A DNA stretch of 64,000 nucleotides from Reichenbachiella versicolor (GTDB lineage Bacteria; Bacteroidota; Bacteroidia; Cytophagales; Cyclobacteriaceae): contig NZ_QFZQ01000006.1 of assembly GCF_003171675.1 (NCBI RefSeq), positions 310,001 through 374,000 of the forward strand, in the 5' to 3' direction. This document shows, piece after piece, positions 1 to 64,000 of this stretch. The notes beneath the pieces were generated by a model that saw only the letters and a program-made list of their open reading frames with translations, did no database searches and had not been told where the DNA came from. Each line of letters starts with the position of its first letter. Within the stretch, counting starts at the first letter, position 1. The position numbers were made by a program, and so were the translations under genes.

Positions 1-1
1 C

Positions 2-1078
2 AAGTCTCAAAGATTTACGGTGGACGAAGACAGCGTCGCTGAAGTAATCGCTATGATGACTGGAGTACCTACTAAACGTGTAGCACAAAATGAAAGCAGC
101 AAATTACTTGGAATGAAAGATGACCTCAAAAAGAATGTCATCGGTCAGGATCAAGTAATAGATAAACTTGCAAAAGCGATTCAGAGAACAAGGGTAGGAC
201 TAAAAGATCCAAAGAAGCCAATTGGTTCATTTGTATTCTTAGGACCTACTGGAGTCGGTAAAACAGAATTAGCTAAAGTTCTTTCCGAATACTTATTCGA
301 TAAGGACGATGCGTTGGTTAGAATTGATATGAGTGAATATATGGAAAAATTCTCCGTATCAAGACTAGTAGGAGCGCCTCCAGGTTATGTAGGTTACGAG
401 GAAGGTGGCCAATTAACGGAGAAAGTTCGAAGAAAACCATATAGTGTAGTACTTCTTGATGAAATCGAAAAAGCTCACCCTGATGTATTCAACATTCTGC
501 TTCAAGTATTAGATGATGGGATATTGACCGATGGACTTGGAAGAAAAGTAGATTTCAGAAATACTATCATTATCATGACTTCGAATATAGGAGCTCGTGA
601 CTTGAAAGATTTCGGCGCAGGTATCGGTTTCGTAAACAAAGCGAAACAAGATAACATGGATGACATTATGAAATCGACAATTTCAAGTGCTCTAAAGAAG
701 GCATTCTCTCCAGAATTCTTGAATAGACTCGATGATGTAATCATCTTTAATAGTCTTGAGCGACCTGATATCCATAAGATTATTGACATTAGCTTGATGA
801 AACTTTTGGAAAGGGTAATAGAGATGGGTTACAATATTGAGTTGACTGAAGCTGCCAAAGATTTCTTATCGGACAAAGGATATGATAGTGCATATGGCGC
901 TAGACCATTGAACAGAGCGATTCAAAAGTATTTAGAAGACCCTATTGCTGAGTTTATATTAAATGATTCTGTAAAAGAAGGAGAAACTTTAATTGCAGAT
1001 CATAAAAAAGACAGCTCTGAATTGACAATCACGGTCAAAAAGAAGAAGGCTAAGAAAGAGCCTAAAGAAGAAGAGTAA
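2..1078 (+). CDS. clpC: ATP-dependent Clp protease ATP-binding subunit ClpC (3' part)
   Basis: This is the C-terminal part of a Hsp100/ClpC AAA+ unfoldase, which feeds substrates to ClpP in the cytoplasm. The reading frame is open at the window edge (first codon at position 2), so the GTG at 20 is internal and not the start. The second AAA+ domain is complete: Walker A GPTGVGKT near nt 242-265, the pore-loop region GYVGYEEGGQ, Walker B VVLLDEIEK near nt 446-472, and sensor 1 TSNIGAR. The C-terminal D2-small domain has the GARPLNRAI signature, followed by a Lys/Glu-rich tail. ClpC rather than ClpB is preferred because the closely packed N-terminal sequence of D2 (RVGLKDPKKPIGSF) is typical of Bacteroidota ClpC. 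A hairpin terminator follows directly. Confidence 0.93.
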   Translation, partial: KSQRFTVDEDSVAEVIAMMTGVPTKRVAQNESSKLLGMKDDLKKNVIGQDQVIDKLAKAIQRTRVGLKDPKKPIGSFVFLGPTGVGKTELAKVLSEYLFDKDDALVRIDMSEYMEKFSVSRLVGAPPGYVGYEEGGQLTEKVRRKPYSVVLLDEIEKAHPDVFNILLQVLDDGILTDGLGRKVDFRNTIIIMTSNIGARDLKDFGAGIGFVNKAKQDNMDDIMKSTISSALKKAFSPEFLNRLDDVIIFNSLERPDIHKIIDISLMKLLERVIEMGYNIELTEAAKDFLSDKGYDSAYGARPLNRAIQKYLEDPIAEFILNDSVKEGETLIADHKKDSSELTITVKKKKAKKEPKEEE

Positions 1079-1102
1079 TCTTTAGTCTCACTTTTAGATA
1101 TA

Positions 1103-1137
1103 AAAAAACATCAAGTGCATACTCGATGTTTTTTTTT
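1103..1137. terminator. Intrinsic terminator between convergent clpC and T9SS protein gene
   Basis: AAACATCAAGT pairs with ACTCGATGTTT around a GCAT loop, with one mismatch. The stem is flanked by A and T runs on both sides, so it can work in both directions. It lies 25 bp after the clpC stop and 20 bp past the stop of the opposing gene. Confidence 0.85.
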
Positions 1138-1156
1138 GCGGTAACATCAAATAATG

Positions 1157-3343
1157 CTAATTCAAAAACTTGAATTTTTGAACCTTACCATCAACAATTA
1201 AAACCGCTATCAATAACTGCCCTGAGTCAATTTTTAAGTCCACAAACATTGAACTATTAGTTATTTCAACTGCTTTATCAATTAGTAACTCTCCTTGTAA
1301 ATTAAACACTGACAAGCTAGCTAGCTGACCGAAAACTTTAGAACTCTTAATGACTACTTCACTAGTAGTAGACGAAAAATAAACCTTGTAATCTTCGTTT
1401 AAAGAAATTGAAACCACATAGGAATAATCATACTCTCCATCATAATCTACTTGTTTCAGTCGATAATACTTTGCTGGACTCGTTAAATCCGTAAATGAAT
1501 ATTCCAAAGTACGATTTGATATTCCAGCTCCATCTACAAATCCAATTTCTGACCAATAAATACCATCTGCACTTTTTTCAATAAAGAATCCTTTGTTATC
1601 AACCTCTGTTGCAGTTGACCAGGATAGCTCCACATGGCCTGCATATAACATACCTTCAAAACTCAACCATGTAACTGGGAGTGTATTATCTTCCGTACTA
1701 GATCCGAATGTAAACGGACTAAATGTTCCTGTTGTGTTTGAAGAGATAGTACCTGCAGTAGTAGTTCCAACTCCAGTTCCTCCGATGTTATCCCAATCTG
1801 TACCATCATGATGAACCACGCGAAGATCTGCCAAATCCATAATTCCTGTCCCAGTTCCGGTCTCCCAGTACAATGTAACTGTAACATCACTACTAGTACC
1901 TGTCCTATTTAAATTCCAATATTCGAAAACACTTACATGATCAATAGAAGCTGCCGAACCGGCATCAATATCCGTAGACCCTAAGCCTGAAGCAACATAT
2001 TCTGCAGTAAACTCTACAGTAGCATTTGCTGGATCAGAAATTGCAATTCTGGCCCAATTCGCACCATCACCTGTTGGAAATACAAATGCTCCTTGTCCTA
2101 TTTTTTTAATTGGACCATCTATATAACTATCTGCAGCTCCTTCATTGGAAGTAGCTCCATCTGCGATGACAATCATAGCTGATGATGTGGTGGATACCAC
2201 ACCTGTTGTAAGTGTAAACTGATTGGTTACCGTACAATCCCCACCTGAAAGAGAAATACCAGAGGAATTATTAACTACAAGGTTAAAAAACGTATTCGCA
2301 TTTGAAATAGCCTGTGCAGAACTTCCATTAAATGTAGCAGTACCCGTATTAGCGGTAAAAGTACTTCCTCCACTTACTGTCCAATTACCAGCTACACTAA
2401 TATCGATACTTAGTACCAATGCAGTAGCCACACTATTTCCAATTTGAACAATATTAAAAGATGCATTTTGATTTCCACTAATTGTTTGAGTACCTCCATT
2501 AAATTGTGCTGTACCCCCAGCTGCTGTGGTAAATGTGCCATTATTGAGAATATTACCTTGAAAATTGGTAGTACTACTCGCGCTTATATTCAATACACCT
2601 CCAGGGTTAATTATAATATCCTCGGTAATCGTTTCAGAGACAGTATTAAGTGTTGCTCCATCTAATACAGTAATTACACTAGATCCATCGATAGTCAAAT
2701 CACCACCATTTTCATTCACTTCACTATCTGCTGCTGGATCAACTATTTCTTCTACAGCTAACGAGCCACCAGTAATATTTACCACATTCCCCGTTAACCC
2801 ATTAAAATCAATCTGTCCAGATCCACCAGCTCCTACAGAAACAGAGCCACCAGAAATATTAATAGTACCTCCTGTACCGTTTGTGGTTGCATCCCCAGTC
2901 AAATCCTCAAACTTGATATCATCGTCAATTTGAAGATTTGCAGTACCTGAAACATTCAGTGTACCTCCATCAATTTGAAAATCGTCAAACCCCGAAACTG
3001 TACCTGCTGCGTGATTAATTACTGCTCCATTACTTACACGAATATCAGCAGCATTTGTACCATCACCAGTAAGATTACCCTCAATATCTAAACGACCTCC
3101 ATCACGCACCAATAGTAGCTTAATGTTTGTTAAATATGCTGAACTGATTATCGGATAATTTGCAGCAGCATACTGGTCGCCATCTATTACCGTATTTCCC
3201 GTCGCAGCTGATGGAACTCCGTTATTCCAGTTCGCCGGATTAGTCCAATCATTGTCTGCTGCAGTTCCTATCCAACTGGTTTGGGAATAAACTGATCCTA
3301 TGGATAAAACAATGAAGAGTAGTGTAGTAGAAATTTTTCTCAT
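1157..3343 (-). CDS. T9SS type A sorting domain-containing surface protein
   Basis: This is a secreted or cell-surface protein of about 728 residues with unknown ligand or enzyme activity. I chose the ATG at 3343 because it begins a clear signal peptide (MRKISTTLLFIVLSIGSVYSQ); the open frame continues 35 codons upstream but that stretch is not signal-like. The mature N-terminus begins with the WIGTAADNDWTNPANWNNG motif common in Bacteroidota adhesin-like proteins. A long Gly/Ser/Asn/Thr-rich repetitive section follows (NISGG, NVSGT, NNGTFT), typical of a parallel beta-helix. The C-terminal 170 residues start LPVTWLSFEG and include ELSWSTATEVDNKGF and YYRLKQVDYDGEYDYS, the usual region preceding a type A sorting domain, which directs export by the type IX system. 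It appears monocistronic. Confidence 0.82.
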   Translation of the reverse strand: MRKISTTLLFIVLSIGSVYSQTSWIGTAADNDWTNPANWNNGVPSAATGNTVIDGDQYAAANYPIISSAYLTNIKLLLVRDGGRLDIEGNLTGDGTNAADIRVSNGAVINHAAGTVSGFDDFQIDGGTLNVSGTANLQIDDDIKFEDLTGDATTNGTGGTINISGGSVSVGAGGSGQIDFNGLTGNVVNITGGSLAVEEIVDPAADSEVNENGGDLTIDGSSVITVLDGATLNTVSETITEDIIINPGGVLNISASSTTNFQGNILNNGTFTTAAGGTAQFNGGTQTISGNQNASFNIVQIGNSVATALVLSIDISVAGNWTVSGGSTFTANTGTATFNGSSAQAISNANTFFNLVVNNSSGISLSGGDCTVTNQFTLTTGVVSTTSSAMIVIADGATSNEGAADSYIDGPIKKIGQGAFVFPTGDGANWARIAISDPANATVEFTAEYVASGLGSTDIDAGSAASIDHVSVFEYWNLNRTGTSSDVTVTLYWETGTGTGIMDLADLRVVHHDGTDWDNIGGTGVGTTTAGTISSNTTGTFSPFTFGSSTEDNTLPVTWLSFEGMLYAGHVELSWSTATEVDNKGFFIEKSADGIYWSEIGFVDGAGISNRTLEYSFTDLTSPAKYYRLKQVDYDGEYDYSYVVSISLNEDYKVYFSSTTSEVVIKSSKVFGQLASLSVFNLQGELLIDKAVEITNSSMFVDLKIDSGQLLIAVLIVDGKVQKFKFLN

Positions 3344-3859
3344 GCCAATTGTAGTATAAACAGCTATTTTAACAAAAAACACCTTATACACACAATAAGT
3401 TCGACGAAAATTATAATATGTTCGACGACAACTTAATAGACTTAACACTCTGAAAACTTAACACTTACACTAGAGATATGCAATACTGAAAAAATTGACA
3501 TGTAACTCTGGCTCCGCGGGATGCCAATTTAATCTAGACAAGAAACAAAATTGACATTTTACAATTTAATATAAGTTTTTTAATATACCATTAAACTAAT
3601 AGAAATGATTTTATAATAACAGCTTAAAAAAACCCGTAATAGACGTAAAAATTATTAGAGAGCCACTACATCAATTAGAATTGAAACTCTTGAAGTAACA
3701 TACCTTCTTCAGAACTGCCGATAACTTTTCTTGGAAAGAAACTTTTATGCTTAAGATTTATAAATACTCTTTAGTCTATTTTCCAGCCGATACATTATTG
3801 CCTTCGATGCTAGTAAATTCTCTCACAAATAGAACTGATTAAAACACGTGATTAAATTA
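3344..3859. other. Intergenic region without a recognised gene
   Basis: This AT-rich stretch lies between two minus-strand genes. Its right part (up to about 3450) is the 5' leader of the T9SS gene. Two copies of AAATTGACAT occur (near 3490 and 3546), but no gene follows them on the plus strand. I see no RNA gene or element here. Confidence 0.5.
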
Positions 3860-4411
3860 CTATTCCCACATCATTTTAATCTCAGTATATTCATCTCCTC
3901 CAGCTATAGATTTTGGAAGAGAAACCTTGAGATTATGACATCCACAAATCTCCATGGCTTTTTCCATCCAACCTGCAATACGATATTCTATTATTCTGTC
4001 TTTGATAGGGAGTCGAGTAATGTGAACTGTCATAGTCGTATCCGAACTTTCGATAAGGTGAATTTCTGTATCATCATAAAAAGTTGGAAGCATTCTACCA
4101 GCTCTCTTGATAATAAAACCAGGTTTACTTACTAGGACAAAAACTTTATATACTCCCGTTAAGGCGATTTCAGCACTATACCTCCCAGACTCCCATGAGC
4201 CTTTCTTTTCATTAACGAAGAACATATCGCACATTGACCTTGTAGGCTCTATCACAGCCTCCTCCACTGGATACCACTGAGAAGACGCTACTTTATTGTA
4301 TATATTCTTAGAATCATCCGATAACGTATCGTACCATAGAGCGTACTTTTCGGGAAATTTCTTCTGGACAAAGTCATTTATTCCACTAACTACATTTCCT
4401 CTTACTTTCAT
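3860..4411 (-). CDS. Uncharacterised 183-residue protein, possibly HNOB/V4R-like
   Basis: This is a soluble protein without a signal peptide or membrane segment. I recognise the arrangement (KGSWESGRYSAE, VYKVFVLVSKPGFIIKRA, RIAGWMEKAMEICGC, GGDEYTEIKMMWE) as similar to small Bacteroidota proteins that resemble heme-NO-binding or 4-vinyl-reductase-like ligand-binding folds, where a conserved GWMEKA helix precedes a terminal GD.YTE..WE strand. That family link is from memory and weak. Cysteines occur in MCDM and EICGCHN. The ATG at 4411 gives the only sensible start. The next gene downstream on the same strand is unrelated. No ligand or reaction can be assigned. Confidence 0.72.
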   Translation of the reverse strand: MKVRGNVVSGINDFVQKKFPEKYALWYDTLSDDSKNIYNKVASSQWYPVEEAVIEPTRSMCDMFFVNEKKGSWESGRYSAEIALTGVYKVFVLVSKPGFIIKRAGRMLPTFYDDTEIHLIESSDTTMTVHITRLPIKDRIIEYRIAGWMEKAMEICGCHNLKVSLPKSIAGGDEYTEIKMMWE

Positions 4412-4477
4412 CGTAGATTGATTGGTTTATTATGCATTGATTTTGTATATCAATAATAAAAAAAGTTTGATTTGATA

Positions 4478-5356
4478 TCAACTCATTTTATTTCTCAATG
4501 CTAAAACATTCCCAACTAATATCAGACTCACCCCTATTATCACCCAAATACTCCACTGATACCCTTCAAAAACACCTGAAATAGACATTGATATAACTGG
4601 AATTACCACCAATGAATAGCTTGCGCGATCAGCACCGATTTTTGCGATCAAAGTCAAATATGCTCCAAAAGCTACGACGGAACCAAAAACTGCTAAGTAC
4701 ATTAAAGAAGCTACATAACTCACGCTAACGTCAAAAGAAAAATCTAATCCCATTAGCCAAGCTAAGGCACTCATAAGAAAAGCTCCATATAGCATTCCAA
4801 AAGCATTGGCTTGCAATACAGGAATACCATTCTTCGAGTTACGAGCTGAAGTAATCTGACCAAGAGAAGCAATCGTCATAGATAGCATCGCTATCAACAT
4901 ACCCTTTATGGTAGCAGGAGAGAAATTCACATGTACTAATTCTGCACTAAAAATCAATATCGTTCCTACCAAAGCAAGCATGGCTCCCAAAATGATTTTT
5001 CTGTTGATAGGGATTTTTAAAAACACTTTGCCGAATAAGGAATTGGCAAAGACTATACATGAAAAAGCTATAGCCATCATACCACTAGTGATATGTACTT
5101 CCGCTTCATACGCCGTCCAATAGTTTAGCCCAAATAAGAATAACCCTTGCAATGCCATGAAAAGATGCTCTTTTAAGTTAAACTTCATATTAGCTCTGGT
5201 AAGCAAACAAAATATCAGCATGATTAAACCTGCTAACCAGTAGCGATAGGAAACGGAAACCAAAGGATCTATAGTCCCAAGTTGAAACTTGATAACATAC
5301 CAAGTAGAACCCCAGATCAAAGCTGGAATAACGAATAGTGGTATAGTTTTATTCAT
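4478..5356 (-). CDS. DMT superfamily (EamA) transporter
   Basis: This is an inner-membrane exporter of the drug/metabolite transporter superfamily. It has 292 residues and about ten hydrophobic segments, the usual length for two tandem EamA repeats. The N-terminal signature PALIWGSTWYVIKFQLG and the following YRYWLAGLIML are characteristic of EamA repeat 1. Repeat 2 starts near residue 150 (IKGMLIAMLSMTIASLGQ). The C-terminus is basic (LRNKMS). Substrate cannot be inferred; relatives move amino acids or metabolites. The gene stands alone on the minus strand, about 65 bp from the next gene's stop codon. Confidence 0.9.
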   Translation of the reverse strand: MNKTIPLFVIPALIWGSTWYVIKFQLGTIDPLVSVSYRYWLAGLIMLIFCLLTRANMKFNLKEHLFMALQGLFLFGLNYWTAYEAEVHITSGMMAIAFSCIVFANSLFGKVFLKIPINRKIILGAMLALVGTILIFSAELVHVNFSPATIKGMLIAMLSMTIASLGQITSARNSKNGIPVLQANAFGMLYGAFLMSALAWLMGLDFSFDVSVSYVASLMYLAVFGSVVAFGAYLTLIAKIGADRASYSLVVIPVISMSISGVFEGYQWSIWVIIGVSLILVGNVLALRNKMS

Positions 5357-5431
5357 GTAATAGTAAATAGCTAAAGCTGTAAATACGAAAACTATAGAAA
5401 AGGTTGGATGAACTCAGTGCATATTTAACAC

Positions 5432-8179
5432 TTAAGTTCCAACAAACAACACCTTGGCATACCTAGACTTACCATTAAAATGAATTCTTATAAAGTACAA
5501 TCCTGGTTTGACCTTTACACCTTGTTGATCTGTACCATCCCACTGGATGGAGAGTTCTCCTGAAAACTGATAGGTACTATTATATTGTCTAATAAATCGT
5601 CCTGAATTATCATAAAAAGCCGTCGTGACGGCTCCAGGCTCTCCAATACTTACTTTTACATTCACTTGATCTGTGAATGGATTAGGAAAAGTACTTACAA
5701 ATTGCTGTCCTTGCCTATTAGACTCTGGTAACATTATTTCTTCCGCATTTAATATCTGATTTTCAAAAACTCCGTTGCCATGAGTAGCTATTACTAAGGT
5801 CCCGTCAGAAGAACGGTAATCAATATCTCGGATTACTGAATTACCTATGGTCGACTTACCTACTTGATTCCATTTTGTATTCATCCCGTCTAACTGGTTA
5901 ACTGAAAACAATCCTGAGCTGGTTCCTAAAAGATATAATCTACTTCCGCCGTTTAAGGGGATAATTTTAGAAACTCGAACACTAGGTCCACTTCCTGATC
6001 CATCATTTACCTCTTCTAGATTCCCTCCTACAGGAATAACATTTTCACCTCCGTCGGTAGTCACATAGACGCTTTGTACACCATAATTACTATATGTGTA
6101 CAATACATGATCTGCATTTAAAGGATCAATACTAATAGAACTTACATATTCACCGATTCCTTGAGCGATCCTCACGGGTGATGAATAAGTAAGATTAGCG
6201 TCTTCTAAACGAAAAACATCTCCAGAACTATTACCATAATAAAGAACATTTGCTGGAAAGGTCGAAATATCCAAAGCAGTCACTTGCTGTGTAGAGCTTC
6301 TTGTATCTTCAATCTCAAACCAATTCACTTCAGTAGGCTCTTGTTTGCCTGATGGAATTTGATTGACATTATCATTCCTCCAAATCAGTTGTCCTCCTGC
6401 CAAATACATCCGATTATAATTATTAGGATCTAAAACAAATGGATTAATAAACAAATACCCAGATCCTCCAGCTGGATCAACTTGTGCGAAACTTCTTACA
6501 TCTCTGTCATCATCCAATATTACTCTAAAAATATTAGACTCTTGAAATGATATAAACCAATATCTATCTCCAGGTGTCGTAGCACAATAAGCACCATCAC
6601 CTCCTAATAGTCTAGACCAATTAGCCGTCGACACAATAGAAGATTTGATATATGTGCCATTGTCTTGTATTCCTCCTAAGACAAATTCAGAACCTTCATC
6701 CTTAGATATCGCTATAGAATAGAACTGTGATGTTAGATAGCCATTATTAAGGTTGGTCCACTTGACCTCTTCCTCTAAATTGTTTTCTGTGACTCTGACT
6801 CCGCCATCTGACCCACTAAGCATTTTATTCTCATCCGAATCGTAAAATACTATCGCATGTTGATCTGGGTGATGGTTTTCATATAACTCTGCAGAACCCT
6901 CCTCTTCATAACCGCCTATCAGTGTGGTATTGTTGGAGGAAGAAAAACCATCGGTAGATCGATATAAATTGGTACCTCCTATAAAAACAACACTCTCATT
7001 GTCTGGATGGACTTTGATTACCATATTATAGGAACTCTGTGAGTCAAGACCTTCTGGCAGATTAGCTGTTAAATTTTGTTTTTCAATAAGATTTCGTTGA
7101 TCATTTACTTTGAGCTTGTAAAGAAAGTTTTGAGAGTTCTCAGAAATATAACAGTATATCACCTGATCATCCGAAGGGGTATAATCCATTACAACACGAT
7201 CAAAGAGTATTGGAAAAAATCCTAATCCAATATTTAATCTACTCCAATTGACTCCATCATCACTAACATAAATACCAGCACTTGAATAAGCCTCCCCTGT
7301 AGTCGTAGCTGCACTTAATGATGCATAAAGTCTACCGCCTGATGTAACTATTACATTAGTAAAAAATGGAGCTATTACAGTATTCAGATCCTCTTCTTCA
7401 GAGTTAATCAAATCTTCACCAAGTACAGTAGTCCAACTAGCTCCTCCATCTACAGATCTAACGATACCTCCATAGATAGCGGCATATACTTCCGATTCAC
7501 CGCTACCAGTATCTTTTAAACCTATATTCCAACTGTAATTAAAAGGACTTTGGAAAAAACCTTCCTCTTCGATAGTGGTAGCTGGCAAGGCCTGCCAGCT
7601 TTCCCCATTATCTATTGATTTATAAATCCCATTTCCTCGATAGGCAGCTCCAACTTCTCTAGCGGAGTTCCCTCTCAACTCTCCTGTTCCATAATACCAA
7701 ATATTATTATTACCAGAAGATGGATCCTGTGCCAAACAAGAGATGCTATTCACCTCAGTAGGAATGGACTTTCTAATCCATGAAGCACCAGCATCTATTG
7801 ATTTCCAAAGTCCTCCGCTAACTCCTCCTGCTAAAATAACATTTTCGTTATCTTGATCTATGGCTAGTGCTCGAGTTCTTCCTCCTACATTGTAAGGTCC
7901 GATAGATTCCCAACTAGATGCAAAATCATTTGATCTTTGATTTGAAGCAGTTCTTATTTTATTGATGTAGGACAATTCTAAATTTCGAATGTTTGGAGGT
8001 AATTGTCCTGTTACAGGATCTTTGACCATTGTCATTTCATAATCATACCTAGCATTAATATTCTCTCGAGAACTGATGGCAGAAGGTGCTGATATTATCT
8101 TCGTTGGATGTTGTTGAAGATTAGCTTGTTGTTCACATGCAAACATGGCAAAAGCCGACAAAATCAAAATGTATTTCAT
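5432..8179 (-). CDS. BNR/sortilin-like repeat protein with T9SS type A sorting domain
   Basis: This is a large cell-surface protein of about 915 residues built like the VPS10/BNR-repeat glycosidase-like proteins of Bacteroidota. Repeats of the type S.D.G.SW (KSIDAGASWIRKS, KSIDNGESWQAL, RSVDGGASWTTV, VSDDGVNWSRL, TTDGGENV) mark beta-propeller blades. The C-terminal 85 residues (STFPNPFTDQVNVKVS ... DNSGRFIRQ ... KPGLYFIRI) are a classic T9SS type A sorting domain. I chose ATG 8179 (MKYILILSAFAMFACEQQ), which reads as a signal peptide; the ATG 33 bp upstream adds residues that do not look like a signal. FACEQQ looks like a lipobox, which is odd for a T9SS cargo. No catalytic residues could be assigned, so it may bind rather than cleave. 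Confidence 0.85.
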   Translation of the reverse strand: MKYILILSAFAMFACEQQANLQQHPTKIISAPSAISSRENINARYDYEMTMVKDPVTGQLPPNIRNLELSYINKIRTASNQRSNDFASSWESIGPYNVGGRTRALAIDQDNENVILAGGVSGGLWKSIDAGASWIRKSIPTEVNSISCLAQDPSSGNNNIWYYGTGELRGNSAREVGAAYRGNGIYKSIDNGESWQALPATTIEEEGFFQSPFNYSWNIGLKDTGSGESEVYAAIYGGIVRSVDGGASWTTVLGEDLINSEEEDLNTVIAPFFTNVIVTSGGRLYASLSAATTTGEAYSSAGIYVSDDGVNWSRLNIGLGFFPILFDRVVMDYTPSDDQVIYCYISENSQNFLYKLKVNDQRNLIEKQNLTANLPEGLDSQSSYNMVIKVHPDNESVVFIGGTNLYRSTDGFSSSNNTTLIGGYEEEGSAELYENHHPDQHAIVFYDSDENKMLSGSDGGVRVTENNLEEEVKWTNLNNGYLTSQFYSIAISKDEGSEFVLGGIQDNGTYIKSSIVSTANWSRLLGGDGAYCATTPGDRYWFISFQESNIFRVILDDDRDVRSFAQVDPAGGSGYLFINPFVLDPNNYNRMYLAGGQLIWRNDNVNQIPSGKQEPTEVNWFEIEDTRSSTQQVTALDISTFPANVLYYGNSSGDVFRLEDANLTYSSPVRIAQGIGEYVSSISIDPLNADHVLYTYSNYGVQSVYVTTDGGENVIPVGGNLEEVNDGSGSGPSVRVSKIIPLNGGSRLYLLGTSSGLFSVNQLDGMNTKWNQVGKSTIGNSVIRDIDYRSSDGTLVIATHGNGVFENQILNAEEIMLPESNRQGQQFVSTFPNPFTDQVNVKVSIGEPGAVTTAFYDNSGRFIRQYNSTYQFSGELSIQWDGTDQQGVKVKPGLYFIRIHFNGKSRYAKVLFVGT

Positions 8180-8236
8180 ATCCCAAAATTGGCCAGTGAC
8201 CAAAGTAATCAAAAGCTCTTTAGTTCAATAGTATAT

Positions 8237-8273
8237 TAAGTCTCAAAGGGTATTTTTTATGTTTAGAGACTTA
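8237..8273. promoter_or_regulatory. Inverted repeat in divergent promoter region
   Basis: TAAGTCTC (8237-8244) and GAGACTTA (8266-8273) are perfect inverted copies separated by 21 bp. They lie between the divergently transcribed BNR protein gene and the glycerophosphodiesterase operon. This could be an operator or a leader hairpin; neither can be decided from sequence. Confidence 0.4.
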
Positions 8274-8302
8274 TTGTAATTTTAGCACGTAAATTCTACC
8301 TC

Positions 8303-9301
8303 ATGGCTAAAAGACAACGCGTAAACAGTCGAAACTTTATTTGGTACGCTCTTCCTATGATGATTTTCTTGGGTTTAAGCTGGTTATATGAACCTTGGTT
8401 TTACCAAAGGTATATTGCTAGTGACGACCTGCACAATATTCGAAAAAGAGATTTCAAAGTAGTAGGACATAAAGGTGCATCCGGATATGCTCCAGAAAAC
8501 ACATTGGCATCTTTTCAAAAAGCAATCGATCTAGGTGCGGACATGATAGAGATCGATGTTCACTATACGAAGGACGGAGAGGTAGTGGTTTTCCATGACG
8601 AAGAAGTATCTAGAACTACCAATGGCCAAGGGCTTATCCACGAGTTTACGCTGGAGGAGGTAAAGCAACTAGATGCTGGATCTTGGTTTGATCCTGCTTA
8701 TGCAGGAGAAGAGATCCCTACGCTAGAAGAAACACTTGATCTGATTCATGGAAAACTTGAATGCATTATTGATATCAAATCAAAAGGCCATCAGTATTAT
8801 GATGGTTTTGCTGCTCGAATCATAGAAATCATTGAAGAAAAAGGTGCTAAAGACTGGTGTATAGTTCAAGCCTATGATGAACAATACCTTGAAGATGCTT
8901 TTACTGCAGATTCCTTGATTCTAGCTTCCAAAGGTTCTTTCCATCCAGACTCTACGATAGAGATGAAGAAAATAATGATGGGTGAAGAGGAAACACATTT
9001 ATTGGCATTCTATATCAATGCTAAGCACTTCACTGATCATAGAAACATGCATGAATTTTACACTACACTGAACCCGCACTACACTACGCTTTCTCAACGT
9101 AGAATCTTTAGATTCAAAGCTAGAGGCTATAAGGTCTTCACTTATGTAGTAAACGAAAGAGAAGATATGCTTAAAATGCTAAGCATGGGTGTAGATGGGA
9201 TTATTACTGATTTCCCAGATAAAATGGTACGGATCAAGCACCAGCTCGATAGCATTGACAGAGAGCTCCGTATCGAAGATGAGAGAGAAAAGGCTCTTTA
9301 A
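8303..9301 (+). CDS. Glycerophosphodiester phosphodiesterase family protein
   Basis: The product is predicted to hydrolyse glycerophosphodiesters to glycerol-3-phosphate and an alcohol. An N-terminal membrane anchor (residues about 12-30) places the enzyme at the inner membrane facing the periplasm. The GDPD domain starts at VVGHKGASGYAPENT (catalytic H56, E65), continues with MIEID (E83, D85), and has the second catalytic histidine in VVFHDEEVSRTTNG (H98). The usual HRG is HKG here, a conservative change. A FITDFPD-like C-terminal signature (GIITDFPDKM) is present. At 332 residues it is a little longer than bare GDPD domains because of the anchor. Its stop codon overlaps the next ATG by one base, so the two are co-transcribed and probably translationally coupled. 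Confidence 0.92.
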   Translation: MAKRQRVNSRNFIWYALPMMIFLGLSWLYEPWFYQRYIASDDLHNIRKRDFKVVGHKGASGYAPENTLASFQKAIDLGADMIEIDVHYTKDGEVVVFHDEEVSRTTNGQGLIHEFTLEEVKQLDAGSWFDPAYAGEEIPTLEETLDLIHGKLECIIDIKSKGHQYYDGFAARIIEIIEEKGAKDWCIVQAYDEQYLEDAFTADSLILASKGSFHPDSTIEMKKIMMGEEETHLLAFYINAKHFTDHRNMHEFYTTLNPHYTTLSQRRIFRFKARGYKVFTYVVNEREDMLKMLSMGVDGIITDFPDKMVRIKHQLDSIDRELRIEDEREKAL

Positions 9302-9801
9302 TGACTTTGAAATACAGAAATGGAGAAGAATATTATAACAGAATTTATTTATTCTTCAATGCAACAGTAGCCGTAACCATTTTACCACTGGCGATACTTT
9401 TACTAAAGAAGCAATCGAACCAACTCATCCCTATTCTTCCTGAAGTATGGATGCAATGGAGTTTAGCTATAATACTTAATCTAACCATAGCCGCTACCCT
9501 ATATTGGTCGATAGGTCAATATAAAACTGGGCTATCGCAGGTAAAGAAAAAAACAACTTTGAGATCTATATTAGATACTTATTACAAAGTCTCTAGCAAG
9601 AAGTTTTTATCTCTGATGCTAGTTTGTGGTATATGTGTTGCTGGGTACTATACTACTGTCAACGGACTTTTCATAGTGGCTTATGTGATCACTATGATTT
9701 TCCTATCCCTAAAACGTCCTACTCTTAATCTCCTAATCGAAGAATTGGAGCTTTCTGAGGATCACAAGAAGATACTAGTCGACAAGCTCGAGATTGAATA
9801 G
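9301..9801 (+). CDS. Uncharacterised membrane protein, four predicted segments
   Basis: This is a 166-residue integral membrane protein that I do not recognise. Hydrophobic segments occur near residues 16-34 (FNATVAVTILPLAILLL), 50-70 (WSLAIILNLTIAATLYW), 98-118 (LSLMLVCGICVAGYYTTV) and 120-135. The C-terminus is a charged cytoplasmic-type tail (EELELSEDHKKILVDKLEIE). Its ATG shares a base with the stop of the glycerophosphodiesterase gene and its end overlaps the region just before the lytic transglycosylase start, giving a three-gene operon linked to envelope maintenance. Function is unknown. Confidence 0.8.
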   Translation: MTLKYRNGEEYYNRIYLFFNATVAVTILPLAILLLKKQSNQLIPILPEVWMQWSLAIILNLTIAATLYWSIGQYKTGLSQVKKKTTLRSILDTYYKVSSKKFLSLMLVCGICVAGYYTTVNGLFIVAYVITMIFLSLKRPTLNLLIEELELSEDHKKILVDKLEIE

Positions 9802-9808
9802 AAACATA

Positions 9809-10792
9809 ATGAATTATTTTAGAATCGTTTTATTACTGACTTTAACAATATGGAGTCAGCAAAATTGTTTTGCCCAAGTAGACCAAGAAAAGGTCGACGA
9901 GTTTACCCGTAACTATGCTTACCAAAACGAAAGGTCTTTAGCTGAAATAGAAGGGATAGTTGGCCAAGCAGAATTCCTCCCTAAAATCATTGAAAAAATG
10001 ACGCGTCCTGCTGAAAAAACGATGACATGGGAACGATATCGTGGTATCTTCATGACGGACGAACGTATAGCGGCTGGTGTAGAGTTTTGGAATGAAAATG
10101 AAACGGTCTTAAATCAAGTCAGCCAACAAACAGGCGTGTCCGTAGAGGCGATCATCGGTATCATCGGAGTAGAAACTTACTATGGACAGCGAATGGGAAC
10201 ATACCGCGTACTAGATGCCCTGTACACATTAGCATTTGGATACCCCAGACGATCTTCATTTTTCAAATCTGAACTAGGAAAGTTCCTTGAGCTATGTGAA
10301 AGCGAAGGACTAGACCCACTCAGCATCAAAGGCTCATACGCAGGTGCGATGGGATATGGTCAATTCATGCCTAGTAGTTATCTAGCGTACGCTAAAAGCT
10401 TTGACAGTGAAACCGGAGCTGATCTGATGAATGAAGTAAACGATGCTATAGCCAGTGTAGCAAACTACCTTAAGGTTCACCGATGGGTCGAAGGTGGTCA
10501 AGTAGCTATACAAGGTGTCAAAAAAGAAAATGCAGTTACTCTCTCCAAACAAAGTGTTAAACCATCAAAAACAATTTCTTACTACTCACCAAAAGGATAC
10601 GAGCCTTCAGAACCAATTGCTCCATCAGAGTATGTTTCATTGCAAGCAATGGAAATGAAAGATGGTAGCCATGAACATTGGTTCACTTTCAAGAATTTCT
10701 ATGTCATCACTCGATACAATCATAGTCCCTTGTATGCTTTAGCCGTGTTTCATGTAGGAGAAGCAGTTAAGAAGAAAAGAACTGATAACTAG
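9809..10792 (+). CDS. mltB: Lytic murein transglycosylase, MltB-type
   Basis: This is a periplasmic enzyme that cleaves peptidoglycan glycan strands, forming 1,6-anhydro-muramic ends. The ATG at 9809 starts a good signal peptide ending FAQ; a TTG 15 bp upstream, which would overlap the previous gene, is less likely. The SLT_2/MltB signature is clear: SVEAIIGIIGVETYYGQ with predicted catalytic Glu122, YRVLDALYTLAF, and GSYAGAMGYGQFMPSSY. The C-terminal part (ITRYNHSPLYALAVFHVGEA) matches the family's final motif. Length of 327 residues is usual. No lipobox is visible, unlike E. coli MltB; Cys20 is not in a lipobox context. It is the last gene of the GDPD operon. Confidence 0.92.
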   Translation: MNYFRIVLLLTLTIWSQQNCFAQVDQEKVDEFTRNYAYQNERSLAEIEGIVGQAEFLPKIIEKMTRPAEKTMTWERYRGIFMTDERIAAGVEFWNENETVLNQVSQQTGVSVEAIIGIIGVETYYGQRMGTYRVLDALYTLAFGYPRRSSFFKSELGKFLELCESEGLDPLSIKGSYAGAMGYGQFMPSSYLAYAKSFDSETGADLMNEVNDAIASVANYLKVHRWVEGGQVAIQGVKKENAVTLSKQSVKPSKTISYYSPKGYEPSEPIAPSEYVSLQAMEMKDGSHEHWFTFKNFYVITRYNHSPLYALAVFHVGEAVKKKRTDN

Positions 10793-10917
10793 CCATATCA
10801 TCACTCCATTTTGTAGATTGGTAGTTACTTCTCTAACGAACTCCTGTAATCATCGAAACGCTCAAATATGCTGTAAATCAAATCCTCCCCATCCAAGACA
10901 AAGATTGGGAGGAAATA

Positions 10918-11430
10918 GTGCCACACCTTTCTATTGTAGCATTTGAAGAAGAGGAGCTTCTGCTTTCTCCTCCGGACTCTTGCCAATTCATCGCATTCAT
11001 TTTGTCTGGGTCATTAAGATCTTATAGAAAAAATGAAGATCTAGTCGAGACCAACTTGCTTCTAAGATCTAAATATGAATTCATCACAGACTATGAGAGT
11101 TTTGTAAGTCAATCTCCTGCTTCTCTTTGGATACAATCAATGGAAAAAGGAGAAGCTATTTTCTTGAATAGAAGTGGTCTGAATGAACTCTACGAAACCT
11201 CTTTTTATTGGAACAAGTTTGGAAGAATAATGAGTGAACTCATATTCATCAATAGTAAGCAACGAGTAGAACAATTACTATTTCTAAACCCTAAAGAACG
11301 CTATCTACACTTAATAGAAAATCAGCCCGACTTCTTTCAAAAATACCCTCTCAAACATATAGCCAGCTATCTAGGTATCACTCCTCAATCTCTCAGCCGA
11401 ATCCGCAATCAAGTCTCAAACCGTAATTAA
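10918..11430 (+). CDS. Crp/Fnr-like transcriptional regulator (start uncertain)
   Basis: This is a cyclic-nucleotide-binding-fold regulator with a C-terminal helix-turn-helix. The first plausible start is GTG 10918, but the frame is open back to 10837 and encodes residues (LKYAVNQILPIQDKDWEEIV) that match the N-terminal helix of this family, where I0-like text such as L.D.EWE is usual. The true start is therefore probably upstream at a non-standard codon such as ATC near 10849, or the upstream start has been lost. The beta-roll (FILSGSLRSYRK) lacks a recognisable cAMP-binding signature. The HTH region is PLKHIASYLGITPQSLSRIRNQ in near-identical form to two downstream paralogues. It may control the following flavoprotein/DUF3995 pair. 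Confidence 0.82.
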   Translation: MPHLSIVAFEEEELLLSPPDSCQFIAFILSGSLRSYRKNEDLVETNLLLRSKYEFITDYESFVSQSPASLWIQSMEKGEAIFLNRSGLNELYETSFYWNKFGRIMSELIFINSKQRVEQLLFLNPKERYLHLIENQPDFFQKYPLKHIASYLGITPQSLSRIRNQVSNRN

Positions 11431-11487
11431 CGAAAGTTAAGTGATGACCTGACTCCTCTTCTCCATTTTTGTCCTAAACAAGTACTT

Positions 11488-12621
11488 ATGGAAATAGACA
11501 TCATAGGAGCCGGAATAGGAGGTCTGACTACAGCCATTGCCTTAGAGCAAAAAGGTATCACGACTAGAATCTTTGAACAAGCTGACGAACTGGCACCCGT
11601 CGGAGCGGGGATTATTCTTGCCAATAACGCCATGCAGATCTATGAAAAGTTAGGATTGCGAACTGCAATTGAAGAAAAAGGCAATCCTATTTCTTCTATG
11701 AACATCACGTCTATGGATCTGAAGTCTCTATCTAAAGTGGATTTATCCTACTTTGAGCAGAAGTATGGAGTAAAGAACATAGCTATTCATAGAGGGGCAT
11801 TACAAAACATCTTACTTGAAGAGCTAAACTCAACAGGTCTAAATCTGGGTCACGCTCTTGATCAAATAGTCGAACTTGATAACAAATGGGAACTTATTTT
11901 TAAGAATGGAACTCAAACTACTTCATCAGTATTGATAGGAGCTGACGGGATTCACTCAGCCGTTCGTAAATCAATATTCTCTAAGTATAAAATCAGAAAA
12001 GCCAATCAAATATGTTGGAGAGGTGTAGCTGAAATACATCTGCCTTCGAACTATCATCATGAGCTCAATGAAGCTTGGGGTAAAGGTGACCGTTTTGGTT
12101 TTGTCCAAATCGCAGACAATAAAGTCTATTGGTATGCACTAAAGTCGTTTAAGAGTCAAATGAGCGAATTTGATATCAGCGAAATCACTTCATACTTTAG
12201 TCAGTATCATCCAATGATCAAGGATATTTTGGCAGCGACGGTACCTGAAAACATTTATACTGCTGAGATAACAGATCTGAAGCCTACTAAGGGCTGGCAC
12301 AAAAACAATGTTTGCTTAATAGGAGATGCCGCTCATGCAACTACTCCCAACATGGGACAAGGCGCCTGCCAAGCCATCGAAGATGCTTTCATACTAGCAG
12401 AGTGTCTAAATAAGTATCCTCTGGACCAAGCTTTCTCAAAGTTTGAAAAGTTAAGGATAGCGAAAGCACACCAAGTAGTAAAGACAAGCTGGGCTATCGG
12501 GAAAATGGCTCATATTTCTAATCCATTCCTATCGAAACTACGCAATCAACTAATGAAGTCTATGCCTGAATCTATGAATAGAAAACAGACTGAAAAAATA
12601 TTTAAACTAGAAACGCTATGA
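11488..12621 (+). CDS. FAD-dependent monooxygenase (group A, PHBH-like)
   Basis: This is a cytoplasmic single-component flavin monooxygenase of the kind that hydroxylates or epoxidises aromatic or polyene compounds with NAD(P)H and O2. It has all three group A motifs: GxGxxG in IIGAGIGGLT (residues 5-14), the DG motif GADGIHSAVRK (about 151-161), and GDAAHATTPNMGQGACQAIED (about 273-293). At 377 residues it is the normal length for this class. The fold is shared with salicylate hydroxylase and zeaxanthin epoxidase, and the substrate is not deducible. Its last four bases overlap the start of the DUF3995 gene (ATGA), so the two form an operon. A Crp-like regulator gene lies 57 bp upstream. Confidence 0.9.
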   Translation: MEIDIIGAGIGGLTTAIALEQKGITTRIFEQADELAPVGAGIILANNAMQIYEKLGLRTAIEEKGNPISSMNITSMDLKSLSKVDLSYFEQKYGVKNIAIHRGALQNILLEELNSTGLNLGHALDQIVELDNKWELIFKNGTQTTSSVLIGADGIHSAVRKSIFSKYKIRKANQICWRGVAEIHLPSNYHHELNEAWGKGDRFGFVQIADNKVYWYALKSFKSQMSEFDISEITSYFSQYHPMIKDILAATVPENIYTAEITDLKPTKGWHKNNVCLIGDAAHATTPNMGQGACQAIEDAFILAECLNKYPLDQAFSKFEKLRIAKAHQVVKTSWAIGKMAHISNPFLSKLRNQLMKSMPESMNRKQTEKIFKLETL

Positions 12622-13055
12622 TCATCACATATCTTTCCATCCCACTTTTTATCCTTTTTGCCGCACTCGGCGGAATACATATTTATTGGCTTTTTGGTGG
12701 ACATTGGGCTTTAGATAAAGTCATTCCTACTAAAGAGAATAGAAAATTTACCAAGCCTATTGCTATCCCCAAGTTTGCGACATTGTTAGTAGCTATTGGT
12801 CTTATGCTCTGTGGAGCAGTTTACCTGAGTACATCGAAGCTTGTGACATTTCCTTTTCCTTCTTGGATCGTTGACAATGGTATTCTTTATATACCAATCG
12901 TATTTACCTTGAGGGCAATAGGAGAGTTTAAATATGTAGGCTTCTTCAAAAAGGTAAAAAACACTGAATTCGCAAAAATGGATACTACTCTATTCTCCCC
13001 TCTATGTATCGGAATAGGCATCATTGGCGGCTTAGTATTTTGGCTGAGTAGTTGA
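12618..13055 (+). CDS. DUF3995 family membrane protein
   Basis: A 145-residue integral membrane protein with four hydrophobic segments. The HIYWLFGGHWALDKVIP motif near residues 21-38 is the DUF3995 hallmark. The family has no known activity. It overlaps the flavin monooxygenase gene by four bases, which argues for shared expression and possibly a role linked to the monooxygenase product or to stress at the membrane. The ATG start is fixed by that overlap. No signal peptidase site is seen. Confidence 0.85.
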   Translation: MIITYLSIPLFILFAALGGIHIYWLFGGHWALDKVIPTKENRKFTKPIAIPKFATLLVAIGLMLCGAVYLSTSKLVTFPFPSWIVDNGILYIPIVFTLRAIGEFKYVGFFKKVKNTEFAKMDTTLFSPLCIGIGIIGGLVFWLSS

Positions 13056-13246
13056 TGTCAATTTGGCTAGAGACATGATCTATCTCTACTTAGGTAAGAA
13101 AATCAGAAAGCTGCTTTGCTTGTACCAATTAATTAGGAGCTTGAAGGCAAAACTTCAGTAAGGATCAGAGTAATTATCTTATAAACTGCATGTAAAATAC
13201 TTCCTCAAATATTCCTAGTTTAGATGCTTTATTAATCCACTACCCT

Positions 13247-13846
13247 ATGTCTACACTACAGGATTATTTTATTGGGCTCATACCAATGCCTGAAGCCAAA
13301 GCTGATCAAATCGCCACATACTTCAAGGAAGAAGAATTCACTAAGGACTCTTTAATGATCAAAGAAGGGCGTACTAGTCGGAAATCTTACTTTTTGCAAA
13401 AAGGAATCATCAGGTGCTACTTGTACAACTCTGAGGGTGAAGAGATCACCACCCGGTTCTACTCTGCACCCGATTTTCTCAATGACTACTATTCTTTCTT
13501 CAAACAAAGACCTAGCATCGAAAACTATCAGGCGCTGACTGATTGCCAAGTTTGGAGCATCGATTTGGACAGTGTGCAGTATTGTTTTCACAATATCCCC
13601 GAATTCAGAGAATGGGGTCGCATGCTTCTGACGATGAACTATGTCACTATTCACGAAAGTATGATCGACTTGAGAAAACTCAGTGCTATGGATCGATACT
13701 TGAAATTTCTAAAAGAGAAGCCTGAAATTGTCAAAGAAATCCCTCTGAAGTTCATTGCCAGTTATCTAGGGATCACCAAGCATTCATTGAGTAGAATACG
13801 AAAAGAATTGGCAGAAAAAGAAATGTCTGGAGAGAAGTTGTCATAG
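13247..13846 (+). CDS. Crp/Fnr family transcriptional regulator
   Basis: This 199-residue regulator has an N-terminal cyclic-nucleotide-binding-like beta-roll (KEGRTSRKSYFLQKGIIRCYLYNSEGEEITTRFY) and a C-terminal winged helix with PLKFIASYLGITKHSLSRIRKEL. It has neither the Fnr cysteine cluster nor the cAMP-contact Arg/Glu pattern of Crp, so its effector is unknown; relatives in Bacteroidota respond to redox or small-molecule signals. The recognition helix closely resembles those of the genes at 10918 and 14639. The gene is followed by a membrane protein gene 52 bp downstream and probably by the next Crp-like gene, forming a regulator-target-regulator unit. The ATG start is unambiguous. Confidence 0.92.
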   Translation: MSTLQDYFIGLIPMPEAKADQIATYFKEEEFTKDSLMIKEGRTSRKSYFLQKGIIRCYLYNSEGEEITTRFYSAPDFLNDYYSFFKQRPSIENYQALTDCQVWSIDLDSVQYCFHNIPEFREWGRMLLTMNYVTIHESMIDLRKLSAMDRYLKFLKEKPEIVKEIPLKFIASYLGITKHSLSRIRKELAEKEMSGEKLS

Positions 13847-13898
13847 GGTAACTCCACAAGTCGAATAGTTGTGTTGCTTTGTCAAAAACCAAGAAACT

Positions 13899-14618
13899 AT
13901 GCAACTACATATCACAGAAGTCCCAGCGTGGGTTTCCATTTCTTTCGTTCTCTTCTTTGCTTTCATCCCTACTGGCCTCATATCACGAGCTGTAAAACGA
14001 TCTCTAGAGGGCAACAATCAATTTGACGGACAAAAAATCTCTTTCAACATCAAGATCTTTTATACGGTATACTTAGTCATCGTAGGAATAGCTTCTATTT
14101 TCGGACTGTTCAGCGTGAACACACTGCCACCGAGGATCATTATATTTTCGGCTATTCCGTTGATGATTTTCTACCTTCTATACATCCGAAAGAGAGACTG
14201 GTTCAAGGCCGTATATGAAAACATCACGTTGGATCAACTGATCTTCATTCAAGTATTTCGGTTTGTAGGTGTGTACTTTTTTCTTGTCAATCAACATGGA
14301 GCCATTCCTGATCTATTTGCACAGTTAGGAGGATATGGAGACATCCTGACTGCTGCCTTAGTCTTTCCTACTGTATACCTCCTCAAAAAGAACTCCTCGA
14401 TGGCGAAGTCAATGGCTTGGATATGGAATATCATCGGACTAGTAGATATACTCTTAGTCATGGGATCTGCCAATCTAATCACTGCTCAGGCGATACAAAG
14501 TGGTGAAGAAGGTGTAGCACAATTCGGAACATTTCCTTTCAGTTGGATACCGGCATTTGCCCCGATGACTATCATATTCCTCCATATCCTGACTTTCAAA
14601 AAACTGATAAAGGGATAG
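13899..14618 (+). CDS. Multi-spanning membrane protein of unknown function
   Basis: This is a 239-residue membrane protein with about seven hydrophobic segments, for example WVSISFVLFFAFIPTGLI, IFYTVYLVIVGIASIFGLF, IIIFSAIPLMIFYLL and WIWNIIGLVDILLVM. I do not recognise a named family. The ATG at 13899 is preferred over a TTG 30 bp upstream because the latter adds polar residues. It is sandwiched between two Crp/Fnr-like regulators (52 bp after one and 20 bp before the other), so it is very likely in their operon and a candidate target of at least one of them. Confidence 0.8.
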   Translation: MQLHITEVPAWVSISFVLFFAFIPTGLISRAVKRSLEGNNQFDGQKISFNIKIFYTVYLVIVGIASIFGLFSVNTLPPRIIIFSAIPLMIFYLLYIRKRDWFKAVYENITLDQLIFIQVFRFVGVYFFLVNQHGAIPDLFAQLGGYGDILTAALVFPTVYLLKKNSSMAKSMAWIWNIIGLVDILLVMGSANLITAQAIQSGEEGVAQFGTFPFSWIPAFAPMTIIFLHILTFKKLIKG

Positions 14619-14638
14619 AGTCAAAAGCATTTCGAATT

Positions 14639-15223
14639 ATGAACAAAAAAGAATTCCTCAGCACAATATTCAAACCTGACAATTTTTCAAACGATGATTT
14701 AGAAACGATATTGGATCAATTCCAAGAGCATCATTTCAAGAAAAATGAAAACCTGTTTAGACTCGGATACACGGCTAGCCATTATTATTTCATGGAATCG
14801 GGATTTGCTAGATCATATGTAGTGGACCTTGACGGGAACAACGTGACTTCTAAGTTTTTCACCGCTGGTGATATCGTGATAGACTGGCATTCTTTCTTTT
14901 TGAAAAAACCTACAAAAGAAACTACACAAGCACTCTCTGATATTAAATGCTGGAAAATCAAATTCGAGGACTTCATGAAACTATTCCATATCGAGGCATT
15001 TCGTGAAGTCGGTCGAACCAGATTAGTACAAAACTACTTCGAGCTAAAGCATCACTCGGTCTCTATGGTGACCGACGAAGCTAAGGATAGATATCTGGAG
15101 CTGATGAAAGACAAACCGGAACTGATCCATAATGTCCCATTGAAACATATCGCGACCTATCTGGGTATTACAGACACTTCACTGAGTAGAATCAGAAAAG
15201 AACTGGCTAATTCGGGGCTATAA
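14639..15223 (+). CDS. Crp/Fnr family transcriptional regulator
   Basis: A 194-residue regulator starting at ATG 14639 (MNKKEFLSTIF); a longer frame upstream overlaps the preceding membrane gene and is not a convincing start. The beta-roll (ENLFRLGYTASHYYFMESGFARSYVVD) is followed by a long helix and a winged helix with PLKHIATYLGITDTSLSRIRKEL. It lacks Fnr-type cysteines for an iron-sulfur cluster. It begins 20 bp after the membrane protein gene and is probably co-transcribed with it. The following YCII and SRPBCC genes are about 160 bp and 590 bp away and could be its targets, but no operator could be identified. Confidence 0.92.
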   Translation: MNKKEFLSTIFKPDNFSNDDLETILDQFQEHHFKKNENLFRLGYTASHYYFMESGFARSYVVDLDGNNVTSKFFTAGDIVIDWHSFFLKKPTKETTQALSDIKCWKIKFEDFMKLFHIEAFREVGRTRLVQNYFELKHHSVSMVTDEAKDRYLELMKDKPELIHNVPLKHIATYLGITDTSLSRIRKELANSGL

Positions 15224-15382
15224 TGGTTTCTTGTCATATGGCAAGACTTTCGATTTCGCCCACCTCTAGTTTTGAATCATTGTTATACGTAGCTGAGACA
15301 GTCAAATAGGACTCCGGAAAAACTAACTGTAGTTTTTGTCTTCGCTCCTGATTAGTCTTTTATAAACCAAAAACACAAAGCA

Positions 15383-15736
15383 ATGAGACAAGAACAAAAT
15401 TTCATGATGCTATTCAGGTTCACTCCTGAACTTGACAAGCAGCCTACTGAGGATGAAAAAAACCAAATGAAAGAGGCCTGGGGTGGATTCATTGGGCAGA
15501 TGGCAATCTCTGAAAAACTGGTTAGTACTTATCAATTAGGGTTTGAAGGAAATCAGATCCAATCAGATAAGCAGATCACCGATGGTATTCTGATGATAGA
15601 AGGACAAACTCTTGGTGGCAATATGATCGTGAGAGCTCACTCTCTAGAAGAAGCCACTGAACTGGCCAAAGGAAGTCCTATTCTGGCTATGGGTGGTACT
15701 GTAGAAGTCCGCTCTATCATCCCAATGGAAAACTAA
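15383..15736 (+). CDS. YCII-related (DGPF-type) domain protein
   Basis: A 117-residue cytoplasmic protein with the YCII/DGPF ferredoxin-like fold: MMLFRFTPE at the N-terminus, a helical KNQMKEAWGGFIGQM section, DGILMIEGQTLGG and the C-terminal VRAHSLEEATELAKGSPIL followed by VEVRSI. Many family members are small hydrolase or isomerase-like proteins or accompany sigma factors; no reaction can be assigned. The histidine seen in the putative active site of some relatives is not evident here. It lies between a Crp-like regulator and an SRPBCC gene and may share their transcript. Confidence 0.88.
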   Translation: MRQEQNFMMLFRFTPELDKQPTEDEKNQMKEAWGGFIGQMAISEKLVSTYQLGFEGNQIQSDKQITDGILMIEGQTLGGNMIVRAHSLEEATELAKGSPILAMGGTVEVRSIIPMEN

Positions 15737-15808
15737 CAACTCAAAGGGTACGGGAGAAGGTATTTACGCTGTCCTGTTGCCTCAATATCAAACTTTACTT
15801 TATATAAA

Positions 15809-16354
15809 ATGAAAAGAACCATGACACTATCGATAGTAGGTATTTTGCTAATCAGCGTATTTGCGGTAAGCTATACCAATGCCAAAAAGCTAAAAGAAAT
15901 AAACATCCGTAAGGAAGTTTTGATTGACGGAAGTCTTGACAAAGTATATAATCAAGTAGTATACCTCAAAAACTTTCCCAACTGGTCTCCTTTTTTAGAA
16001 GCAGACCCTTCTCAAAAATATGAGGTGAAAGGTACGGATGGACAAGCAGGTGCTCAATATCACTGGGAGGGCAACAAGGGTAAGGATCTTGGTTACCAAG
16101 AAATCAAGGAGATCAGACCAAAGGAGTACATTCGAATGGAGTGCGATATTCAAAAGCCATACGAGGTGAACCCTGTGTTTGAATACTCTTTCAAAGAAGT
16201 AGGTGGTCAAACGAAAGTAGTACAAGAGTTCAACATGAAGTCTAGCAAAACGGATGCCTTCTTCATGTGGGTATTTGGAGCTAAAAAGGACATCAGCCGA
16301 ATGAACGAAAGGGGCTTGGAATTGCTCAAAGAGTACGTGGAGAAAGAGAATTGA
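15809..16354 (+). CDS. SRPBCC (START-like) domain protein with N-terminal anchor
   Basis: A 181-residue protein with an N-terminal hydrophobic segment (residues 5-22) and then a START/polyketide-cyclase-like fold, seen from LIDGSLDKVYNQVVYLKNFPNWSPF through AGAQYHWEGNKG and FEYSFKEVGGQTKVVQEF to a long C-terminal helix ISRMNERGLELLKEYVEKE. Such folds bind hydrophobic ligands; nothing more specific can be said. The anchor suggests it works at or outside the inner membrane. It is 72 bp downstream of the YCII gene and could belong to the same Crp-controlled group. Confidence 0.85.
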   Translation: MKRTMTLSIVGILLISVFAVSYTNAKKLKEINIRKEVLIDGSLDKVYNQVVYLKNFPNWSPFLEADPSQKYEVKGTDGQAGAQYHWEGNKGKDLGYQEIKEIRPKEYIRMECDIQKPYEVNPVFEYSFKEVGGQTKVVQEFNMKSSKTDAFFMWVFGAKKDISRMNERGLELLKEYVEKEN

Positions 16355-16441
16355 TTTAACTGAAATTGAATAATTATACTTTGTTGGGTCATATCAATCC
16401 CCCTGCCCCGTTCAAAAAGCAGCATGGCACAATAAAATAAC

Positions 16442-16572
16442 CGTCATCCTGGAAGTTTTTCTCACGATCGTAGAGAAAAGCTATCCGGGATCTGATCGAT
16501 TCTGCTTGTAGCTACTTTGAGATCCTGAACAACTAATTCTTACTATCGTAAAAATTGATTTTAAGGATGACG
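16442..16572. repeat. Dispersed element family 1, full-length copy
   Basis: The element begins CGTCATCCTGGAAG and ends AAGGATGACG, so the outer 8-9 bases are inverted copies. Internal landmarks are GAAGTTTTTC, GAGAAAAGCTATC and CAACTAATTCTTACTATCG. The same landmarks recur at 20132, 20341 and 22044. No open frame is present; it is non-coding. Confidence 0.75.
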
Positions 16573-16669
16573 CCTGCTGAAGTGCAAAGACTATACTTCC
16601 AAAGGGGGCTAGGGGGATTTGGGAAGGACCACAAGTCAAACATCTTAGATGACAAAATAGAAATAAAAT

Positions 16670-16710
16670 GCTTCAAGCAGCCCTAAGAAAGAATCTAGGG
16701 CTGCTTGAGC
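16670..16710 (-). terminator. Strong hairpin terminator of lipoprotein gene
   Basis: GCTTCAAGCAGCCCTA pairs with TAGGGCTGCTTGAGC around an AGAAAGAATC loop, leaving a U-rich tail (ATTTTATTTC) on the minus strand. It ends the transcript of the gene at 16729-17997. Confidence 0.85.
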
Positions 16711-16728
16711 ATCAATTATTACATAACA

Positions 16729-17997
16729 TTATTCAATCGCATACTTAGGAACATACGTCAATCCATAGAGTCTTGTCAGACTTCTAGAATACTCCGATAG
16801 CACACCTATATCACTTACCTTACCATTGGACGGATCGATTGTGACCAAATACTGAACTGGCCCACTAGTTGGATTTGAAGTAGACTCTATGATAGCATAT
16901 AGCGTCCCAGAAGGAGTCATCGTCATATCCGTGATGTAGTCAAAACTCTCAGGTATAGAAGAGGTTTCTGAAAAGTCCAACGCTGTAAAACCTACATATT
17001 CTCCAGATATCTTATTGGTGATAAACCCATAGGTATAAATCGGGTTTTGTCCATCACGGAAATCACTCTGCTGCACACCCAATAGCAGATCAGTTTTGGA
17101 AGAATTGATACACATCCCTCCTCTCAAGTCTACGGAAACATTTGCAACACCTGTATTTCTGCTCAGCTCTGGAGTGCTCGTAGATTCACCACTAGACTGA
17201 CTAAAATAGAAGATATCATCACCCTCACAGCTACCTACTGCTAAGACTTCCTCGCCCAGTACTTCTACACCTCTGGCATCGTTCCATCCATTGCAGGAAG
17301 TACCTCCTGCGATGTCTTCGCCACTGTAAAACAAAGAAGACTTTTTAGTAACCAGATCAAACTGACCGATCAGGTCTCTGAAGGCCATTTGCCCACCATC
17401 TCTTACGAAATACAATACATTATCTTCCGAATCATATCCCATGGACTCGGCAGTATAGTCTATGGAATCAGAAAGCAAAGTCTTAGAGGCATCCGCCAAA
17501 TTCAATTCATACAGTCCTCCTTCAAACCCTTCATCATCTAGTCCCGAGACGATAAGTCTAAAAAGTACTTCTATTTCTAAATCAATGAGGATATCATCTT
17601 CATCCAACACGAACTTGGCTATGTTGTCCACGACTTCGATCGGTTCTACACTCGACCCCGACCAGTCGATATTGAAATTATCTTCAGTGATACCCAATTC
17701 CGAATTGATCACTCTAGCCCAAATAGACGATCCCGACTCCAAAGCCGTATCAAATGGAGGTTTCCAGCTCGTACCTTGATCAAAAGACAACTCAATAGTA
17801 GTCTCTCCTGTGACTTGATAGGAATCTTTGACTGCAAAATCAAACGCTAATATATCAAAGGTTGGTGTCTGTACCTCAGGATCGGTTTCCTCCTCATCTG
17901 TAGGGTCTTCGTCAATAATTTCTTCTTCTGCGCCGCTGCATGCAGCCATCATTAGGATCAACAACCCCATTAGGGCTGATAAATACGGGTTTTTCAT
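16729..17997 (-). CDS. Putative lipoprotein with propeller-like repeats
   Basis: A 422-residue secreted lipoprotein: signal peptide MKNPYLSALMGLLILMMAAC with a lipobox MAAC and then an acidic spacer (EEEIIDEDPTDEEETDPE), common on Bacteroidota surface lipoproteins. The rest has no motif I can name, but the pattern of short beta-strands with recurring motifs (ESMGYDSEDNVLYFV, YITDMTMTPSGTLYAII, LVTIDPSNGKVSDIGVL) suggests a beta-propeller of the kind seen in quinoprotein-like or NHL-like proteins. No catalytic residues were identified. It is monocistronic with its own terminator. Confidence 0.8.
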   Translation of the reverse strand: MKNPYLSALMGLLILMMAACSGAEEEIIDEDPTDEEETDPEVQTPTFDILAFDFAVKDSYQVTGETTIELSFDQGTSWKPPFDTALESGSSIWARVINSELGITEDNFNIDWSGSSVEPIEVVDNIAKFVLDEDDILIDLEIEVLFRLIVSGLDDEGFEGGLYELNLADASKTLLSDSIDYTAESMGYDSEDNVLYFVRDGGQMAFRDLIGQFDLVTKKSSLFYSGEDIAGGTSCNGWNDARGVEVLGEEVLAVGSCEGDDIFYFSQSSGESTSTPELSRNTGVANVSVDLRGGMCINSSKTDLLLGVQQSDFRDGQNPIYTYGFITNKISGEYVGFTALDFSETSSIPESFDYITDMTMTPSGTLYAIIESTSNPTSGPVQYLVTIDPSNGKVSDIGVLSEYSRSLTRLYGLTYVPKYAIE

Positions 17998-18290
17998 TAT
18001 GGTGGGATTTAAGTTATAAGAAAGATTTAAAAGATTATGTAAAGATAAAATTGTCTTTTACTAAGCTCACATCTAATCGACGAAGCCTCACCACCTTTCG
18101 ACCAAAACAAAATACCTCCTACAAAACACTACTGTCCAACACTTTACAACCCAGCAAGAGGAATACTACACAGTTGCCCTACACTTACTGACAGCGAAGA
18201 ATTGTTTCTCACTCAACCTTATGAAAACCCGAAAGAGACTTTTTAAAAAGAGAGTAAATTATCACAAGAAAAGAGTTATCACTATTCTGC
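17998..18290. other. Upstream region of lipoprotein gene
   Basis: AT-rich non-coding DNA. It holds the leader of the minus-strand lipoprotein gene at its left end and degenerate forms of the 21-bp unit (near 18249-18290) at its right end. No gene is supported here. Confidence 0.4.
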
Positions 18291-18437
18291 AAATACTAAA
18301 TACCTATAAACAAATACTTAATACCTATTATAAAGTAGTTAGTACCATCTTAAAAAAACTAATTACCATTTGTTAAGTAGTAAACTCAATAGTATAAATA
18401 GTAATTACCATTACTTAAATACTAAATACAATGAATA
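18291..18437. repeat. Tandem array of seven 21-bp units upstream of XRE gene
   Basis: Seven contiguous 21-bp units begin at 18291, 18312, 18333, 18354, 18375, 18396 and 18417. Approximate consensus is AAATACTAATTACCATTATA plus one base. The core TACC sits at 18301, 18322, 18343, 18364 and 18406, is TACA at 18427, and is degenerate in unit 5. Spacing is exactly 21 bp (two helical turns), so all cores face the same side of the DNA. There are no spacers, so it is not a CRISPR. It resembles an iteron-like or operator array. Confidence 0.8.
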
Positions 18438-18502
18438 AAAGAGAAATTATGATAGAACTAATAGTTATGTGTAATAATCATGTAGTTTTACAACTGAAAT
18501 AA
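18431..18502 (+). CDS. Possible 23-residue leader peptide
   Basis: The frame ATG AAT AAA AGA to TAA encodes MNKREIMIELIVMCNNHVVLQLK. It starts inside the last repeat unit and stops 19 bp before the XRE start codon. No Shine-Dalgarno-like sequence is obvious. It may be chance in AT-rich DNA. Confidence 0.2.
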   Translation: MNKREIMIELIVMCNNHVVLQLK

Positions 18503-18520
18503 TTACCAAACTTAGTAATT
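18501..18520. promoter_or_regulatory. Operator-like inverted repeat at XRE start codon
   Basis: AATTAC (18501-18506) and GTAATT (18515-18520) are perfect inverted copies separated by 8 bp. AATTACC is also the core of the tandem array. The ATG follows at 18522, so binding here would block transcription or translation of the regulator gene. Confidence 0.5.
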
Positions 18521-18521
18521 C

Positions 18522-18875
18522 ATGTTAACCTACAATTTCATTAGAGTTTTGAAAGCTCGAGGCATCGACAAACCTTATACTTTCCTTAAAAATTCTGGTT
18601 TCTCCAACAACTTTGCCGTTCGCATCAGTAAAAATCAAGTTAAACATGTGCCGCTCAAGCAACTGGAGCAACTTTGCAAGGTGCTACACTGTACTCCAGA
18701 CGATTTGATGGAATGGATTCCCGAAGATGAAACTAGCATCCCCGTTGATCATCCTCTACACAAGATCAAACGAAGTGATAAAATGGTTCACATCCTCAAG
18801 ACACTTAGCAATGTCCCTCTCGATAAGCTAGATGAGATCGATCGACTGATTCGTGAAAAGGTGGAGGATAAGTAA
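18522..18875 (+). CDS. XRE (Cro/C1-type) helix-turn-helix regulator
   Basis: A 117-residue DNA-binding protein with an HTH_XRE-type domain at residues about 3-65: ARGIDKPYTFLKNSGFSNNFAVRI followed by LKQLEQLCKVLHCTPDDLMEWIPE. The family is common in Bacteroidota as a stand-alone regulator with this ending (DHPLHKIKRSD). It has no sensory domain, so it is probably a simple repressor or activator. It is the only gene directly downstream of the tandem 21-bp array and overlaps a candidate operator at its start, which suggests autoregulation (inference). It is isolated, with no partner toxin or phage gene visible. Confidence 0.88.
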   Translation: MLTYNFIRVLKARGIDKPYTFLKNSGFSNNFAVRISKNQVKHVPLKQLEQLCKVLHCTPDDLMEWIPEDETSIPVDHPLHKIKRSDKMVHILKTLSNVPLDKLDEIDRLIREKVEDK

Positions 18876-19003
18876 TAGTACTTCCCATTAAATCTTCTGT
18901 TACTTACTCGGAATTGCCAAAGTCTATGACATCCTACTAGTCAAGAGGTAGAACCTTTCTTTATACTCATACCTTTTTTTGTATAATGTGACCGTAAGTA
19001 TCT

Positions 19004-19095
19004 CGTCCATCACGAACAGAGTGAAGTGATCTGTTCAGGTCATGCAGCTGCTTCAATTTGACAGATTACTTCGTCGTGCCCCCTCGTAATTGACG
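19004..19095. repeat. Dispersed palindromic element (family 2 related)
   Basis: The left part CGTCCATCACGAACAGAG reads as a variant of the CGTCATTACGAACGCAG unit found at 25584-26545. The right part (ACAGATTACTTCGTCGTGC ... GTAATTGACG) is the inverted counterpart, so the whole is a large imperfect palindrome. Non-coding. Confidence 0.6.
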
Positions 19096-19229
19096 CTGAT
19101 TCTTTGAAGCAGTAATCTTGTTCTTCAATGACACCTCCTAATAGAATTCAGCATTAGGATATCAATCGATGAAAAAGAGAACTAGAATATATCCTAAGTT
19201 TGTGATAAGCATCAGCAACAATAATAAGT

Positions 19230-20066
19230 TTGAAAACCATCACACTACCAGAAGCTCTAAGCTCTTTTGACGAGACAGACATACAGGTACATGACTATCA
19301 TGCGCAGGCAGAATCTACCAAACAACAGGTAGACCTATCCATGAATACCTTCAGTTTCCTTCAAGAAGGGTACAAAGAAGTCCATTCGGATGTCAAATCC
19401 ATCGCCATTTCGAATGATGACTTTCTACTGATGAAGGCTGGTAAATGCCTAATGACAGAAAAACTTACTGGTGTAAACAATACCTATCGGAGTATTTTAT
19501 TGTTCTTTTCTAGTGATTTGGTTTCTCAGTTTATCAAGAAATACTCTATTTCGGTTTCCAATAATACCCCTAGAAAAACAGTTCAGTCCATCCCCTATGA
19601 TGGATATCTGAGATCATATGCTGAAAGTTTGACAGACCTGAGTCATTTGTCTCCTTCCAACAGGAACAGAATCCTACAAGTCAAGTTCGAAGAGTTGATG
19701 CTCTATCTACTGGACAAGTTCGGTGCTGATTTTTTCAATTCTTTGAAGGTCAAAAATGATGCTGAAGCTCATTTTAAGGAAGTCATTGAGAATAATAAAC
19801 TAAACAAGCTTACGCTAAGTGAACTGGCTTTTCTCTGCAATATGAGTTTATCCACCTTCAAGCGAACTTTCGAAAAGCACTTCCAACTACCTCCCAGCAA
19901 GTGGTTTCAAGAAAAGAGGCTAGAATATGCTGCCTACCTTCTGAAAAACGACGAAAAAAGAGCTTCTGATATTTATCTAGAAATCGGATACGAGTCCCTC
20001 ACCAACTTTGTGAAAGCATTCAAGGCTAAATACAATGTGACTCCGAAGCAATACCAATCAGGTTGA
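19230..20066 (+). CDS. AraC family transcriptional regulator
   Basis: A 278-residue regulator with a C-terminal AraC-type DNA-binding domain (residues about 190-275): LTLSELAFLCNMSLSTFKRTFEKHF for HTH 1 and ASDIYLEIGYESLTNFVKAFKAKYNVTPKQY for HTH 2. The N-terminal 170 residues have a cupin-like AraC arrangement but no recognisable ligand motif. The start is a TTG at 19230 (MKTITLPEA); the frame is closed just upstream, and the next in-frame ATG would remove 37 residues. Its target may be the gene at 20501, which lies 430 bp downstream across repeats, but this is only proximity. Confidence 0.88.
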   Translation: MKTITLPEALSSFDETDIQVHDYHAQAESTKQQVDLSMNTFSFLQEGYKEVHSDVKSIAISNDDFLLMKAGKCLMTEKLTGVNNTYRSILLFFSSDLVSQFIKKYSISVSNNTPRKTVQSIPYDGYLRSYAESLTDLSHLSPSNRNRILQVKFEELMLYLLDKFGADFFNSLKVKNDAEAHFKEVIENNKLNKLTLSELAFLCNMSLSTFKRTFEKHFQLPPSKWFQEKRLEYAAYLLKNDEKRASDIYLEIGYESLTNFVKAFKAKYNVTPKQYQSG

Positions 20067-20131
20067 ACCTCAATACCCGTCATAACTAGAAGACACCTAG
20101 AAACAACCTGTCAATTGTAAGTCTGACCAAC

Positions 20132-20271
20132 CGTCACCCCAGAAGTTTTTCGCAGGGCAGTGAAGAAAAGCTATCAGGGGTCACAGTGATTTGGTATTAA
20201 ATACCCACAGTTAACATAGAGATCCCAAACAACCAATTCTTGCTTTCGCATAATTGATTTTTGGGATGACG
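20132..20271. repeat. Dispersed element family 1, full-length copy
   Basis: Begins CGTCACCCCAGAAGTTTTTC and ends GGGATGACG. It shares GAAGAAAAGCTATCAGGGGTC and CAACCAATTCTTGC with other copies. An upstream 20-base flank is also shared with the copy at 20341, so this region was duplicated locally (offset about 208 bp). Confidence 0.8.
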
Positions 20272-20340
20272 CTTTTGTGTAAATAATCCTTCATCAATCA
20301 GGTACGAAGAAGCAATATTTCAATTGTATGACCGACCAAC

Positions 20341-20391
20341 CGTCACCCCAGAAGTTTTTCGCACGGCAGTGAAGAAAAGCTATCAGGGGTC
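20341..20391. repeat. Dispersed element family 1, 5'-half copy
   Basis: Carries only the left half of the element (CGTCACCCCAGAAG to CTATCAGGGGTC). The flank TCAATTGTA before it is the same as in the copy at 20132. Confidence 0.75.
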
Positions 20392-20500
20392 TCGCTGATG
20401 TAGTATTGAACTTTTAGCACTACTTTTTGGTCTAATGACAGTAAATAATAGATGTCGAAACCCATGAAATTTGCTTTATAGTTTAAAAACAAAACAACAA

Positions 20501-21055
20501 ATGAAACAGACAATCTTACTTATCGCATTCAGCTTAGTATCCTCCTTTATATCTGCACAATCGACCTTTACACTGTCTAGTAAAGATATCGGTGGACAAG
20601 CTACATTGACCGAAGAGTTTAATGGTTTTGGCTGTGTAGGCAAAAACCTATCTCCTCAACTAGAATGGAAAAACGCTCCAGAAGGAACCAAGAGTTTCGC
20701 TATCACTATGTATGATCCAGATGCACCTACTGGTAGCGGATGGTGGCATTGGGTGATGTTCGACATCTCGGCTAGCACTTCCGAAGTAAAAAGTGGAGCT
20801 GGAGACATCTCATCCAACCTAGCACCGAAAGGCGCTATTCAAAGCATCACAGATTACGGTTCGCAAGGATACGGTGGCCCTTGTCCGCCAGAGGGGCATG
20901 GACTTCATCAATACATTATCACCGTATATGCTCTGAAGACAGAAAGTCTAGGGCTAGCTAAAAACACTAACCCTGCTGTAGTTGGGTATTATCTATGGAA
21001 CAATACCATTGCCAAAGCTAGCATAGTAATGTACTACAAGCGTGAGGCTAAATAA
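20501..21055 (+). CDS. YbhB/YbcL (PEBP) family protein, secreted
   Basis: A 184-residue phosphatidylethanolamine-binding protein family member. The ATG at 20501 opens a signal peptide ending in SAQ (MKQTILLIAFSLVSSFISAQ); a TTG 30 bp upstream is less likely. PEBP motifs are LSPQLEWKNAPEGTKSFAITMYDPDAPTGSG followed by WWHWVMFDI and YGGPCPPEGHGLHQYIITVYAL. Such proteins bind anionic ligands in a conserved pocket; the role in bacteria is unknown. Predicted periplasmic or secreted. It follows a pair of non-coding repeats. Confidence 0.93.
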   Translation: MKQTILLIAFSLVSSFISAQSTFTLSSKDIGGQATLTEEFNGFGCVGKNLSPQLEWKNAPEGTKSFAITMYDPDAPTGSGWWHWVMFDISASTSEVKSGAGDISSNLAPKGAIQSITDYGSQGYGGPCPPEGHGLHQYIITVYALKTESLGLAKNTNPAVVGYYLWNNTIAKASIVMYYKREAK

Positions 21056-21091
21056 GGTATTCATAGGAAAGTAGTCATTAGGCGGCTATCA

Positions 21092-21162
21092 AGTCATCAC
21101 GTTGAGCAGAGCGAATCTCCCATTATGGTCTAAAGAACGATTCGGCACTCAATGTGATGATT
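21092..21162. repeat. Dispersed element family 3 copy
   Basis: Contains GTCATCACGTTGAGCAGAGCG and its approximate inverse AATGTGATGA. It is similar to the inverse of the CTGAGCCCAAGCGAAGGGTC/CGCTCTGCTCAATATGAC unit at 25716-25781. Non-coding. Confidence 0.5.
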
Positions 21163-21206
21163 TTCTTTTCAAGACCATCTTTACTGATACTTACATAATC
21201 AGACGA

Positions 21207-21890
21207 TCACACCAACAGTTCTTCTCCGTTCAAATCTGTCGTGAGAATTTCGCTCATATAGTCAAAGAAGGGGCGCATGTTATTGAACTGCTCAGCCATC
21301 CGACTAGCAAAGTCTGGTTGCATTACCTGCTGATCGGTAAAAATATGACTTAGTAAATATTGCTTGTACCTGAGCCAGTGTATAGCCGGATCATCTACCG
21401 AAAACCCTTTAGGCGCTTTTTTGAGTTGTTCCCCACCCAACTGCCCAAAGGCATCAATGAATTGCTTTGAATTGACGATCTCTTCCAATCTCTCAGGCTC
21501 TTGAGCGATTTGTTTTCTCACATGCAGTAGATCAGCAGCATTAGGCCCCCAAAAACCTCCGCCTATCATAGTCTTGTCGGGCTCTATATGGAAATAATAT
21601 CCACCGCGATTGTACTTAGTCGCCCGACGTAGATGCCCAGAGAAGTGCTTCTTATATGGCGTCTTGTCTTTCGAAAAACGAGTATCGCGATAGATACGAT
21701 ATAGGCTTTTCTTACCCGAAGGCGTTTCTATCTCATCTACTTGCTTCATCTCAGACAGTAACTCATCCGCAAACTCTATCATTTGCTCCTGAGCCTCTAA
21801 ATATTCTGATTTGTGGTCATTGAACCATTCTCTGTTATTATTAGAAGATAATTTCTTCAAGAAAGAATATGCTATGTCAAGATTTGCCAT
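21207..21890 (-). CDS. DUF2461 domain-containing protein
   Basis: A 227-residue cytoplasmic protein of the DUF2461 family, recognised by NNREWFNDHKSEY, YRIYRDTRFSKDKTPYKKHF, GGYYFHIEPDKTMIGGGFWGP and a C-terminal KGFSVDDPAIHWLRYKQYL. The family is widespread and its biochemical role is unknown. Size is typical. The gene is alone on the minus strand and its stop lies opposite the 3' end of the preceding plus-strand gene region. Confidence 0.92.
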   Translation of the reverse strand: MANLDIAYSFLKKLSSNNNREWFNDHKSEYLEAQEQMIEFADELLSEMKQVDEIETPSGKKSLYRIYRDTRFSKDKTPYKKHFSGHLRRATKYNRGGYYFHIEPDKTMIGGGFWGPNAADLLHVRKQIAQEPERLEEIVNSKQFIDAFGQLGGEQLKKAPKGFSVDDPAIHWLRYKQYLLSHIFTDQQVMQPDFASRMAEQFNNMRPFFDYMSEILTTDLNGEELLV

Positions 21891-22043
21891 GATTCAAACT
21901 TAAATAAAGTGAAGTTCCTCGACCATAACGGATAATAAATCTTTGGGATTTTATTTCTCACGTGTGAAGGAAAACTAGTTCGTAGTGAAAAAGAATGATG
22001 TAGAAATATTAGTAATCCTGTGTTAATTAATACAATTCCATAG

Positions 22044-22171
22044 GGTTTTCTCACGATATTGTACAAAAGCAATCAGAGACCCGATTCATCTGGAGACCAA
22101 CTATTCAACGGTAGCATAGAGATCCCAAATAACCAATTCCTGCTATCGCACAATTGATTTTTGGGATGACG
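22044..22171. repeat. Dispersed element family 1, 3'-half copy
   Basis: The right half is well conserved (TAGCATAGAGATCCCAAAT, AACCAATTCCTGCTATCGCA, ATTGATTTTTGGGATGACG). The left half is decayed. Non-coding. Confidence 0.65.
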
Positions 22172-22201
22172 ACTTTCTGAAATACTACCCTCAAAAACAC
22201 C

Positions 22202-22233
22202 CGTCATTGCGAGAAGGAACGACGAAGCAATCT
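22202..22233. repeat. Family 2 element, 5'-half fragment
   Basis: CGTCATTGCGAGAAGGAACG then ACGAAGCAATCT. It is the left end of the element seen intact at 22704-22789. Confidence 0.6.
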
Positions 22234-22327
22234 GCACCCACTGCATAAAACCTCCTTCCTCAAGAACCCTGAAATGACAACCTTACGACAAAAGGATGTG
22301 TATAGAAAAATATCTCCACCTAATTAA

Positions 22328-22627
22328 TCACCACTCCTTTATTTCATCATATAAATCATTCCACTCAGGGTTAGTAGAGTAAATCAAAGCTTCCTTCTTT
22401 TTTCTAGACCCTGATTTAATTTGTTTCTCTCTGATTATAGCCTCTTCAATACTATGAAAACCTTCATAATACACTAACCTATCAACATTGTATCTAGCTG
22501 TGAAGCTGTTAGGGTGCTGTTTATTTCGATGTTCGTACATACGAGATATTAGGTCAGACGTCACACCAGTATATAATACCGTCTTGTTTTTATTAGTCAG
22601 GATATAGACTGCTCCTCCTTTTTGCAT
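22328..22627 (-). CDS. GIY-YIG nuclease family protein
   Basis: A 99-residue single-domain GIY-YIG protein. It has AVYILTNKNKTVLYTGVT, which stands in the place of GIY...YIG, a conserved Arg (LISRMYEHR) and a downstream Glu (EEAIIREKQIK). It matches the UPF0213/small GIY-YIG class rather than a homing endonuclease with a DNA-binding domain. A role in cutting branched or damaged DNA is possible but not shown. It sits between blocks of dispersed repeats and may be mobile-associated only by location. Confidence 0.9.
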   Translation of the reverse strand: MQKGGAVYILTNKNKTVLYTGVTSDLISRMYEHRNKQHPNSFTARYNVDRLVYYEGFHSIEEAIIREKQIKSGSRKKKEALIYSTNPEWNDLYDEIKEW

Positions 22628-22703
22628 AGGTTAAAATTCTTTCTACAAGATTACTCAATTGGGAAAGTTCTTTCCAAGTTTAAAACATCACATCTTTAAT
22701 CAC

Positions 22704-22789
22704 CGTCATTGCGAGAAGGCACGACGAAGCAATCTGTAAGAATGAAGTAGTACCCCTGTAAAGATCGCCGCGCTGTGCTCGCGATGACG
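22704..22789. repeat. Family 2 palindromic element
   Basis: Begins CGTCATTGCGAG and AAGGCACGACGAAGCAATCT, and ends AGATCGCCGCGCTGTGCTCG then CGATGACG. Left and right parts are roughly inverted copies of one another. Non-coding. Confidence 0.75.
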
Positions 22790-22816
22790 ACTTGACGAGC
22801 ATAACCTCAAAACAAC

Positions 22817-22924
22817 CTTCATTGCGAGAAGGAACGACGAAGCAATCTATAAGAATGAAGTAGTATCGTACCCGAACAGATCGCTTTCCCGAAAAGTCGG
22901 GACGAGCAGTACCCCGCGATGACG
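22817..22924. repeat. Family 2 palindromic element, variant
   Basis: Begins CTTCATTGCGAGAAGGAACG and ends CGCGATGACG, with a middle segment CTTTCCCGAAAAGTCGGGAC that differs from neighbouring copies and is shared with the fragment at 25517-25564. Confidence 0.7.
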
Positions 22925-22936
22925 ATTCGAAGAGCA

Positions 22937-24871
22937 TCAAGCCAAAGGCAGGTAAACCTTGAAAGTAGTTCCTACTCCTACTTCACTATCTACTTCTACC
23001 TTTCCTTTATTGAGGTGGACAAATTCATGAACGAGATTGAGGCCGAGTCCTACACCTTTTTCACCACTTGTTCCCCTACGAGTTCTTTCACCTGTAAAAC
23101 CGAATAACTCCCCGATCTTCTCGTCTGAGATGCCTATCCCTGTGTCCGAAATGTAGATCACACCATATTCACCTTCTACATCTATACGTAGATCAACTTG
23201 CCCTCCATTGTCTGTGAACTTCAGTGCGTTGCTCATTAGGTTTCTAATGATAGTAGATATAGTGTTCCTATCTCCTCGAACCTTCACTAAGTCTTCGACT
23301 CTCTCAGTCATCTTGATGTCTTTGGCAATAGCATTATGCGAAAGCATATTGAGAGAGATGTTCGCCACTTGCCCCAAGTCAATTTCTTCTTCTCTGAAAG
23401 GTATCTTGCCTTGCTGACTCATCGCCCAACTTAGTAAGTTGTCTAATACCGAAGATAGCTCACCAGCGGTCTTCTCTTGTAGCTTAGCTACTTTCTCGAT
23501 TTCCTCCCATTCTTGAGCCTCTACATGCATCTGTATGAGCATAGCGATACCATTGAAGTTGTTGACTGGCCCACGGATATCATGTGAAATCAGGGAAAAG
23601 AACTTGTCCTTGGTTTCATTGAGCCTCTGAAGCTCATCTCGCTGATCAGCTACGATCTTTCTTCGGCTTCTAGCGATTCGGATCAGTCGCTCTTTCAATT
23701 TCATGACCTTCAGCCCTGCATAAATCAACGCCAATAATAGAAGTACAAAAATGGTAATACCTCCTAGCAATAGCTTATGGTTTCTACTCTGAACTGTTAA
23801 AAGTTCCACTTCGGCATGTTTGAGGTCAAGTTCGGTCTGCTTCTGACCTATTTCATATTCGGCACGAAGATTAGCGATTTTGCGGATGTTAGCCTCATTG
23901 TTGATGCTATCTCGGTAAGCGATATATTGACACTGGTGGTGGTAGGCTTTTTGATGGTCATCTAAACTATCATAGAGCTGAGAGAGTTTGAGGCTGGCAT
24001 CTCTTATTCTTTCTTGTAGGCGATCTTCTTCGGCGTAGGCTAGGGATTCTAATAGCAAGGCTTCGGCGGTTTTGAAGTCGCCTTTAACGATGTGGATGGA
24101 GGCGAGTTCTGTTTGAAATTCGGTGAGTGCGTAAGTGTCTCCTAAATCTTTAAGTATATTAATTGCCTCTTGTAAATTTCCTTGAGCCAGAGTCAAACTA
24201 TCCAATTTCGATAATACTAGACCCAAATTTCCCAAAGCATATGACACTCCGATTGAATAATTTAGCTCCTGGTACAACTGACTCGCTTCAAGAGTATGCT
24301 TATATGATTTCTCATACTTTCCTAACGTATAATAATCATATCCGGTATTTAATACAGCCGCACTAAGGGATAAACTATCATCAGAAACAAGCCTGAGCTT
24401 TTCTATAGCTTCTTCGCTCATAAAAAGTGCAGTATCATACTTATTATTCAAAAAGTACAACTGTGATACCTCAAGTAATGTAATTGCTTCTAGATTTTTT
24501 TTATTAAGCTTCTTAGCAAAGTCAAGGCTCTTCGTAAATGCATCAAGGGATTCATACCATTTCCCAGACTCTCTAAGTGAATTCCCCAGTTGAAAGTAGC
24601 CATCAAATAGTCCCTTTGGGTTATTTTTGGAATTAGCTAACTCAATAAGTTTGCGAGAATATTCTTCACTAACTTTTGAACTAGTCTCAAAATGAGCAAT
24701 ATCGAGTAACAGTTGCATTATTTCGTACTCATTATAATCTCTTGTTTTTAATAACATTTTTAAACTATCTGCAACAAATTGATCTTGAGCAACAACCAAT
24801 TTAGATGACATAAAAAAAACCCATGTCATTAAGACAAGGGTCTTCAATTTGTTTCTAGTAAAAGTTGACAT
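22937..24871 (-). CDS. TPR-containing sensor histidine kinase
   Basis: An inner-membrane sensor kinase of about 644 residues. ATG 24871 opens a signal peptide or anchor (MSTFTRNKLKTLVLMTWVFFMSS); a GTG 21 bp upstream is an alternative. Residues about 50-330 are TPR-like helical repeats (YFQLGNSLRESGKWYESLDAFTKS, NTGYDYYTLGKYEKSYKHT, ALGNLGLVLSKLDSLTLAQ). A transmembrane segment (GITIFVLLLLALIYAGLKVM) and coiled coil precede HisKA with H-box SLISHDIRGPVNNF, then HATPase_c with NLMSNALKF, SDTGIGIS and GVGLGLNLV. No receiver or response regulator gene is adjacent, so it is an orphan; it is co-oriented with a small gene 22 bp upstream. Confidence 0.92.
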   Translation of the reverse strand: MSTFTRNKLKTLVLMTWVFFMSSKLVVAQDQFVADSLKMLLKTRDYNEYEIMQLLLDIAHFETSSKVSEEYSRKLIELANSKNNPKGLFDGYFQLGNSLRESGKWYESLDAFTKSLDFAKKLNKKNLEAITLLEVSQLYFLNNKYDTALFMSEEAIEKLRLVSDDSLSLSAAVLNTGYDYYTLGKYEKSYKHTLEASQLYQELNYSIGVSYALGNLGLVLSKLDSLTLAQGNLQEAINILKDLGDTYALTEFQTELASIHIVKGDFKTAEALLLESLAYAEEDRLQERIRDASLKLSQLYDSLDDHQKAYHHQCQYIAYRDSINNEANIRKIANLRAEYEIGQKQTELDLKHAEVELLTVQSRNHKLLLGGITIFVLLLLALIYAGLKVMKLKERLIRIARSRRKIVADQRDELQRLNETKDKFFSLISHDIRGPVNNFNGIAMLIQMHVEAQEWEEIEKVAKLQEKTAGELSSVLDNLLSWAMSQQGKIPFREEEIDLGQVANISLNMLSHNAIAKDIKMTERVEDLVKVRGDRNTISTIIRNLMSNALKFTDNGGQVDLRIDVEGEYGVIYISDTGIGISDEKIGELFGFTGERTRRGTSGEKGVGLGLNLVHEFVHLNKGKVEVDSEVGVGTTFKVYLPLA

Positions 24872-24893
24872 TAAACGTATTAAAAACCTCACT

Positions 24894-25262
24894 TTAACTC
24901 TTTGGTTTCGCTCTTATTTTTGGATCAATAGTGATCTCTTTTCCTGAATTGGTAACATATACTACAGTATAATCTTCAGTTGCTTCACAAGTACTTTCCT
25001 TCACCTCTGCAGACCATACACTACAATCTGCATTAGGTTCTGGGTTTTTGAACACTTTGTCAGTACCACTTTTAGGTATAATTGATTTGATGGAGCTTAC
25101 CCCATCCGCTGCAAACCATTGTACTCTTCCGCTACCATTGCTAAGAGCATTGGTTTCAAAGCTCTCTGGTGTAGAGCTTATATTTCCTTCGTTGTCTAAA
25201 AAGACAGACTTGCCATTTATATGCTGCACAAAAATCGCAGCATCTACTTTCATGTTGCTCAT
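24894..25262 (-). CDS. Small uncharacterised protein upstream of histidine kinase
   Basis: A 122-residue protein that I do not recognise. There is no signal peptide. It has a predicted beta-rich sequence (DAAIFVQHINGKSVFLDNEGNI, VQWFAADGVSSIKSIIPKS) and a C-terminal half with two cysteines (NADCSVW, ESTCEATEDYTVVYVTNSG) followed by ITIDPKI. The stop lies 22 bp before the chosen start of the histidine kinase, so the genes are probably in one transcript, suggesting a role linked to the sensor (inference). Proteins with a TIDPKI ending occur in Bacteroidota but have no assigned function. Confidence 0.7.
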   Translation of the reverse strand: MSNMKVDAAIFVQHINGKSVFLDNEGNISSTPESFETNALSNGSGRVQWFAADGVSSIKSIIPKSGTDKVFKNPEPNADCSVWSAEVKESTCEATEDYTVVYVTNSGKEITIDPKIRAKPKS

Positions 25263-25516
25263 TTAATTTTTAATTAATTTGTTTCAAATAACCTGCTGAT
25301 ACATATTAGTCTCATCGAGGTTGGTTGGCAACCTATTCACAGAAAAAGGCATTGCTTGAAATTATACAATTTATATCGGATACACAGGACTTCAATGCAA
25401 TAAGTTTTGTTGTTTATCGTTTTATTACCTCAAATCTTGATGGAAGTTTAACGAATATCTTCTCACGACTTTTTGAAAAAGGGATCTGGATTCTTGGGGA
25501 GCTACCGTATTTTGAA
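25263..25516. other. Intergenic region between repeats and the small uncharacterised protein gene
   Basis: No gene or conserved element was recognised in this part. It leads into the family 2 fragment at 25517. It holds the leader of the minus-strand gene at 25262. Confidence 0.35.
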
Positions 25517-25564
25517 AGATCACTTTCCCGAAAAGTCGGGACGAGCAGTGCCTCGCGATGACGG
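25517..25564. repeat. Family 2 element, 3'-half fragment
   Basis: Carries ATCACTTTCCCGAAAAGTCG and TGCCTCGCGATGACGG, matching the right half of the copy at 22817-22924. Confidence 0.65.
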
Positions 25565-25583
25565 CTATAAATCAAAAAAACAA

Positions 25584-25668
25584 CGTCATTACGAACACAG
25601 TGAAGTAATCTCTCAAATGAAAGTAGCAACGTACCTGAGCGGATCGCCGCGCTATGCTCGGATGACGG
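25584..25668. repeat. Family 2 element, unit A
   Basis: Begins CGTCATTACGAACACAGTG and ends CGGATGACG. Same unit as the A repeats of the array at 25817-26545. Confidence 0.75.
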
Positions 25669-25715
25669 TCATTTTACGTTAGCAACAAAGCCTATCATAG
25701 CCAAAAAATTAACCA

Positions 25716-25781
25716 TCACCCTGAGCCCAAGCGAAGGGTCTTCTAGGACATAGCTAGATATTTCGCTCTGCTCAATATGAC
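25716..25781. repeat. Dispersed element family 3 copy
   Basis: CATCACCCTGAGCCCAAGCG then AAGGGTCTTC and, at the right end, TTCGCTCTGCTCAATATGAC. It separates the first A unit from the A/B array. Confidence 0.5.
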
Positions 25782-25816
25782 TGCGTTTTTGTTTAATAAA
25801 GACCGTAAATATATTT

Positions 25817-26545
25817 CGTCATTACGAACGCAGTGAAGTAATCTCTCAAATGAAAGCAGCAACGTACCTGAACAGATCGCCGCGCTATGCTCGCGATGAC
25901 GGGTCGAAAAGCATCATGTCAAAACTAACGTCTTTGTGAGGAGGAACCACATGGCAATCTCTCAAAATGAAGTAGTACCATACTCGTATAGATCGTTCAC
26001 GATGACAGTTATAAATCAAAGAAACAGCGTCATTACGAACGCAGTGAAGTAATCTCTCAAATGAAAGTAGCAACGTACCGGAGCAGATCGCAGCGCTGTG
26101 CTCGCGATGACGGGTCGAAAAGTATCATGTCAAAATTACTACCGTCTTTGCGAGGAGGGACGACGTGGCAATCTCTCAAAATGAAGTAGTAACATACCCG
26201 AATAGATCGCCGCACTGTGTTCACGATGACGGTTATAAATCAAAGAAACAGCGTCATTACGAACGCAGTGAAGTAATCTCTCAAATGAAAGCAACAACGT
26301 ACCGGAGCAGATCGCAGCGCTGTGCTCGCGATGACGGATCGAAAAGTATCATGTTAAAACTACCCGTCTTTGTGAGTAGGAACCACATGGCAATCGCTCA
26401 AAATGAAGTAGTACTATACCCGAATAGATCGTTCACGATGACGGCTATAAATCAAAGAAACAGCGTCATTACGAACGCAGTGAAGTAATCTGTTCGTTGA
26501 ACCACTGTATGACCTAAACAGATCGCTTCATTCCTCGCGATGACG
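25817..26545. repeat. Tandem composite A/B repeat array
   Basis: Unit A starts at 25817, 26028, 26252 and 26464 (CGTCATTACGAACGCAGTG ... GATGACGGGTCG). Unit B starts at 25929, 26143 and 26365 (CGTCTTTGTGAGGAGGAACC ... GATGACGGTTATAAATCAAA). The A-to-A period is 211, 224 and 212 bp. Each unit is a family 2 palindromic element with arms ending GATGACG. No open frame with gene-like features is present. Confidence 0.85.
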
Positions 26546-26664
26546 ATTCGAAAAGCATCATGTTAAAACTACTACCTTTATTGAGAGAAGGTATGGTGAT
26601 GGTTTGTCAATTACATTTTTCAGAATGGTCTGGCTGATGTCCTCAATTTTTTTTCTTTTCCCGG

Positions 26665-26798
26665 CATCTACTGACTTGAAGTGCACAAATTTTCATTTTT
26701 GAATTATCCAACTGACTTGAAGCAAAAAAGAATTTTTTTCTAATAATCCAGCTGGAGTGGAGCTCGTAGATTTTTTGCGTGCTTCAAGTCAGTGGATG
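26665..26798. repeat. Inverted repeat element, about 134 bp
   Basis: CATCTACTGACTTGAAG (26665-26681) is the inverse, with one mismatch, of CTTCAAGTCAGTGGATG (26782-26798). CTGACTTGAAG also occurs a third time between them. The interior is A/T tract rich. It could be a non-autonomous element remnant or a large hairpin. No gene is present. Confidence 0.55.
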
Positions 26799-26937
26799 TA
26801 ATGTGAGAAAAATTTTAAATAGTACAAACAGGACATCATTCATCTAGAAAAAATCACTCAAGGATTGCGTAAACAAGTCATCTGAACTAGGAAGTATATT
26901 TCTACCTTAAACATACAGATGGCAACTTTCATATAGC

Positions 26938-27621
26938 TCAATGTGTGTATTCGCTACTGGCTATTCTTAGAAGCTTTATTTCATCTACTACATGAATGGC
27001 TCTACCTGTGACAGTAATCAAACCGTCTTCTTTCAACTCTTTTAATAATCTGCCTAAACTTTCTCGTACCGTACCTATAAGATTAGCTAGATCTTCCCTA
27101 GAAATGAGTATACCTGCATCGTCATACTTCTTGGTAAGTATCAAAAGATATAATGCCAAGCGCTCACGAACTTGCTTCTGTGCTAGTACTGTAATCACAT
27201 TTACTAACACCCCAAATTCATGGCTCATATTATGAATGAGTAAATCGTGCAGTGAGGGAATCGTTTTCATCAGTTGTTCAAACCGAGACTTGCTGATAAA
27301 AGCCACTTCACAATCCTCTATCGCTTCACACGAGTCTTCAAAATTCTCATTGCAGAGCAAGGCATGATATCCCATTAGGTCTCCTTTGTTATATATATAA
27401 AAAATCTGATCCTTCCCCATCAATCCTGTCTTGAATATCTTAGCTCGTCCTGACAGGATAATAAATACACCTGTAGGAATACCATTTTCGTAAAATAATA
27501 GTTTACCTTTTTTGAACCGAAGTGTCTCAGCTTGATTCATGATTATTTGCTGATCTTGAGCAGACAAAGACGAAAGTATCTTATTGCTTTCAAAATCAAA
27601 CTTCCTAAGGTCAATTTTCAT
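26938..27621 (-). CDS. Crp/Fnr family transcriptional regulator
   Basis: A 227-residue regulator. The ATG at 27621 (MKIDLRKFDFESNK) gives a normal N-terminus; an ATG 33 bp upstream (MLHLKTTHV) lies within the ATGTAACAT repeats. The beta-roll (GKLLFYENGIPTGVFIILSGRAKIF) and a winged helix with SREDLANLIGTVRESLGRLLKELKEDGLI are typical of Crp/Fnr; the recognition helix (TVRESLGRLL) is that of Crp-type activators. There is no iron-sulfur Cys cluster; two cysteines occur in NENFEDSCEAIEDCEV. It is divergent from the small gene at 27694 and from the SulP operon, and its own promoter region carries paired repeats, suggesting autoregulation. Confidence 0.92.
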   Translation of the reverse strand: MKIDLRKFDFESNKILSSLSAQDQQIIMNQAETLRFKKGKLLFYENGIPTGVFIILSGRAKIFKTGLMGKDQIFYIYNKGDLMGYHALLCNENFEDSCEAIEDCEVAFISKSRFEQLMKTIPSLHDLLIHNMSHEFGVLVNVITVLAQKQVRERLALYLLILTKKYDDAGILISREDLANLIGTVRESLGRLLKELKEDGLITVTGRAIHVVDEIKLLRIASSEYTH

Positions 27622-27654
27622 AAATGTAACATGAGTTGTTTTCAAATGTAACAT
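27622..27654. promoter_or_regulatory. Paired ATGTAACAT sites at Crp/Fnr gene start
   Basis: AAATGTAACAT occurs at 27622-27632 and again at 27644-27654, exactly 22 bp apart. ATGT-A-ACAT is palindromic. A third copy (ATGTAACAT) lies at 30377-30385 and an ATGTTAC partial at 27694. These are candidate operators. Confidence 0.5.
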
Positions 27655-27693
27655 TTATCACATTTATATGTATCGGATATCCTATTTTAAAAT

Positions 27694-28062
27694 ATGTTAC
27701 TCGATTTCCTTTGCATTGTGATACGGAACAAAACCATATTATCCATAGTCGCACTTACTGTGTTACTTTCCATGACTACTGCAGATACACTGTACTTGTT
27801 TGTGGAACCTAAGGATTTGAAGGCCTGTGAATTTGAACTAGAGGAGCTCAATGAAAGTGAAGAAGAAGAAAAAAATTCTTCAATTAGTTTTGAAGCCCCC
27901 TTAGAGTTTGACATCTGCATCAATGTTATCCTTTCCAGTACACTTAGTCTGCCCCTAAACCAACTTAGTACAAAAAGATCGTCAAGGTCATTCTTTAAAA
28001 GTAAGACACCACTATGCATTTTATTTTGCAGTCTTAAAATAAACTGCCCCCCCTTTCTTTAA
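27694..28062 (+). CDS. Small secreted protein of unknown function
   Basis: A 122-residue protein with an N-terminal hydrophobic segment (TILSIVALTVLLSMTTA) that looks like a signal peptide, followed by an acidic low-complexity stretch (FELEELNESEEEEKNSS). It then ends with a basic/hydrophobic C-terminus. I recognise the layout (acidic middle after a signal and a short C-terminal part) as that of small hypothetical proteins repeatedly seen in Bacteroidota, but no function is known. It is divergent from the Crp-like gene and about 210 bp before the SulP operon. An antisense frame also exists but is less gene-like. Confidence 0.6.
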   Translation: MLLDFLCIVIRNKTILSIVALTVLLSMTTADTLYLFVEPKDLKACEFELEELNESEEEEKNSSISFEAPLEFDICINVILSSTLSLPLNQLSTKRSSRSFFKSKTPLCILFCSLKINCPPFL

Positions 28063-28106
28063 TCGAAGCTATTCCCCTTATGCTAGTGGTGTAAGAATCA
28101 ATAACC

Positions 28107-28205
28107 TATAGAGTGGACAGACTCTAAGTACTCTTATCGGCACCGTATAGAGTCTATTGCTTCAACAATTCTTTTATCAAAACAGATTCTATGATGTATA
28201 GAATC
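28107..28205. promoter_or_regulatory. Repeated TATAGAGT-type half-sites upstream of SulP operon
   Basis: Plus-strand sites are TATAGAGT at 28107-28114, TATAGAGTCT at 28146-28155 and TATAGAATC at 28197-28205. Inverted sites are AGACTCTA at 28119-28126 and GATTCTAT at 28185-28192. GATTCTATGATGTATAGAATC is a perfect inverted repeat (8-bp arms, 5-bp centre). They lie within 165 bp of the ATG at 28271. Confidence 0.5.
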
Positions 28206-28270
28206 AAAATTTCACCGGACAGTTGATCCGTTGACAGGCACTGTATTGCCTTTTCAAATCATAATAAATC

Positions 28271-29980
28271 ATGAAATCAAGATTAAACGAATCCATAAAA
28301 AATATAAGAAGAGATGCTATGGCTGGCATCGTCACGGGAGTAATGGCCGTTCCATTGACCGTAGGTATATGTTTGATGTCAGACTATCCGGTCATGACAG
28401 GGTTATACACTGCGATTTTCGCTGGAATCATTAGCTTCATCACTTACCTATACAAACCTGGTAATTATACTGGCATGCCTGGTGTGGCTGCTGGTCTTGC
28501 TCCTGCTTTGGCATTAGGGGTTCATACTTTTGGTATGGAGAATATGCCATTTGTTATTCTCTTGACTTCGATATTTCAGGTCATAGTATGGAAATACAGA
28601 CTAGAGAGTTATATACTCAAACTTGTACCTCATTATTTGGTTGAAGGTCTGCTAGCAGGTGTAGGTCTGAAGATAGCGCTGAAATTCATTCCTTTTTTAT
28701 ACGACATCGAACATGAAACTGATGTATGGCTTAACTATGAACGAGAGATAATTCTAGTACTAAGTTTAATATCTTTTATCTCATTCGTATTGCTTTACAA
28801 GTATTACAAGAAGAAGATGCCGGCACTACCATATTTCGTTATTATGGCTAGTGGGTTTGCATTGAGTTTTTTCTTACCTCTACCTAAAATCAGTATCAAA
28901 CATATTGATTTTAACCTCGTACTGCCATTACCTCACTTTGAACACTTGGATACTCCTGAGACTATCACTCTAGTGTTAAAGATGGTGATGTATGCTATGA
29001 TGCTAGGTACAATTGATATCATCGAGCAGGTCATGTCAAATGTCGCTATCGAAAAAATGGACCCTCTCAACAGAAAAGCTAATACTAATAATAGCTTATT
29101 AGCTATCTGGATAGCCAATATAGGCGGTACATTTTTTGGCGGCATGACTAATTTGGATGGTCTGGCAAAAAGCACTACCAACACTGTAGCTGGCGCCATA
29201 ACTAAAACTTCTAACCTATTCACCTCCTTATTCATTCTTGGTATTGTACTCTTCCCTGAAGTACTGAGTCATATGCCTGAATATGCTCTCGGCGTCATCA
29301 TGGTGTATTCTGGCTGGAAAATGATTGCCAATATCGCTCATGTACGCACTGAGGGTAGATACGCTCTGATTATGGCTGGAGTATGCGGATTCCTCGTTTT
29401 TGAGCTTGGTATTTTTGAAGGTCTTCTGCTCTTACTGGGAGTACATGCTGTGATTCAGTTCATATTCATGAAAAGAATTGGCAAATCTTACAATGAAATA
29501 TGGAGAATTTTCGTCTCTACTTTTCACCAAGGTGGAGATCCTGCAGGACTGGATTTTATCGACAAGCAGCAAGAACCAAGTGTCCCTGTTCTAGACAAAT
29601 GGCTAGATACGATAAACTCTCACAATATTGATGCTCTAATGAAACTCTATGCGGAGGACGCCATGATGATACCTGCACTTTCGACCAGAGTTCGTCGAAA
29701 CATCGATCAAATAAAAGATCTATTCCGAGATCTATTCGAAAAAGACGACTTGAACTTGACTCTGTATCAAGTATCAACTCAAAAGATCAATGGATTAAAA
29801 GTGGATAATGGTCAATATAGAATGAAATGGACCTCTCAAGGATTTGAAGAGAGCATTTACCTTAGGTTTTCGTTCGTAATTAAAGACGGAAAAATAATCA
29901 GTCACCACTCTAGTATAGAACCTTCCGAAAATATGACTGTATCTCATCCCAAAGCTTACGATTTAGATTACGTAGAATAA
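28271..29980 (+). CDS. SulP-family anion transporter with C-terminal NTF2/SnoaL-like domain
   Basis: A 569-residue fusion. Residues about 1-420 form a SulP (SLC26-like) inner-membrane transporter: DAMAGIVTGVMAVPLTVGI, YTGMPGVAAGLAPALALG, MTNLDGLAKSTTNTVAGAITKTS, and multiple membrane segments. The usual C-terminal STAS domain is absent. Instead, residues about 438-555 resemble an NTF2/SnoaL-like (DUF4440/CaMKII-association type) fold: WLDTINSHNIDALMKLYAEDAMM, IDQIKDLFRDLF, and IYLRFSFVIKDGKIISHHSSI. The transported anion is unknown; bicarbonate and sulfate are common for SulP. It begins an operon with two uncharacterised membrane genes (8 bp to the next start). Upstream repeats may be operators. 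Confidence 0.9.
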   Translation: MKSRLNESIKNIRRDAMAGIVTGVMAVPLTVGICLMSDYPVMTGLYTAIFAGIISFITYLYKPGNYTGMPGVAAGLAPALALGVHTFGMENMPFVILLTSIFQVIVWKYRLESYILKLVPHYLVEGLLAGVGLKIALKFIPFLYDIEHETDVWLNYEREIILVLSLISFISFVLLYKYYKKKMPALPYFVIMASGFALSFFLPLPKISIKHIDFNLVLPLPHFEHLDTPETITLVLKMVMYAMMLGTIDIIEQVMSNVAIEKMDPLNRKANTNNSLLAIWIANIGGTFFGGMTNLDGLAKSTTNTVAGAITKTSNLFTSLFILGIVLFPEVLSHMPEYALGVIMVYSGWKMIANIAHVRTEGRYALIMAGVCGFLVFELGIFEGLLLLLGVHAVIQFIFMKRIGKSYNEIWRIFVSTFHQGGDPAGLDFIDKQQEPSVPVLDKWLDTINSHNIDALMKLYAEDAMMIPALSTRVRRNIDQIKDLFRDLFEKDDLNLTLYQVSTQKINGLKVDNGQYRMKWTSQGFEESIYLRFSFVIKDGKIISHHSSIEPSENMTVSHPKAYDLDYVE

Positions 29981-29987
29981 TACCACT

Positions 29988-30338
29988 ATGAGCAATTCTT
30001 ATATAAAAAATGTAATCATAGGAGTCCTTTTTCTTTTGGTACTCGGTAGTCTTGATATAAACCATTCAAAATTAATCAGAAAACAAATGAAAGAGACACT
30101 GATTTCTTCAATAGATCAAAGATTACTATTGGATTCAGCTATCATCAGAAAACAATGTGTAATACTCCAAGATGACTCTACTGCCGCTGTGTATATAATA
30201 AACCAACTAGAACTATCAGAAAATACAGGCTATTTGATACTCGAAAACTTAAAGCGTCATTGCATCTTAGATTCTACTACCTACACTATAGCTAGGTCTA
30301 ATATGAAGACTCAGAACTTTGTTAAAAACTATCTGTGA
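29988..30338 (+). CDS. Small membrane-anchored protein of unknown function
   Basis: A 116-residue protein with one N-terminal hydrophobic segment (YIKNVIIGVLFLLVLGSL) and a polar remainder. No motif is recognised; two cysteines are present (KQCVIL, KRHCIL). It starts 8 bp after the SulP stop codon, so it is almost certainly co-transcribed. It may be an accessory subunit of the transporter, but nothing in the sequence proves it. Confidence 0.7.
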   Translation: MSNSYIKNVIIGVLFLLVLGSLDINHSKLIRKQMKETLISSIDQRLLLDSAIIRKQCVILQDDSTAAVYIINQLELSENTGYLILENLKRHCILDSTTYTIARSNMKTQNFVKNYL

Positions 30339-30450
30339 TTTCACTTTTTCTACCCCGGATAAGACCTAAGAATACTATGTAACATTCAGAGGCCTTAGAA
30401 TCAGTTTCAATCTCAAGTTCATTATAGAACTTTAGATAATCGACATCATA

Positions 30451-31182
30451 ATGCACAATCAATATTTATCATTTGTAGACCATTGGCATGAGATCGCCGT
30501 AGTATGGAGCCAAGTGGCGTTGTACTCCGCTATAGCTATATTTCTTTATTATAACATTATGGTCTTGAAATGCAAACGGGCTGCAGCAAAGCACCAATAC
30601 ATGTCAAAAAGGGAAATTCAATACTACTGGCTGACTGCGCTCACTTTATGTATCAGCTTGATATTCTATTTGAATTCCATAATGGTGTGGGAAAATACTC
30701 CCGAAGCAGAATTGATATGGTTGTTTAAACTTTTTGTTAGTATCAGCATTGGTCTAGCTATTGCCATCTTTACCAATAGGTATTTTTATATCTACCATCC
30801 TTTTAACTTGGAAAAGAAGTTGCAAAAATTGCGCTTCAGACCGAGAGTTTCCCCCGTGACAGGACAAAAGATGCATTTATTAACTGAAGACGAAGAAGAT
30901 GTTCATTTGACACTAGATATGATAGAACATGAAAAAATCAATGCATTCGAATATGATGTCTGGATAGATGATAGTTCAGGGTATAAACTGATCGAGGTCT
31001 ATAAAGGCAACCTATATCTCGACATTTGCAAGAAATGTAACTATAGAACGGCTCATGAAACCAAAGAAGAAATAATTTTGGATGACTATGACCTTTTAGT
31101 GCAAAAACTGATTAAACACTATAGGTGCTACTATTGTGATCATGAACAGACTAAAACTGCAAAGTTGGTCATTGAAGGATAA
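30451..31182 (+). CDS. Membrane protein with C-terminal CxxC pairs
   Basis: A 243-residue protein with three N-terminal membrane segments (YSAIAIFLYYNIMVLKC, YWLTALTLCISLIFYLNSIMV, WLFKLFVSISIGLAIAIFTN) and a cytoplasmic C-terminal half. The C-terminal part carries two CxxC pairs (DICKKCNYRTAH and YRCYYCDHEQ) that may bind zinc or iron, and is acidic in between. I do not recognise a family. It is co-oriented with the SulP operon, 112 bp downstream, so could belong to it. An ATGTAACAT site lies just upstream at 30377. Confidence 0.75.
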   Translation: MHNQYLSFVDHWHEIAVVWSQVALYSAIAIFLYYNIMVLKCKRAAAKHQYMSKREIQYYWLTALTLCISLIFYLNSIMVWENTPEAELIWLFKLFVSISIGLAIAIFTNRYFYIYHPFNLEKKLQKLRFRPRVSPVTGQKMHLLTEDEEDVHLTLDMIEHEKINAFEYDVWIDDSSGYKLIEVYKGNLYLDICKKCNYRTAHETKEEIILDDYDLLVQKLIKHYRCYYCDHEQTKTAKLVIEG

Positions 31183-31251
31183 TATCTCATCCTCCTCAGT
31201 GTTGTTTTAGAGATGTGTTATATATACGGACAATCGCTGGAATATTTATTA

Positions 31252-31872
31252 CTAGCGTATATCTAAATATTTGTGCGTTTGGAGTGAAATGTTCCAGTCA
31301 GGGTTGGATTTTACATAGTCTATGATCGACTGATGTACTTGGGAGGCTTTGCTCCACTCGGGCTGTAGCAACAGTACACAATCGTCATTAACCTTAGTTC
31401 TATGTTCCTCTGCAAATTTGAAATCTGACTTATTGAAGGCTATTACTTTTAGTTCATCTGCTTCTGAATAAATGCTCTCGTGTGGTGCTTTGAACTTCTT
31501 AGGGGAAAAACACACCCAGTCCCATGAACCAGTGATTGGATAAGCGCCAGACGTCTCGATATTGGTGATATAACCTTCTGATTGAAGCCTTTCTGTCAGT
31601 TCCGTCATATCGTACATCAGCGGCTCTCCACCTGTGACGATTACCAGACTCGACTCATAGTCTTTTATTTCATGGAGAATCTCGTCAATAGTCTTGAATG
31701 GATGATCCTCTTCGTTCCAAGACTCTTTGACATCACACCATACACAGCCCACATCACAGCCTCCTAAACGTATGAAGATAGCTGGCTTACCGGAGTGGAA
31801 GCCTTCTCCCTGTATGGAATAGAATATTTCCATAATGGGAAGTTTGGGTGATATTTTGGGTTGATAGTCCAT
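31252..31872 (-). CDS. queE: 7-carboxy-7-deazaguanine synthase
   Basis: A radical SAM enzyme that rearranges carboxy-tetrahydropterin to 7-carboxy-7-deazaguanine, a step in queuosine (tRNA) biosynthesis. The N-terminus has the QueE-type IFYSIQGEGFHSGKPAIFIRLGG motif and the cluster motif CDVGCVWCD, with Cys39, Cys43 and Cys46 binding a 4Fe-4S centre. GGEPL (the SAM-binding motif) follows at about residue 80, and the C-terminal QTHKYLDIR is typical. At 206 residues it is the right size. The other queuosine genes are not in the window. An inverted repeat element lies upstream, separating it from folD. Confidence 0.94.
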   Translation of the reverse strand: MDYQPKISPKLPIMEIFYSIQGEGFHSGKPAIFIRLGGCDVGCVWCDVKESWNEEDHPFKTIDEILHEIKDYESSLVIVTGGEPLMYDMTELTERLQSEGYITNIETSGAYPITGSWDWVCFSPKKFKAPHESIYSEADELKVIAFNKSDFKFAEEHRTKVNDDCVLLLQPEWSKASQVHQSIIDYVKSNPDWNISLQTHKYLDIR

Positions 31873-31885
31873 TTATTGTTTTGAC

Positions 31886-31993
31886 ATCCTGACGCAAGAA
31901 GGGGCTTAGCGCGAAAATAATAAAGCAATCTATTTAGGTGACGTGACACGTTACGCTAACAGATTGCTTCGTCGTGTTTTCTACTTATGACGA
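31886..31993. repeat. Family 2-like palindromic element between queE and folD
   Basis: Contains AAAGCAATCTATTTAGG and the inverse ACAGATTGCTTCGTCGTG, which are the same core arms as in other family 2 copies. It ends TATGACGAG. It lies in the 132-bp gap between folD and queE. Confidence 0.55.
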
Positions 31994-32004
31994 GTATTTG
32001 TTTT

Positions 32005-32874
32005 TTACAATTTCGCTTTTGCTGCTCTCAGAGTATTAATCATCAATGAGGCAATTGTCATCGGCCCTACTCCTCCTGGTACGGGAGTAATATGGCTTAC
32101 TTTCTTGGACACTTCTTCGAATTCAACGTCCCCTGATAATCTATACCCCGACTTACGTGTGTCATCTGCTACTCTGGTAGTTCCCACATCGATGACTACT
32201 GCACCTTCCTTCACCATATCAGCTGAGATCAATCCTGGCTTACCTACTGCTACTACAAGGATGTCGGCTTCTTTAGTATGCTTAGCTAGATCTACCGTAT
32301 ATTTCTGACAGGTAGTGACTGTAGCTCGACCATCATGAGAAAGCATCATAGACAGTGGAGCTCCTACTAACCTACTCGCTCCTACGATCACTGCATGCTT
32401 ACCTTCTGTATCGATATCATATCTTTTCAACAATTCCATGATACCATATGGCGTAGCAGGCATCAATAATTGATTATCCGATACAATGCTTCCAAAGTTC
32501 TCATTCGCAAAACCATCCACATCCTTTTCTGGAATAATGGCATCCGTCACCTTATCTACAGAAATGTGATCTGGTAATGGCAATTGAACAATAAAACCAT
32601 CAATATCTTCGTCCGCATTGAGCTGTTCTACATGTTTAAGAAGCTTTTCTTCAGAAATAGTAGCCGCAAACTGCAATAGGGTATAATCAAAACCAACTGC
32701 CTTACATGCGTTGATTTTGCCATTTACATAGGTATGACTAGCTCCGTCATCTCCTACTATAATAATAGCTAGATGTGGGGCACGCTGTCCATTAGCTTTC
32801 ATCCCGTCTACCTGAGACTTGATTTCAGCTTTGATATCTGTAGATATTTTCTTTCCGTCGATGATAGTCGGCAT
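32005..32874 (-). CDS. folD: Bifunctional methylene-THF dehydrogenase/cyclohydrolase
   Basis: Converts 5,10-methylene-THF to 10-formyl-THF in two steps (NADP-dependent oxidation, then hydrolysis) in the one-carbon pool of the cytoplasm. ATG 32874 (MPTIIDGKKISTDIK) is the natural N-terminus; the frame is open 51 bp further upstream but would run into the lepA stop. Signature motifs are VGDDGASHTYVNGK, QLPLPDHIS, GRSDIVG-like VIVGASRLVGAPLSMML, and PGGVGPMTIASLM near the end. It begins one base after the lepA stop on the same strand, so the two are tightly coupled. Confidence 0.95.
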   Translation of the reverse strand: MPTIIDGKKISTDIKAEIKSQVDGMKANGQRAPHLAIIIVGDDGASHTYVNGKINACKAVGFDYTLLQFAATISEEKLLKHVEQLNADEDIDGFIVQLPLPDHISVDKVTDAIIPEKDVDGFANENFGSIVSDNQLLMPATPYGIMELLKRYDIDTEGKHAVIVGASRLVGAPLSMMLSHDGRATVTTCQKYTVDLAKHTKEADILVVAVGKPGLISADMVKEGAVVIDVGTTRVADDTRKSGYRLSGDVEFEEVSKKVSHITPVPGGVGPMTIASLMINTLRAAKAKL

Positions 32875-32875
32875 A

Positions 32876-34663
32876 TTAATCGAGTTTAAGTACCGCCATG
32901 AAAGCATCTTGTGGAATCTCCACACTACCTACTTGACGCATTCTTTTCTTACCTTTTTTCTGCTTATCGAGCAGTTTACGCTTACGCGAAATATCACCAC
33001 CATAGCACTTCGCCAATACATTTTTACGCATAGCCTTCACGGTCTCTCTAGCAATGATTTTATTTCCAATAGAAGCTTGAATAGGAATTTCAAACATCTG
33101 TCTTGGGATCAGTTCTTTTAGTTTTTCACACAGTCGCTTACCCCACTCGTAAGCCTTATCCCTGTGTACGATAGCTGATAGTGCATCTACAGCTTCACCA
33201 TTCAGCATGATGTCCAGCTTCACCATCTTGGAAGGTCTCAAGCCTACCAATTCGTAGTCCAATGAAGCATACCCTCTAGAAATCGTCTTCAACTTATCAA
33301 AGAAGTCAAATACAATCTCCGAAAGTGGAATGTCAAAAGTTAATTCAACTCTCTCGGCTGTCAGGTAAACTTGGTTCTGAATAGTTCCACGCTTATCCAT
33401 ACATAGGGAAATGATAGGACCTACGAACTCTGCTTTTGAAATGATCTGAGCTTTGATGTATGGTTCTTCAACGTGTTTAATCTTAGATGCATCTGGTAAC
33501 TCCGAAGGTGCGTTCACTTCTTGCTCTGTTCCATCTGTCAATAATGCTTTGAATTGTACAGATGGGACAGTAGTAATCACTGTCATGTCAAACTCACGCT
33601 CTAGACGCTCTTGGATAATCTCCATGTGAAGCATTCCTAAGAATCCACACCTAAAACCAAACCCTAGTGCTGCTGAGGTTTCTGGTTCCCAAACTAAAGA
33701 GGCATCGTTCAACTGAAGTTTCTCCATTGATGCTCGCAGCTCTTCGTAGTCTTGTGTATCTACTGGGTAGATTCCTGCGAATACCATTGGTTTCACATCT
33801 TCGAAACCTTTGATCATCTCTGTAGTCGGACGATCTACATGTGTAATTGTATCCCCGACTTTTACTTCTTTGGCTACTTTGATTCCCGAAATAAGGTAAC
33901 CAACATTACCTGCACTTATTTCCTTTTGTGGCTTTTGTTCTAAACCTAATATGCCGATTTCATCTGCATCATAAGTCTTTCCTGTAGCGACGAACTTTAC
34001 TTTATCGCCTTTTTTAATCGATCCGTTGAATACACGAAAGATTACTTCGATTCCTCTGAAAGAATTGAAAACTGAATCGAAGATCATCGCTTGAAGTGGC
34101 TCGTCTAGCTTGCCTTTAGGAGCAGGGATTCTATCTACAATAGCTTCCAAAATATCATCTACCCCTATTCCTGTCTTTCCACTTGCGTGAATAATTTCTT
34201 CTTCGTCACAGCCTATCAAATCAATAATTTGTTCAGCCACAACCTCAGGCATAGCTCCAGGAAGATCTATCTTGTTTAAGACAGGTATAATCTCTAAATC
34301 GTGCTCTAATGCTAAGTACAAATTAGAAATGGTCTGTGCTTCGATACCTTGAGAAGCATCTACAATCAACAACGCTCCTTCACAAGCAGCTATAGAACGA
34401 GAAACTTCATAAGAAAAATCGACGTGACCAGGTGTGTCAATCAGGTTAAGAGTATATTTTTCTCCTTTCAAATGATAATCCATCTGAATAGCGTGACTCT
34501 TGATGGTAATGCCTCGCTCTCTTTCAAGATCCATATCATCCAACAGCTGATCTTGCATATCTCTATCCGCTACCGTACCTGTATGCTGTAGAAGTCTATC
34601 AGCCAAAGTACTCTTACCGTGATCGATATGTGCAATGATGCAGAAATTCCGTAAGTGCTCCAT
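32876..34663 (-). CDS. lepA: Elongation factor 4 (LepA)
   Basis: A translational GTPase that remodels stalled or mistranslocated ribosomes. It has 595 residues, the standard length. G1 is [14 protein letters not shown] (residues about 11-24); G2/G3 include ERGITIKSH and [11 protein letters not shown], and G4 is NKID. The C-terminal LepA-specific domain ends with [21 protein letters not shown]. The start ATG is fixed by [10 protein letters not shown]. folD begins one base after its stop, giving a lepA-folD operon. Divergent from the DUF4924 gene. Confidence 0.97.
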
Positions 34664-34902
34664 TAATTTTATTAATTGTTACCAGCTAACTATCAAGACC
34701 TTCTTTTCTAATGACTAATCAGCTATTCTCTATTCACTTCTGGTTTGACCCAGTAAAAAAGAGTGCAAAAATAGATGAAATCTTGTTTTAGCATGTTCAA
34801 AGTCAAAAGTTTAAAATTGAAAAAGTTGGCTATTCGCCTTTTACCTACCGAAATTTGCTCATCTAGAACAGCTGGGTAAAATATCAAAGACTAATAATAA
34901 CA

Positions 34903-35421
34903 GTGAATTTGGACGCTAAACAGAATATATCTGAATACATCATAGAAATGTATCGAAAGGAAGACTTAATGAGGGCTTACAAGTTTGATCTTGAAAAATT
35001 CGGTACTCAAGTCATCAACTTCTTTCCTGTTGACCCAAAAGAAAAGCTAGCTGCGGTCAATTACTATGAAGAGCTGATGCAAAAAATGCAAAAACAAGGA
35101 ATCGAAATATCTGGACATTTAGATGAGGTAAATGAGCTAGTAGATAATCTTGAGGCTCTCCATATTTCGCTTAAAGAGTCTGATGAAGCGTATCTAAATG
35201 TGTATCAAAAGGCTTCTGAGTATATTCAAAACAACTTAAAAGAGGCTAAAGGGATAATCAAAGGAGAAGTTCAAGTTTGTCTAAACGGGGTCTATGGTTT
35301 CCTGCTTCTTAAGATCGAGGAACGTCCAATCAAACCTGATGAACAATCAATGGTAGATGCTTTTGGTGACTTGCTCTCTTTGCTGAGCTATAAATATCAA
35401 GAGAAGGTTGAATCGAACTAA
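34903..35421 (+). CDS. DUF4924 family protein
   Basis: A 172-residue, mostly helical cytoplasmic protein of the Bacteroidota family DUF4924, seen from the N-terminal QNISEYIIEMYRKEDLMRAYKFDLEKF and the coiled region that follows. Family function is unknown. The GTG at 34903 is the first start-like codon after an in-frame stop. It is oriented away from lepA and stands alone, without a clear partner. Confidence 0.82.
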   Translation: MNLDAKQNISEYIIEMYRKEDLMRAYKFDLEKFGTQVINFFPVDPKEKLAAVNYYEELMQKMQKQGIEISGHLDEVNELVDNLEALHISLKESDEAYLNVYQKASEYIQNNLKEAKGIIKGEVQVCLNGVYGFLLLKIEERPIKPDEQSMVDAFGDLLSLLSYKYQEKVESN

Positions 35422-35533
35422 TTAAAAGTACTATCAAAATAATATAGTGTTCCAATATACTTCTGGAGCGTTACTTGTTATTCTTCTAATTCTTCATAGA
35501 TTTGTTCAAATTTTAACTTTAACATTATAACTT

Positions 35534-35803
35534 ATGAAGTTTAATATCAAATTAGCCGCGCTTCTATTCGCTGGTTCTTTAGTTTTTACAGCATGTGACG
35601 AAGAAGATGAGGTCACTACAAAGTGTGAACCATTTCAAGTATGTGAGGGTGCAGAAATCGAAGTTTGTGGAAGTTCTGACAACACTGTTTCTTATTCATA
35701 CGGGGGAGAAACTTGGACTTGTACTGATCCAGAATCTAGTGAATGCGAAGAAGCTGCAACAAAAGCAAGTGAAGCTGCTGTTGCTGACTGTCTTGGAAGT
35801 TAA
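35534..35803 (+). CDS. Small cysteine-rich lipoprotein
   Basis: An 89-residue secreted lipoprotein: signal peptide with lipobox LVFTAC (MKFNIKLAALLFAGSLVFTAC), followed by an acidic segment (DEEDEV). The mature chain has at least six further cysteines (KCEPF, VCEGAE, VCGSS, WTCTD, ECEEA, DCLGS), which could form disulfides in the periplasm or bind a metal. No known family is recognised. A hairpin follows 15 bp after the stop. Confidence 0.78.
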   Translation: MKFNIKLAALLFAGSLVFTACDEEDEVTTKCEPFQVCEGAEIEVCGSSDNTVSYSYGGETWTCTDPESSECEEAATKASEAAVADCLGS

Positions 35804-35817
35804 AACAGTCTAATTTT

Positions 35818-35851
35818 AGAAGTAAATATTGTTTTTTCAGTATTTACTTCT
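35818..35851. terminator. Hairpin between convergent genes
   Basis: AGAAGTAAATA pairs with TATTTACTTCT (11 bp) around TTGTTTTTTCAG. It lies between the small lipoprotein gene and the potassium-channel gene that end toward each other. The U-tract is weak, so it may be an imperfect terminator. Confidence 0.6.
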
Positions 35852-35887
35852 ATGACTATTTACAGAACTTATGACCATTATTCCTTC

Positions 35888-36934
35888 TTAAAATAGATAC
35901 TCTTCCTTAAACGACTTAATCTGACCTACATGTCCAACAATAATTAGTACTGATTTTTTATTCAGTGTCGCCTTCGGATGAGGGTTGAACTGAAAATTAT
36001 CATTTTCATCTTTAAAGCCTATTATCGATACTCCTGTCAACCTTCGTATATCTAATTGCTCAATGGTCTTGTCTCTATAACTGTCTTTCAAGTTTTGGAC
36101 GTGGATCTCCTCAAGAGTCAGTGCTCCTCCTCCTGAGAGCATATCTAGATATTCGATCACCACAGGCTTGGTTATATGCTGTGCCATATGCAATCCTCCT
36201 ACGGCATCTGGCATGATTACATGTGTAGCTCCTGCACGTACCAATTTTTTTTCTGAGCCTTGCTGAGAGGCTCTAGCTATAATCTTAAGGTCTGGCCGTA
36301 ATTCTCTTGCTGTCAGTGTAAGGAAAACATTTTCCGCATCACTTGGAATCGTAGTAATAATAGCCTTTGCAGTAGAAATACCTGCTTCGTGTAAAGTTTC
36401 GTCGCTAGTCGCATCGCCTTGAATGGTTCGATAACCGAAATGCTGTTCTATGTATTCAAGGATTTCTTCGTTGTTTTCTATTATTACGAACTCAACTCCT
36501 TGACTTGCTAACTCTTCACAAGCTTTGTGACCATTGCGACCAAAACCAACTACTATTACATGCTCTGACATTTTTCTTACAACTTTAGTGAGGCGGTGTT
36601 TTTTATACAGTTTTTTCAATTCACCATCGAAGAGATAGTATGATATCACAGATACGACATACGCTACTACTCCTAAATTGAAAATAATATAAATACTTGT
36701 GAATAGACGACCAATATCCGAAAGTGGGCGAACTTCATTGAATCCTACAGTAGAAACGGTAAGTACCGTCATATAAAAAGCCTCTGTAAAAGTAAACCCC
36801 TCTATGATCATAAACCCTATCACTCCGAAAAGCAGTGTCATGAACATCAGAAACATAGCAAACGAAAACCTTTTGAGTTCCCACCTCCTAAGGAAGATAG
36901 TTGCAAACGTCGACTTGGTCTTGTTTAGAGCCAT
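35888..36934 (-). CDS. Potassium channel with TrkA (RCK) regulatory domains
   Basis: A 348-residue inner-membrane channel: two membrane helices (SFAMFLMFMTLLFGVIGF and the segment after the pore) with a pore loop carrying TVSTVGFNEVRPLS, where the last glycine of the classical TVGYG is an Asn. After the pore come a TrkA-N Rossmann domain (VIVVGFGRNGHKACEEL) and a TrkA-C-like C-terminus (LTGVSIIGFKDENDNFQFNPHPK). Such channels conduct K+ and are gated by ligand or NAD(H) binding. Ion selectivity may be changed by the altered filter. The gene is single and minus-strand. Confidence 0.9.
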   Translation of the reverse strand: MALNKTKSTFATIFLRRWELKRFSFAMFLMFMTLLFGVIGFMIIEGFTFTEAFYMTVLTVSTVGFNEVRPLSDIGRLFTSIYIIFNLGVVAYVVSVISYYLFDGELKKLYKKHRLTKVVRKMSEHVIVVGFGRNGHKACEELASQGVEFVIIENNEEILEYIEQHFGYRTIQGDATSDETLHEAGISTAKAIITTIPSDAENVFLTLTARELRPDLKIIARASQQGSEKKLVRAGATHVIMPDAVGGLHMAQHITKPVVIEYLDMLSGGGALTLEEIHVQNLKDSYRDKTIEQLDIRRLTGVSIIGFKDENDNFQFNPHPKATLNKKSVLIIVGHVGQIKSFKEEYLF

Positions 36935-37068
36935 ATTTTAATCTTAGGCGTAACCCTTTGGTTAAATATCCGACCTTTGGGCCGAGTAGTTTATTAAAAT
37001 ATTGAAGACACCCCTTACATTAAATTGGGAGACTTCATTTTTGAACTTCTATTTGAGTCAGATTGGTT

Positions 37069-37788
37069 TTACTGCGGCTTTTCTCCCGGCCTCAGTGGTA
37101 CTTTTTTATTTCGAAACCCTAGCTTATATGTAATATGGTAATTAAATCCGAAACGACCTGTTCGATCGGCTCTGCCGTAGCCTGGAATTTCCCATGGGTA
37201 TAATTCACCTGCCCCTTTCACGCTTGGAGCAAATTTGAACCTCAAGACGTACCCCATATACAGAGGACCTACTATATGAGCACTCAAACCAAAATTGGCT
37301 TCAAGCCAACGAGCCTTTATTCTTTCATTATCCAAACTTATTGGTTGCTCATTTGGTGACACATATATGCTATTGGTATTTTGATATTGAATCTTATCTT
37401 CAAACCTTGACCAGCCATACATGAAACCGAAATACAATTGACTCCAATCTTTATTATATGGCATAAAATCTACTTGAGGCCCGACTCTATAAAAAAGACC
37501 GTTTGATTCATAATTGAAATTAGAGCCATCGCCGATTCTATCTAAGTCAGTTCTTAAGTAGCCTGCATCTATAGTTAAGAAAAACGAATCGAAATCTACT
37601 TTCCCTTGAAACTCAGTTTGAACATTACCAGGAGTCGTCAATCTAAGTAAACCTGCCAAATCCGCAGAAAGAAAAACTTTACTTGGCACCCAATCGCGCG
37701 CTCTTTTCAAAGGTTTTAGTTCCTGGTTTTGGGCGAATACGCCCATGCTCAAGAATACCAGACTAATAAAAAATCCTAATATTCTCAT
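37069..37788 (-). CDS. DUF6048 family outer membrane beta-barrel-like protein
   Basis: A 239-residue secreted protein with a signal peptide (MRILGFFISLVFLSMGVFAQ) and a repeating beta-strand pattern (DSFFLTIDAGYLRTD, YRVGPQVDFMPYNKDWSQLYFGF, GFNYHITYKLGFRNKK), a size and pattern fitting an eight-stranded barrel. It matches DUF6048, found beside DUF6452 lipoproteins in Bacteroidota. The start overlaps the end of the preceding lipoprotein gene by 26 bases, so both are translated from one transcript. Role unknown. Confidence 0.82.
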   Translation of the reverse strand: MRILGFFISLVFLSMGVFAQNQELKPLKRARDWVPSKVFLSADLAGLLRLTTPGNVQTEFQGKVDFDSFFLTIDAGYLRTDLDRIGDGSNFNYESNGLFYRVGPQVDFMPYNKDWSQLYFGFMYGWSRFEDKIQYQNTNSIYVSPNEQPISLDNERIKARWLEANFGLSAHIVGPLYMGYVLRFKFAPSVKGAGELYPWEIPGYGRADRTGRFGFNYHITYKLGFRNKKVPLRPGEKPQ

Positions 37789-38263
37789 CTACCTGAAAGT
37801 TTACCAATGGATCATTAATTACAACAGAATCTAACGTAGTCGATTCGGTCAGTTCAAGCTCTTCATATCTATGCATCGGCCCACATTCTTCTGATAACCA
37901 TTCGAGCTGCTTTTCATATTTCAAATGCAAAAAAGTCGTATCTACTAACTCTCTAATCGCAACTAATATCTCAGGGCTATTAGGGTTTAATTGAACTTTA
38001 AAGTTGAAATATCCTGAATCCTGTGAGTTGGCAACATAATATGCTGAGTCTTCATAAAAGACTTTTACCCATCTGATCGGCATTTCTGAAGTATCAATTT
38101 GGGTCAGAGTTTCTGTTTCCGCTTGATACAAACCAATAGAAACTAAATCATAAGGTCTTTCATTATCGCAATCTGGTTCTTGGGTACATGCCCAGACGAG
38201 AGAAAAAGAAAGTAAAACAAGTCCAAACAGGAACCTACTTTTAGGAATCATTCGCCAATTCAT
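37763..38263 (-). CDS. DUF6452 family lipoprotein
   Basis: A 166-residue lipoprotein with a signal and lipobox (FSLVWACTQEPDC). The rest has the DUF6452 pattern: paired cysteines (DCDNERPYD and SEECGPMHR) and strand-rich ends (LDSVVINDPLVNFQVDENIRI). The start ATG shares one base with the stop of the upstream gene (TAATG), so it is coupled to it. It overlaps DUF6048 downstream. The pair is a conserved Bacteroidota unit of unknown envelope function. Confidence 0.8.
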   Translation of the reverse strand: MNWRMIPKSRFLFGLVLLSFSLVWACTQEPDCDNERPYDLVSIGLYQAETETLTQIDTSEMPIRWVKVFYEDSAYYVANSQDSGYFNFKVQLNPNSPEILVAIRELVDTTFLHLKYEKQLEWLSEECGPMHRYEELELTESTTLDSVVINDPLVNFQVDENIRIFY

Positions 38264-39072
38264 TATTCGCCGCTAAGATACTTATATATCTCGAATCCTT
38301 GCTCTGTTATCAATACGAGGTTATTTCCAGCATAAAGAATCTTAGAATATTGTTCGTGAGGTAGAACAATCTCACTTTGACTATCATCATATAGATGTCT
38401 TAATATCAGCCTTTTACCATTTGACAGGTATAAATAGTCACGATAAAACCCTTGAAGCGTACCGTACGACAGCTCTATCTGCTTGATAAAATTACCAATA
38501 TTATCAAACACTAATAATCCTTGGAATCTGTCATTCAAATACATATTTCCTTGATGAAACCTAAAGTTGAGAATATCAGCATTTTCTCTATCTAGTACCT
38601 GAGCTAAACTTTTATTTTCTAAAACTTCATTTCTCCTTACATCTACCAACGTTAAGGCAAACTCATTGAGATCAACTACCCATAATTCGTTCTGACGATT
38701 AATGGAGACATTCGTCACAAAACCCAAATCATAGTCTCTAAAAGGATAAACAACAGGTTTGGCTAAATACCGATCCAAAATCACATATTCCTGTAGTCCT
38801 TCATAGAAAAGTAAAACCTTGAGTTGACTAGAGGCATCTATGTTGTGAATACGTCCATTTTTAACTGGAGAATATTGGAGTTGTATTTCACCTGTCAAAC
38901 TATATTTTAATACCTCTCCGTTGTATTTGGAGATATAAATATTGCCCTTAGTGTCTATATCAGACCGATCTACTTCTTGTAAATGAATTTCTTTCTGAAG
39001 AATCCATTGCGCATGAGCAGTTGTAACTATCAGGTATGTGAAAAACAGAAAGAATATAACCTTATTCATCAA
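38263..39072 (-). CDS. Secreted propeller-like protein
   Basis: A 269-residue secreted protein with a signal peptide ending AHA (MMNKVIFFLFFTYLIVTTAHA). The mature part shows short repeated strands of the propeller type (DIDTKGNIYISKYNGEVLKYS, VSINRQNELWVVDLNEFALTLVD, LLVFDNIGNFIKQIEL), so it may be a six-bladed beta-propeller. No catalytic motif. Its start overlaps the lpxH-like gene by 11 bp and its stop is shared with the next gene's start, in an operon of four envelope genes. Confidence 0.78.
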   Translation of the reverse strand: MMNKVIFFLFFTYLIVTTAHAQWILQKEIHLQEVDRSDIDTKGNIYISKYNGEVLKYSLTGEIQLQYSPVKNGRIHNIDASSQLKVLLFYEGLQEYVILDRYLAKPVVYPFRDYDLGFVTNVSINRQNELWVVDLNEFALTLVDVRRNEVLENKSLAQVLDRENADILNFRFHQGNMYLNDRFQGLLVFDNIGNFIKQIELSYGTLQGFYRDYLYLSNGKRLILRHLYDDSQSEIVLPHEQYSKILYAGNNLVLITEQGFEIYKYLSGE

Positions 39073-39826
39073 AATAATTTAGCTGAAAACTACTCCCATC
39101 AAATACACCGAAACTCTTCTTTTTGATCCACTCTCCAAGATTCACATAATGACTTGAAGAATTTATCTCTACGTAAGCCTCTTTGTGGACATCACCATAG
39201 AGATAATAATCATGATGCTCTTTTTTCTCAATTTCAGAACTGTATTCAATGAGTCGCTGTTCTTTAGCAGGGATCTCATTGTCTTTGGCTTTAGCTTTAC
39301 TGTACTTAGACCATAATTTTGCCAATGAAATGCCTAAATCCGGATGAACCCATTTGAAAAGCCAAATACAAAGCTTATTCGTAAAAAAGGATTTTAAAAT
39401 TTTGAACTTCGTATCTCCCTTTCCTAGTCCATCACCATGGGCAATGTAAAACTTCTTTGTCCCGAGTTGATAGGTTTGAGGTTTATAAACCAATTCTATA
39501 TCAAATTCCGAATGCAGATAATCTCTATACCAAATATCATGATTTCCACTAAATAAGATTATTCTAATTCCTTTATCTGATAGCTCAGCCAATTTACCTA
39601 GGAATCGAATACTACCTCTAGAAACTACGTGATTGTACTCAAACCAAAAATCAAAAATATCACCAACTAAAAATAGTACTTTGGCATCCTCTGAAATCAG
39701 GTCAAGCCATTTTAATATTTTGGATTCACGCTCTTTAGACGCCTCAATATTTGGAGCACCTAAATGAAAGTCGCTAGCGAAATATATCTTGTCCCCGTGA
39801 GTAAGCTGAATGTTTTGAATAGACAT
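39062..39826 (-). CDS. lpxH: UDP-2,3-diacylglucosamine diphosphatase (LpxH-like)
   Basis: A calcineurin-like metallophosphoesterase that cleaves UDP-2,3-diacylglucosamine to lipid X in lipid A synthesis. Metal-binding motifs are DFHLG (D19, H21), GDIFDFW (D56), GNHD, HGDG and YGDVHKE. Length of about 254 residues is typical. The ATG at 39826 (MSIQNIQL) is preferred to one 21 bp upstream, which lies in the ftsH terminator. The gene is first in a tightly overlapped group with the propeller and DUF6452/DUF6048 genes. Distinction from the periplasmic or YbbF-like subfamilies cannot be made fully. Confidence 0.85.
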   Translation of the reverse strand: MSIQNIQLTHGDKIYFASDFHLGAPNIEASKERESKILKWLDLISEDAKVLFLVGDIFDFWFEYNHVVSRGSIRFLGKLAELSDKGIRIILFSGNHDIWYRDYLHSEFDIELVYKPQTYQLGTKKFYIAHGDGLGKGDTKFKILKSFFTNKLCIWLFKWVHPDLGISLAKLWSKYSKAKAKDNEIPAKEQRLIEYSSEIEKKEHHDYYLYGDVHKEAYVEINSSSHYVNLGEWIKKKSFGVFDGSSFQLNYFDE

Positions 39827-39834
39827 GTACTGAA

Positions 39835-39861
39835 AGAAAAAAGGCACCTTTCGGTGCCTTC
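39835..39861 (-). terminator. Intrinsic terminator of ftsH transcript
   Basis: On the minus strand AAGGCACCGAAAGGTGCCTT forms a hairpin with a GAAA tetraloop, followed by a TTTTT run. It lies 16 bp past the ftsH stop and just before the lpxH-like start. Confidence 0.9.
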
Positions 39862-39877
39862 TAAATTAGTTTATGTT

Positions 39878-41974
39878 CTAGGCTGTTTTTTCAACATCCT
39901 TTGGGTCATCACCTTTATCGGGTTCTGCCTCAGACTCTTGCTCTACTTCAGTCTTAATAGTTGACTTTAGCTCCTCAAGGTCTTTTTCATTTTTCACCTC
40001 TTGCGGTCCTTTTGGTCCAAGTGACCCGTTGGTAAATGCCTCATAACTTGTCTCTTTTTCAAAAGGTCTCTTTCCTATCAGCTCTTCTAAGTCTGATTGG
40101 AAAATAATTTCTTTCTCCAGAAGCTCTTGAGCAATTTTTTCTAATTGCTCTCTCTTATCACTAAGTAAGTCTATTGTTCTTTGATACGCATCTGCTACGA
40201 TCTTCTTAACCTCTTTATCTATCTTCTCAGCAGTAGCATCAGAGTAAGGTTTGTTGAAGTTATACTCAGATTGCTTAGAATCATAAAAAGATATATTACC
40301 AATCTCATCATTCATCCCATATACTGTGACGATGCTATAGGCCATCTTAGTAATTCTCTCAAGATCACTCAATGCTCCTGTTGAAATCTTACCAAAAACA
40401 ATTTCCTCTGCAGCTCTACCTCCCAATGCCATACACATTTCGTCTAGTAGCTGCTCTGTCTGGTACAGATACTGTTCTTTTGGTAGATACTGCGCATATC
40501 CTAAAGCTGCCATACCTCTAGGTACTATACTAACTTTTACTAATGGATCCGCGTGCTCTAAAAACCAACCAGCCACTGCATGACCTGCTTCATGGTAGGC
40601 TACAATTTTCTTCTCTTCTGGCGAAATGATTTTACTTTTCTTCTCAAGACCTCCGATCACTCTGTCAATTGCGTCTTGAAAATCTTTTAAATCAACCGCT
40701 TTTTTATCTTTTCTGGCTGCAATTAATGCTGCCTCATTACAGACATTGGCAATTTCTGCACCTGCAAATCCAGGAGTTTGTGCTGCCAGTTTCTTAGAGT
40801 CTACGTCTTTAGTAGTAGTTATAGGTCCTAGGTGAACCTTGAATATCGCATCTCTGCCTACAATATCTGGCTTATCTATACTAATCTGTCTATCAAATCT
40901 ACCTGGTCTCAAAAGAGCAGAGTCTAATACATCAGGTCTATTCGTTGCCGCTAAAATGATTACGCCTGAATCAGTAGCAAATCCATCCATCTCTACAAGT
41001 AGCGAGTTCAAGGTATTTTCTCGCTCATCATTAGATCCTGGCATCTGTCCTTTCCCTCTAGATCTACCTATAGCATCTATTTCATCTATAAATATGATAC
41101 AAGGAGCTTTTTCTTTTGCCTGCTTGAACAAATCTCTTACTCTAGCTGCTCCTACACCTACAAACATCTCTACAAAGTCAGAACCAGAAAGAGTAAAGAA
41201 TGGAACTCCTGCCTCTCCTGCTACAGCTTTCGCTAGCAATGTTTTACCTGTACCGGGAGGGCCTACAAGCAATGCTCCTTTTGGAATTTTACCTCCTAAC
41301 TTGGTGAATTTGGTAGGACTTTTAAGGAACTCTACTATCTCTTTTACTTCTTCTTTAGCCTCATCTAATCCAGCTACATTGTCAAAGGTAATTTTGACCT
41401 TGTTTTCAGCATCGAAAAGTGCTGCTCTAGACTTACCTATGTTAAAAATTTGACCCCCTGGGCCTCCGCCTCCTGTCATTCTTCTCATCAATAACCAAAA
41501 CCCAATTATGATAATAATGAAGAATCCTGAATTGAGAAAAAGGTTGGTCAAATCTGATTCTTTCTTGATCAAATACTCGTAATCGGCTCCATCCTTCAGC
41601 TTAGCGTCCAATTCTGCCTTTTTCTTTTCGAAGGCATCTGGACTAGCTATTTCAAAATAGTAGTGAGGTCCGACTGAGGACACCCCTCCCCATCTACTAT
41701 TCTCCTCGAGCTGGATTTTATACTTTGAATTAGCAAGAGCGTCTGGTTTTAATGTAACTCTTACTCTATTCATATTCCTCACAAGAGTGACTTTGCTGAC
41801 ATCATTGCTGAGCACCATGTCTTCAAACTTCTTGTAAGATATTTCAATAGCTGTATTGCTGTTTGAGAAATATGATATTCCAAAGATGAATGTCATCAAT
41901 GCTAGGATTATCCAAAGCTGATAATTTGGCTTGCCAGCTGGATTTGGGATATTCTTTTTCGGTTTTTCCGCCAT
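39878..41974 (-). CDS. ftsH: ATP-dependent zinc metalloprotease FtsH
   Basis: A membrane-anchored AAA+ protease that degrades misfolded membrane and regulatory proteins. It has 698 residues. There are two N-terminal membrane helices ([17 protein letters not shown] and [13 protein letters not shown]) around a periplasmic domain, then an AAA domain with Walker A GPPGTGKT (residues 238-245), Walker [12 protein letters not shown], the SRH region with [19 protein letters not shown], and the zinc site HEAGH (461-465) with a downstream Asp in the EQLLDEMC region. The C-terminus is acidic. It lies 42 bp from rsfS on the same strand in a common Bacteroidota arrangement of rsfS-ftsH with birA divergent. 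Confidence 0.97.
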
Positions 41975-42015
41975 TATCTATTTATTAATTGAATGCTAGA
42001 ACGCTGATTTTAGGA

Positions 42016-42387
42016 TTATTGTTCATCGATTTTGGTAATGACTGCGTCACCCCAAAGCTTTTCTAGCGCATAGAATTCTCTTTTGTCTTGTTTGAAAATG
42101 TGGACTACTACATCAGCATAATCGATTAGTATCCACTCTCTGTGTTCTTTCCCTTCCTTTCTCCAAGGGTTGGTTTCTGTTACTTTATATACTTCTTCCT
42201 CTACAGCATCTGCTATCGCATCTATCTGAGTATCTGAAGTACCAGAGCAAATTACAAAATAATCAGCTACTGCTTTAGGAATTTTTCGGAGATCCATCAC
42301 TACGATTTCTTGAGCCTTTCGCTCTTGCATCCCCTTTACTACGAGTTGACTTGTCTTTTGCGAATCAACTCCTTGTACATCTGTCAT
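42016..42387 (-). CDS. rsfS: Ribosome silencing factor RsfS
   Basis: A 123-residue protein that binds the large subunit protein L14 and blocks subunit joining in stationary phase. RsfS motifs are ADYFVICSGTSDTQIDAIADAV, WILIDYADVVVHIF and YALEKLWGDA. The N-terminus has a short extension typical of Bacteroidota. ftsH follows 42 bp later. The gene is divergent from birA. Confidence 0.95.
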   Translation of the reverse strand: MTDVQGVDSQKTSQLVVKGMQERKAQEIVVMDLRKIPKAVADYFVICSGTSDTQIDAIADAVEEEVYKVTETNPWRKEGKEHREWILIDYADVVVHIFKQDKREFYALEKLWGDAVITKIDEQ

Positions 42388-42428
42388 GCTTTGTTTCTAA
42401 ATTTGACGTCAAAAATAGTTATTTCTAG

Positions 42429-43193
42429 TTGTATAAATATTTTGCCAAAACGCAATTCCTTGGAAAAAGAGTTTTTTTTCTGTCACAATGTCATTCAACT
42501 AATGATGAAGCTGCCAAGTATGCTAAAGAAACTCCAGACTTTCCAGAAGGAACAACCTTCATCACTTCTCACCAAACCAACGGCAGAGGTCAGCGTGGAA
42601 ATGAATGGATTAGTCCTGCTGGACAAAATGCAACATTCTCTTTTCTACTAAAACCAAAGTACATCCCTATTGACCAACAGTTTGATCTTAACATCATAGT
42701 GTCACTTGGTATCAGGAGAGCTCTACGGAAATTTATTGGGAATAGGCTAAAAATTAAATGGCCTAATGATATTTATGTCGGCGATAAAAAAATGGGAGGT
42801 ATTTTGATCGAAAACACGCTCAAAGGAAATAAAATCGAATCAACTGTAGTGGGTATCGGACTGAATGTAAATCAATCATCGTTCGAAATAGATAACGCTA
42901 CTTCTTTCAAGCTTGAAACTTCTAAATCTATTGAACCTAATGAAATGATCGAAAATATTCTCATTGATCTAGAGGAAGTATATGCTTTTGCAAGAGTGAA
43001 TGGACTAGTGTCTCTTAAAACTGAATACCTTAATTCACTTTATAGGCTAAACGAAATAAGTTTTTTCGAATCTAGAGGAGTAAAGTTTACGGGTACAATT
43101 TGGGGTGTTACTGATTCAGGTCAATTACTTATAAAGAGTGACCATAATGTCACTTCATATGACCTTAAGGAAATAAAGTACTTGAACGATTAA
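42429..43193 (+). CDS. birA: Biotin--[acetyl-CoA-carboxylase] ligase
   Basis: Activates biotin with ATP and attaches it to biotin carboxyl carrier protein. It has 254 residues without the DNA-binding domain, so it is a monofunctional ligase. Motifs are GRGQRGNEW (the biotinyl-AMP binding loop), KWPNDIYVGDKKMGGILIE and a C-terminal SH3-like domain. The TTG at 42429 is the first possible codon after an in-frame stop. It is divergent from rsfS. Confidence 0.93.
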   Translation: MYKYFAKTQFLGKRVFFLSQCHSTNDEAAKYAKETPDFPEGTTFITSHQTNGRGQRGNEWISPAGQNATFSFLLKPKYIPIDQQFDLNIIVSLGIRRALRKFIGNRLKIKWPNDIYVGDKKMGGILIENTLKGNKIESTVVGIGLNVNQSSFEIDNATSFKLETSKSIEPNEMIENILIDLEEVYAFARVNGLVSLKTEYLNSLYRLNEISFFESRGVKFTGTIWGVTDSGQLLIKSDHNVTSYDLKEIKYLND

Positions 43194-43548
43194 GCATTAC
43201 TGGCAAACAGTACTTCAATCTATCACTGCTAAATCCAATTTGAGCTCATCAAATTCAAATAACAACTTAAGTTATTACAATTCCATACCGTAAAAACACA
43301 AACTCCTATTGTAATATTATAATTACATATAAACATATTGCAATTCAGTATAAACAGATTAATATTCGTTGTTAGAATATCCACATTCTAATCAATGGAA
43401 TTAAGATTGCGGATCGATTGACTCATCGTAGTAACTCAAATAGTGTTCATCGTGCTAGAATCTTCAATCATCATTTACTTCACTAGAAAATTGACAATCA
43501 TACCATTCTAACGACAACTGATCTAGTCCTCTAGCTCAACTTTTCAAT
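43194..43548. other. AT-rich intergenic region upstream of ahcY leader
   Basis: No gene or repeat is visible in this interval. It precedes the putative promoter and structured leader of ahcY. Confidence 0.35.
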
Positions 43549-43556
43549 TATCTTTG
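43549..43556 (+). promoter_or_regulatory. Possible Bacteroidota -7 promoter element of ahcY
   Basis: TATCTTTG fits the TAnnTTTG -7 element of Bacteroidota vegetative promoters. No convincing TTG at -33 was found, so this is tentative. It lies about 117 bp before the ATG. Confidence 0.35.
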
Positions 43557-43574
43557 CATTCGAAAAAACGAAAC

Positions 43575-43648
43575 TTTGAAGTCTAAGATTCATTTTGGAG
43601 CGTTTTAGTCTTCCTGACTGATTCCTTATTTGTCGTCTTAGCTTCAAA
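43575..43648 (+). ncRNA. Structured leader of ahcY
   Basis: TTTGAAGTCTAAGA (43575-43588) pairs with TCTTAGCTTCAAA (43636-43648): 13 base pairs with one bulged U. The enclosed 47 nt includes an AGTC-TTCCT-GACT hairpin. It lies 24-98 nt before the ahcY ATG. I do not recognise a known riboswitch class. Confidence 0.4.
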
Positions 43649-43672
43649 CAAAAAATTGTAAACAAGATTATC

Positions 43673-44974
43673 ATGATTGATACTGAATTGAAATACAAAG
43701 TGAAAGACATCAGTTTAGCTGACTGGGGTCGCAAAGAAATTAAACTGGCTGAAGCTGAAATGCCTGGTTTGATGTCATTGAGAGAGGAGTATGGTGCTAG
43801 TAAACCATTGGCTGGTGCTAGAATCGCTGGCTGTCTTCATATGACTATTCAGACTGCCGTACTGATCGAAACATTGGTAGAACTAGGAGCTGAGGTTACT
43901 TGGTCGTCTTGCAACATCTTCTCTACTCAGGATCATGCTGCCGCTGCTATCGCTGCTGCTGGTATCCCTGTTTACGCTTGGAAGGGTTTGACTGAAGAAG
44001 AATTTGACTGGTGTATCGAACAGACTCTTTTTGCATTTGAAGATGGTAAGCCATTGAACATGATCTTGGATGATGGTGGAGACTTGACCAATATGGTTTT
44101 TGATCAATTCCCTGAATTAGTAAAAGACATTAAAGGTCTATCTGAAGAAACTACTACTGGTGTTCACAGACTTCAGGAAAGAGAGGCTAATGGTACTTTA
44201 GTTATGCCTGCTATCAATGTAAATGACTCTGTGACTAAGTCTAAATTCGACAACAAGTATGGATGTAAAGAGTCATTGGTAGATGCTATCAGAAGAGCTA
44301 CTGATGTGATGATGGCTGGTAAAGTAGCTGTTGTGGCTGGATATGGTGACGTAGGAAAAGGTTCTGCTGCTTCATTGAGAGGTGCTGGTGCTAGAGTAAT
44401 CGTAACTGAAATCGACCCTATCTGTGCGCTACAGGCTGCGATGGATGGTTTCGAAGTGAAGAAAATGGATGATGCTGTTGCTGAAGGTGATATCATCGTA
44501 ACTACTACTGGTAACAAGGACATTATAGTTGGTCGTCACTTCGATAAAATGAAGGACAAAACTATTGTTTGTAACATCGGACACTTTGATAATGAGATCG
44601 ATGTGGCATGGTTGAACGAAAATGCTAAGAAAACTGAAATCAAGCCTCAGGTTGATTTATATGACTTGAATGGTACTGAGATCATTCTTTTGGCTGAAGG
44701 TAGATTGGTAAACTTAGGATGTGCGACTGGTCACCCATCTTTCGTAATGTCTAACTCTTTCACTAACCAAACTCTTGCTCAATTAGAGCTTTGGGCTAAT
44801 AGTGACAACTATGAGAATAAAGTCTACATGCTTCCTAAACACCTAGATGAGAAAGTAGCTAAGCTTCATTTAGCGAAAATCGGTGTAGAGTTAGATGTAC
44901 TATCTGAAGAACAGGCTGAGTATATCGGTGTAACTGTAGATGGGCCATTCAAACCTGAGTATTACAGATACTAA
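43673..44974 (+). CDS. ahcY: Adenosylhomocysteinase
   Basis: Hydrolyses S-adenosylhomocysteine to adenosine and homocysteine, removing the product that inhibits methyltransferases. It has 433 residues. The ATG at 43673 is followed by [19 protein letters not shown], and it carries the family signatures ([30 protein letters not shown]) and the NAD-binding [21 protein letters not shown]-terminal PFKPEYYRY is diagnostic. It has its own promoter-like region and a long structured leader. A hairpin terminator follows. Confidence 0.98.
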
Positions 44975-44994
44975 TTAGTTAAAACATATTTACG

Positions 44995-45035
44995 AAGCCT
45001 CGTTTCGACTTTATCGGAGTGAGGCTTTTTTTATT
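44995..45035 (+). terminator. Intrinsic terminator of ahcY
   Basis: AAGCCTC pairs with GAGGCTT around a 19-nt loop and is followed by TTTTTTATTTTT. It lies 21 bp after the ahcY stop. Confidence 0.85.
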
Positions 45036-45108
45036 TTTGGAGAATGCTTGTATCAGCTGACCTTGCATTAACCACCTCCTCCATCTAATTTTCAGCAAAA
45101 GTTTATTT

Positions 45109-47844
45109 GTGAAGAGAACCTTAATTTTTTTATCGATTGTCGCGGTACTAGGCGGTGCTGGGGCTACTTATTTGTTTTGGTGGAAACCAACTAATATTAA
45201 TGCATGGTCTTTTATTCCAGATAATGCCATAGCAGTATATCAACCAGCTGAGTTACGTGAATTACTGAAATCAGATGATGAGCGTAAAATTGTAAGGAAC
45301 CTAAAAAATCTACCAGAGGCTCAAGTCATTGTCGAAGAGTTTCAAACCTTAGACTCATTAGTAGAGACTGTATCTAAGGACAGTCAATTTCTTGATAGGT
45401 CACAATTATTGATCTCTATTCATCCAGGAAGTGAGTCGGCGGTCTCTCTTGCTAACCTTTATATTCTTGAAATCAACTCTACTTCATTGCAGCAGCTTTT
45501 CCAAAGTATAGAAGAGCATTTGATTGCAAATAATTTCAAGAAATCAATCAGATTATACAATAGTAAAGAGATCATTGAATACCAGAACGAGGACACGCAG
45601 TTTGCTTATATCCAAATTCAAGACTATCTGATTGCTAGCTTTTCTCCTTTCCTAGTGGATGATGCCATTCGAACGATGGAAAAGAATATTCAAAGCCCGA
45701 CCTTTTCTGACCCTGAAATACAACTAGCTATCAACCAGAAGCTGGTCGGCAATGGAAGGTTGTATTTTAACAATCAATACTTTTCTAAATACATTAATAA
45801 GTTAATAGACTCTGAACGTCACAATATTTCTTGGCTCAAATGGTTTTGTAAGCTTCTACATTTAGACTTATCTGTTTCTGATGACAGAATTGATCTGGCA
45901 GGGTTTGCCGTTTTGGACGCTGAAAAACCGAGCTACTTAGCTACATTCAAAAATGTGAGAGGTGTCGGTTTTGAAATGAAAAATGTCATTCCTGACCATG
46001 CTAATATGGTTATTCACATATCTGTAGACAATATTAAAACATGGCTTACTGATTTAAAAAAATACTGGCGAACCTACCAACCTAGTTATCTATCCAGAAT
46101 CGGAGAAATCGAAAACAAGTATTTCTTTGATTCTCAAACTTTTTTCAGTTTGTGCAAGGACGAAGTAGGTCTGTTCGTATTGGATGCAAAAAGAAGTTTT
46201 GTTCATGAAAAAATTCTGGCTATAGAACATAATGATGCCATAGTCATGGAAAAAATCCTAAGTGAACTGAGTAATACTTTGATTGAGGATTCTGTATTCG
46301 TACAGAGTGAGTATGCTGGGCGCCGAATTGGCTACCTACCACTTGATGATATACCTTCTCGTCTATTTGGTGAGATGTTTTCAGGGTTTCCTGAATCCTA
46401 CTATTGGGTATCGAATAGATTCGTATTTTTAGCTACAAGCCAACATGCATTAGAGGTGTTGATAGATGATATTGACAATGAAAATACTTGGCAGCAGTCT
46501 ATTCGCTCCAATAGATTTTTGGAGTCTACGAACGACGATTCCAATTTCAGCATATTCACAAAAGGGCAGGGAGCATGGAAAATGATTAATAATATGCTTC
46601 AATCTGACTGGTCTGGATATATAGACGAAAATCAATTGGTTTTTAATCAGCTTGAATATTCTACTGTCCAGTTTACCAAAGTGGATAATAACTTTTACAC
46701 AAACATTTCTATTCAACACCCTGGAAGACTGCAAGAGAAACAACAAGCTCAAGATTTTGAATTGGTCTCACAGCTTTCTTTTGATGTCCCTCTGATTTCA
46801 AAGCCTTTCGCAGTAAAAAGTCACAAGGACAAATCTTTAGAAATGATGGTTCAAGACTCTCTTTACAATCTCCATTTGGTAGATAAAGATCAAGAACTTG
46901 AATTGACTATCCCTCTACCTGGTAAACTCCAAACACCCGTTTTTCAAGTTGACTATTATAAAAATCGAAAACTGCAATATTTGTTTGCCTTGGATCATAG
47001 TATACATATTATAGACAGAACGGGGACTTACATTCCGGGCTTTCCTAAGGACGTACCTACTGACCCTCCTGTCAAGTTTCTATCATTAATCGATTATGAT
47101 AAGTCGAAAAACTATAGGTACATGGCTGCAACAGAAAAGAGCTACTACTATTTGTATGACAGAGAAGGCAAAAGACTGAAGGGGTGGAACCCTAAAAAAC
47201 TGACTGGCAACCCTGTGATGCCTGGACAACATTTGAGAGTAAGAAATTCTGATTTCATGCTTTTCTTACAGGATGATGGTATCGTTCATGGTTTAAGTAG
47301 AAAGGGGTTAGGTAAATCGGGATTTCCGATAGATCTAAAAGGGAGTGTATCTAGTCCGTTAAACATCTCAAAAGGTGCTACATTAAAAGATACCGAGTTA
47401 ATAGCTGTCACTAGCACTGGAGAACTCATTGAATTTAATCTAGAAGGTCAAATTCTTCGAAAAGATCAGTTTTATAAAGAAAGTATAGAGGATCTTTTTC
47501 GATTGGTCAATGCCAATGATGCAAACGACTTTATAGTCACTAAAAAGTCTGGTGCTAGACTTACAATATTTAATAGAAACCTTGAGGAGCTATTCAGTAT
47601 TCGAGTAAATAGCGATAGTCTTGAAACACAATATTATAAATTCACTCCTGGTAGTGAATTGATTATTATTTCTGATCCTGAACATGATTTGAATTACTTA
47701 TATGATATCAATGGTCGCTTGTTACATAAAGAACCTCTTCAAAGTGGACGCAAGCTAGCTGTGCTATATCATGAAGATAAAAGTCAGTATCAGATATATT
47801 GTAGTGCAGGCAATAAAATTCAAGTATTAAATCTATCGTTCTAA
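45109..47844 (+). CDS. Uncharacterised membrane-anchored protein, upstream of SLC12-type transporter
   Basis: A 911-residue protein with a single N-terminal membrane segment (LIFLSIVAVLGGAGATYLFWW) and a large extracytoplasmic part. The N-terminal half is a mixed alpha/beta region (NAWSFIPDNAIAVYQPAEL). The second half looks propeller-like (YLYDREGKRLKGW, HGLSRKGLGKSGFPIDL, LYDINGRLLHKEP). The GTG at 45109 is the only fitting start. I do not recognise a family. The gap to the transporter ATG is one base, so they are co-translated. It could be an accessory or regulator of the transporter (inference). Confidence 0.75.
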   Translation: MKRTLIFLSIVAVLGGAGATYLFWWKPTNINAWSFIPDNAIAVYQPAELRELLKSDDERKIVRNLKNLPEAQVIVEEFQTLDSLVETVSKDSQFLDRSQLLISIHPGSESAVSLANLYILEINSTSLQQLFQSIEEHLIANNFKKSIRLYNSKEIIEYQNEDTQFAYIQIQDYLIASFSPFLVDDAIRTMEKNIQSPTFSDPEIQLAINQKLVGNGRLYFNNQYFSKYINKLIDSERHNISWLKWFCKLLHLDLSVSDDRIDLAGFAVLDAEKPSYLATFKNVRGVGFEMKNVIPDHANMVIHISVDNIKTWLTDLKKYWRTYQPSYLSRIGEIENKYFFDSQTFFSLCKDEVGLFVLDAKRSFVHEKILAIEHNDAIVMEKILSELSNTLIEDSVFVQSEYAGRRIGYLPLDDIPSRLFGEMFSGFPESYYWVSNRFVFLATSQHALEVLIDDIDNENTWQQSIRSNRFLESTNDDSNFSIFTKGQGAWKMINNMLQSDWSGYIDENQLVFNQLEYSTVQFTKVDNNFYTNISIQHPGRLQEKQQAQDFELVSQLSFDVPLISKPFAVKSHKDKSLEMMVQDSLYNLHLVDKDQELELTIPLPGKLQTPVFQVDYYKNRKLQYLFALDHSIHIIDRTGTYIPGFPKDVPTDPPVKFLSLIDYDKSKNYRYMAATEKSYYYLYDREGKRLKGWNPKKLTGNPVMPGQHLRVRNSDFMLFLQDDGIVHGLSRKGLGKSGFPIDLKGSVSSPLNISKGATLKDTELIAVTSTGELIEFNLEGQILRKDQFYKESIEDLFRLVNANDANDFIVTKKSGARLTIFNRNLEELFSIRVNSDSLETQYYKFTPGSELIIISDPEHDLNYLYDINGRLLHKEPLQSGRKLAVLYHEDKSQYQIYCSAGNKIQVLNLSF

Positions 47845-47845
47845 T

Positions 47846-50068
47846 ATGGCCAAACTGATTAAGAAAGAAACCAAATTCGGTACACTTCCTGTTTTTCTGA
47901 CTGCTATATCTACCATCTTAGGAGCTGTGATGTTCTTACGATTTGGGTATTCTGTAGGTAGCGTAGGTTTCATCGGAACTATTGCCATTATATTCATTGG
48001 TCACTTAGTGACAATTCCTACTGCCATGGCTATAGCTGAAATTGCTACTAACCAAAAAGTAGAAGGTGGTGGAGAATATTACATAATCTCTAGGTCTTTC
48101 GGAATCAACATAGGTGCTGCGATAGGAATTGCTCTTTACCTTTCTCAAGCTATTAGCATAGCGTTTTATATTATAGCTTTTGCCGAAGCTTTTGATCCAG
48201 TTATTGCTTGGGTCTCCGATAACTATGAAATAATCATTAATGACAAGAGGTACATAAGTATCCCAGCGGTACTGTTTTTAAGTATTCTTATGCTGACTAA
48301 AGGTGCTGACCTTGGCATGAAGATGCTTTATATAGTAGTCGTTACACTATTTGCTTCCCTATTGTTATTTTTCATGGGAGAAACTGGATACTCGTCTCAA
48401 GTCGCAGAGGTGAGCTTTACTGAAAGGTTAACTGATAACAACAGCTTTTTCATTGTCTTTGGAATAATCTTCCCCGCATTTACTGGTATGACAGCTGGAG
48501 TAGGTCTGTCTGGAGACTTGAAAGATCCTAAAAAATCTATCCCTTGGGGGACACTCTCAGCTACCATAATCGGTATGGTCATTTATGTATTTATTGCATT
48601 CAAGTTATACACAAATGCAAGTCCAGAAGACCTAATCAATGATCAGTTGATCATGTCTAAAATTGCCCTTTGGGGACCGATCATACCAATTGGATTGGCA
48701 GCAGCTACTATTTCATCTGCCCTAGGGTCTATCATGGTAGCACCTCGAACTTTACAAGCGTTAGCTTCAGACAAAGTTTTCCCAACCGCAAAAATCAATT
48801 CCTTTTTATCTGCTGGTAGAAAAGACTCTAATGAACCTATCAATGCTACGCTCATTACAGTAGGATTAGCCTTGTTTTTCGTGGCTATGGGCAGTATAGA
48901 CACTGTAGCACAAGTGATTTCCATGTTCTTCATGGTTACTTATGGTGCTATTTGTACTATCTCGTTTTTCCAGCATTTTGCTGCTGACCCTTCTTACCGA
49001 CCAGCTTTTAGATCGAAATGGTACATATCGCTTCTTGGAGCTTTTATGTGTCTGTTTTTAATGTTCAAGATGGAGCCTGGATATGCTTTTGCTTCAATCT
49101 TCATTATGATATTAATTTATCTGGCTCTGTCGAAGACCAGTGAGGATAAGGAAGGTATGGCTAAGATATTCCAAGGGGTCATTTTTCAACTAATTAGGGA
49201 AATTCAAGTTTTCATCCAAAAAGCAGAAAAAGATGATGACAACTGGCGACCATCGGTAATTTGTATATCTGGAGATTCGTTTGAAAGACCAGCTGCTTTC
49301 GAACTCATGAGGTGGATATCTCATAGATATGGCTTCGGTACCTATCTTCATTTCATCAATGGATATTATTCTAAAGAAACAAAGGAGCTTTCTCAGGGGG
49401 AATTGAAAAGACTCATTCGAGCAGCAGACCTTTCAGACAGCAATGTTTATGTTGACACAATGGTATCTCCAAGTTATACCACGGCAATTGCACAAGCCTT
49501 GCAGCTTCCAAGTGTATCAGGTAAAGAAAATAACATGATCTTGTTTGAGTTTTCTAAGCAAAATCCAGAAGGTCTTGAAAAGATCATGAACAATTATTCG
49601 ATGGTTCGTACATCGGGGTTTGACACCTGTATATTGGCTAGTAGTGAAAAAGGTCTAGATATCAAATCTGAAATCCATATTTGGATCAAACCTTCAGATT
49701 ATATCAATTCCAATCTGATGATTTTATTAGGCTATGTGATCATTGGTCACCCTCAATGGAAAAAAGCAGAGATTAAGATTTTTGCTATCATGCCTCAAGA
49801 AAAAGTGCATGAGGAAAAAACAGAATTACTCAATTTAATCAAGGCTGGGCGACTTCCTATCTCTGCTCAGAACGTCAACATTATTAAAAAAGAAGAGCAT
49901 AAAAATATAAAGGCTATTATCAACGAATATTCTAAAGATTCTGATTTGACCATCGTTGGGTTTAGATCGGAAGCTATCAAACAGCTAGGCGAAGAACTCT
50001 TCCAAGGCTATGATGATATAGGTAATGTACTGTTTGTAAATAGTACAAAGTCTAAGATAATATCATAA
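47846..50068 (+). CDS. Na-K-Cl cotransporter-like permease (SLC12 / APC superfamily)
   Basis: A 740-residue inner-membrane secondary transporter. It opens with GTLPVFLTAISTILGAVMFLRFGYSVG, the start of the cation-chloride cotransporter fold, and has about twelve membrane segments to residue 440 (SVGFIGTIAIIFIGHLV, GMTAGVGLSGDLKDP). The last 300 residues form a cytoplasmic domain (RPSVICISGDSFERPAAFELMR, LTIVGFRSEAIKQLGEEL) like the C-terminus of SLC12 proteins. Substrates are not deducible. The start is one base after the previous stop (TAATATG). A hairpin terminator follows. Confidence 0.88.
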   Translation: MAKLIKKETKFGTLPVFLTAISTILGAVMFLRFGYSVGSVGFIGTIAIIFIGHLVTIPTAMAIAEIATNQKVEGGGEYYIISRSFGINIGAAIGIALYLSQAISIAFYIIAFAEAFDPVIAWVSDNYEIIINDKRYISIPAVLFLSILMLTKGADLGMKMLYIVVVTLFASLLLFFMGETGYSSQVAEVSFTERLTDNNSFFIVFGIIFPAFTGMTAGVGLSGDLKDPKKSIPWGTLSATIIGMVIYVFIAFKLYTNASPEDLINDQLIMSKIALWGPIIPIGLAAATISSALGSIMVAPRTLQALASDKVFPTAKINSFLSAGRKDSNEPINATLITVGLALFFVAMGSIDTVAQVISMFFMVTYGAICTISFFQHFAADPSYRPAFRSKWYISLLGAFMCLFLMFKMEPGYAFASIFIMILIYLALSKTSEDKEGMAKIFQGVIFQLIREIQVFIQKAEKDDDNWRPSVICISGDSFERPAAFELMRWISHRYGFGTYLHFINGYYSKETKELSQGELKRLIRAADLSDSNVYVDTMVSPSYTTAIAQALQLPSVSGKENNMILFEFSKQNPEGLEKIMNNYSMVRTSGFDTCILASSEKGLDIKSEIHIWIKPSDYINSNLMILLGYVIIGHPQWKKAEIKIFAIMPQEKVHEEKTELLNLIKAGRLPISAQNVNIIKKEEHKNIKAIINEYSKDSDLTIVGFRSEAIKQLGEELFQGYDDIGNVLFVNSTKSKIIS

Positions 50069-50073
50069 CTGGG

Positions 50074-50104
50074 AAGCTATTTGACACAAATAGCTTGTCC
50101 TTTT
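50074..50104 (+). terminator. Intrinsic terminator of SLC12-like transporter gene
   Basis: AAGCTATTTG pairs with CAAATAGCTT (10 bp, loop ACA) and is followed by GTCCTTTT. It lies 6 bp after the transporter stop. Confidence 0.75.
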
Positions 50105-50203
50105 AAGTAGCATCGTTTCAATTGGATGTTAAAATTGCTATATTCGTATTGTTGTTGTGGATTAAGAAGTAATTAGTCCTTTTATTTTGAGTTTTTGACC
50201 TTG

Positions 50204-50239
50204 GGGTTCATGTATCAGGTACATGAACCCTTCTTTTTT
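50204..50239 (+). terminator. Hairpin and U-tract 50 bp upstream of rimO
   Basis: GGGTTCATGT pairs with ACATGAACCC (10 bp, loop ATCAGGT), followed by TTCTTTTTT. It looks like an intrinsic terminator in the leader of rimO rather than at the end of a gene. It also shows that the frame start at 50195 is not used. Confidence 0.7.
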
Positions 50240-50290
50240 ATATACGCCTCAAGTCATCTACTTTTGCACCTCACATTAGATCATGAAGCG

Positions 50291-51610
50291 TTGAAAACAA
50301 AAGGAAGAAGAAAAGAGAAAGTCAATATTGTCACATTAGGTTGTGCAAAGAATTTAGTGGATTCAGAAGTAATATTGACGCAGTTGAAAGGAAATGATAT
50401 CGACGCTGTACATGAATCCAAAAAAAATGATGCAAATACAGTAATTATCAACACTTGTGGATTCATAGAAAATGCGAAACAAGAGTCAATTGATACTATT
50501 CTTAACTTCGTAGAGGCGAAAAAAGAAGGAATAATTGATCGAGTATTTGTAACTGGGTGTCTATCTCACAGATATAAAGATGACTTACGATCTGAAATCC
50601 CTGATGTAGATGATTACTTTGGCACTACAGATCTTAAGGGGCTATTGGCAAGATTTAAAGCTGATTACAAGCATGAACTGATAGGAGAACGCCAAAGTAC
50701 TACCGCTTCCCATTATTCACATCTTAAAATTTCAGAAGGCTGTGATCGTCCTTGTTCTTTCTGTGCTATTCCTTTGATGAGAGGAAAGCATGTCTCTCGA
50801 CCGATTGAAGAATTAGTAACTGAAGCTAAAAATTTAGTAAAGGCAGGAACGAAGGAAATTTTGCTAATTGCTCAAGACTCTACCTATTACGGGTTAGATA
50901 TCTATGGAAAAAGAAACTTGGCTGACCTAATGAGACATCTATCAGATGTAGAAGGCCTTGATTGGATACGACTTCACTATGCTTTTCCTACAGGATTCCC
51001 TGTGGACGTACTTGATGTGATGACCGAAAGACAAAACATCTGCAACTACCTAGATATTCCTCTTCAACATGGCTCTTCCAAAATCTTAAAACTAATGCGT
51101 AGGGGAACAGATCGACAAAAGACTGAAAAACTTCTTGACGAAATTAGAAATAAGGTGCCTGATATTGCTATTAGAACAACATTAATAGCTGGTCACCCTG
51201 GAGAAACAGAAGAAGATTTTCAAGAGATGATGGATTTTGTGGAACGATCTAGATTTGATAGAATGGGGGTATTTGCTTATTCACACGAAGAAGATACTCA
51301 CTCTGGTACAATGAATGACGATGTTCCTGAAGAAATAAAGGATGAACGAGTCAATGAGTTAATGGACTTACAGGAAGGCATTTCTGCTGAAATCAATGAA
51401 GGTAAAATTGGAAAAACTTTCAAAACACTTATTGACCGTAAGGATGGAGAGTTCTTCGTCGGGAGAACAGAATATGATTCACCAGATGTAGATAATGAGG
51501 TTCTTGTCAATGCAAAAGATAATTACTTACGAATTGGTGATTTTGTAAATGTAAAAATCACTGATGCTGAACCTTTTGATCTTTACGGAGAACCATTATT
51601 TAAGAAATAA
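50291..51610 (+). CDS. rimO: Ribosomal protein S12 methylthiotransferase RimO
   Basis: A radical SAM enzyme that adds a methylthio group to Asp of ribosomal protein S12. From TTG 50291 (MKTKGRRKEKVNIVTLGC) it has about 439 residues. UPF0004 cysteines are in TLGCAKNL, NTCGFI and VTGCLSHRY; the radical SAM cluster is CDRPCSFC; the TRAM domain is at the C-terminus (FVNVKITDAEPFDLYGEPL). An upstream extension in the same frame runs through a terminator hairpin, so it was rejected. An ATG just upstream (50283) is out of frame and makes a three-residue peptide that overlaps the TTG. Confidence 0.93.
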   Translation: MKTKGRRKEKVNIVTLGCAKNLVDSEVILTQLKGNDIDAVHESKKNDANTVIINTCGFIENAKQESIDTILNFVEAKKEGIIDRVFVTGCLSHRYKDDLRSEIPDVDDYFGTTDLKGLLARFKADYKHELIGERQSTTASHYSHLKISEGCDRPCSFCAIPLMRGKHVSRPIEELVTEAKNLVKAGTKEILLIAQDSTYYGLDIYGKRNLADLMRHLSDVEGLDWIRLHYAFPTGFPVDVLDVMTERQNICNYLDIPLQHGSSKILKLMRRGTDRQKTEKLLDEIRNKVPDIAIRTTLIAGHPGETEEDFQEMMDFVERSRFDRMGVFAYSHEEDTHSGTMNDDVPEEIKDERVNELMDLQEGISAEINEGKIGKTFKTLIDRKDGEFFVGRTEYDSPDVDNEVLVNAKDNYLRIGDFVNVKITDAEPFDLYGEPLFKK

Positions 51611-51675
51611 TCGAAGGAACAGGTATCTTCTGTGACGATCAGTCGTAATAGCTTGATGTTTCAAATCACGTTTAT

Positions 51676-53232
51676 ATGAAATTCAATAAAGTAGATCTAA
51701 AAGACACTAATTCTTTCTCTCAATTCTTCCTAGATTATCTGAATCAAAAACCAGATTTAGACAATTTTTACGGATTATTTCCAACTCTAAAAAACCTAGG
51801 AGAACAAATAAAAAAAAAGTCACTTAGTGAAGAAAGTCGATCTATTTTAACCGAGGCTCTAAAAGAACAATACAAAAGTTGTTCACCTAAGTCTACAGTA
51901 ATTGAAAACATAGACCTTCTTAAGAAAGAGGATACTTATACAATCACGACTGGTCATCAACTCAACATCTTTACTGGGCCTCTTTATTTTATATACAAGA
52001 TCGTAACTGCGATTAATACTTGTAAACAATTGAAAGAAGCTCACCCTGATAAGAATTTTGTGCCAGTATATTGGATGGCATCAGAAGACCATGATTTTGA
52101 GGAGATATCATATTTTTATTTATTCAATAAGAAATATCAGTGGGAGTCTCAACAAACAGGCGCTGTAGGAAGATTCGATCCAAAAGAGTTGTCTTCTATT
52201 TTAGAAGATATGCCTGAAAAGATAGATCTATTTGAAAAAGCGTACGGTACTCATGATACTTTATCAGACGCGGTAAGATATTATATCAATGAATTATTCG
52301 GGGAATATGGTGTTGTCTGTATTGATGGTGACGACAGACAGCTTAAATCCTTATTTACTCCTATTATAAAGGAAGATATTCTTTTACAATCGGCTTACCC
52401 CATTGCATCTTCCTCCAGTGAACAATTAGAAAGACTTGGCTACAAGTGTCAAATAATGCCACGAGAGATCAATCATTTCTATCTTGATGATGGTATTCGT
52501 GAGAGAATTATTGCAGATGAAAATCTGTATAAGGTTAACAATACAGATATTAAGTTTTCAAAAGAAGAGATAGAAAACTTGATAGACGCTAATCCAGAAA
52601 AATTCAGTCCTAACGTTGTCCTTCGACCAGTTTATCAAGAGGTCATTTTACCCAATCTTGCCTATATAGGGGGACCTGCTGAAATGATCTATTGGCTACA
52701 GCTTAAAGGCATATTTAATAAAAACGAAATAGCTTTTCCTATTCTGCTTCCTAGAAATTTTGCAACTATCATTCCTTCAAACCTCAATTCTAAAATTGAA
52801 AAACTCAATTACTCTGATGAGCAATTATTCATAGAAACAGCAAGACTTCAAGAGAGGTTTGTGAATGAACATTCTACTACAGAGATTACTATAGAGGAAG
52901 ATTACTTAGCATTGAAAAAAGCCTTTGATGATTTGAGTGAAAAAGCTTTGCTAGTGGATGCCTCTCTAAAAGGATTCATAGGAGCTGAATACAACAAATC
53001 ACTTAAGAGCTTTCAAAATATCGAGAAACGTCTCAAAAAATCTGAAGAACGTAAACACGAAACAGAACTCAACCAAATCGAATCTGTTAAGAAAAAGCTA
53101 TTTCCAAATGGAAGTCTTCAGGAGCGTCATGATAATTTTATGAACTTCTACTTAAATCACCCTTCTTTTATTCAAGACCTTGTTGATGGAATTGATCCGC
53201 TTGACATCAAAATGTATGTTGGAAGGTATTAA
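51676..53232 (+). CDS. bshC: Bacillithiol biosynthesis cysteine-adding enzyme BshC
   Basis: Catalyses the last step of bacillithiol synthesis, adding Cys to glucosaminyl-malate. It has 518 residues, typical for BshC, with TTGHQLNIFTGPLYFIYKI, VPVYWMASEDHDFEEI and VLRPVYQEVILPNLAYIGGPAEMIYW. The other bacillithiol genes (bshA, bshB) are not in this window. It implies bacillithiol as a low-molecular-weight thiol in this organism. The gene stands alone on the plus strand, 65 bp after rimO. Confidence 0.96.
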   Translation: MKFNKVDLKDTNSFSQFFLDYLNQKPDLDNFYGLFPTLKNLGEQIKKKSLSEESRSILTEALKEQYKSCSPKSTVIENIDLLKKEDTYTITTGHQLNIFTGPLYFIYKIVTAINTCKQLKEAHPDKNFVPVYWMASEDHDFEEISYFYLFNKKYQWESQQTGAVGRFDPKELSSILEDMPEKIDLFEKAYGTHDTLSDAVRYYINELFGEYGVVCIDGDDRQLKSLFTPIIKEDILLQSAYPIASSSSEQLERLGYKCQIMPREINHFYLDDGIRERIIADENLYKVNNTDIKFSKEEIENLIDANPEKFSPNVVLRPVYQEVILPNLAYIGGPAEMIYWLQLKGIFNKNEIAFPILLPRNFATIIPSNLNSKIEKLNYSDEQLFIETARLQERFVNEHSTTEITIEEDYLALKKAFDDLSEKALLVDASLKGFIGAEYNKSLKSFQNIEKRLKKSEERKHETELNQIESVKKKLFPNGSLQERHDNFMNFYLNHPSFIQDLVDGIDPLDIKMYVGRY

Positions 53233-53344
53233 GGATCATCTTAACTATTCAATTATACAGGTACAAAAAGCTTATTTGCTTAGTAAATCCTGTTAGAAAT
53301 AGTCCCTCGCTTGTAAGTTTGCTGTCAAAATAAGACATACAAAT

Positions 53345-54592
53345 ATGAGCGATATAAGAGTAGTAGTGACCGGCATGGGAGCTGTCACACCGTTAGGAAA
53401 CGATGTAGAAACGTTCTGGAACAACGCTGTAAAAGGAGTTAGTGGAGCTGGCATGATCACTAGGTTTGATGCCTCTAAATTCAAAACTAGGTTCGCTTGT
53501 GAGGTTAAAGATTTCGACCCTAAACAATACTTGGACCGAAATGAAATTAAGAGAAGTGATCTATACACGAAGTACGGACTTCATGCGGCTGGACAAGCAA
53601 TAGAAGATTCAGGATTTGATTTCGAAAAGATGAACCCTTTTGATGTGGGCGTTATCTGGGGCTCTGGACAAGGTGGTATTGAGACTTTAGAGAAAGAGGT
53701 TCAGTCATTCACTCAAAATGGTTTTGAACCTAAATTCAACCCTTTCCTAATCCCTAAAATGCTATCGAATATGGCTGGAGGAATGATCTCGTTGAAATAT
53801 GGGTATATGGGTATCAACTATTCTACAGTGTCGGCTTGTGCTACATCAAATACATCCATTATGGACGCTTACCATTATATCAAATTAGGTAAGGGTAAAA
53901 TCTTTGTAACCGGTGGATCTGAGTCTGGAATAACTGAAGCGTCAATTGGTGGCTTCTCTGCCATGAAAGCTTTATCTACGAGAAATGATGATCCAGCTAC
54001 AGCTTCAAGACCGTATGATCCAAATAGAGATGGCTTTGTCATGGGAGAAGGAGCTGGTTGCTTGATCCTAGAGGAATATGAGCATGCTAAAGCAAGAGGG
54101 GCTAAAATTTACGCTGAAGTAAGAGGTGCATCTATGACAAATGATGCTTACCATATGACTGCAACTCACCCTGAAGGGTTAGGAGCGTATCAAGCTATGA
54201 AATCTGCTCTCGAGGAAGGAGGTTTAACTCCTTCTGATGTTGATTATATCAACACACACTCTACTTCTACTCCAGTAGGAGATATTAGTGAACCTGCAGC
54301 GATTAGAAGGTTAATGGAAGGCTATACAAATAATGCTTCAATTAGCGGTACTAAGTCAATGACAGGGCACTTATTAGGAGCAGCAGGTGTAATAGAGGCT
54401 ATCCTATCGATCAAAGCAATAAATCACAATATCATCCCTCCTACTATCAATACTGAGGTAATAGATCCAGAAATCGGAGATGATCTGGATATAGTGATCA
54501 AGGAGGCCAAAGAGAAAGAAATAAAAATTGCCATGAGCAATACTTTTGGATTCGGTGGACATAATGGAATTGCAGTGTTTGGAGAGGTTTAA
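53345..54592 (+). CDS. fabF: 3-oxoacyl-ACP synthase II (FabF)
   Basis: A condensing enzyme that elongates acyl-ACP with malonyl-ACP in fatty acid synthesis. It has 415 residues. Catalytic residues are Cys165 (SACATSN), His305 (NTHSTSTPVGD) and His342 (GHLLGAAGV). The motif around the first His is usually NxHGTST; here Gly is Ser. The start ATG is clear. It is not beside acpP or other fab genes, so may be an additional FabF copy. Confidence 0.94.
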   Translation: MSDIRVVVTGMGAVTPLGNDVETFWNNAVKGVSGAGMITRFDASKFKTRFACEVKDFDPKQYLDRNEIKRSDLYTKYGLHAAGQAIEDSGFDFEKMNPFDVGVIWGSGQGGIETLEKEVQSFTQNGFEPKFNPFLIPKMLSNMAGGMISLKYGYMGINYSTVSACATSNTSIMDAYHYIKLGKGKIFVTGGSESGITEASIGGFSAMKALSTRNDDPATASRPYDPNRDGFVMGEGAGCLILEEYEHAKARGAKIYAEVRGASMTNDAYHMTATHPEGLGAYQAMKSALEEGGLTPSDVDYINTHSTSTPVGDISEPAAIRRLMEGYTNNASISGTKSMTGHLLGAAGVIEAILSIKAINHNIIPPTINTEVIDPEIGDDLDIVIKEAKEKEIKIAMSNTFGFGGHNGIAVFGEV

Positions 54593-54620
54593 TTAGTATT
54601 AGTTCGTTTAGTCACAGCGT

Positions 54621-54658
54621 AAAAAAATAAGGCAGTCGATTTGACTGCCTTATTTTTT
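54621..54658. terminator. Bidirectional terminator between fabF and the SusCD operon
   Basis: AAAAAATAAGGCAGTC pairs with GACTGCCTTATTTTTT around GATTT. It lies between convergent fabF and the last gene of the susC operon and fits both directions. Confidence 0.92.
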
Positions 54659-54682
54659 ATTGCTTGAAAGAATTTAATCTCT

Positions 54683-56485
54683 CTAATTCTTAATTACTCT
54701 GAAGTTATCGAAGTAAACAGAAACTTTTCCTTTTCCAGTTAACTGAACAAGACAACGTAAGTCTACTCCATCTACAACCGCACTATTAGCTGCTTGATTT
54801 TTAGTACTACTAGCCCAATCCTTAGTAACCGTTAAGTTAGTATAAGAATTCATGAAAATTTGTGGATTTTTAGCCGCTCCATCTGCAGTCATTCGAGCCA
54901 CAAGATTTGAATTAGCTACAGCACCAGTAACAGGTTGAGCATCAGCAGGATTTAGAATAGCATCATCACCTCCATCTTCATCAACCACGTAATAGTCTAT
55001 AGATATAGTATAATTAGCGTCTTTTTCCATACCAGCTATAGGAAAATTAACATTATCCGAATTAAGCCTTGCTTCTATACTTTTAAACTTAGCTGCTTCC
55101 GCTACATCATTTTGAACAATGTTAGGTAATGTTATTTTCAATACTTTACCCTTCACTCCTAATGGATCATCCACAACCGATACTGTTACATCCTGTCCTT
55201 GCGCTCTTGCCGTAAATAACTCATCTAGCAACCATCCTTTTCCATTGTTAGAAAAATCCCAGTCAATACCTGCCTGAGCTAAGATATTCTCATCATATAC
55301 AGCTACATCCATACTAAAAGGGTCTAAGGATCTAAACTCCGATGAGTTTTTGATACTTGAGGACCCATCATAACTCAAAACAACTTCATCAAGGTAGTCA
55401 TAATCAACATCTGTGGTAACCAAAATAGAATTTGTTCCTTCAGACGAAACATCTAAAATATTTGCCGTAGCATCAGTACCATTGATAGTCATCGTAAAAC
55501 CACTCGCACCAGTAAATTCTTTCAAATCAACCGTACTAGTAATTGTGATTACACCATCATTTTCAAACTCACGTGCATCATTATTTAAATCAAATGGCTC
55601 TGTTGAGAAATCAACATCAACTATCATAGGAATACTTACAGAATCAGTACGACCAGGAACTATAACACCATCGGCATCCAAGCTTTTACCCTTTCTACTT
55701 GCAAAAAACACCATTCTATACTTGGCTTTTTGATTGAAAGTAAACTTGGCATCTCCACCTCCTGTTGCATTTCCAACATGTTCATCAGTTTCTAAATCAT
55801 ACACTTTCAAAGATCGTCCATCAGGTCTATCCCACTCTGTATGGTCTCTAAATGTTAAGAAATCTCCTTCCTTAATTTTTAAGGTATCAATTTCATTAGG
55901 AATAGTATCTGTCAGATTTTGATAAACTACATCTCCTGTCATATCAAAAACTTCTATTAAGGGAGTAAGCGTATCATAAACCGACACTAAAAATGTTTGG
56001 TCAATAACCCATAAACCTAAACTATCACTCCACTCAGAACCGACAACTCCTGCCAATCCCACTTCATCAGAAGCTTTATCTGGACTACCTCTAAAAGTTA
56101 CAGAATCCTTAAAGGTGTTAAACAATCTAACCTTAAGAGTATCTCCACCATAAGAAAAATAGGTAATAATAGTAGACTCTGAAGTAACTGTATCCGTAGT
56201 GTTCTTAATAAACTTCTCAATATTTGGCTGGTTTCTTACTAACCCGCCATCCATAAAGAAAATACCACTATCTACCATCCAATAATGATCCACTGCTCCT
56301 TGCGATAGATCCACAAAAGTTTCATAACTATTTCTAGCTTGTAATGTTCTGAGGTGAGTCTCTCTAAAATGAGATGTATACCATCCTACATCAGAAAACT
56401 CTGTCTTTTCTATTGCCTCTTTTTCACAAGCCATAAATAGACCCGAGATTAAGGCGAACACCAATATTATATGCTTATTATTCAT
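54683..56485 (-). CDS. Surface lipoprotein of SusCD locus
   Basis: A 600-residue lipoprotein: signal with lipobox FMACEK (MNNKHIILVFALISGLFMAC). It is beta-rich, with Ig-like stretches in the middle (DGVITITSTVDLKEFTGASGFTMTINGTDA). The C-terminal 200 residues (DWDFSNNGKGWLL, KVLKITLPNIVQND, YTISIDYYVVDEDGGDDA, GKVSVYFDNFRVIK) look like a galactose-binding/CBM-type jelly roll. It is in the position and size of SusE/F-like surface glycan-binding proteins, third after susC and susD, and is likely to bind the target glycan, but it has no clear family match. Confidence 0.8.
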   Translation of the reverse strand: MNNKHIILVFALISGLFMACEKEAIEKTEFSDVGWYTSHFRETHLRTLQARNSYETFVDLSQGAVDHYWMVDSGIFFMDGGLVRNQPNIEKFIKNTTDTVTSESTIITYFSYGGDTLKVRLFNTFKDSVTFRGSPDKASDEVGLAGVVGSEWSDSLGLWVIDQTFLVSVYDTLTPLIEVFDMTGDVVYQNLTDTIPNEIDTLKIKEGDFLTFRDHTEWDRPDGRSLKVYDLETDEHVGNATGGGDAKFTFNQKAKYRMVFFASRKGKSLDADGVIVPGRTDSVSIPMIVDVDFSTEPFDLNNDAREFENDGVITITSTVDLKEFTGASGFTMTINGTDATANILDVSSEGTNSILVTTDVDYDYLDEVVLSYDGSSSIKNSSEFRSLDPFSMDVAVYDENILAQAGIDWDFSNNGKGWLLDELFTARAQGQDVTVSVVDDPLGVKGKVLKITLPNIVQNDVAEAAKFKSIEARLNSDNVNFPIAGMEKDANYTISIDYYVVDEDGGDDAILNPADAQPVTGAVANSNLVARMTADGAAKNPQIFMNSYTNLTVTKDWASSTKNQAANSAVVDGVDLRCLVQLTGKGKVSVYFDNFRVIKN

Positions 56486-56497
56486 GGTTCTATTTAT

Positions 56498-58408
56498 TTA
56501 TCTTCCAAAAATGAAAGGGTTAGCAGTTATTTCTCCATTAGGAATCGGAAGATAGGCATGATCTTCTTCTCTAAAGTTTTCAGAAGCAGTTCTATAATCT
56601 GCATAAATACGAGTCCACTCAGCCCTTTTAGTTTGATCTGGATCAAGCCCTGGGAATATAACTACACCAAATTTTTGTCTAGATACAAACTCCCCGCTCT
56701 CTCCTCTTGTTTCGTCAAAAGCTAGGTATTTATGATCTTCACTATAATAAACACTGTCCTTGAGTCCATCAAATCTCTCTTTTAGCACTCCCCATCTTCT
56801 TAAATCTCTTTGTCGAATAGCATGTCCTTCAATGGCTAATTCTAATGGTCTCTCAACATACATTATATGTTGCATCAATTCTTCACCATCCGTAATAGAC
56901 TTCCAAGAATCAAAAGCACCACTTCCATCAACATTATAATAAAACCTCTCTCTATTAAGAGCATCATCTCCATGATCATAATCTGGATTTTGGGCAGGAC
57001 TTCCGATTAATTTAGCTCCTGCTCTAAATCTAACCCTATTAACCAAAGCCATAGCTTCAGTTAAACTTCCATCAGATAATTGCAGTAAAGCTTCCGCATG
57101 CATTAGATAAACATCTGCCAATCGAATCAAACTAAAATTCAATGCAGATCTACCAAGCACATTTGATACATCATTTTCTGATCCGAAATTTTCCCAATTA
57201 GAGAATTTTTTGAAATAGGCATATTCACTTCCATTAAAACGAGCTTTTCTAGCGGGAGAATCTTGATAATAATCAATTGAATCATCGTCAACCAAAGCTA
57301 TTGAGTATGAAGTCCTCAATGAGTAAAAATTCTTTACCTGTCCTGTAATGTGAGGATCAGTACCCATTCCTTCATCTAAATCTAAATCGCTATACTGAGG
57401 ATGTTGAGTATAAACTGGGTTAGACTTATCTATTGAATCTTTTTTATACTGTACGGCCAACCAAGCAGATGGATAAATAGATCTAAACCCACCTACTGGA
57501 GACACTAATCTATTATAACTGTTTGAAATTTGGTTTGCATCGTTAATTCCTAATTCAGACTTCTCAAAAAGAGCATAGTTAATCTCTAATATTGATTCAG
57601 AATTATGTTCTCCAGCTATATTGAAATTATCACCATAAAACGGAGTCAATGAATAGCCATACTCATAGGTCTTTTCAAAGTGTTCAATAGCTTCTCTCCA
57701 ATTGCCTTCATATAGATGTACTTTTCCAATCAATGCTGCTGCAGTTCCTGCAGAAGCTAAACCTTCTATACCTTCTAAAGACTCTGGACCAACTAAATTA
57801 TTCATTGCAAATTCTAAATCCTCAAGAATAAATTGCACTGTTTTCTCTTTGTCCCTGTTGACAGTAGGATATAGCTCTTCTTCTGTTTCAGGAATTTTAT
57901 CTACAACTACAACTTCTCCATTATTGAACGAATTGTAAGCCCAAAAATGAAACAAGCCTCTAAAGAACCTTCCTTGCCCCATTAAAAAATTATAGTTTAA
58001 AGTATCCGCCTTAGTAGGTAATTGACTTGCATCCATATTCTCTAGAGCGGTTATTACTTGATTGGCTTGAAATATACCCGTATATATTCTAGAATATTTG
58101 TTATTAATATCTCCAGAAGCCTCATTAAAGTTCTGATTATAAAATACATTCGTAGTATTTGGACGTCCAAAACCTGGCCAAGTTAAATCAGATCTATCTG
58201 ACTCATATCTAAACATTACTGCCTGAGAATTAGCTAAAGTTCTGTAACAAGCAAATACTCCATACTGAACCTCATTAAGTGTTTTCCAAAACTCTTCTAC
58301 AGGAATCCTGTTTGGGTTTTTTTGCTCTTCAAAATAGTCTTCGCATCCGGTAATAGAAACCATCAATACCGACGCTAACATGATTGTTATTGTTTTAAAT
58401 ATTTTCAT
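56498..58408 (-). CDS. SusD/RagB family outer membrane nutrient-binding lipoprotein
   Basis: An outer-membrane lipoprotein that caps the SusC channel and binds glycans or peptides. About 636 residues. Signal and lipobox SITGCEDYFEEQ. SusD hallmarks are TPR-like helices (GRFFRGLFHFWAYNSF, AALIGKVHLYEGNWREAIEHFEKTYEYGYSLTPFYGDNF), and C-terminal VMHAEALLQL (here DVYLMHAEALLQLSDG) with NRVRFRAGA and a final domain. ATG 58408 (MKIFKTITIMLAS) is preferred to one 12 bp upstream. It is preceded by susC by 19 bp. Substrate is unknown. Confidence 0.95.
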   Translation of the reverse strand: MKIFKTITIMLASVLMVSITGCEDYFEEQKNPNRIPVEEFWKTLNEVQYGVFACYRTLANSQAVMFRYESDRSDLTWPGFGRPNTTNVFYNQNFNEASGDINNKYSRIYTGIFQANQVITALENMDASQLPTKADTLNYNFLMGQGRFFRGLFHFWAYNSFNNGEVVVVDKIPETEEELYPTVNRDKEKTVQFILEDLEFAMNNLVGPESLEGIEGLASAGTAAALIGKVHLYEGNWREAIEHFEKTYEYGYSLTPFYGDNFNIAGEHNSESILEINYALFEKSELGINDANQISNSYNRLVSPVGGFRSIYPSAWLAVQYKKDSIDKSNPVYTQHPQYSDLDLDEGMGTDPHITGQVKNFYSLRTSYSIALVDDDSIDYYQDSPARKARFNGSEYAYFKKFSNWENFGSENDVSNVLGRSALNFSLIRLADVYLMHAEALLQLSDGSLTEAMALVNRVRFRAGAKLIGSPAQNPDYDHGDDALNRERFYYNVDGSGAFDSWKSITDGEELMQHIMYVERPLELAIEGHAIRQRDLRRWGVLKERFDGLKDSVYYSEDHKYLAFDETRGESGEFVSRQKFGVVIFPGLDPDQTKRAEWTRIYADYRTASENFREEDHAYLPIPNGEITANPFIFGR

Positions 58409-58427
58409 TTTATTCGGCATTTAACTA

Positions 58428-61400
58428 TTAAAACTGAATTTGGATACCTCCTCTATACACGGCACTTAATGGATAAGTCCCCTTATCTATTCCTCTTGAG
58501 GCAAAAGACGACCTTCCGGCTGTACTATCGTATCCTGCAACTTCAGGATCAAACCCTGAATACTCAGTTAATGTAAGTACATTCTGACCTGAGGCGTAAA
58601 CTCTTATTCTTGTTAGCTTAATAGACTCTACCCACCTTTTAGGAAGCGTATATCCTAATGAAATAGTTCTTAATCTAATGTAAGATCCGTCCTCTATCCA
58701 ATAATCAGAGAAACTTCGAGCATTAGGATGATCTTTTGAATAGAATACCGGTACTTCAGTATCTGGATTAGAAGGAGACCATTGGTATAATAAGTCTCCA
58801 TGCCTTTTCTCTTTGATAGCAAAAGCTCTATTTCCATTAATCAACTCAGAACCAACAGAAGCATACCAGTCCATTGAAAAGTCTATACCTTTCCAATTAC
58901 ATCCAAAGTTCAAACCTAAAGTGTAATCAGGCATCCAGCTACCAGCATAATACCTATCATCATCATCGATGATGCCATCTCCATTGCGATCCACAAATTT
59001 TAAATCTCCCATTCTAGCTCCTTCATCTAGCTTCTGATATTGTTCTAATTCTACTTCACTGTCAATCAAACCATCTGTTTCAAGTAGATAAAATGATCCA
59101 GCCTCTCTACCTACTTGTAAAGCAGAAACAACATCCTCACCAGCTCCATTAATCACTGTACTTCCTGCTAAATATTGTCTATCAGCAAGGCCACTGATTT
59201 TGGTAACTTCGTTACGGATAATACTCAAGTTGACACCTATATTATAGGTAAAATCCCCTTTCTTTCTATAACTAGCAGCTAGTTCTACACCTTTATTGAC
59301 CATATTACCCACATTTCTAATAACTCTACCAGTGTTTCCTGTACCAGCTCCTGCTGATAAAGGCAATTGCACAGGCATCAACATATCTGTTTTATCAGTA
59401 TAAAAAACATCCGCGTTAACTTGAATTTGATTGTTAAGCATATACATGTCCAAACCTAAGTTTCTTTGAACTGTTACCTCCCATTTGATATCTTCATCAA
59501 CGTAACTTTCTTGAACTCCTCCGAATCCCAACCTAGCATTATCATCTAAGCCTATTGGATAATCCTTACCTAAAACGATTACTGGCTGATAAGCATAGTC
59601 ATTGATACCTTGATTACCTACTGTACCATAACTTGCTCTAAGCTTAAAAGTATTGACCACCCCAGCAATAGGATCCCAGAATGGCTCATCAGAGACATTC
59701 CAACCTAAGGAAGCTGAAGGAAAATAACCAACATTATTATCTGGTGAGAACCTAGAAGACTGATCCCTTCTCATACTCACACTCAAAAGGTACTTGCTCT
59801 TATAATCATACTGAACCCTTCCTAACATACCCACTATTGTAGAAGTTCTATTGTTGTTAGACTGTACTCTTGGGTCAATTAATGCTCCATCAAGAGCTGT
59901 CACTTCATTACTTACTAGATCAAATTTTTCACCCCAGAAATTTTCTCTTGTATACTTTTCAGTTGAAAAATTCACCAATGCAGTAAGCTTATGCTTTTTG
60001 TTAAACTTCTTCGTATACTGAGTATTAGTTTCCCAAACTGTTTTAGTATTTCGATTATGTGTATTTCGAACTCTTGATCGACTTTGTTGCGCTTGTAGCT
60101 CACCATCATCATTAAATACTATAAAAGAAGGATTGATCAGCTTTCTTAAACCATCATCAAAAGTGCCCGCCAGTCTAGTAGTAACTGTCCAACCTGGCAT
60201 AATAGTATAGCGAGCATCTATATTTCCATTGAATTGATTTCTCCTTTCGGTATCACGTTGGGAGAACCTGTAAAGTACATTATTGAGGTTATTGAGCTGT
60301 CCATCAGATATATCACCTTCTACTAAAAAGCCTTCTGGTATGATAGGGTTTTGAACATCTATACTCTCTCTAAGTGGATTATATCTAATTGCAGTTTCTA
60401 ATGAATTGAATGGAACTCTTTTCTGATCAGATATTATGGTCATCAGATTAGTTCTGATCATCCATTTTTTATCCTTATAAGTCATATTGGCACGTGAATT
60501 GAACCTCTCATACTTTGATTTCAGTATAGTACCATCCTGAGTAAAATATGCTCCACTTAAGTTGAACCTTACTTGATCTGTACCACCTGAAACATTTACT
60601 GAATGATTCTGCATAAGAGCATTGTCAGAAATAACATCTTCTGCCAATTGGGTATTTTGAGTCAAATTAGCTGCATTGTTTTCAAGGTTCATCCACTCTG
60701 TTTCATATGTAGCAGAAGGGCCCTTTAAGTTAAATTGTTGCTGAAAATCTACATATAACTGCTCATCAGCTTGAAGCAAGTCTGTTCTAGACTGTATATT
60801 TTGAATACCTACGTAAGAATCAATATTCACTTTAAGTGAACCTGGCTCACCTTGTTTCGTCGTAACAAGAATTACACCTGCAGCTCCTCTTGATCCATAT
60901 ATTGCCGCTGACGCTGCATCTTTCAAGACGTCAATGGATTCGATCTCATTGGGAGAAAGTCTTGGCTCATCACCTCTATCATATGGAACACCGTCTACTA
61001 CCCATAATGGAGCATTTTGGCCAAAAACAGAAGTTACACCTCTAATTAAGATGTTAGCAGTTGAACCAGGAGCTCCAGAGGAGGCTTGTACGTTTACTCC
61101 TGCAATTTGCCCTTGAAGTGCTGTAGAAACATCTGGTGTAGCAGATCTGAGAAGCTCTTCTTTTCCTACGCTTGCAACCGCACCCGTCACTTCCTTTTTT
61201 GTCTGTTCACCGTAACCAATCATTACGATCTCTTCTAGCATCTCTGTTTCAACTTCCAACACTACATCAACAACGGCTTGAGCACCGATTTCTTTGACTT
61301 GTGTAGCATAACCAATAAAACTGAAACTTAGCTGGGTAGCGCCTTCTGGTATTTTGATAGAGTAATTACCATCAATATCCGTGATCGTTCCCGTAGTAGT

Positions 61401-61580
61401 ACCTGGTATGGTAATGGTAACCCCTGGTAAATCAGAATTGTCTTCGGAGGCTTTTACCTTGCCTGAAATCACTCGTTGAGCGAGTGCTGCTGGTGCCGTA
61501 GCCATGAATAATAGTAGCATAACCACTATACTCTTGAGGCTAATTGCTGGATACACCGAGCAATGTAGTCTTTCTCTCAT
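58428..61580 (-). CDS. SusC/RagA family TonB-linked outer membrane protein
   Basis: A 1050-residue TonB-dependent transporter for glycan or peptide uptake. N-terminal signal (about residues 15-35, ending LAQ), a carboxypeptidase-like regulatory domain (VISGKVKASEDNSDLPGVTI ... DGNYSIKIP), then the plug with GVNVQASSGAPGSTANILIRG, WVVDGVPYD and the SusC-specific IESIDVLKDAASAAIYGSRG. A long C-terminal beta-barrel ends with YRGGIQIQF, where the last residue is aromatic as usual. With susD and the lipoprotein it forms one operon, read away from the sensor gene at 61905. Confidence 0.97.
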   Translation of the reverse strand: MRERLHCSVYPAISLKSIVVMLLLFMATAPAALAQRVISGKVKASEDNSDLPGVTITIPGTTTGTITDIDGNYSIKIPEGATQLSFSFIGYATQVKEIGAQAVVDVVLEVETEMLEEIVMIGYGEQTKKEVTGAVASVGKEELLRSATPDVSTALQGQIAGVNVQASSGAPGSTANILIRGVTSVFGQNAPLWVVDGVPYDRGDEPRLSPNEIESIDVLKDAASAAIYGSRGAAGVILVTTKQGEPGSLKVNIDSYVGIQNIQSRTDLLQADEQLYVDFQQQFNLKGPSATYETEWMNLENNAANLTQNTQLAEDVISDNALMQNHSVNVSGGTDQVRFNLSGAYFTQDGTILKSKYERFNSRANMTYKDKKWMIRTNLMTIISDQKRVPFNSLETAIRYNPLRESIDVQNPIIPEGFLVEGDISDGQLNNLNNVLYRFSQRDTERRNQFNGNIDARYTIMPGWTVTTRLAGTFDDGLRKLINPSFIVFNDDGELQAQQSRSRVRNTHNRNTKTVWETNTQYTKKFNKKHKLTALVNFSTEKYTRENFWGEKFDLVSNEVTALDGALIDPRVQSNNNRTSTIVGMLGRVQYDYKSKYLLSVSMRRDQSSRFSPDNNVGYFPSASLGWNVSDEPFWDPIAGVVNTFKLRASYGTVGNQGINDYAYQPVIVLGKDYPIGLDDNARLGFGGVQESYVDEDIKWEVTVQRNLGLDMYMLNNQIQVNADVFYTDKTDMLMPVQLPLSAGAGTGNTGRVIRNVGNMVNKGVELAASYRKKGDFTYNIGVNLSIIRNEVTKISGLADRQYLAGSTVINGAGEDVVSALQVGREAGSFYLLETDGLIDSEVELEQYQKLDEGARMGDLKFVDRNGDGIIDDDDRYYAGSWMPDYTLGLNFGCNWKGIDFSMDWYASVGSELINGNRAFAIKEKRHGDLLYQWSPSNPDTEVPVFYSKDHPNARSFSDYWIEDGSYIRLRTISLGYTLPKRWVESIKLTRIRVYASGQNVLTLTEYSGFDPEVAGYDSTAGRSSFASRGIDKGTYPLSAVYRGGIQIQF

Positions 61581-61904
61581 AAAGAATAATCTTAGTTTTT
61601 ATTATCATACAATTGTTGAAAACAAATTTATCTTGGATCGATAGTGCTCTTGATAATAAACCAGCTACGATAAGAGGGGAATCTTCTTCAATCAGAGGGG
61701 TATATTCCCCGAATATACAGGTGTATATCAAGCAATAATGCCCAATACTCTTAATATAACGACATTTCACTTCTACATCACACCATTCTCTGTCGAAGTG
61801 TCTAAAACGATGTTCGATTTTATTATTATATTATTTTTGATTTACCTCTTCATTTTAAGGTTCATAACTAAATAACTAGCTCTATTGATGGAGTTAACAA
61901 GCAT
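61581..61904. other. Divergent promoter region between susC and sensor gene
   Basis: 324 bp of AT-rich DNA between divergently transcribed susC and the Reg_prop sensor gene. It should hold both promoters and any operator for the regulator. I see no convincing repeat or hairpin here. Confidence 0.4.
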
Positions 61905-64000
61905 ATGAGAATTCTCTTAATCAGTATTATAAACTTTATAGTGATGGCTTCTGCTTTTGGTCAGACCATGTACTATGATAATTTCATATCCTACACTACC
62001 AAGGATGGTCTTTCTCAAAATGATGCCATGTGCATAATTCAAGATCTCGAGGGATATATCTGGATAGGGACTCATGACGGACTAAACCGCTTTGATGGGT
62101 ATAGTTTCGAAACTTTTGTCAATGACAACTCTGATCCTAACTCAATCGGTTGCAATCTGATCTCAGATTTGGCTTTAGACAAGTTTGGAAATATCTGGAT
62201 AAGCTCTTGGGATAACGGAATCAGTGTATACGATAAAACTACAGGTACATTTCACAACTACAACAACTCTATATTTCCAGACCTTTTTCAATCAGATCAA
62301 CTACATACTATACTGGTGAGTCATGAAGGAGAAATATGGGTAGGCGGCTCTCAAGGTCTTGAGAGGTTAACAATATCTAAAGATTACAAAATAACCAACG
62401 TTACTCACTACAATACGGATCCTAGTAACTCTCCTGTCATTAGCCATCTGTATATCAACGACCTTTTTCAAGATTCCCAAGGAAATATATGGGTTACCAC
62501 TTCAAGAGGCCTCAATAGGTTCATTAATACCGCTGATGGTAGGGGACAATTTATTCAATATCCGGAATTGAATAATAAAAATATCCACGCGATTATTGAG
62601 AAGGACAACGGAATCGTTATTAGTGCCGAAATCATATACTATATATCCTATCAAAGCATAAATGCTAGTGCCCCAACCTTGAAACCTTTAACCTTCTGGA
62701 GAAATAGTAGGAATTTAATTATTACAGGAGATAATAAAATGTGGGGCTGTACTACCAAAGGGGTATTTGTTCAAGACTATTCTCTTAAGTCTAGGAGAAA
62801 ACCCCATGATTTTAGAGCTCATTGGGCCAATAAACGTTCATTGAGTAGCGATATTACGACATGTGTTTATGAAGATAATAGCGGGATGATATGGATTGGA
62901 ACTACAGGTGGTGGAATCAATAAGTACAATCCGAAAATTAATTTTAGACATTATACTAAAACAGATAATGTCACTAGCTTAAGGAATTCGAAGGTAAGAG
63001 CAATTTTCGAAGATTCAGCTGACAATTTATGGTTTGGCGCTATTCAAAACGGCACTAACGTTTTGACTAAAGAAGCCAGAAAAAAATCGTATGAAAAGGG
63101 GATGCTCAATGGAAACAATACCCCTTCTCTTGATGAAATGCATTTCAATGTATGCATTGATGAAATGAAACTTGGAAATAAGAGTCACATAATTCTCGGT
63201 GGAGGATACCCAACATTTCTTTCTATTGGCACTTTCGATTCTAGAAATAAAAAATTTAATTCTAGAATGGATATTCCAAGTACTGAAAAAGCTGTTTTCA
63301 GCACTCAAGTTATTGGAAATAGTCTTTGGCTTGGTACATTTCATGGAGGGCTTTACCGATATAATTTTGACGATAATGGAAAGTTCATTGACAGAGACGA
63401 GTTCAAGAGTGGCGATGGCACAATTTCATCGGATATAGTTCGGAGTCTTACATTGGATCTTGACAGTAATCTATGGATCGGTACTGACAATGGTCTAAAC
63501 AAAATTCTAAAAGAGGATCTTTTTAAAAAGAAGCCGAGATTCATCCAATACTTTAATGATCCAGAGTTTGAATATTCTCTCTCTAGAAACTACATCCTAC
63601 CCATTTTTGTCACGTCTGATAATGAAGTATGGATCGGAACGATGGGCGGTGGGCTGAACAAAGTCATCAAAGGTGATAAAGGAGACAATGATCAATTCTT
63701 ACGCTATAGCACGAAAGATGGACTTCCAAATGATGTGATCAAAGCAATTCTTGAGGATAAGGATGGAAGTTTGTGGATATCCACTAATAATGGTATTACT
63801 CACTTCGTTCCTGAAGAATTGGCAATTACTAATTATGGACTCAGCAGTGGCCTACAAGATTTGGAGTTTGGAGAGTTAGCAGCTTGGAAGACTCGAGAGG
63901 GTGAAATGCTGTTTGGTGGAGTGAATGGATTCAATGCATTTTATCCATCTCAAATCAAAGTGGATACTATTCCTTCAAAAGTGACTTTTGATAAATTGAG
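61905..64000 (+). CDS. Sensor protein with Reg_prop (two-component propeller) repeats, 3' truncated
   Basis: The frame opens at ATG 61905 and runs off the window (699 codons visible, no stop). N-terminal signal (MRILLISIINFIVMASAFGQ) is followed by the YTTKDGLSQN-type start of the ligand-sensor domain and then repeated propeller motifs: YIWIGTHDGLNRFDGY, NIWISSWDNGISVYD, EIWVGGSQGLERL, NIWVTTSRGLNRF, MIWIGTTGGGINKYN, NLWIGTDNGLNKI, EVWIGTMGGGLNKV. This is the periplasmic sensor part of hybrid two-component systems (HTCS) that often control glycan loci. Kinase, receiver and AraC parts, if any, lie beyond the window. It is divergent from susC. Confidence 0.93.
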   Translation, partial: MRILLISIINFIVMASAFGQTMYYDNFISYTTKDGLSQNDAMCIIQDLEGYIWIGTHDGLNRFDGYSFETFVNDNSDPNSIGCNLISDLALDKFGNIWISSWDNGISVYDKTTGTFHNYNNSIFPDLFQSDQLHTILVSHEGEIWVGGSQGLERLTISKDYKITNVTHYNTDPSNSPVISHLYINDLFQDSQGNIWVTTSRGLNRFINTADGRGQFIQYPELNNKNIHAIIEKDNGIVISAEIIYYISYQSINASAPTLKPLTFWRNSRNLIITGDNKMWGCTTKGVFVQDYSLKSRRKPHDFRAHWANKRSLSSDITTCVYEDNSGMIWIGTTGGGINKYNPKINFRHYTKTDNVTSLRNSKVRAIFEDSADNLWFGAIQNGTNVLTKEARKKSYEKGMLNGNNTPSLDEMHFNVCIDEMKLGNKSHIILGGGYPTFLSIGTFDSRNKKFNSRMDIPSTEKAVFSTQVIGNSLWLGTFHGGLYRYNFDDNGKFIDRDEFKSGDGTISSDIVRSLTLDLDSNLWIGTDNGLNKILKEDLFKKKPRFIQYFNDPEFEYSLSRNYILPIFVTSDNEVWIGTMGGGLNKVIKGDKGDNDQFLRYSTKDGLPNDVIKAILEDKDGSLWISTNNGITHFVPEELAITNYGLSSGLQDLEFGELAAWKTREGEMLFGGVNGFNAFYPSQIKVDTIPSKVTFDKL

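Follow-up and report, generated by a model that had tools for sequence, protein, structure and literature searches.

An array of 21-bp direct repeats lies head to tail upstream of a gene for a small HTH protein in Reichenbachiella versicolor (the window analysed here is a stretch of 64,000 nucleotides), and arrays of the same period recur at this position before the genes of related proteins in many species. The explanation which we favour, with a probability of roughly 0.6, is a self-contained module of a regulator and its array, in which the protein would occupy its own array cooperatively, along a single face of the DNA, and thereby control its own promoter. We infer binding, cooperativity and control of the own gene from sequence, and the control could be of either sign, repression or activation. 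The coordinates of the features are compiled in Table 1.

Table 1. Positions of the features at the window locus and of a second type of 21-bp array in the host genome.
Feature	Position	Strand	Basis
Seven contiguous 21-bp direct repeats, consensus AAATACTAAATACCATTAATA, core about TASTNANTACC	18291..18437	+	
Whole array, probably about 11 units, with two weaker in-register units per side	18249..18479	+	11/21 matches each
Candidate -7 promoter element TAGTTTTA, 39 bp before the start codon	18483..18490	+	5/6 to the consensus TAnnTTTG
Extra TACC core (18504) within the inverted repeat AATTAC...GTAATT, directly before the start codon	18501..18520	.	sequence
Gene for the 117-aa HTH_26 (Cro/C1-type) protein with conserved C-terminal helices	18522..18875	+	
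GGTTGATCACATGTAATGCTT arrays (L242-L249)	C2:192197, C2:380457, C2:439528, C2:819359, C3:38828, C16:56861, C20:166403, C20:352115		

The seven units of the window array follow each other without gaps. TACC cores are located at 18301, 18322, 18343, 18364 and 18406 and a TACA at 18427, and the units 1 to 7 match their common consensus at 17, 17, 13, 16, 11, 17 and 19 of 21 positions, which makes unit 5 the degenerate one. The initial annotation had described the contiguous units, these cores and the degenerate fifth unit exactly, whereas its array length of seven units is rather nearer 11. The flanking in-register 21-mers at 18249, 18270, 18438 and 18459 match the consensus at 11 of 21 positions each, a level reached by 2.3% of all 21-mers in the window, so that the array probably tapers off across some 11 units. 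The best period-21 segment extends from -277 to -53 relative to the start codon. In the 500 bp that precede the gene, the score is 45.5 at period 21 and 46.4 at period 42, in comparison to top scores of 22.5 in 1,000 dinucleotide shuffles (periods 21, 42 and 63) and of 19.6 in 200 such shuffles (periods 10-63). Only the right part (18360-18449) is picked up by Tandem Repeats Finder, which scores it 66 at period 21 and 99 at period 42. A CRISPR, already dismissed at first reading, was rejected because the units are contiguous and free of unique spacers.

The open reading frame behind the array encodes a protein of 117 aa, which is assigned to Pfam HTH_26 (PF13443) with E=3e-12 and 47 bits against a curated cut-off of 22, in agreement with the small XRE-type HTH protein that had been proposed. 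The AlphaFold2 model, computed from a 10-row alignment (mean pLDDT 84.6, pTM 0.64), predicts the HTH and C-terminal helices at residues 78-82, 86-96 and 100-116. H77 and P99 are invariant in the C-terminal stretch of the 10 aligned sequences. Matches in the PDB fall on the HTH part, the best being SaPI2 Stl (8q86; profile E 0.0095, Foldseek E 0.015), and no significant match to the C-terminal region was obtained by sequence profile. The fold matches found with Foldseek are weak, none reaching E<=0.001; another small HTH protein, EspR (3qf3), appears at E 0.10 and TMq 0.35. A dN/dS of 0.03-0.14 in 11 of 13 protein pairs, dS being saturated in the other two, points to purifying selection. The host genome contains one such HTH_26 gene as judged by a single-sequence search. 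A search for defence systems with PADLOC gave one weak match (PDC-M69A, E 0.00038) in one of 10 members.

The relatives of the protein were collected with one peptide pattern, as the best 80 of 137 confirmed loci, a set which favours that motif. These loci are related by descent, and representatives with less than 60% identity were chosen greedily. Many of them are metagenome bins, and phylum labels such as those of L056, L049 and L105 (a Sericytochromatia bin) may be wrong. Among the first relatives, L003, L004, L005, L008, L009 and L010 (L003 and L010 belong to one genome) have a 21- or 42-bp periodicity upstream with units that differ, as does L006 once it is read on the correct strand; no periodicity that stands out could be identified upstream of L002, and L007, situated at a contig edge with 108 bp upstream, was never scored together with the other loci. 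The best period within 500 bp upstream was 21 in 39, 42 in 29 and 63 in 5 of 87 loci. In a comparison which omits also L001-L005 and L008-L010, one of these three periods was the best in 64 of 76 upstream windows versus 130 of 1,433 other 500-bp windows of the same loci. Scores of at least 30 were found in 42 of these 76 versus 12 of the 1,433, several of the high-scoring other windows being 7-bp repeats or coding repeats. L085 was left unscored; L057, L086 and L093 duplicate L002, L004 and L008, and L090, which is the same record as L015, is still inside the array count of 69 out of 92.

A lack of conservation in relatives with the same gene had been named as one observation that would speak against an operator array. 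What was found is the presence of arrays, defined by a single rule (period 21, 42 or 63 within 350 bp upstream, score >=20), in 63 of 89 family members versus 1 of 434 other ORFs (>=150 aa) in the same loci. With representatives below 60% identity the rule identifies an array in 46 of 57. Many of the 26 members that fail it fall in one clade, rich in Chitinophagales, where arrays are short or missing. A phylum sample added six further distinct loci, not seven, since L169 is the same record as L110; the top period is 21 in all six and the score at least 20 in five, while the sixth, L168, is weak (15.7) and has its array farther upstream. The arrays are tied to the subfamily with the C-terminal part: none of 19 upstream regions of HTH_26 genes without that part reached a score of 15, and none of 14 HTH-only viral loci has an array (these control regions end 70 and 60 bp, respectively, before the match). 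Tandem clusters with a period that is a multiple of 21 account for 66 of 69 clusters upstream of the family genes versus 7 of 57 elsewhere in the family loci.

In a protein tree of 90 rows the 67 members with an array are found on nearly all deep branches, and the array label changes 14 times, compared to 20.6 times in shuffles. Of the 23 array-less rows, 14 sit in one 22-row clade rich in Chitinophagales; this label includes L085, which could not be judged with 4 bp upstream, and L087 with 196 bp. According to the record names, the array-bearing loci originate from Bacteroidota, Ignavibacteriota and Acidobacteriota, and L105 from the Sericytochromatia bin. The gene is rare, being detected in 7 of 395 sampled genomes of the phylum at E<=1e-15, host included. 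Among the seven further genomes of the genus, four (G002, G003, G004, G006) gave no match, and the gene flanking the window locus upstream is absent from all seven genus genomes searched.

The median of 69 arrays comprises 9.7 units and extends from -261 to -57 relative to the start codon. Period 42 often scores like period 21, since alternate units are alike, and a far higher score than at 21 is seen at 42 in L055, L073 and L112 and at 63 in L074, as expected if arrays grow through block duplication. Two loci, L100 (-385 to -213) and L114 (-333 to -192), show a period of 20 bp instead of 21 bp. The units are mostly asymmetric, that is, head-to-tail repeats rather than palindromic operators. 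Palindromic units as a rule were rejected, because palindromy reaches p<0.05 in only 4 of 53 arrays, L094 being the sole clear case, and the mean self-complementarity of 0.408 equals that of the null (0.404). A half repeat of 10 or 11 bp within the unit was likewise rejected (1 of 53 arrays at p<0.05). The conservation of the columns is uneven beyond chance at p<0.05 in 31 and at p<0.01 in 18 of the 53 arrays.

Between array and gene, several loci contain a match to TAnnTTTG, the -7 promoter consensus of the Bacteroidota. Exact copies start within -40..0 at 10 places in 90 loci versus 1.6 expected; eight of the 10 lie at -37 to -40, and one more copy was found at -41. Enrichment is only moderate and less clear for the relaxed form (5/6), which the window locus has at -39: it occurs within -46..-32 in 37 of 90 loci versus 12, 20, 26 and 27 in four control windows. 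A fixed phase between core and promoter is not significant over the 22 arrays compared (Rayleigh p about 0.16 and 0.49).

The sequence of the unit differs among the members and is common to proteins which are about 60% identical or more. On the coding strand the unit similarity is about 0.28-0.31, near background, for pairs below 50% protein identity and increases to 0.37 (50-60%), 0.54 (60-70%), 0.59 (70-80%) and 0.78 (>80%); the reverse-complement control changes from 0.29 to 0.36 over the same range. Since most pairs are distant, the overall rank correlation between unit and protein similarity is small (0.066, a value reached in 11 of 1,000 permutations). A single core, in a phase to the ATG that agrees within 1 bp, is common to six loci; L041 and L043 are from one assembly, and L042, L045, L046 and L051 from different assemblies. 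Whole units seem to have turned over in several pairs, for which the array identity position by position can be near chance although the consensus stays alike (array identity versus unit similarity: L003/L004, 0.25 versus 0.80; L077/L081, 0.26 versus 0.77; L045/L046, 0.39 versus 0.83). L016/L018 are alike both ways (0.91 and 0.95). The recognition helix is one possible driver of this co-divergence; its segment has a partial rho of 0.31, as compared to 0.42 in helix 2 and 0.15-0.31 in the remaining segments. Common descent explains part of this pattern; selection on the core is suggested by the uneven columns and by the replacement of entire units. The proposal of a cooperative operator array is partly supported, in that relatives carry fitting 21-bp arrays upstream, but what is conserved is the period and the position and not the sequence of the unit.

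It is doubtful that the array is not bound by the adjoining protein at all, being either a 21-bp minisatellite of a type common in this host or a site for another protein, yet the host genome itself offers some reason to consider this. In 1.264 Mb (the window, C2:1-800000 and C13:1-400000), where 90 periods were tested, 14 of 39 non-coding tandem clusters have a period of 21, 42 or 63, while about 1.3 would be expected if periods were evenly spread. Two of the 14 lie within the window, one of them being the array upstream of the HTH_26 gene, and the units of the others differ from its unit. One unit, GGTTGATCACATGTAATGCTT, takes turns with an alternate form at eight places of the host genome (91 matches versus 0 in the control). 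For three of these eight arrays the start lies no more than 24 bp from where a gene ends, and homology among the neighbours is limited to two distant genes, 27% identical, whose products are presumably sulfatase-like, judged by sequence. Further non-coding 21-bp arrays with own units are present at L199:71-307, L221:8700-9024, L206:6368-6636, L203:9243-9453 and L224:9460-9625, beside genes for AraC, O6-methylguanine methyltransferase, SIR2-like and unknown proteins; the array before the AraC gene is absent from its four relatives. Arrays of 21 bp with unrelated units are thus a wider habit of the host genome, which could have contributed to the array studied here, and a bound protein cannot be deduced from the period by itself. 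In the initial annotation the period was taken to place every core on one face of the DNA; it fits a cooperative array with two-turn spacing but is no proof of one. The link of the array to the HTH_26 subfamily nevertheless holds across many species. Against a minisatellite speak this link, which separates family members from other ORFs of the same loci, and the concentration of multiples of 21 in the upstream clusters. Conserved cores with variable spacers and cores common to homologues would also be unexpected for neutral repeats.

Several other repeats were encountered in the course of this survey. Four non-coding arrays of period 41 lie in the same 1.26 Mb (L183:19145-19367, L210:395-606, L228:4179-4392, L224:9201-9317). 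The window contains a 224-bp unit in about three tandem copies (25817-26491) and a weak second 21-bp periodicity (43277-43388, score 26), which is intergenic and precedes an ORF at 43673 that we assume to encode an S-adenosylhomocysteine hydrolase-like protein. In Aquimarina sediminis about 11 units of 21 bp with a core near CAATGTCAGGTTA (L088:3598-3822) are separated by 84 bp from the Crp/Fnr-type gene that follows at 3906; the HTH_26 gene of L088 is without a clear array.

The action of the protein appears to be local. In the host genome (5.25 Mb) paired cores with 0-1 mismatch occur only at the window array (four places), and with up to three mismatches there are 27 matches, six of them in the array, versus 52 in a backward control. 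The 21-nt unit of L119 has seven matches with up to three mismatches in its genome of 4.4 Mb, all in the array, versus 0 in the control. Beyond the arrays, single cores do not rise above background in either genome (46 versus 50 in the control for the host, 17 versus 16 for L119). All three perfect single-core matches away from the arrays fall within ORFs; of the sites with one mismatch, one was inspected and is intergenic. There is thus no excess of dispersed sites in the two genomes, which leaves room for a few functional single sites. No conserved partner gene was found over 74 loci: the widest cluster of neighbours covers eight loci in mixed places, and the strands of the neighbours are evenly split (37/35 and 35/37).

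With no excess sites and no common neighbours, nothing points to a purpose other than local control, and further roles have to be weighed. The protein-coated array could be a centromere-like or tethering site that positions, bridges or marks the locus, with autoregulation being secondary as in StbA and KfrA. The layout resembles that of stbDRs/StbA and of the KfrA operator in that direct repeats lie at the own promoter. We consider such a site unlikely. The plasmid location of StbA/KfrA-type partition systems was not observed here: a tblastn search at 1e-5 gave no match in 72,556 plasmid records, and the members in single- or few-contig genomes are located on contigs of 4.5 and 5.5 Mb. A partner ATPase is also missing, and HTH_26 is the only match given by Pfam, the sole comparison that was made to StbA and KfrA. 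The suggestion of a replication- or segregation-like site in the initial annotation found no accompanying gene of either kind; its statement that phage or plasmid genes are lacking nearby agrees with the neighbouring ORFs, among which none is obvious by eye. In a scan of six proteins against PHROGs no match to the 117-aa protein was obtained, and its AraC-type and 194-aa neighbours match families also present in cells. Four phage records and 14 viral contigs match the protein, mostly or only over the HTH part; with these and without a plasmid match a phage or plasmid origin was rejected.

As unlikely as the centromere-like site, in our view, is a class of autonomous chromosomal elements, in which a dedicated protein would occupy alone about ten head-to-tail 21-bp sites, with the spacing set by protein-protein geometry and the address drifting. 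Pairs within one genome would then be mutually orthogonal, and their role would be structural, as a nucleoprotein anchor or a selfish locus, and not the control of other genes.

That the repeats work as a transcribed leader RNA is very improbable: the array precedes the gene, and its strand is kept between homologues, but several members have a promoter-like element between array and gene, and a two-turn period at any sequence suits DNA better than RNA. An iteron-like replication origin or its remnant, brought to mind by head-to-tail two-turn repeats beside a small DNA-binding protein, is the least probable, as Pfam and PHROGs match no replication initiator family, HTH_26 alone being found, and no plasmid relative or array-bearing phage relative exists among the matches.

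For the module of regulator and array, we consider the following mechanism the most likely. The 117-aa protein probably binds an asymmetric core of about 10-12 bp in each unit. Since 21 bp correspond to two turns of the DNA helix, about ten copies of the protein would align head to tail on one DNA face. Contacts between neighbours would hold the assembly together, and the extra C-terminal helices may take part. In relatives the arrays are located in the promoter region of the own gene (63 of 89 members, ending at a median of -57), and the assembly would therefore most likely act as a steep, cooperative autoregulatory switch. The core sequence would have drifted member by member while the spacing stayed fixed.

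Each of the closest known systems shares a part of this layout. Small HTH regulators of the XRE family are likewise thought to bind upstream of their own genes, and in a survey of that family palindromes were sought by MEME with -pal in 200 bp upstream (PMC12565409). In contrast, the arrays described here consist of about ten direct repeats with a 21-bp period, are mostly non-palindromic and extend upstream as far as about -260 (median) or farther. The plasmid RA3 protein KfrA is an autoregulator with short direct repeats at its own promoter, a single locus in the replicon, the operator consisting of five 9-bp repeats of which two are reversed (PMC7783346). Unlike this plasmid protein, the proteins studied here have HTH_26 as the sole Pfam match, about ten 21-bp units and chromosomal contigs as location. 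StbA of plasmid R388, encoded in a plasmid operon, binds direct repeats around its own promoter, namely two sets of five 9-bp repeats 2 nt apart (stbDRs), whose motif is also present in further promoters; it is needed for stability without a required motor (PMC3098194). Asymmetric, cooperative head-to-tail binding to direct repeats, which resembles the asymmetry of the units here, is described for BldC of Streptomyces, a MerR-like protein with repeats of about 9 bp and many targets (PMC5859096). However, BldC lacks HTH_26, and the 117-aa protein has no match to the MerR-like winged HTH but to HTH_26 only. Membership in the StbA, KfrA or BldC families was not found with Pfam. Our search of the literature, mostly without subscription journals and without preprints, gave no report of this architecture among the matches listed.

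The architecture is real and deeply conserved, and its general kind, an autoregulated DNA-binding protein, is known. Unusual are the direct repeats, the fixed two-turn spacing, the freely changing address and the fact that no further target was detected. Surveys limited to palindromes in 200 bp upstream would tend to overlook such arrays. It is a puzzle that a regulator with its own array as the sole detected target, and without fixed neighbours, is yet maintained by purifying selection across several phyla. Should each protein indeed bind the array before its gene, the family would provide natural regulator-operator pairs by the dozen, with one geometry and many addresses, and these could be used for the study of the co-evolution of HTH-DNA specificity and of the behaviour of cooperative arrays, and as orthogonal parts.
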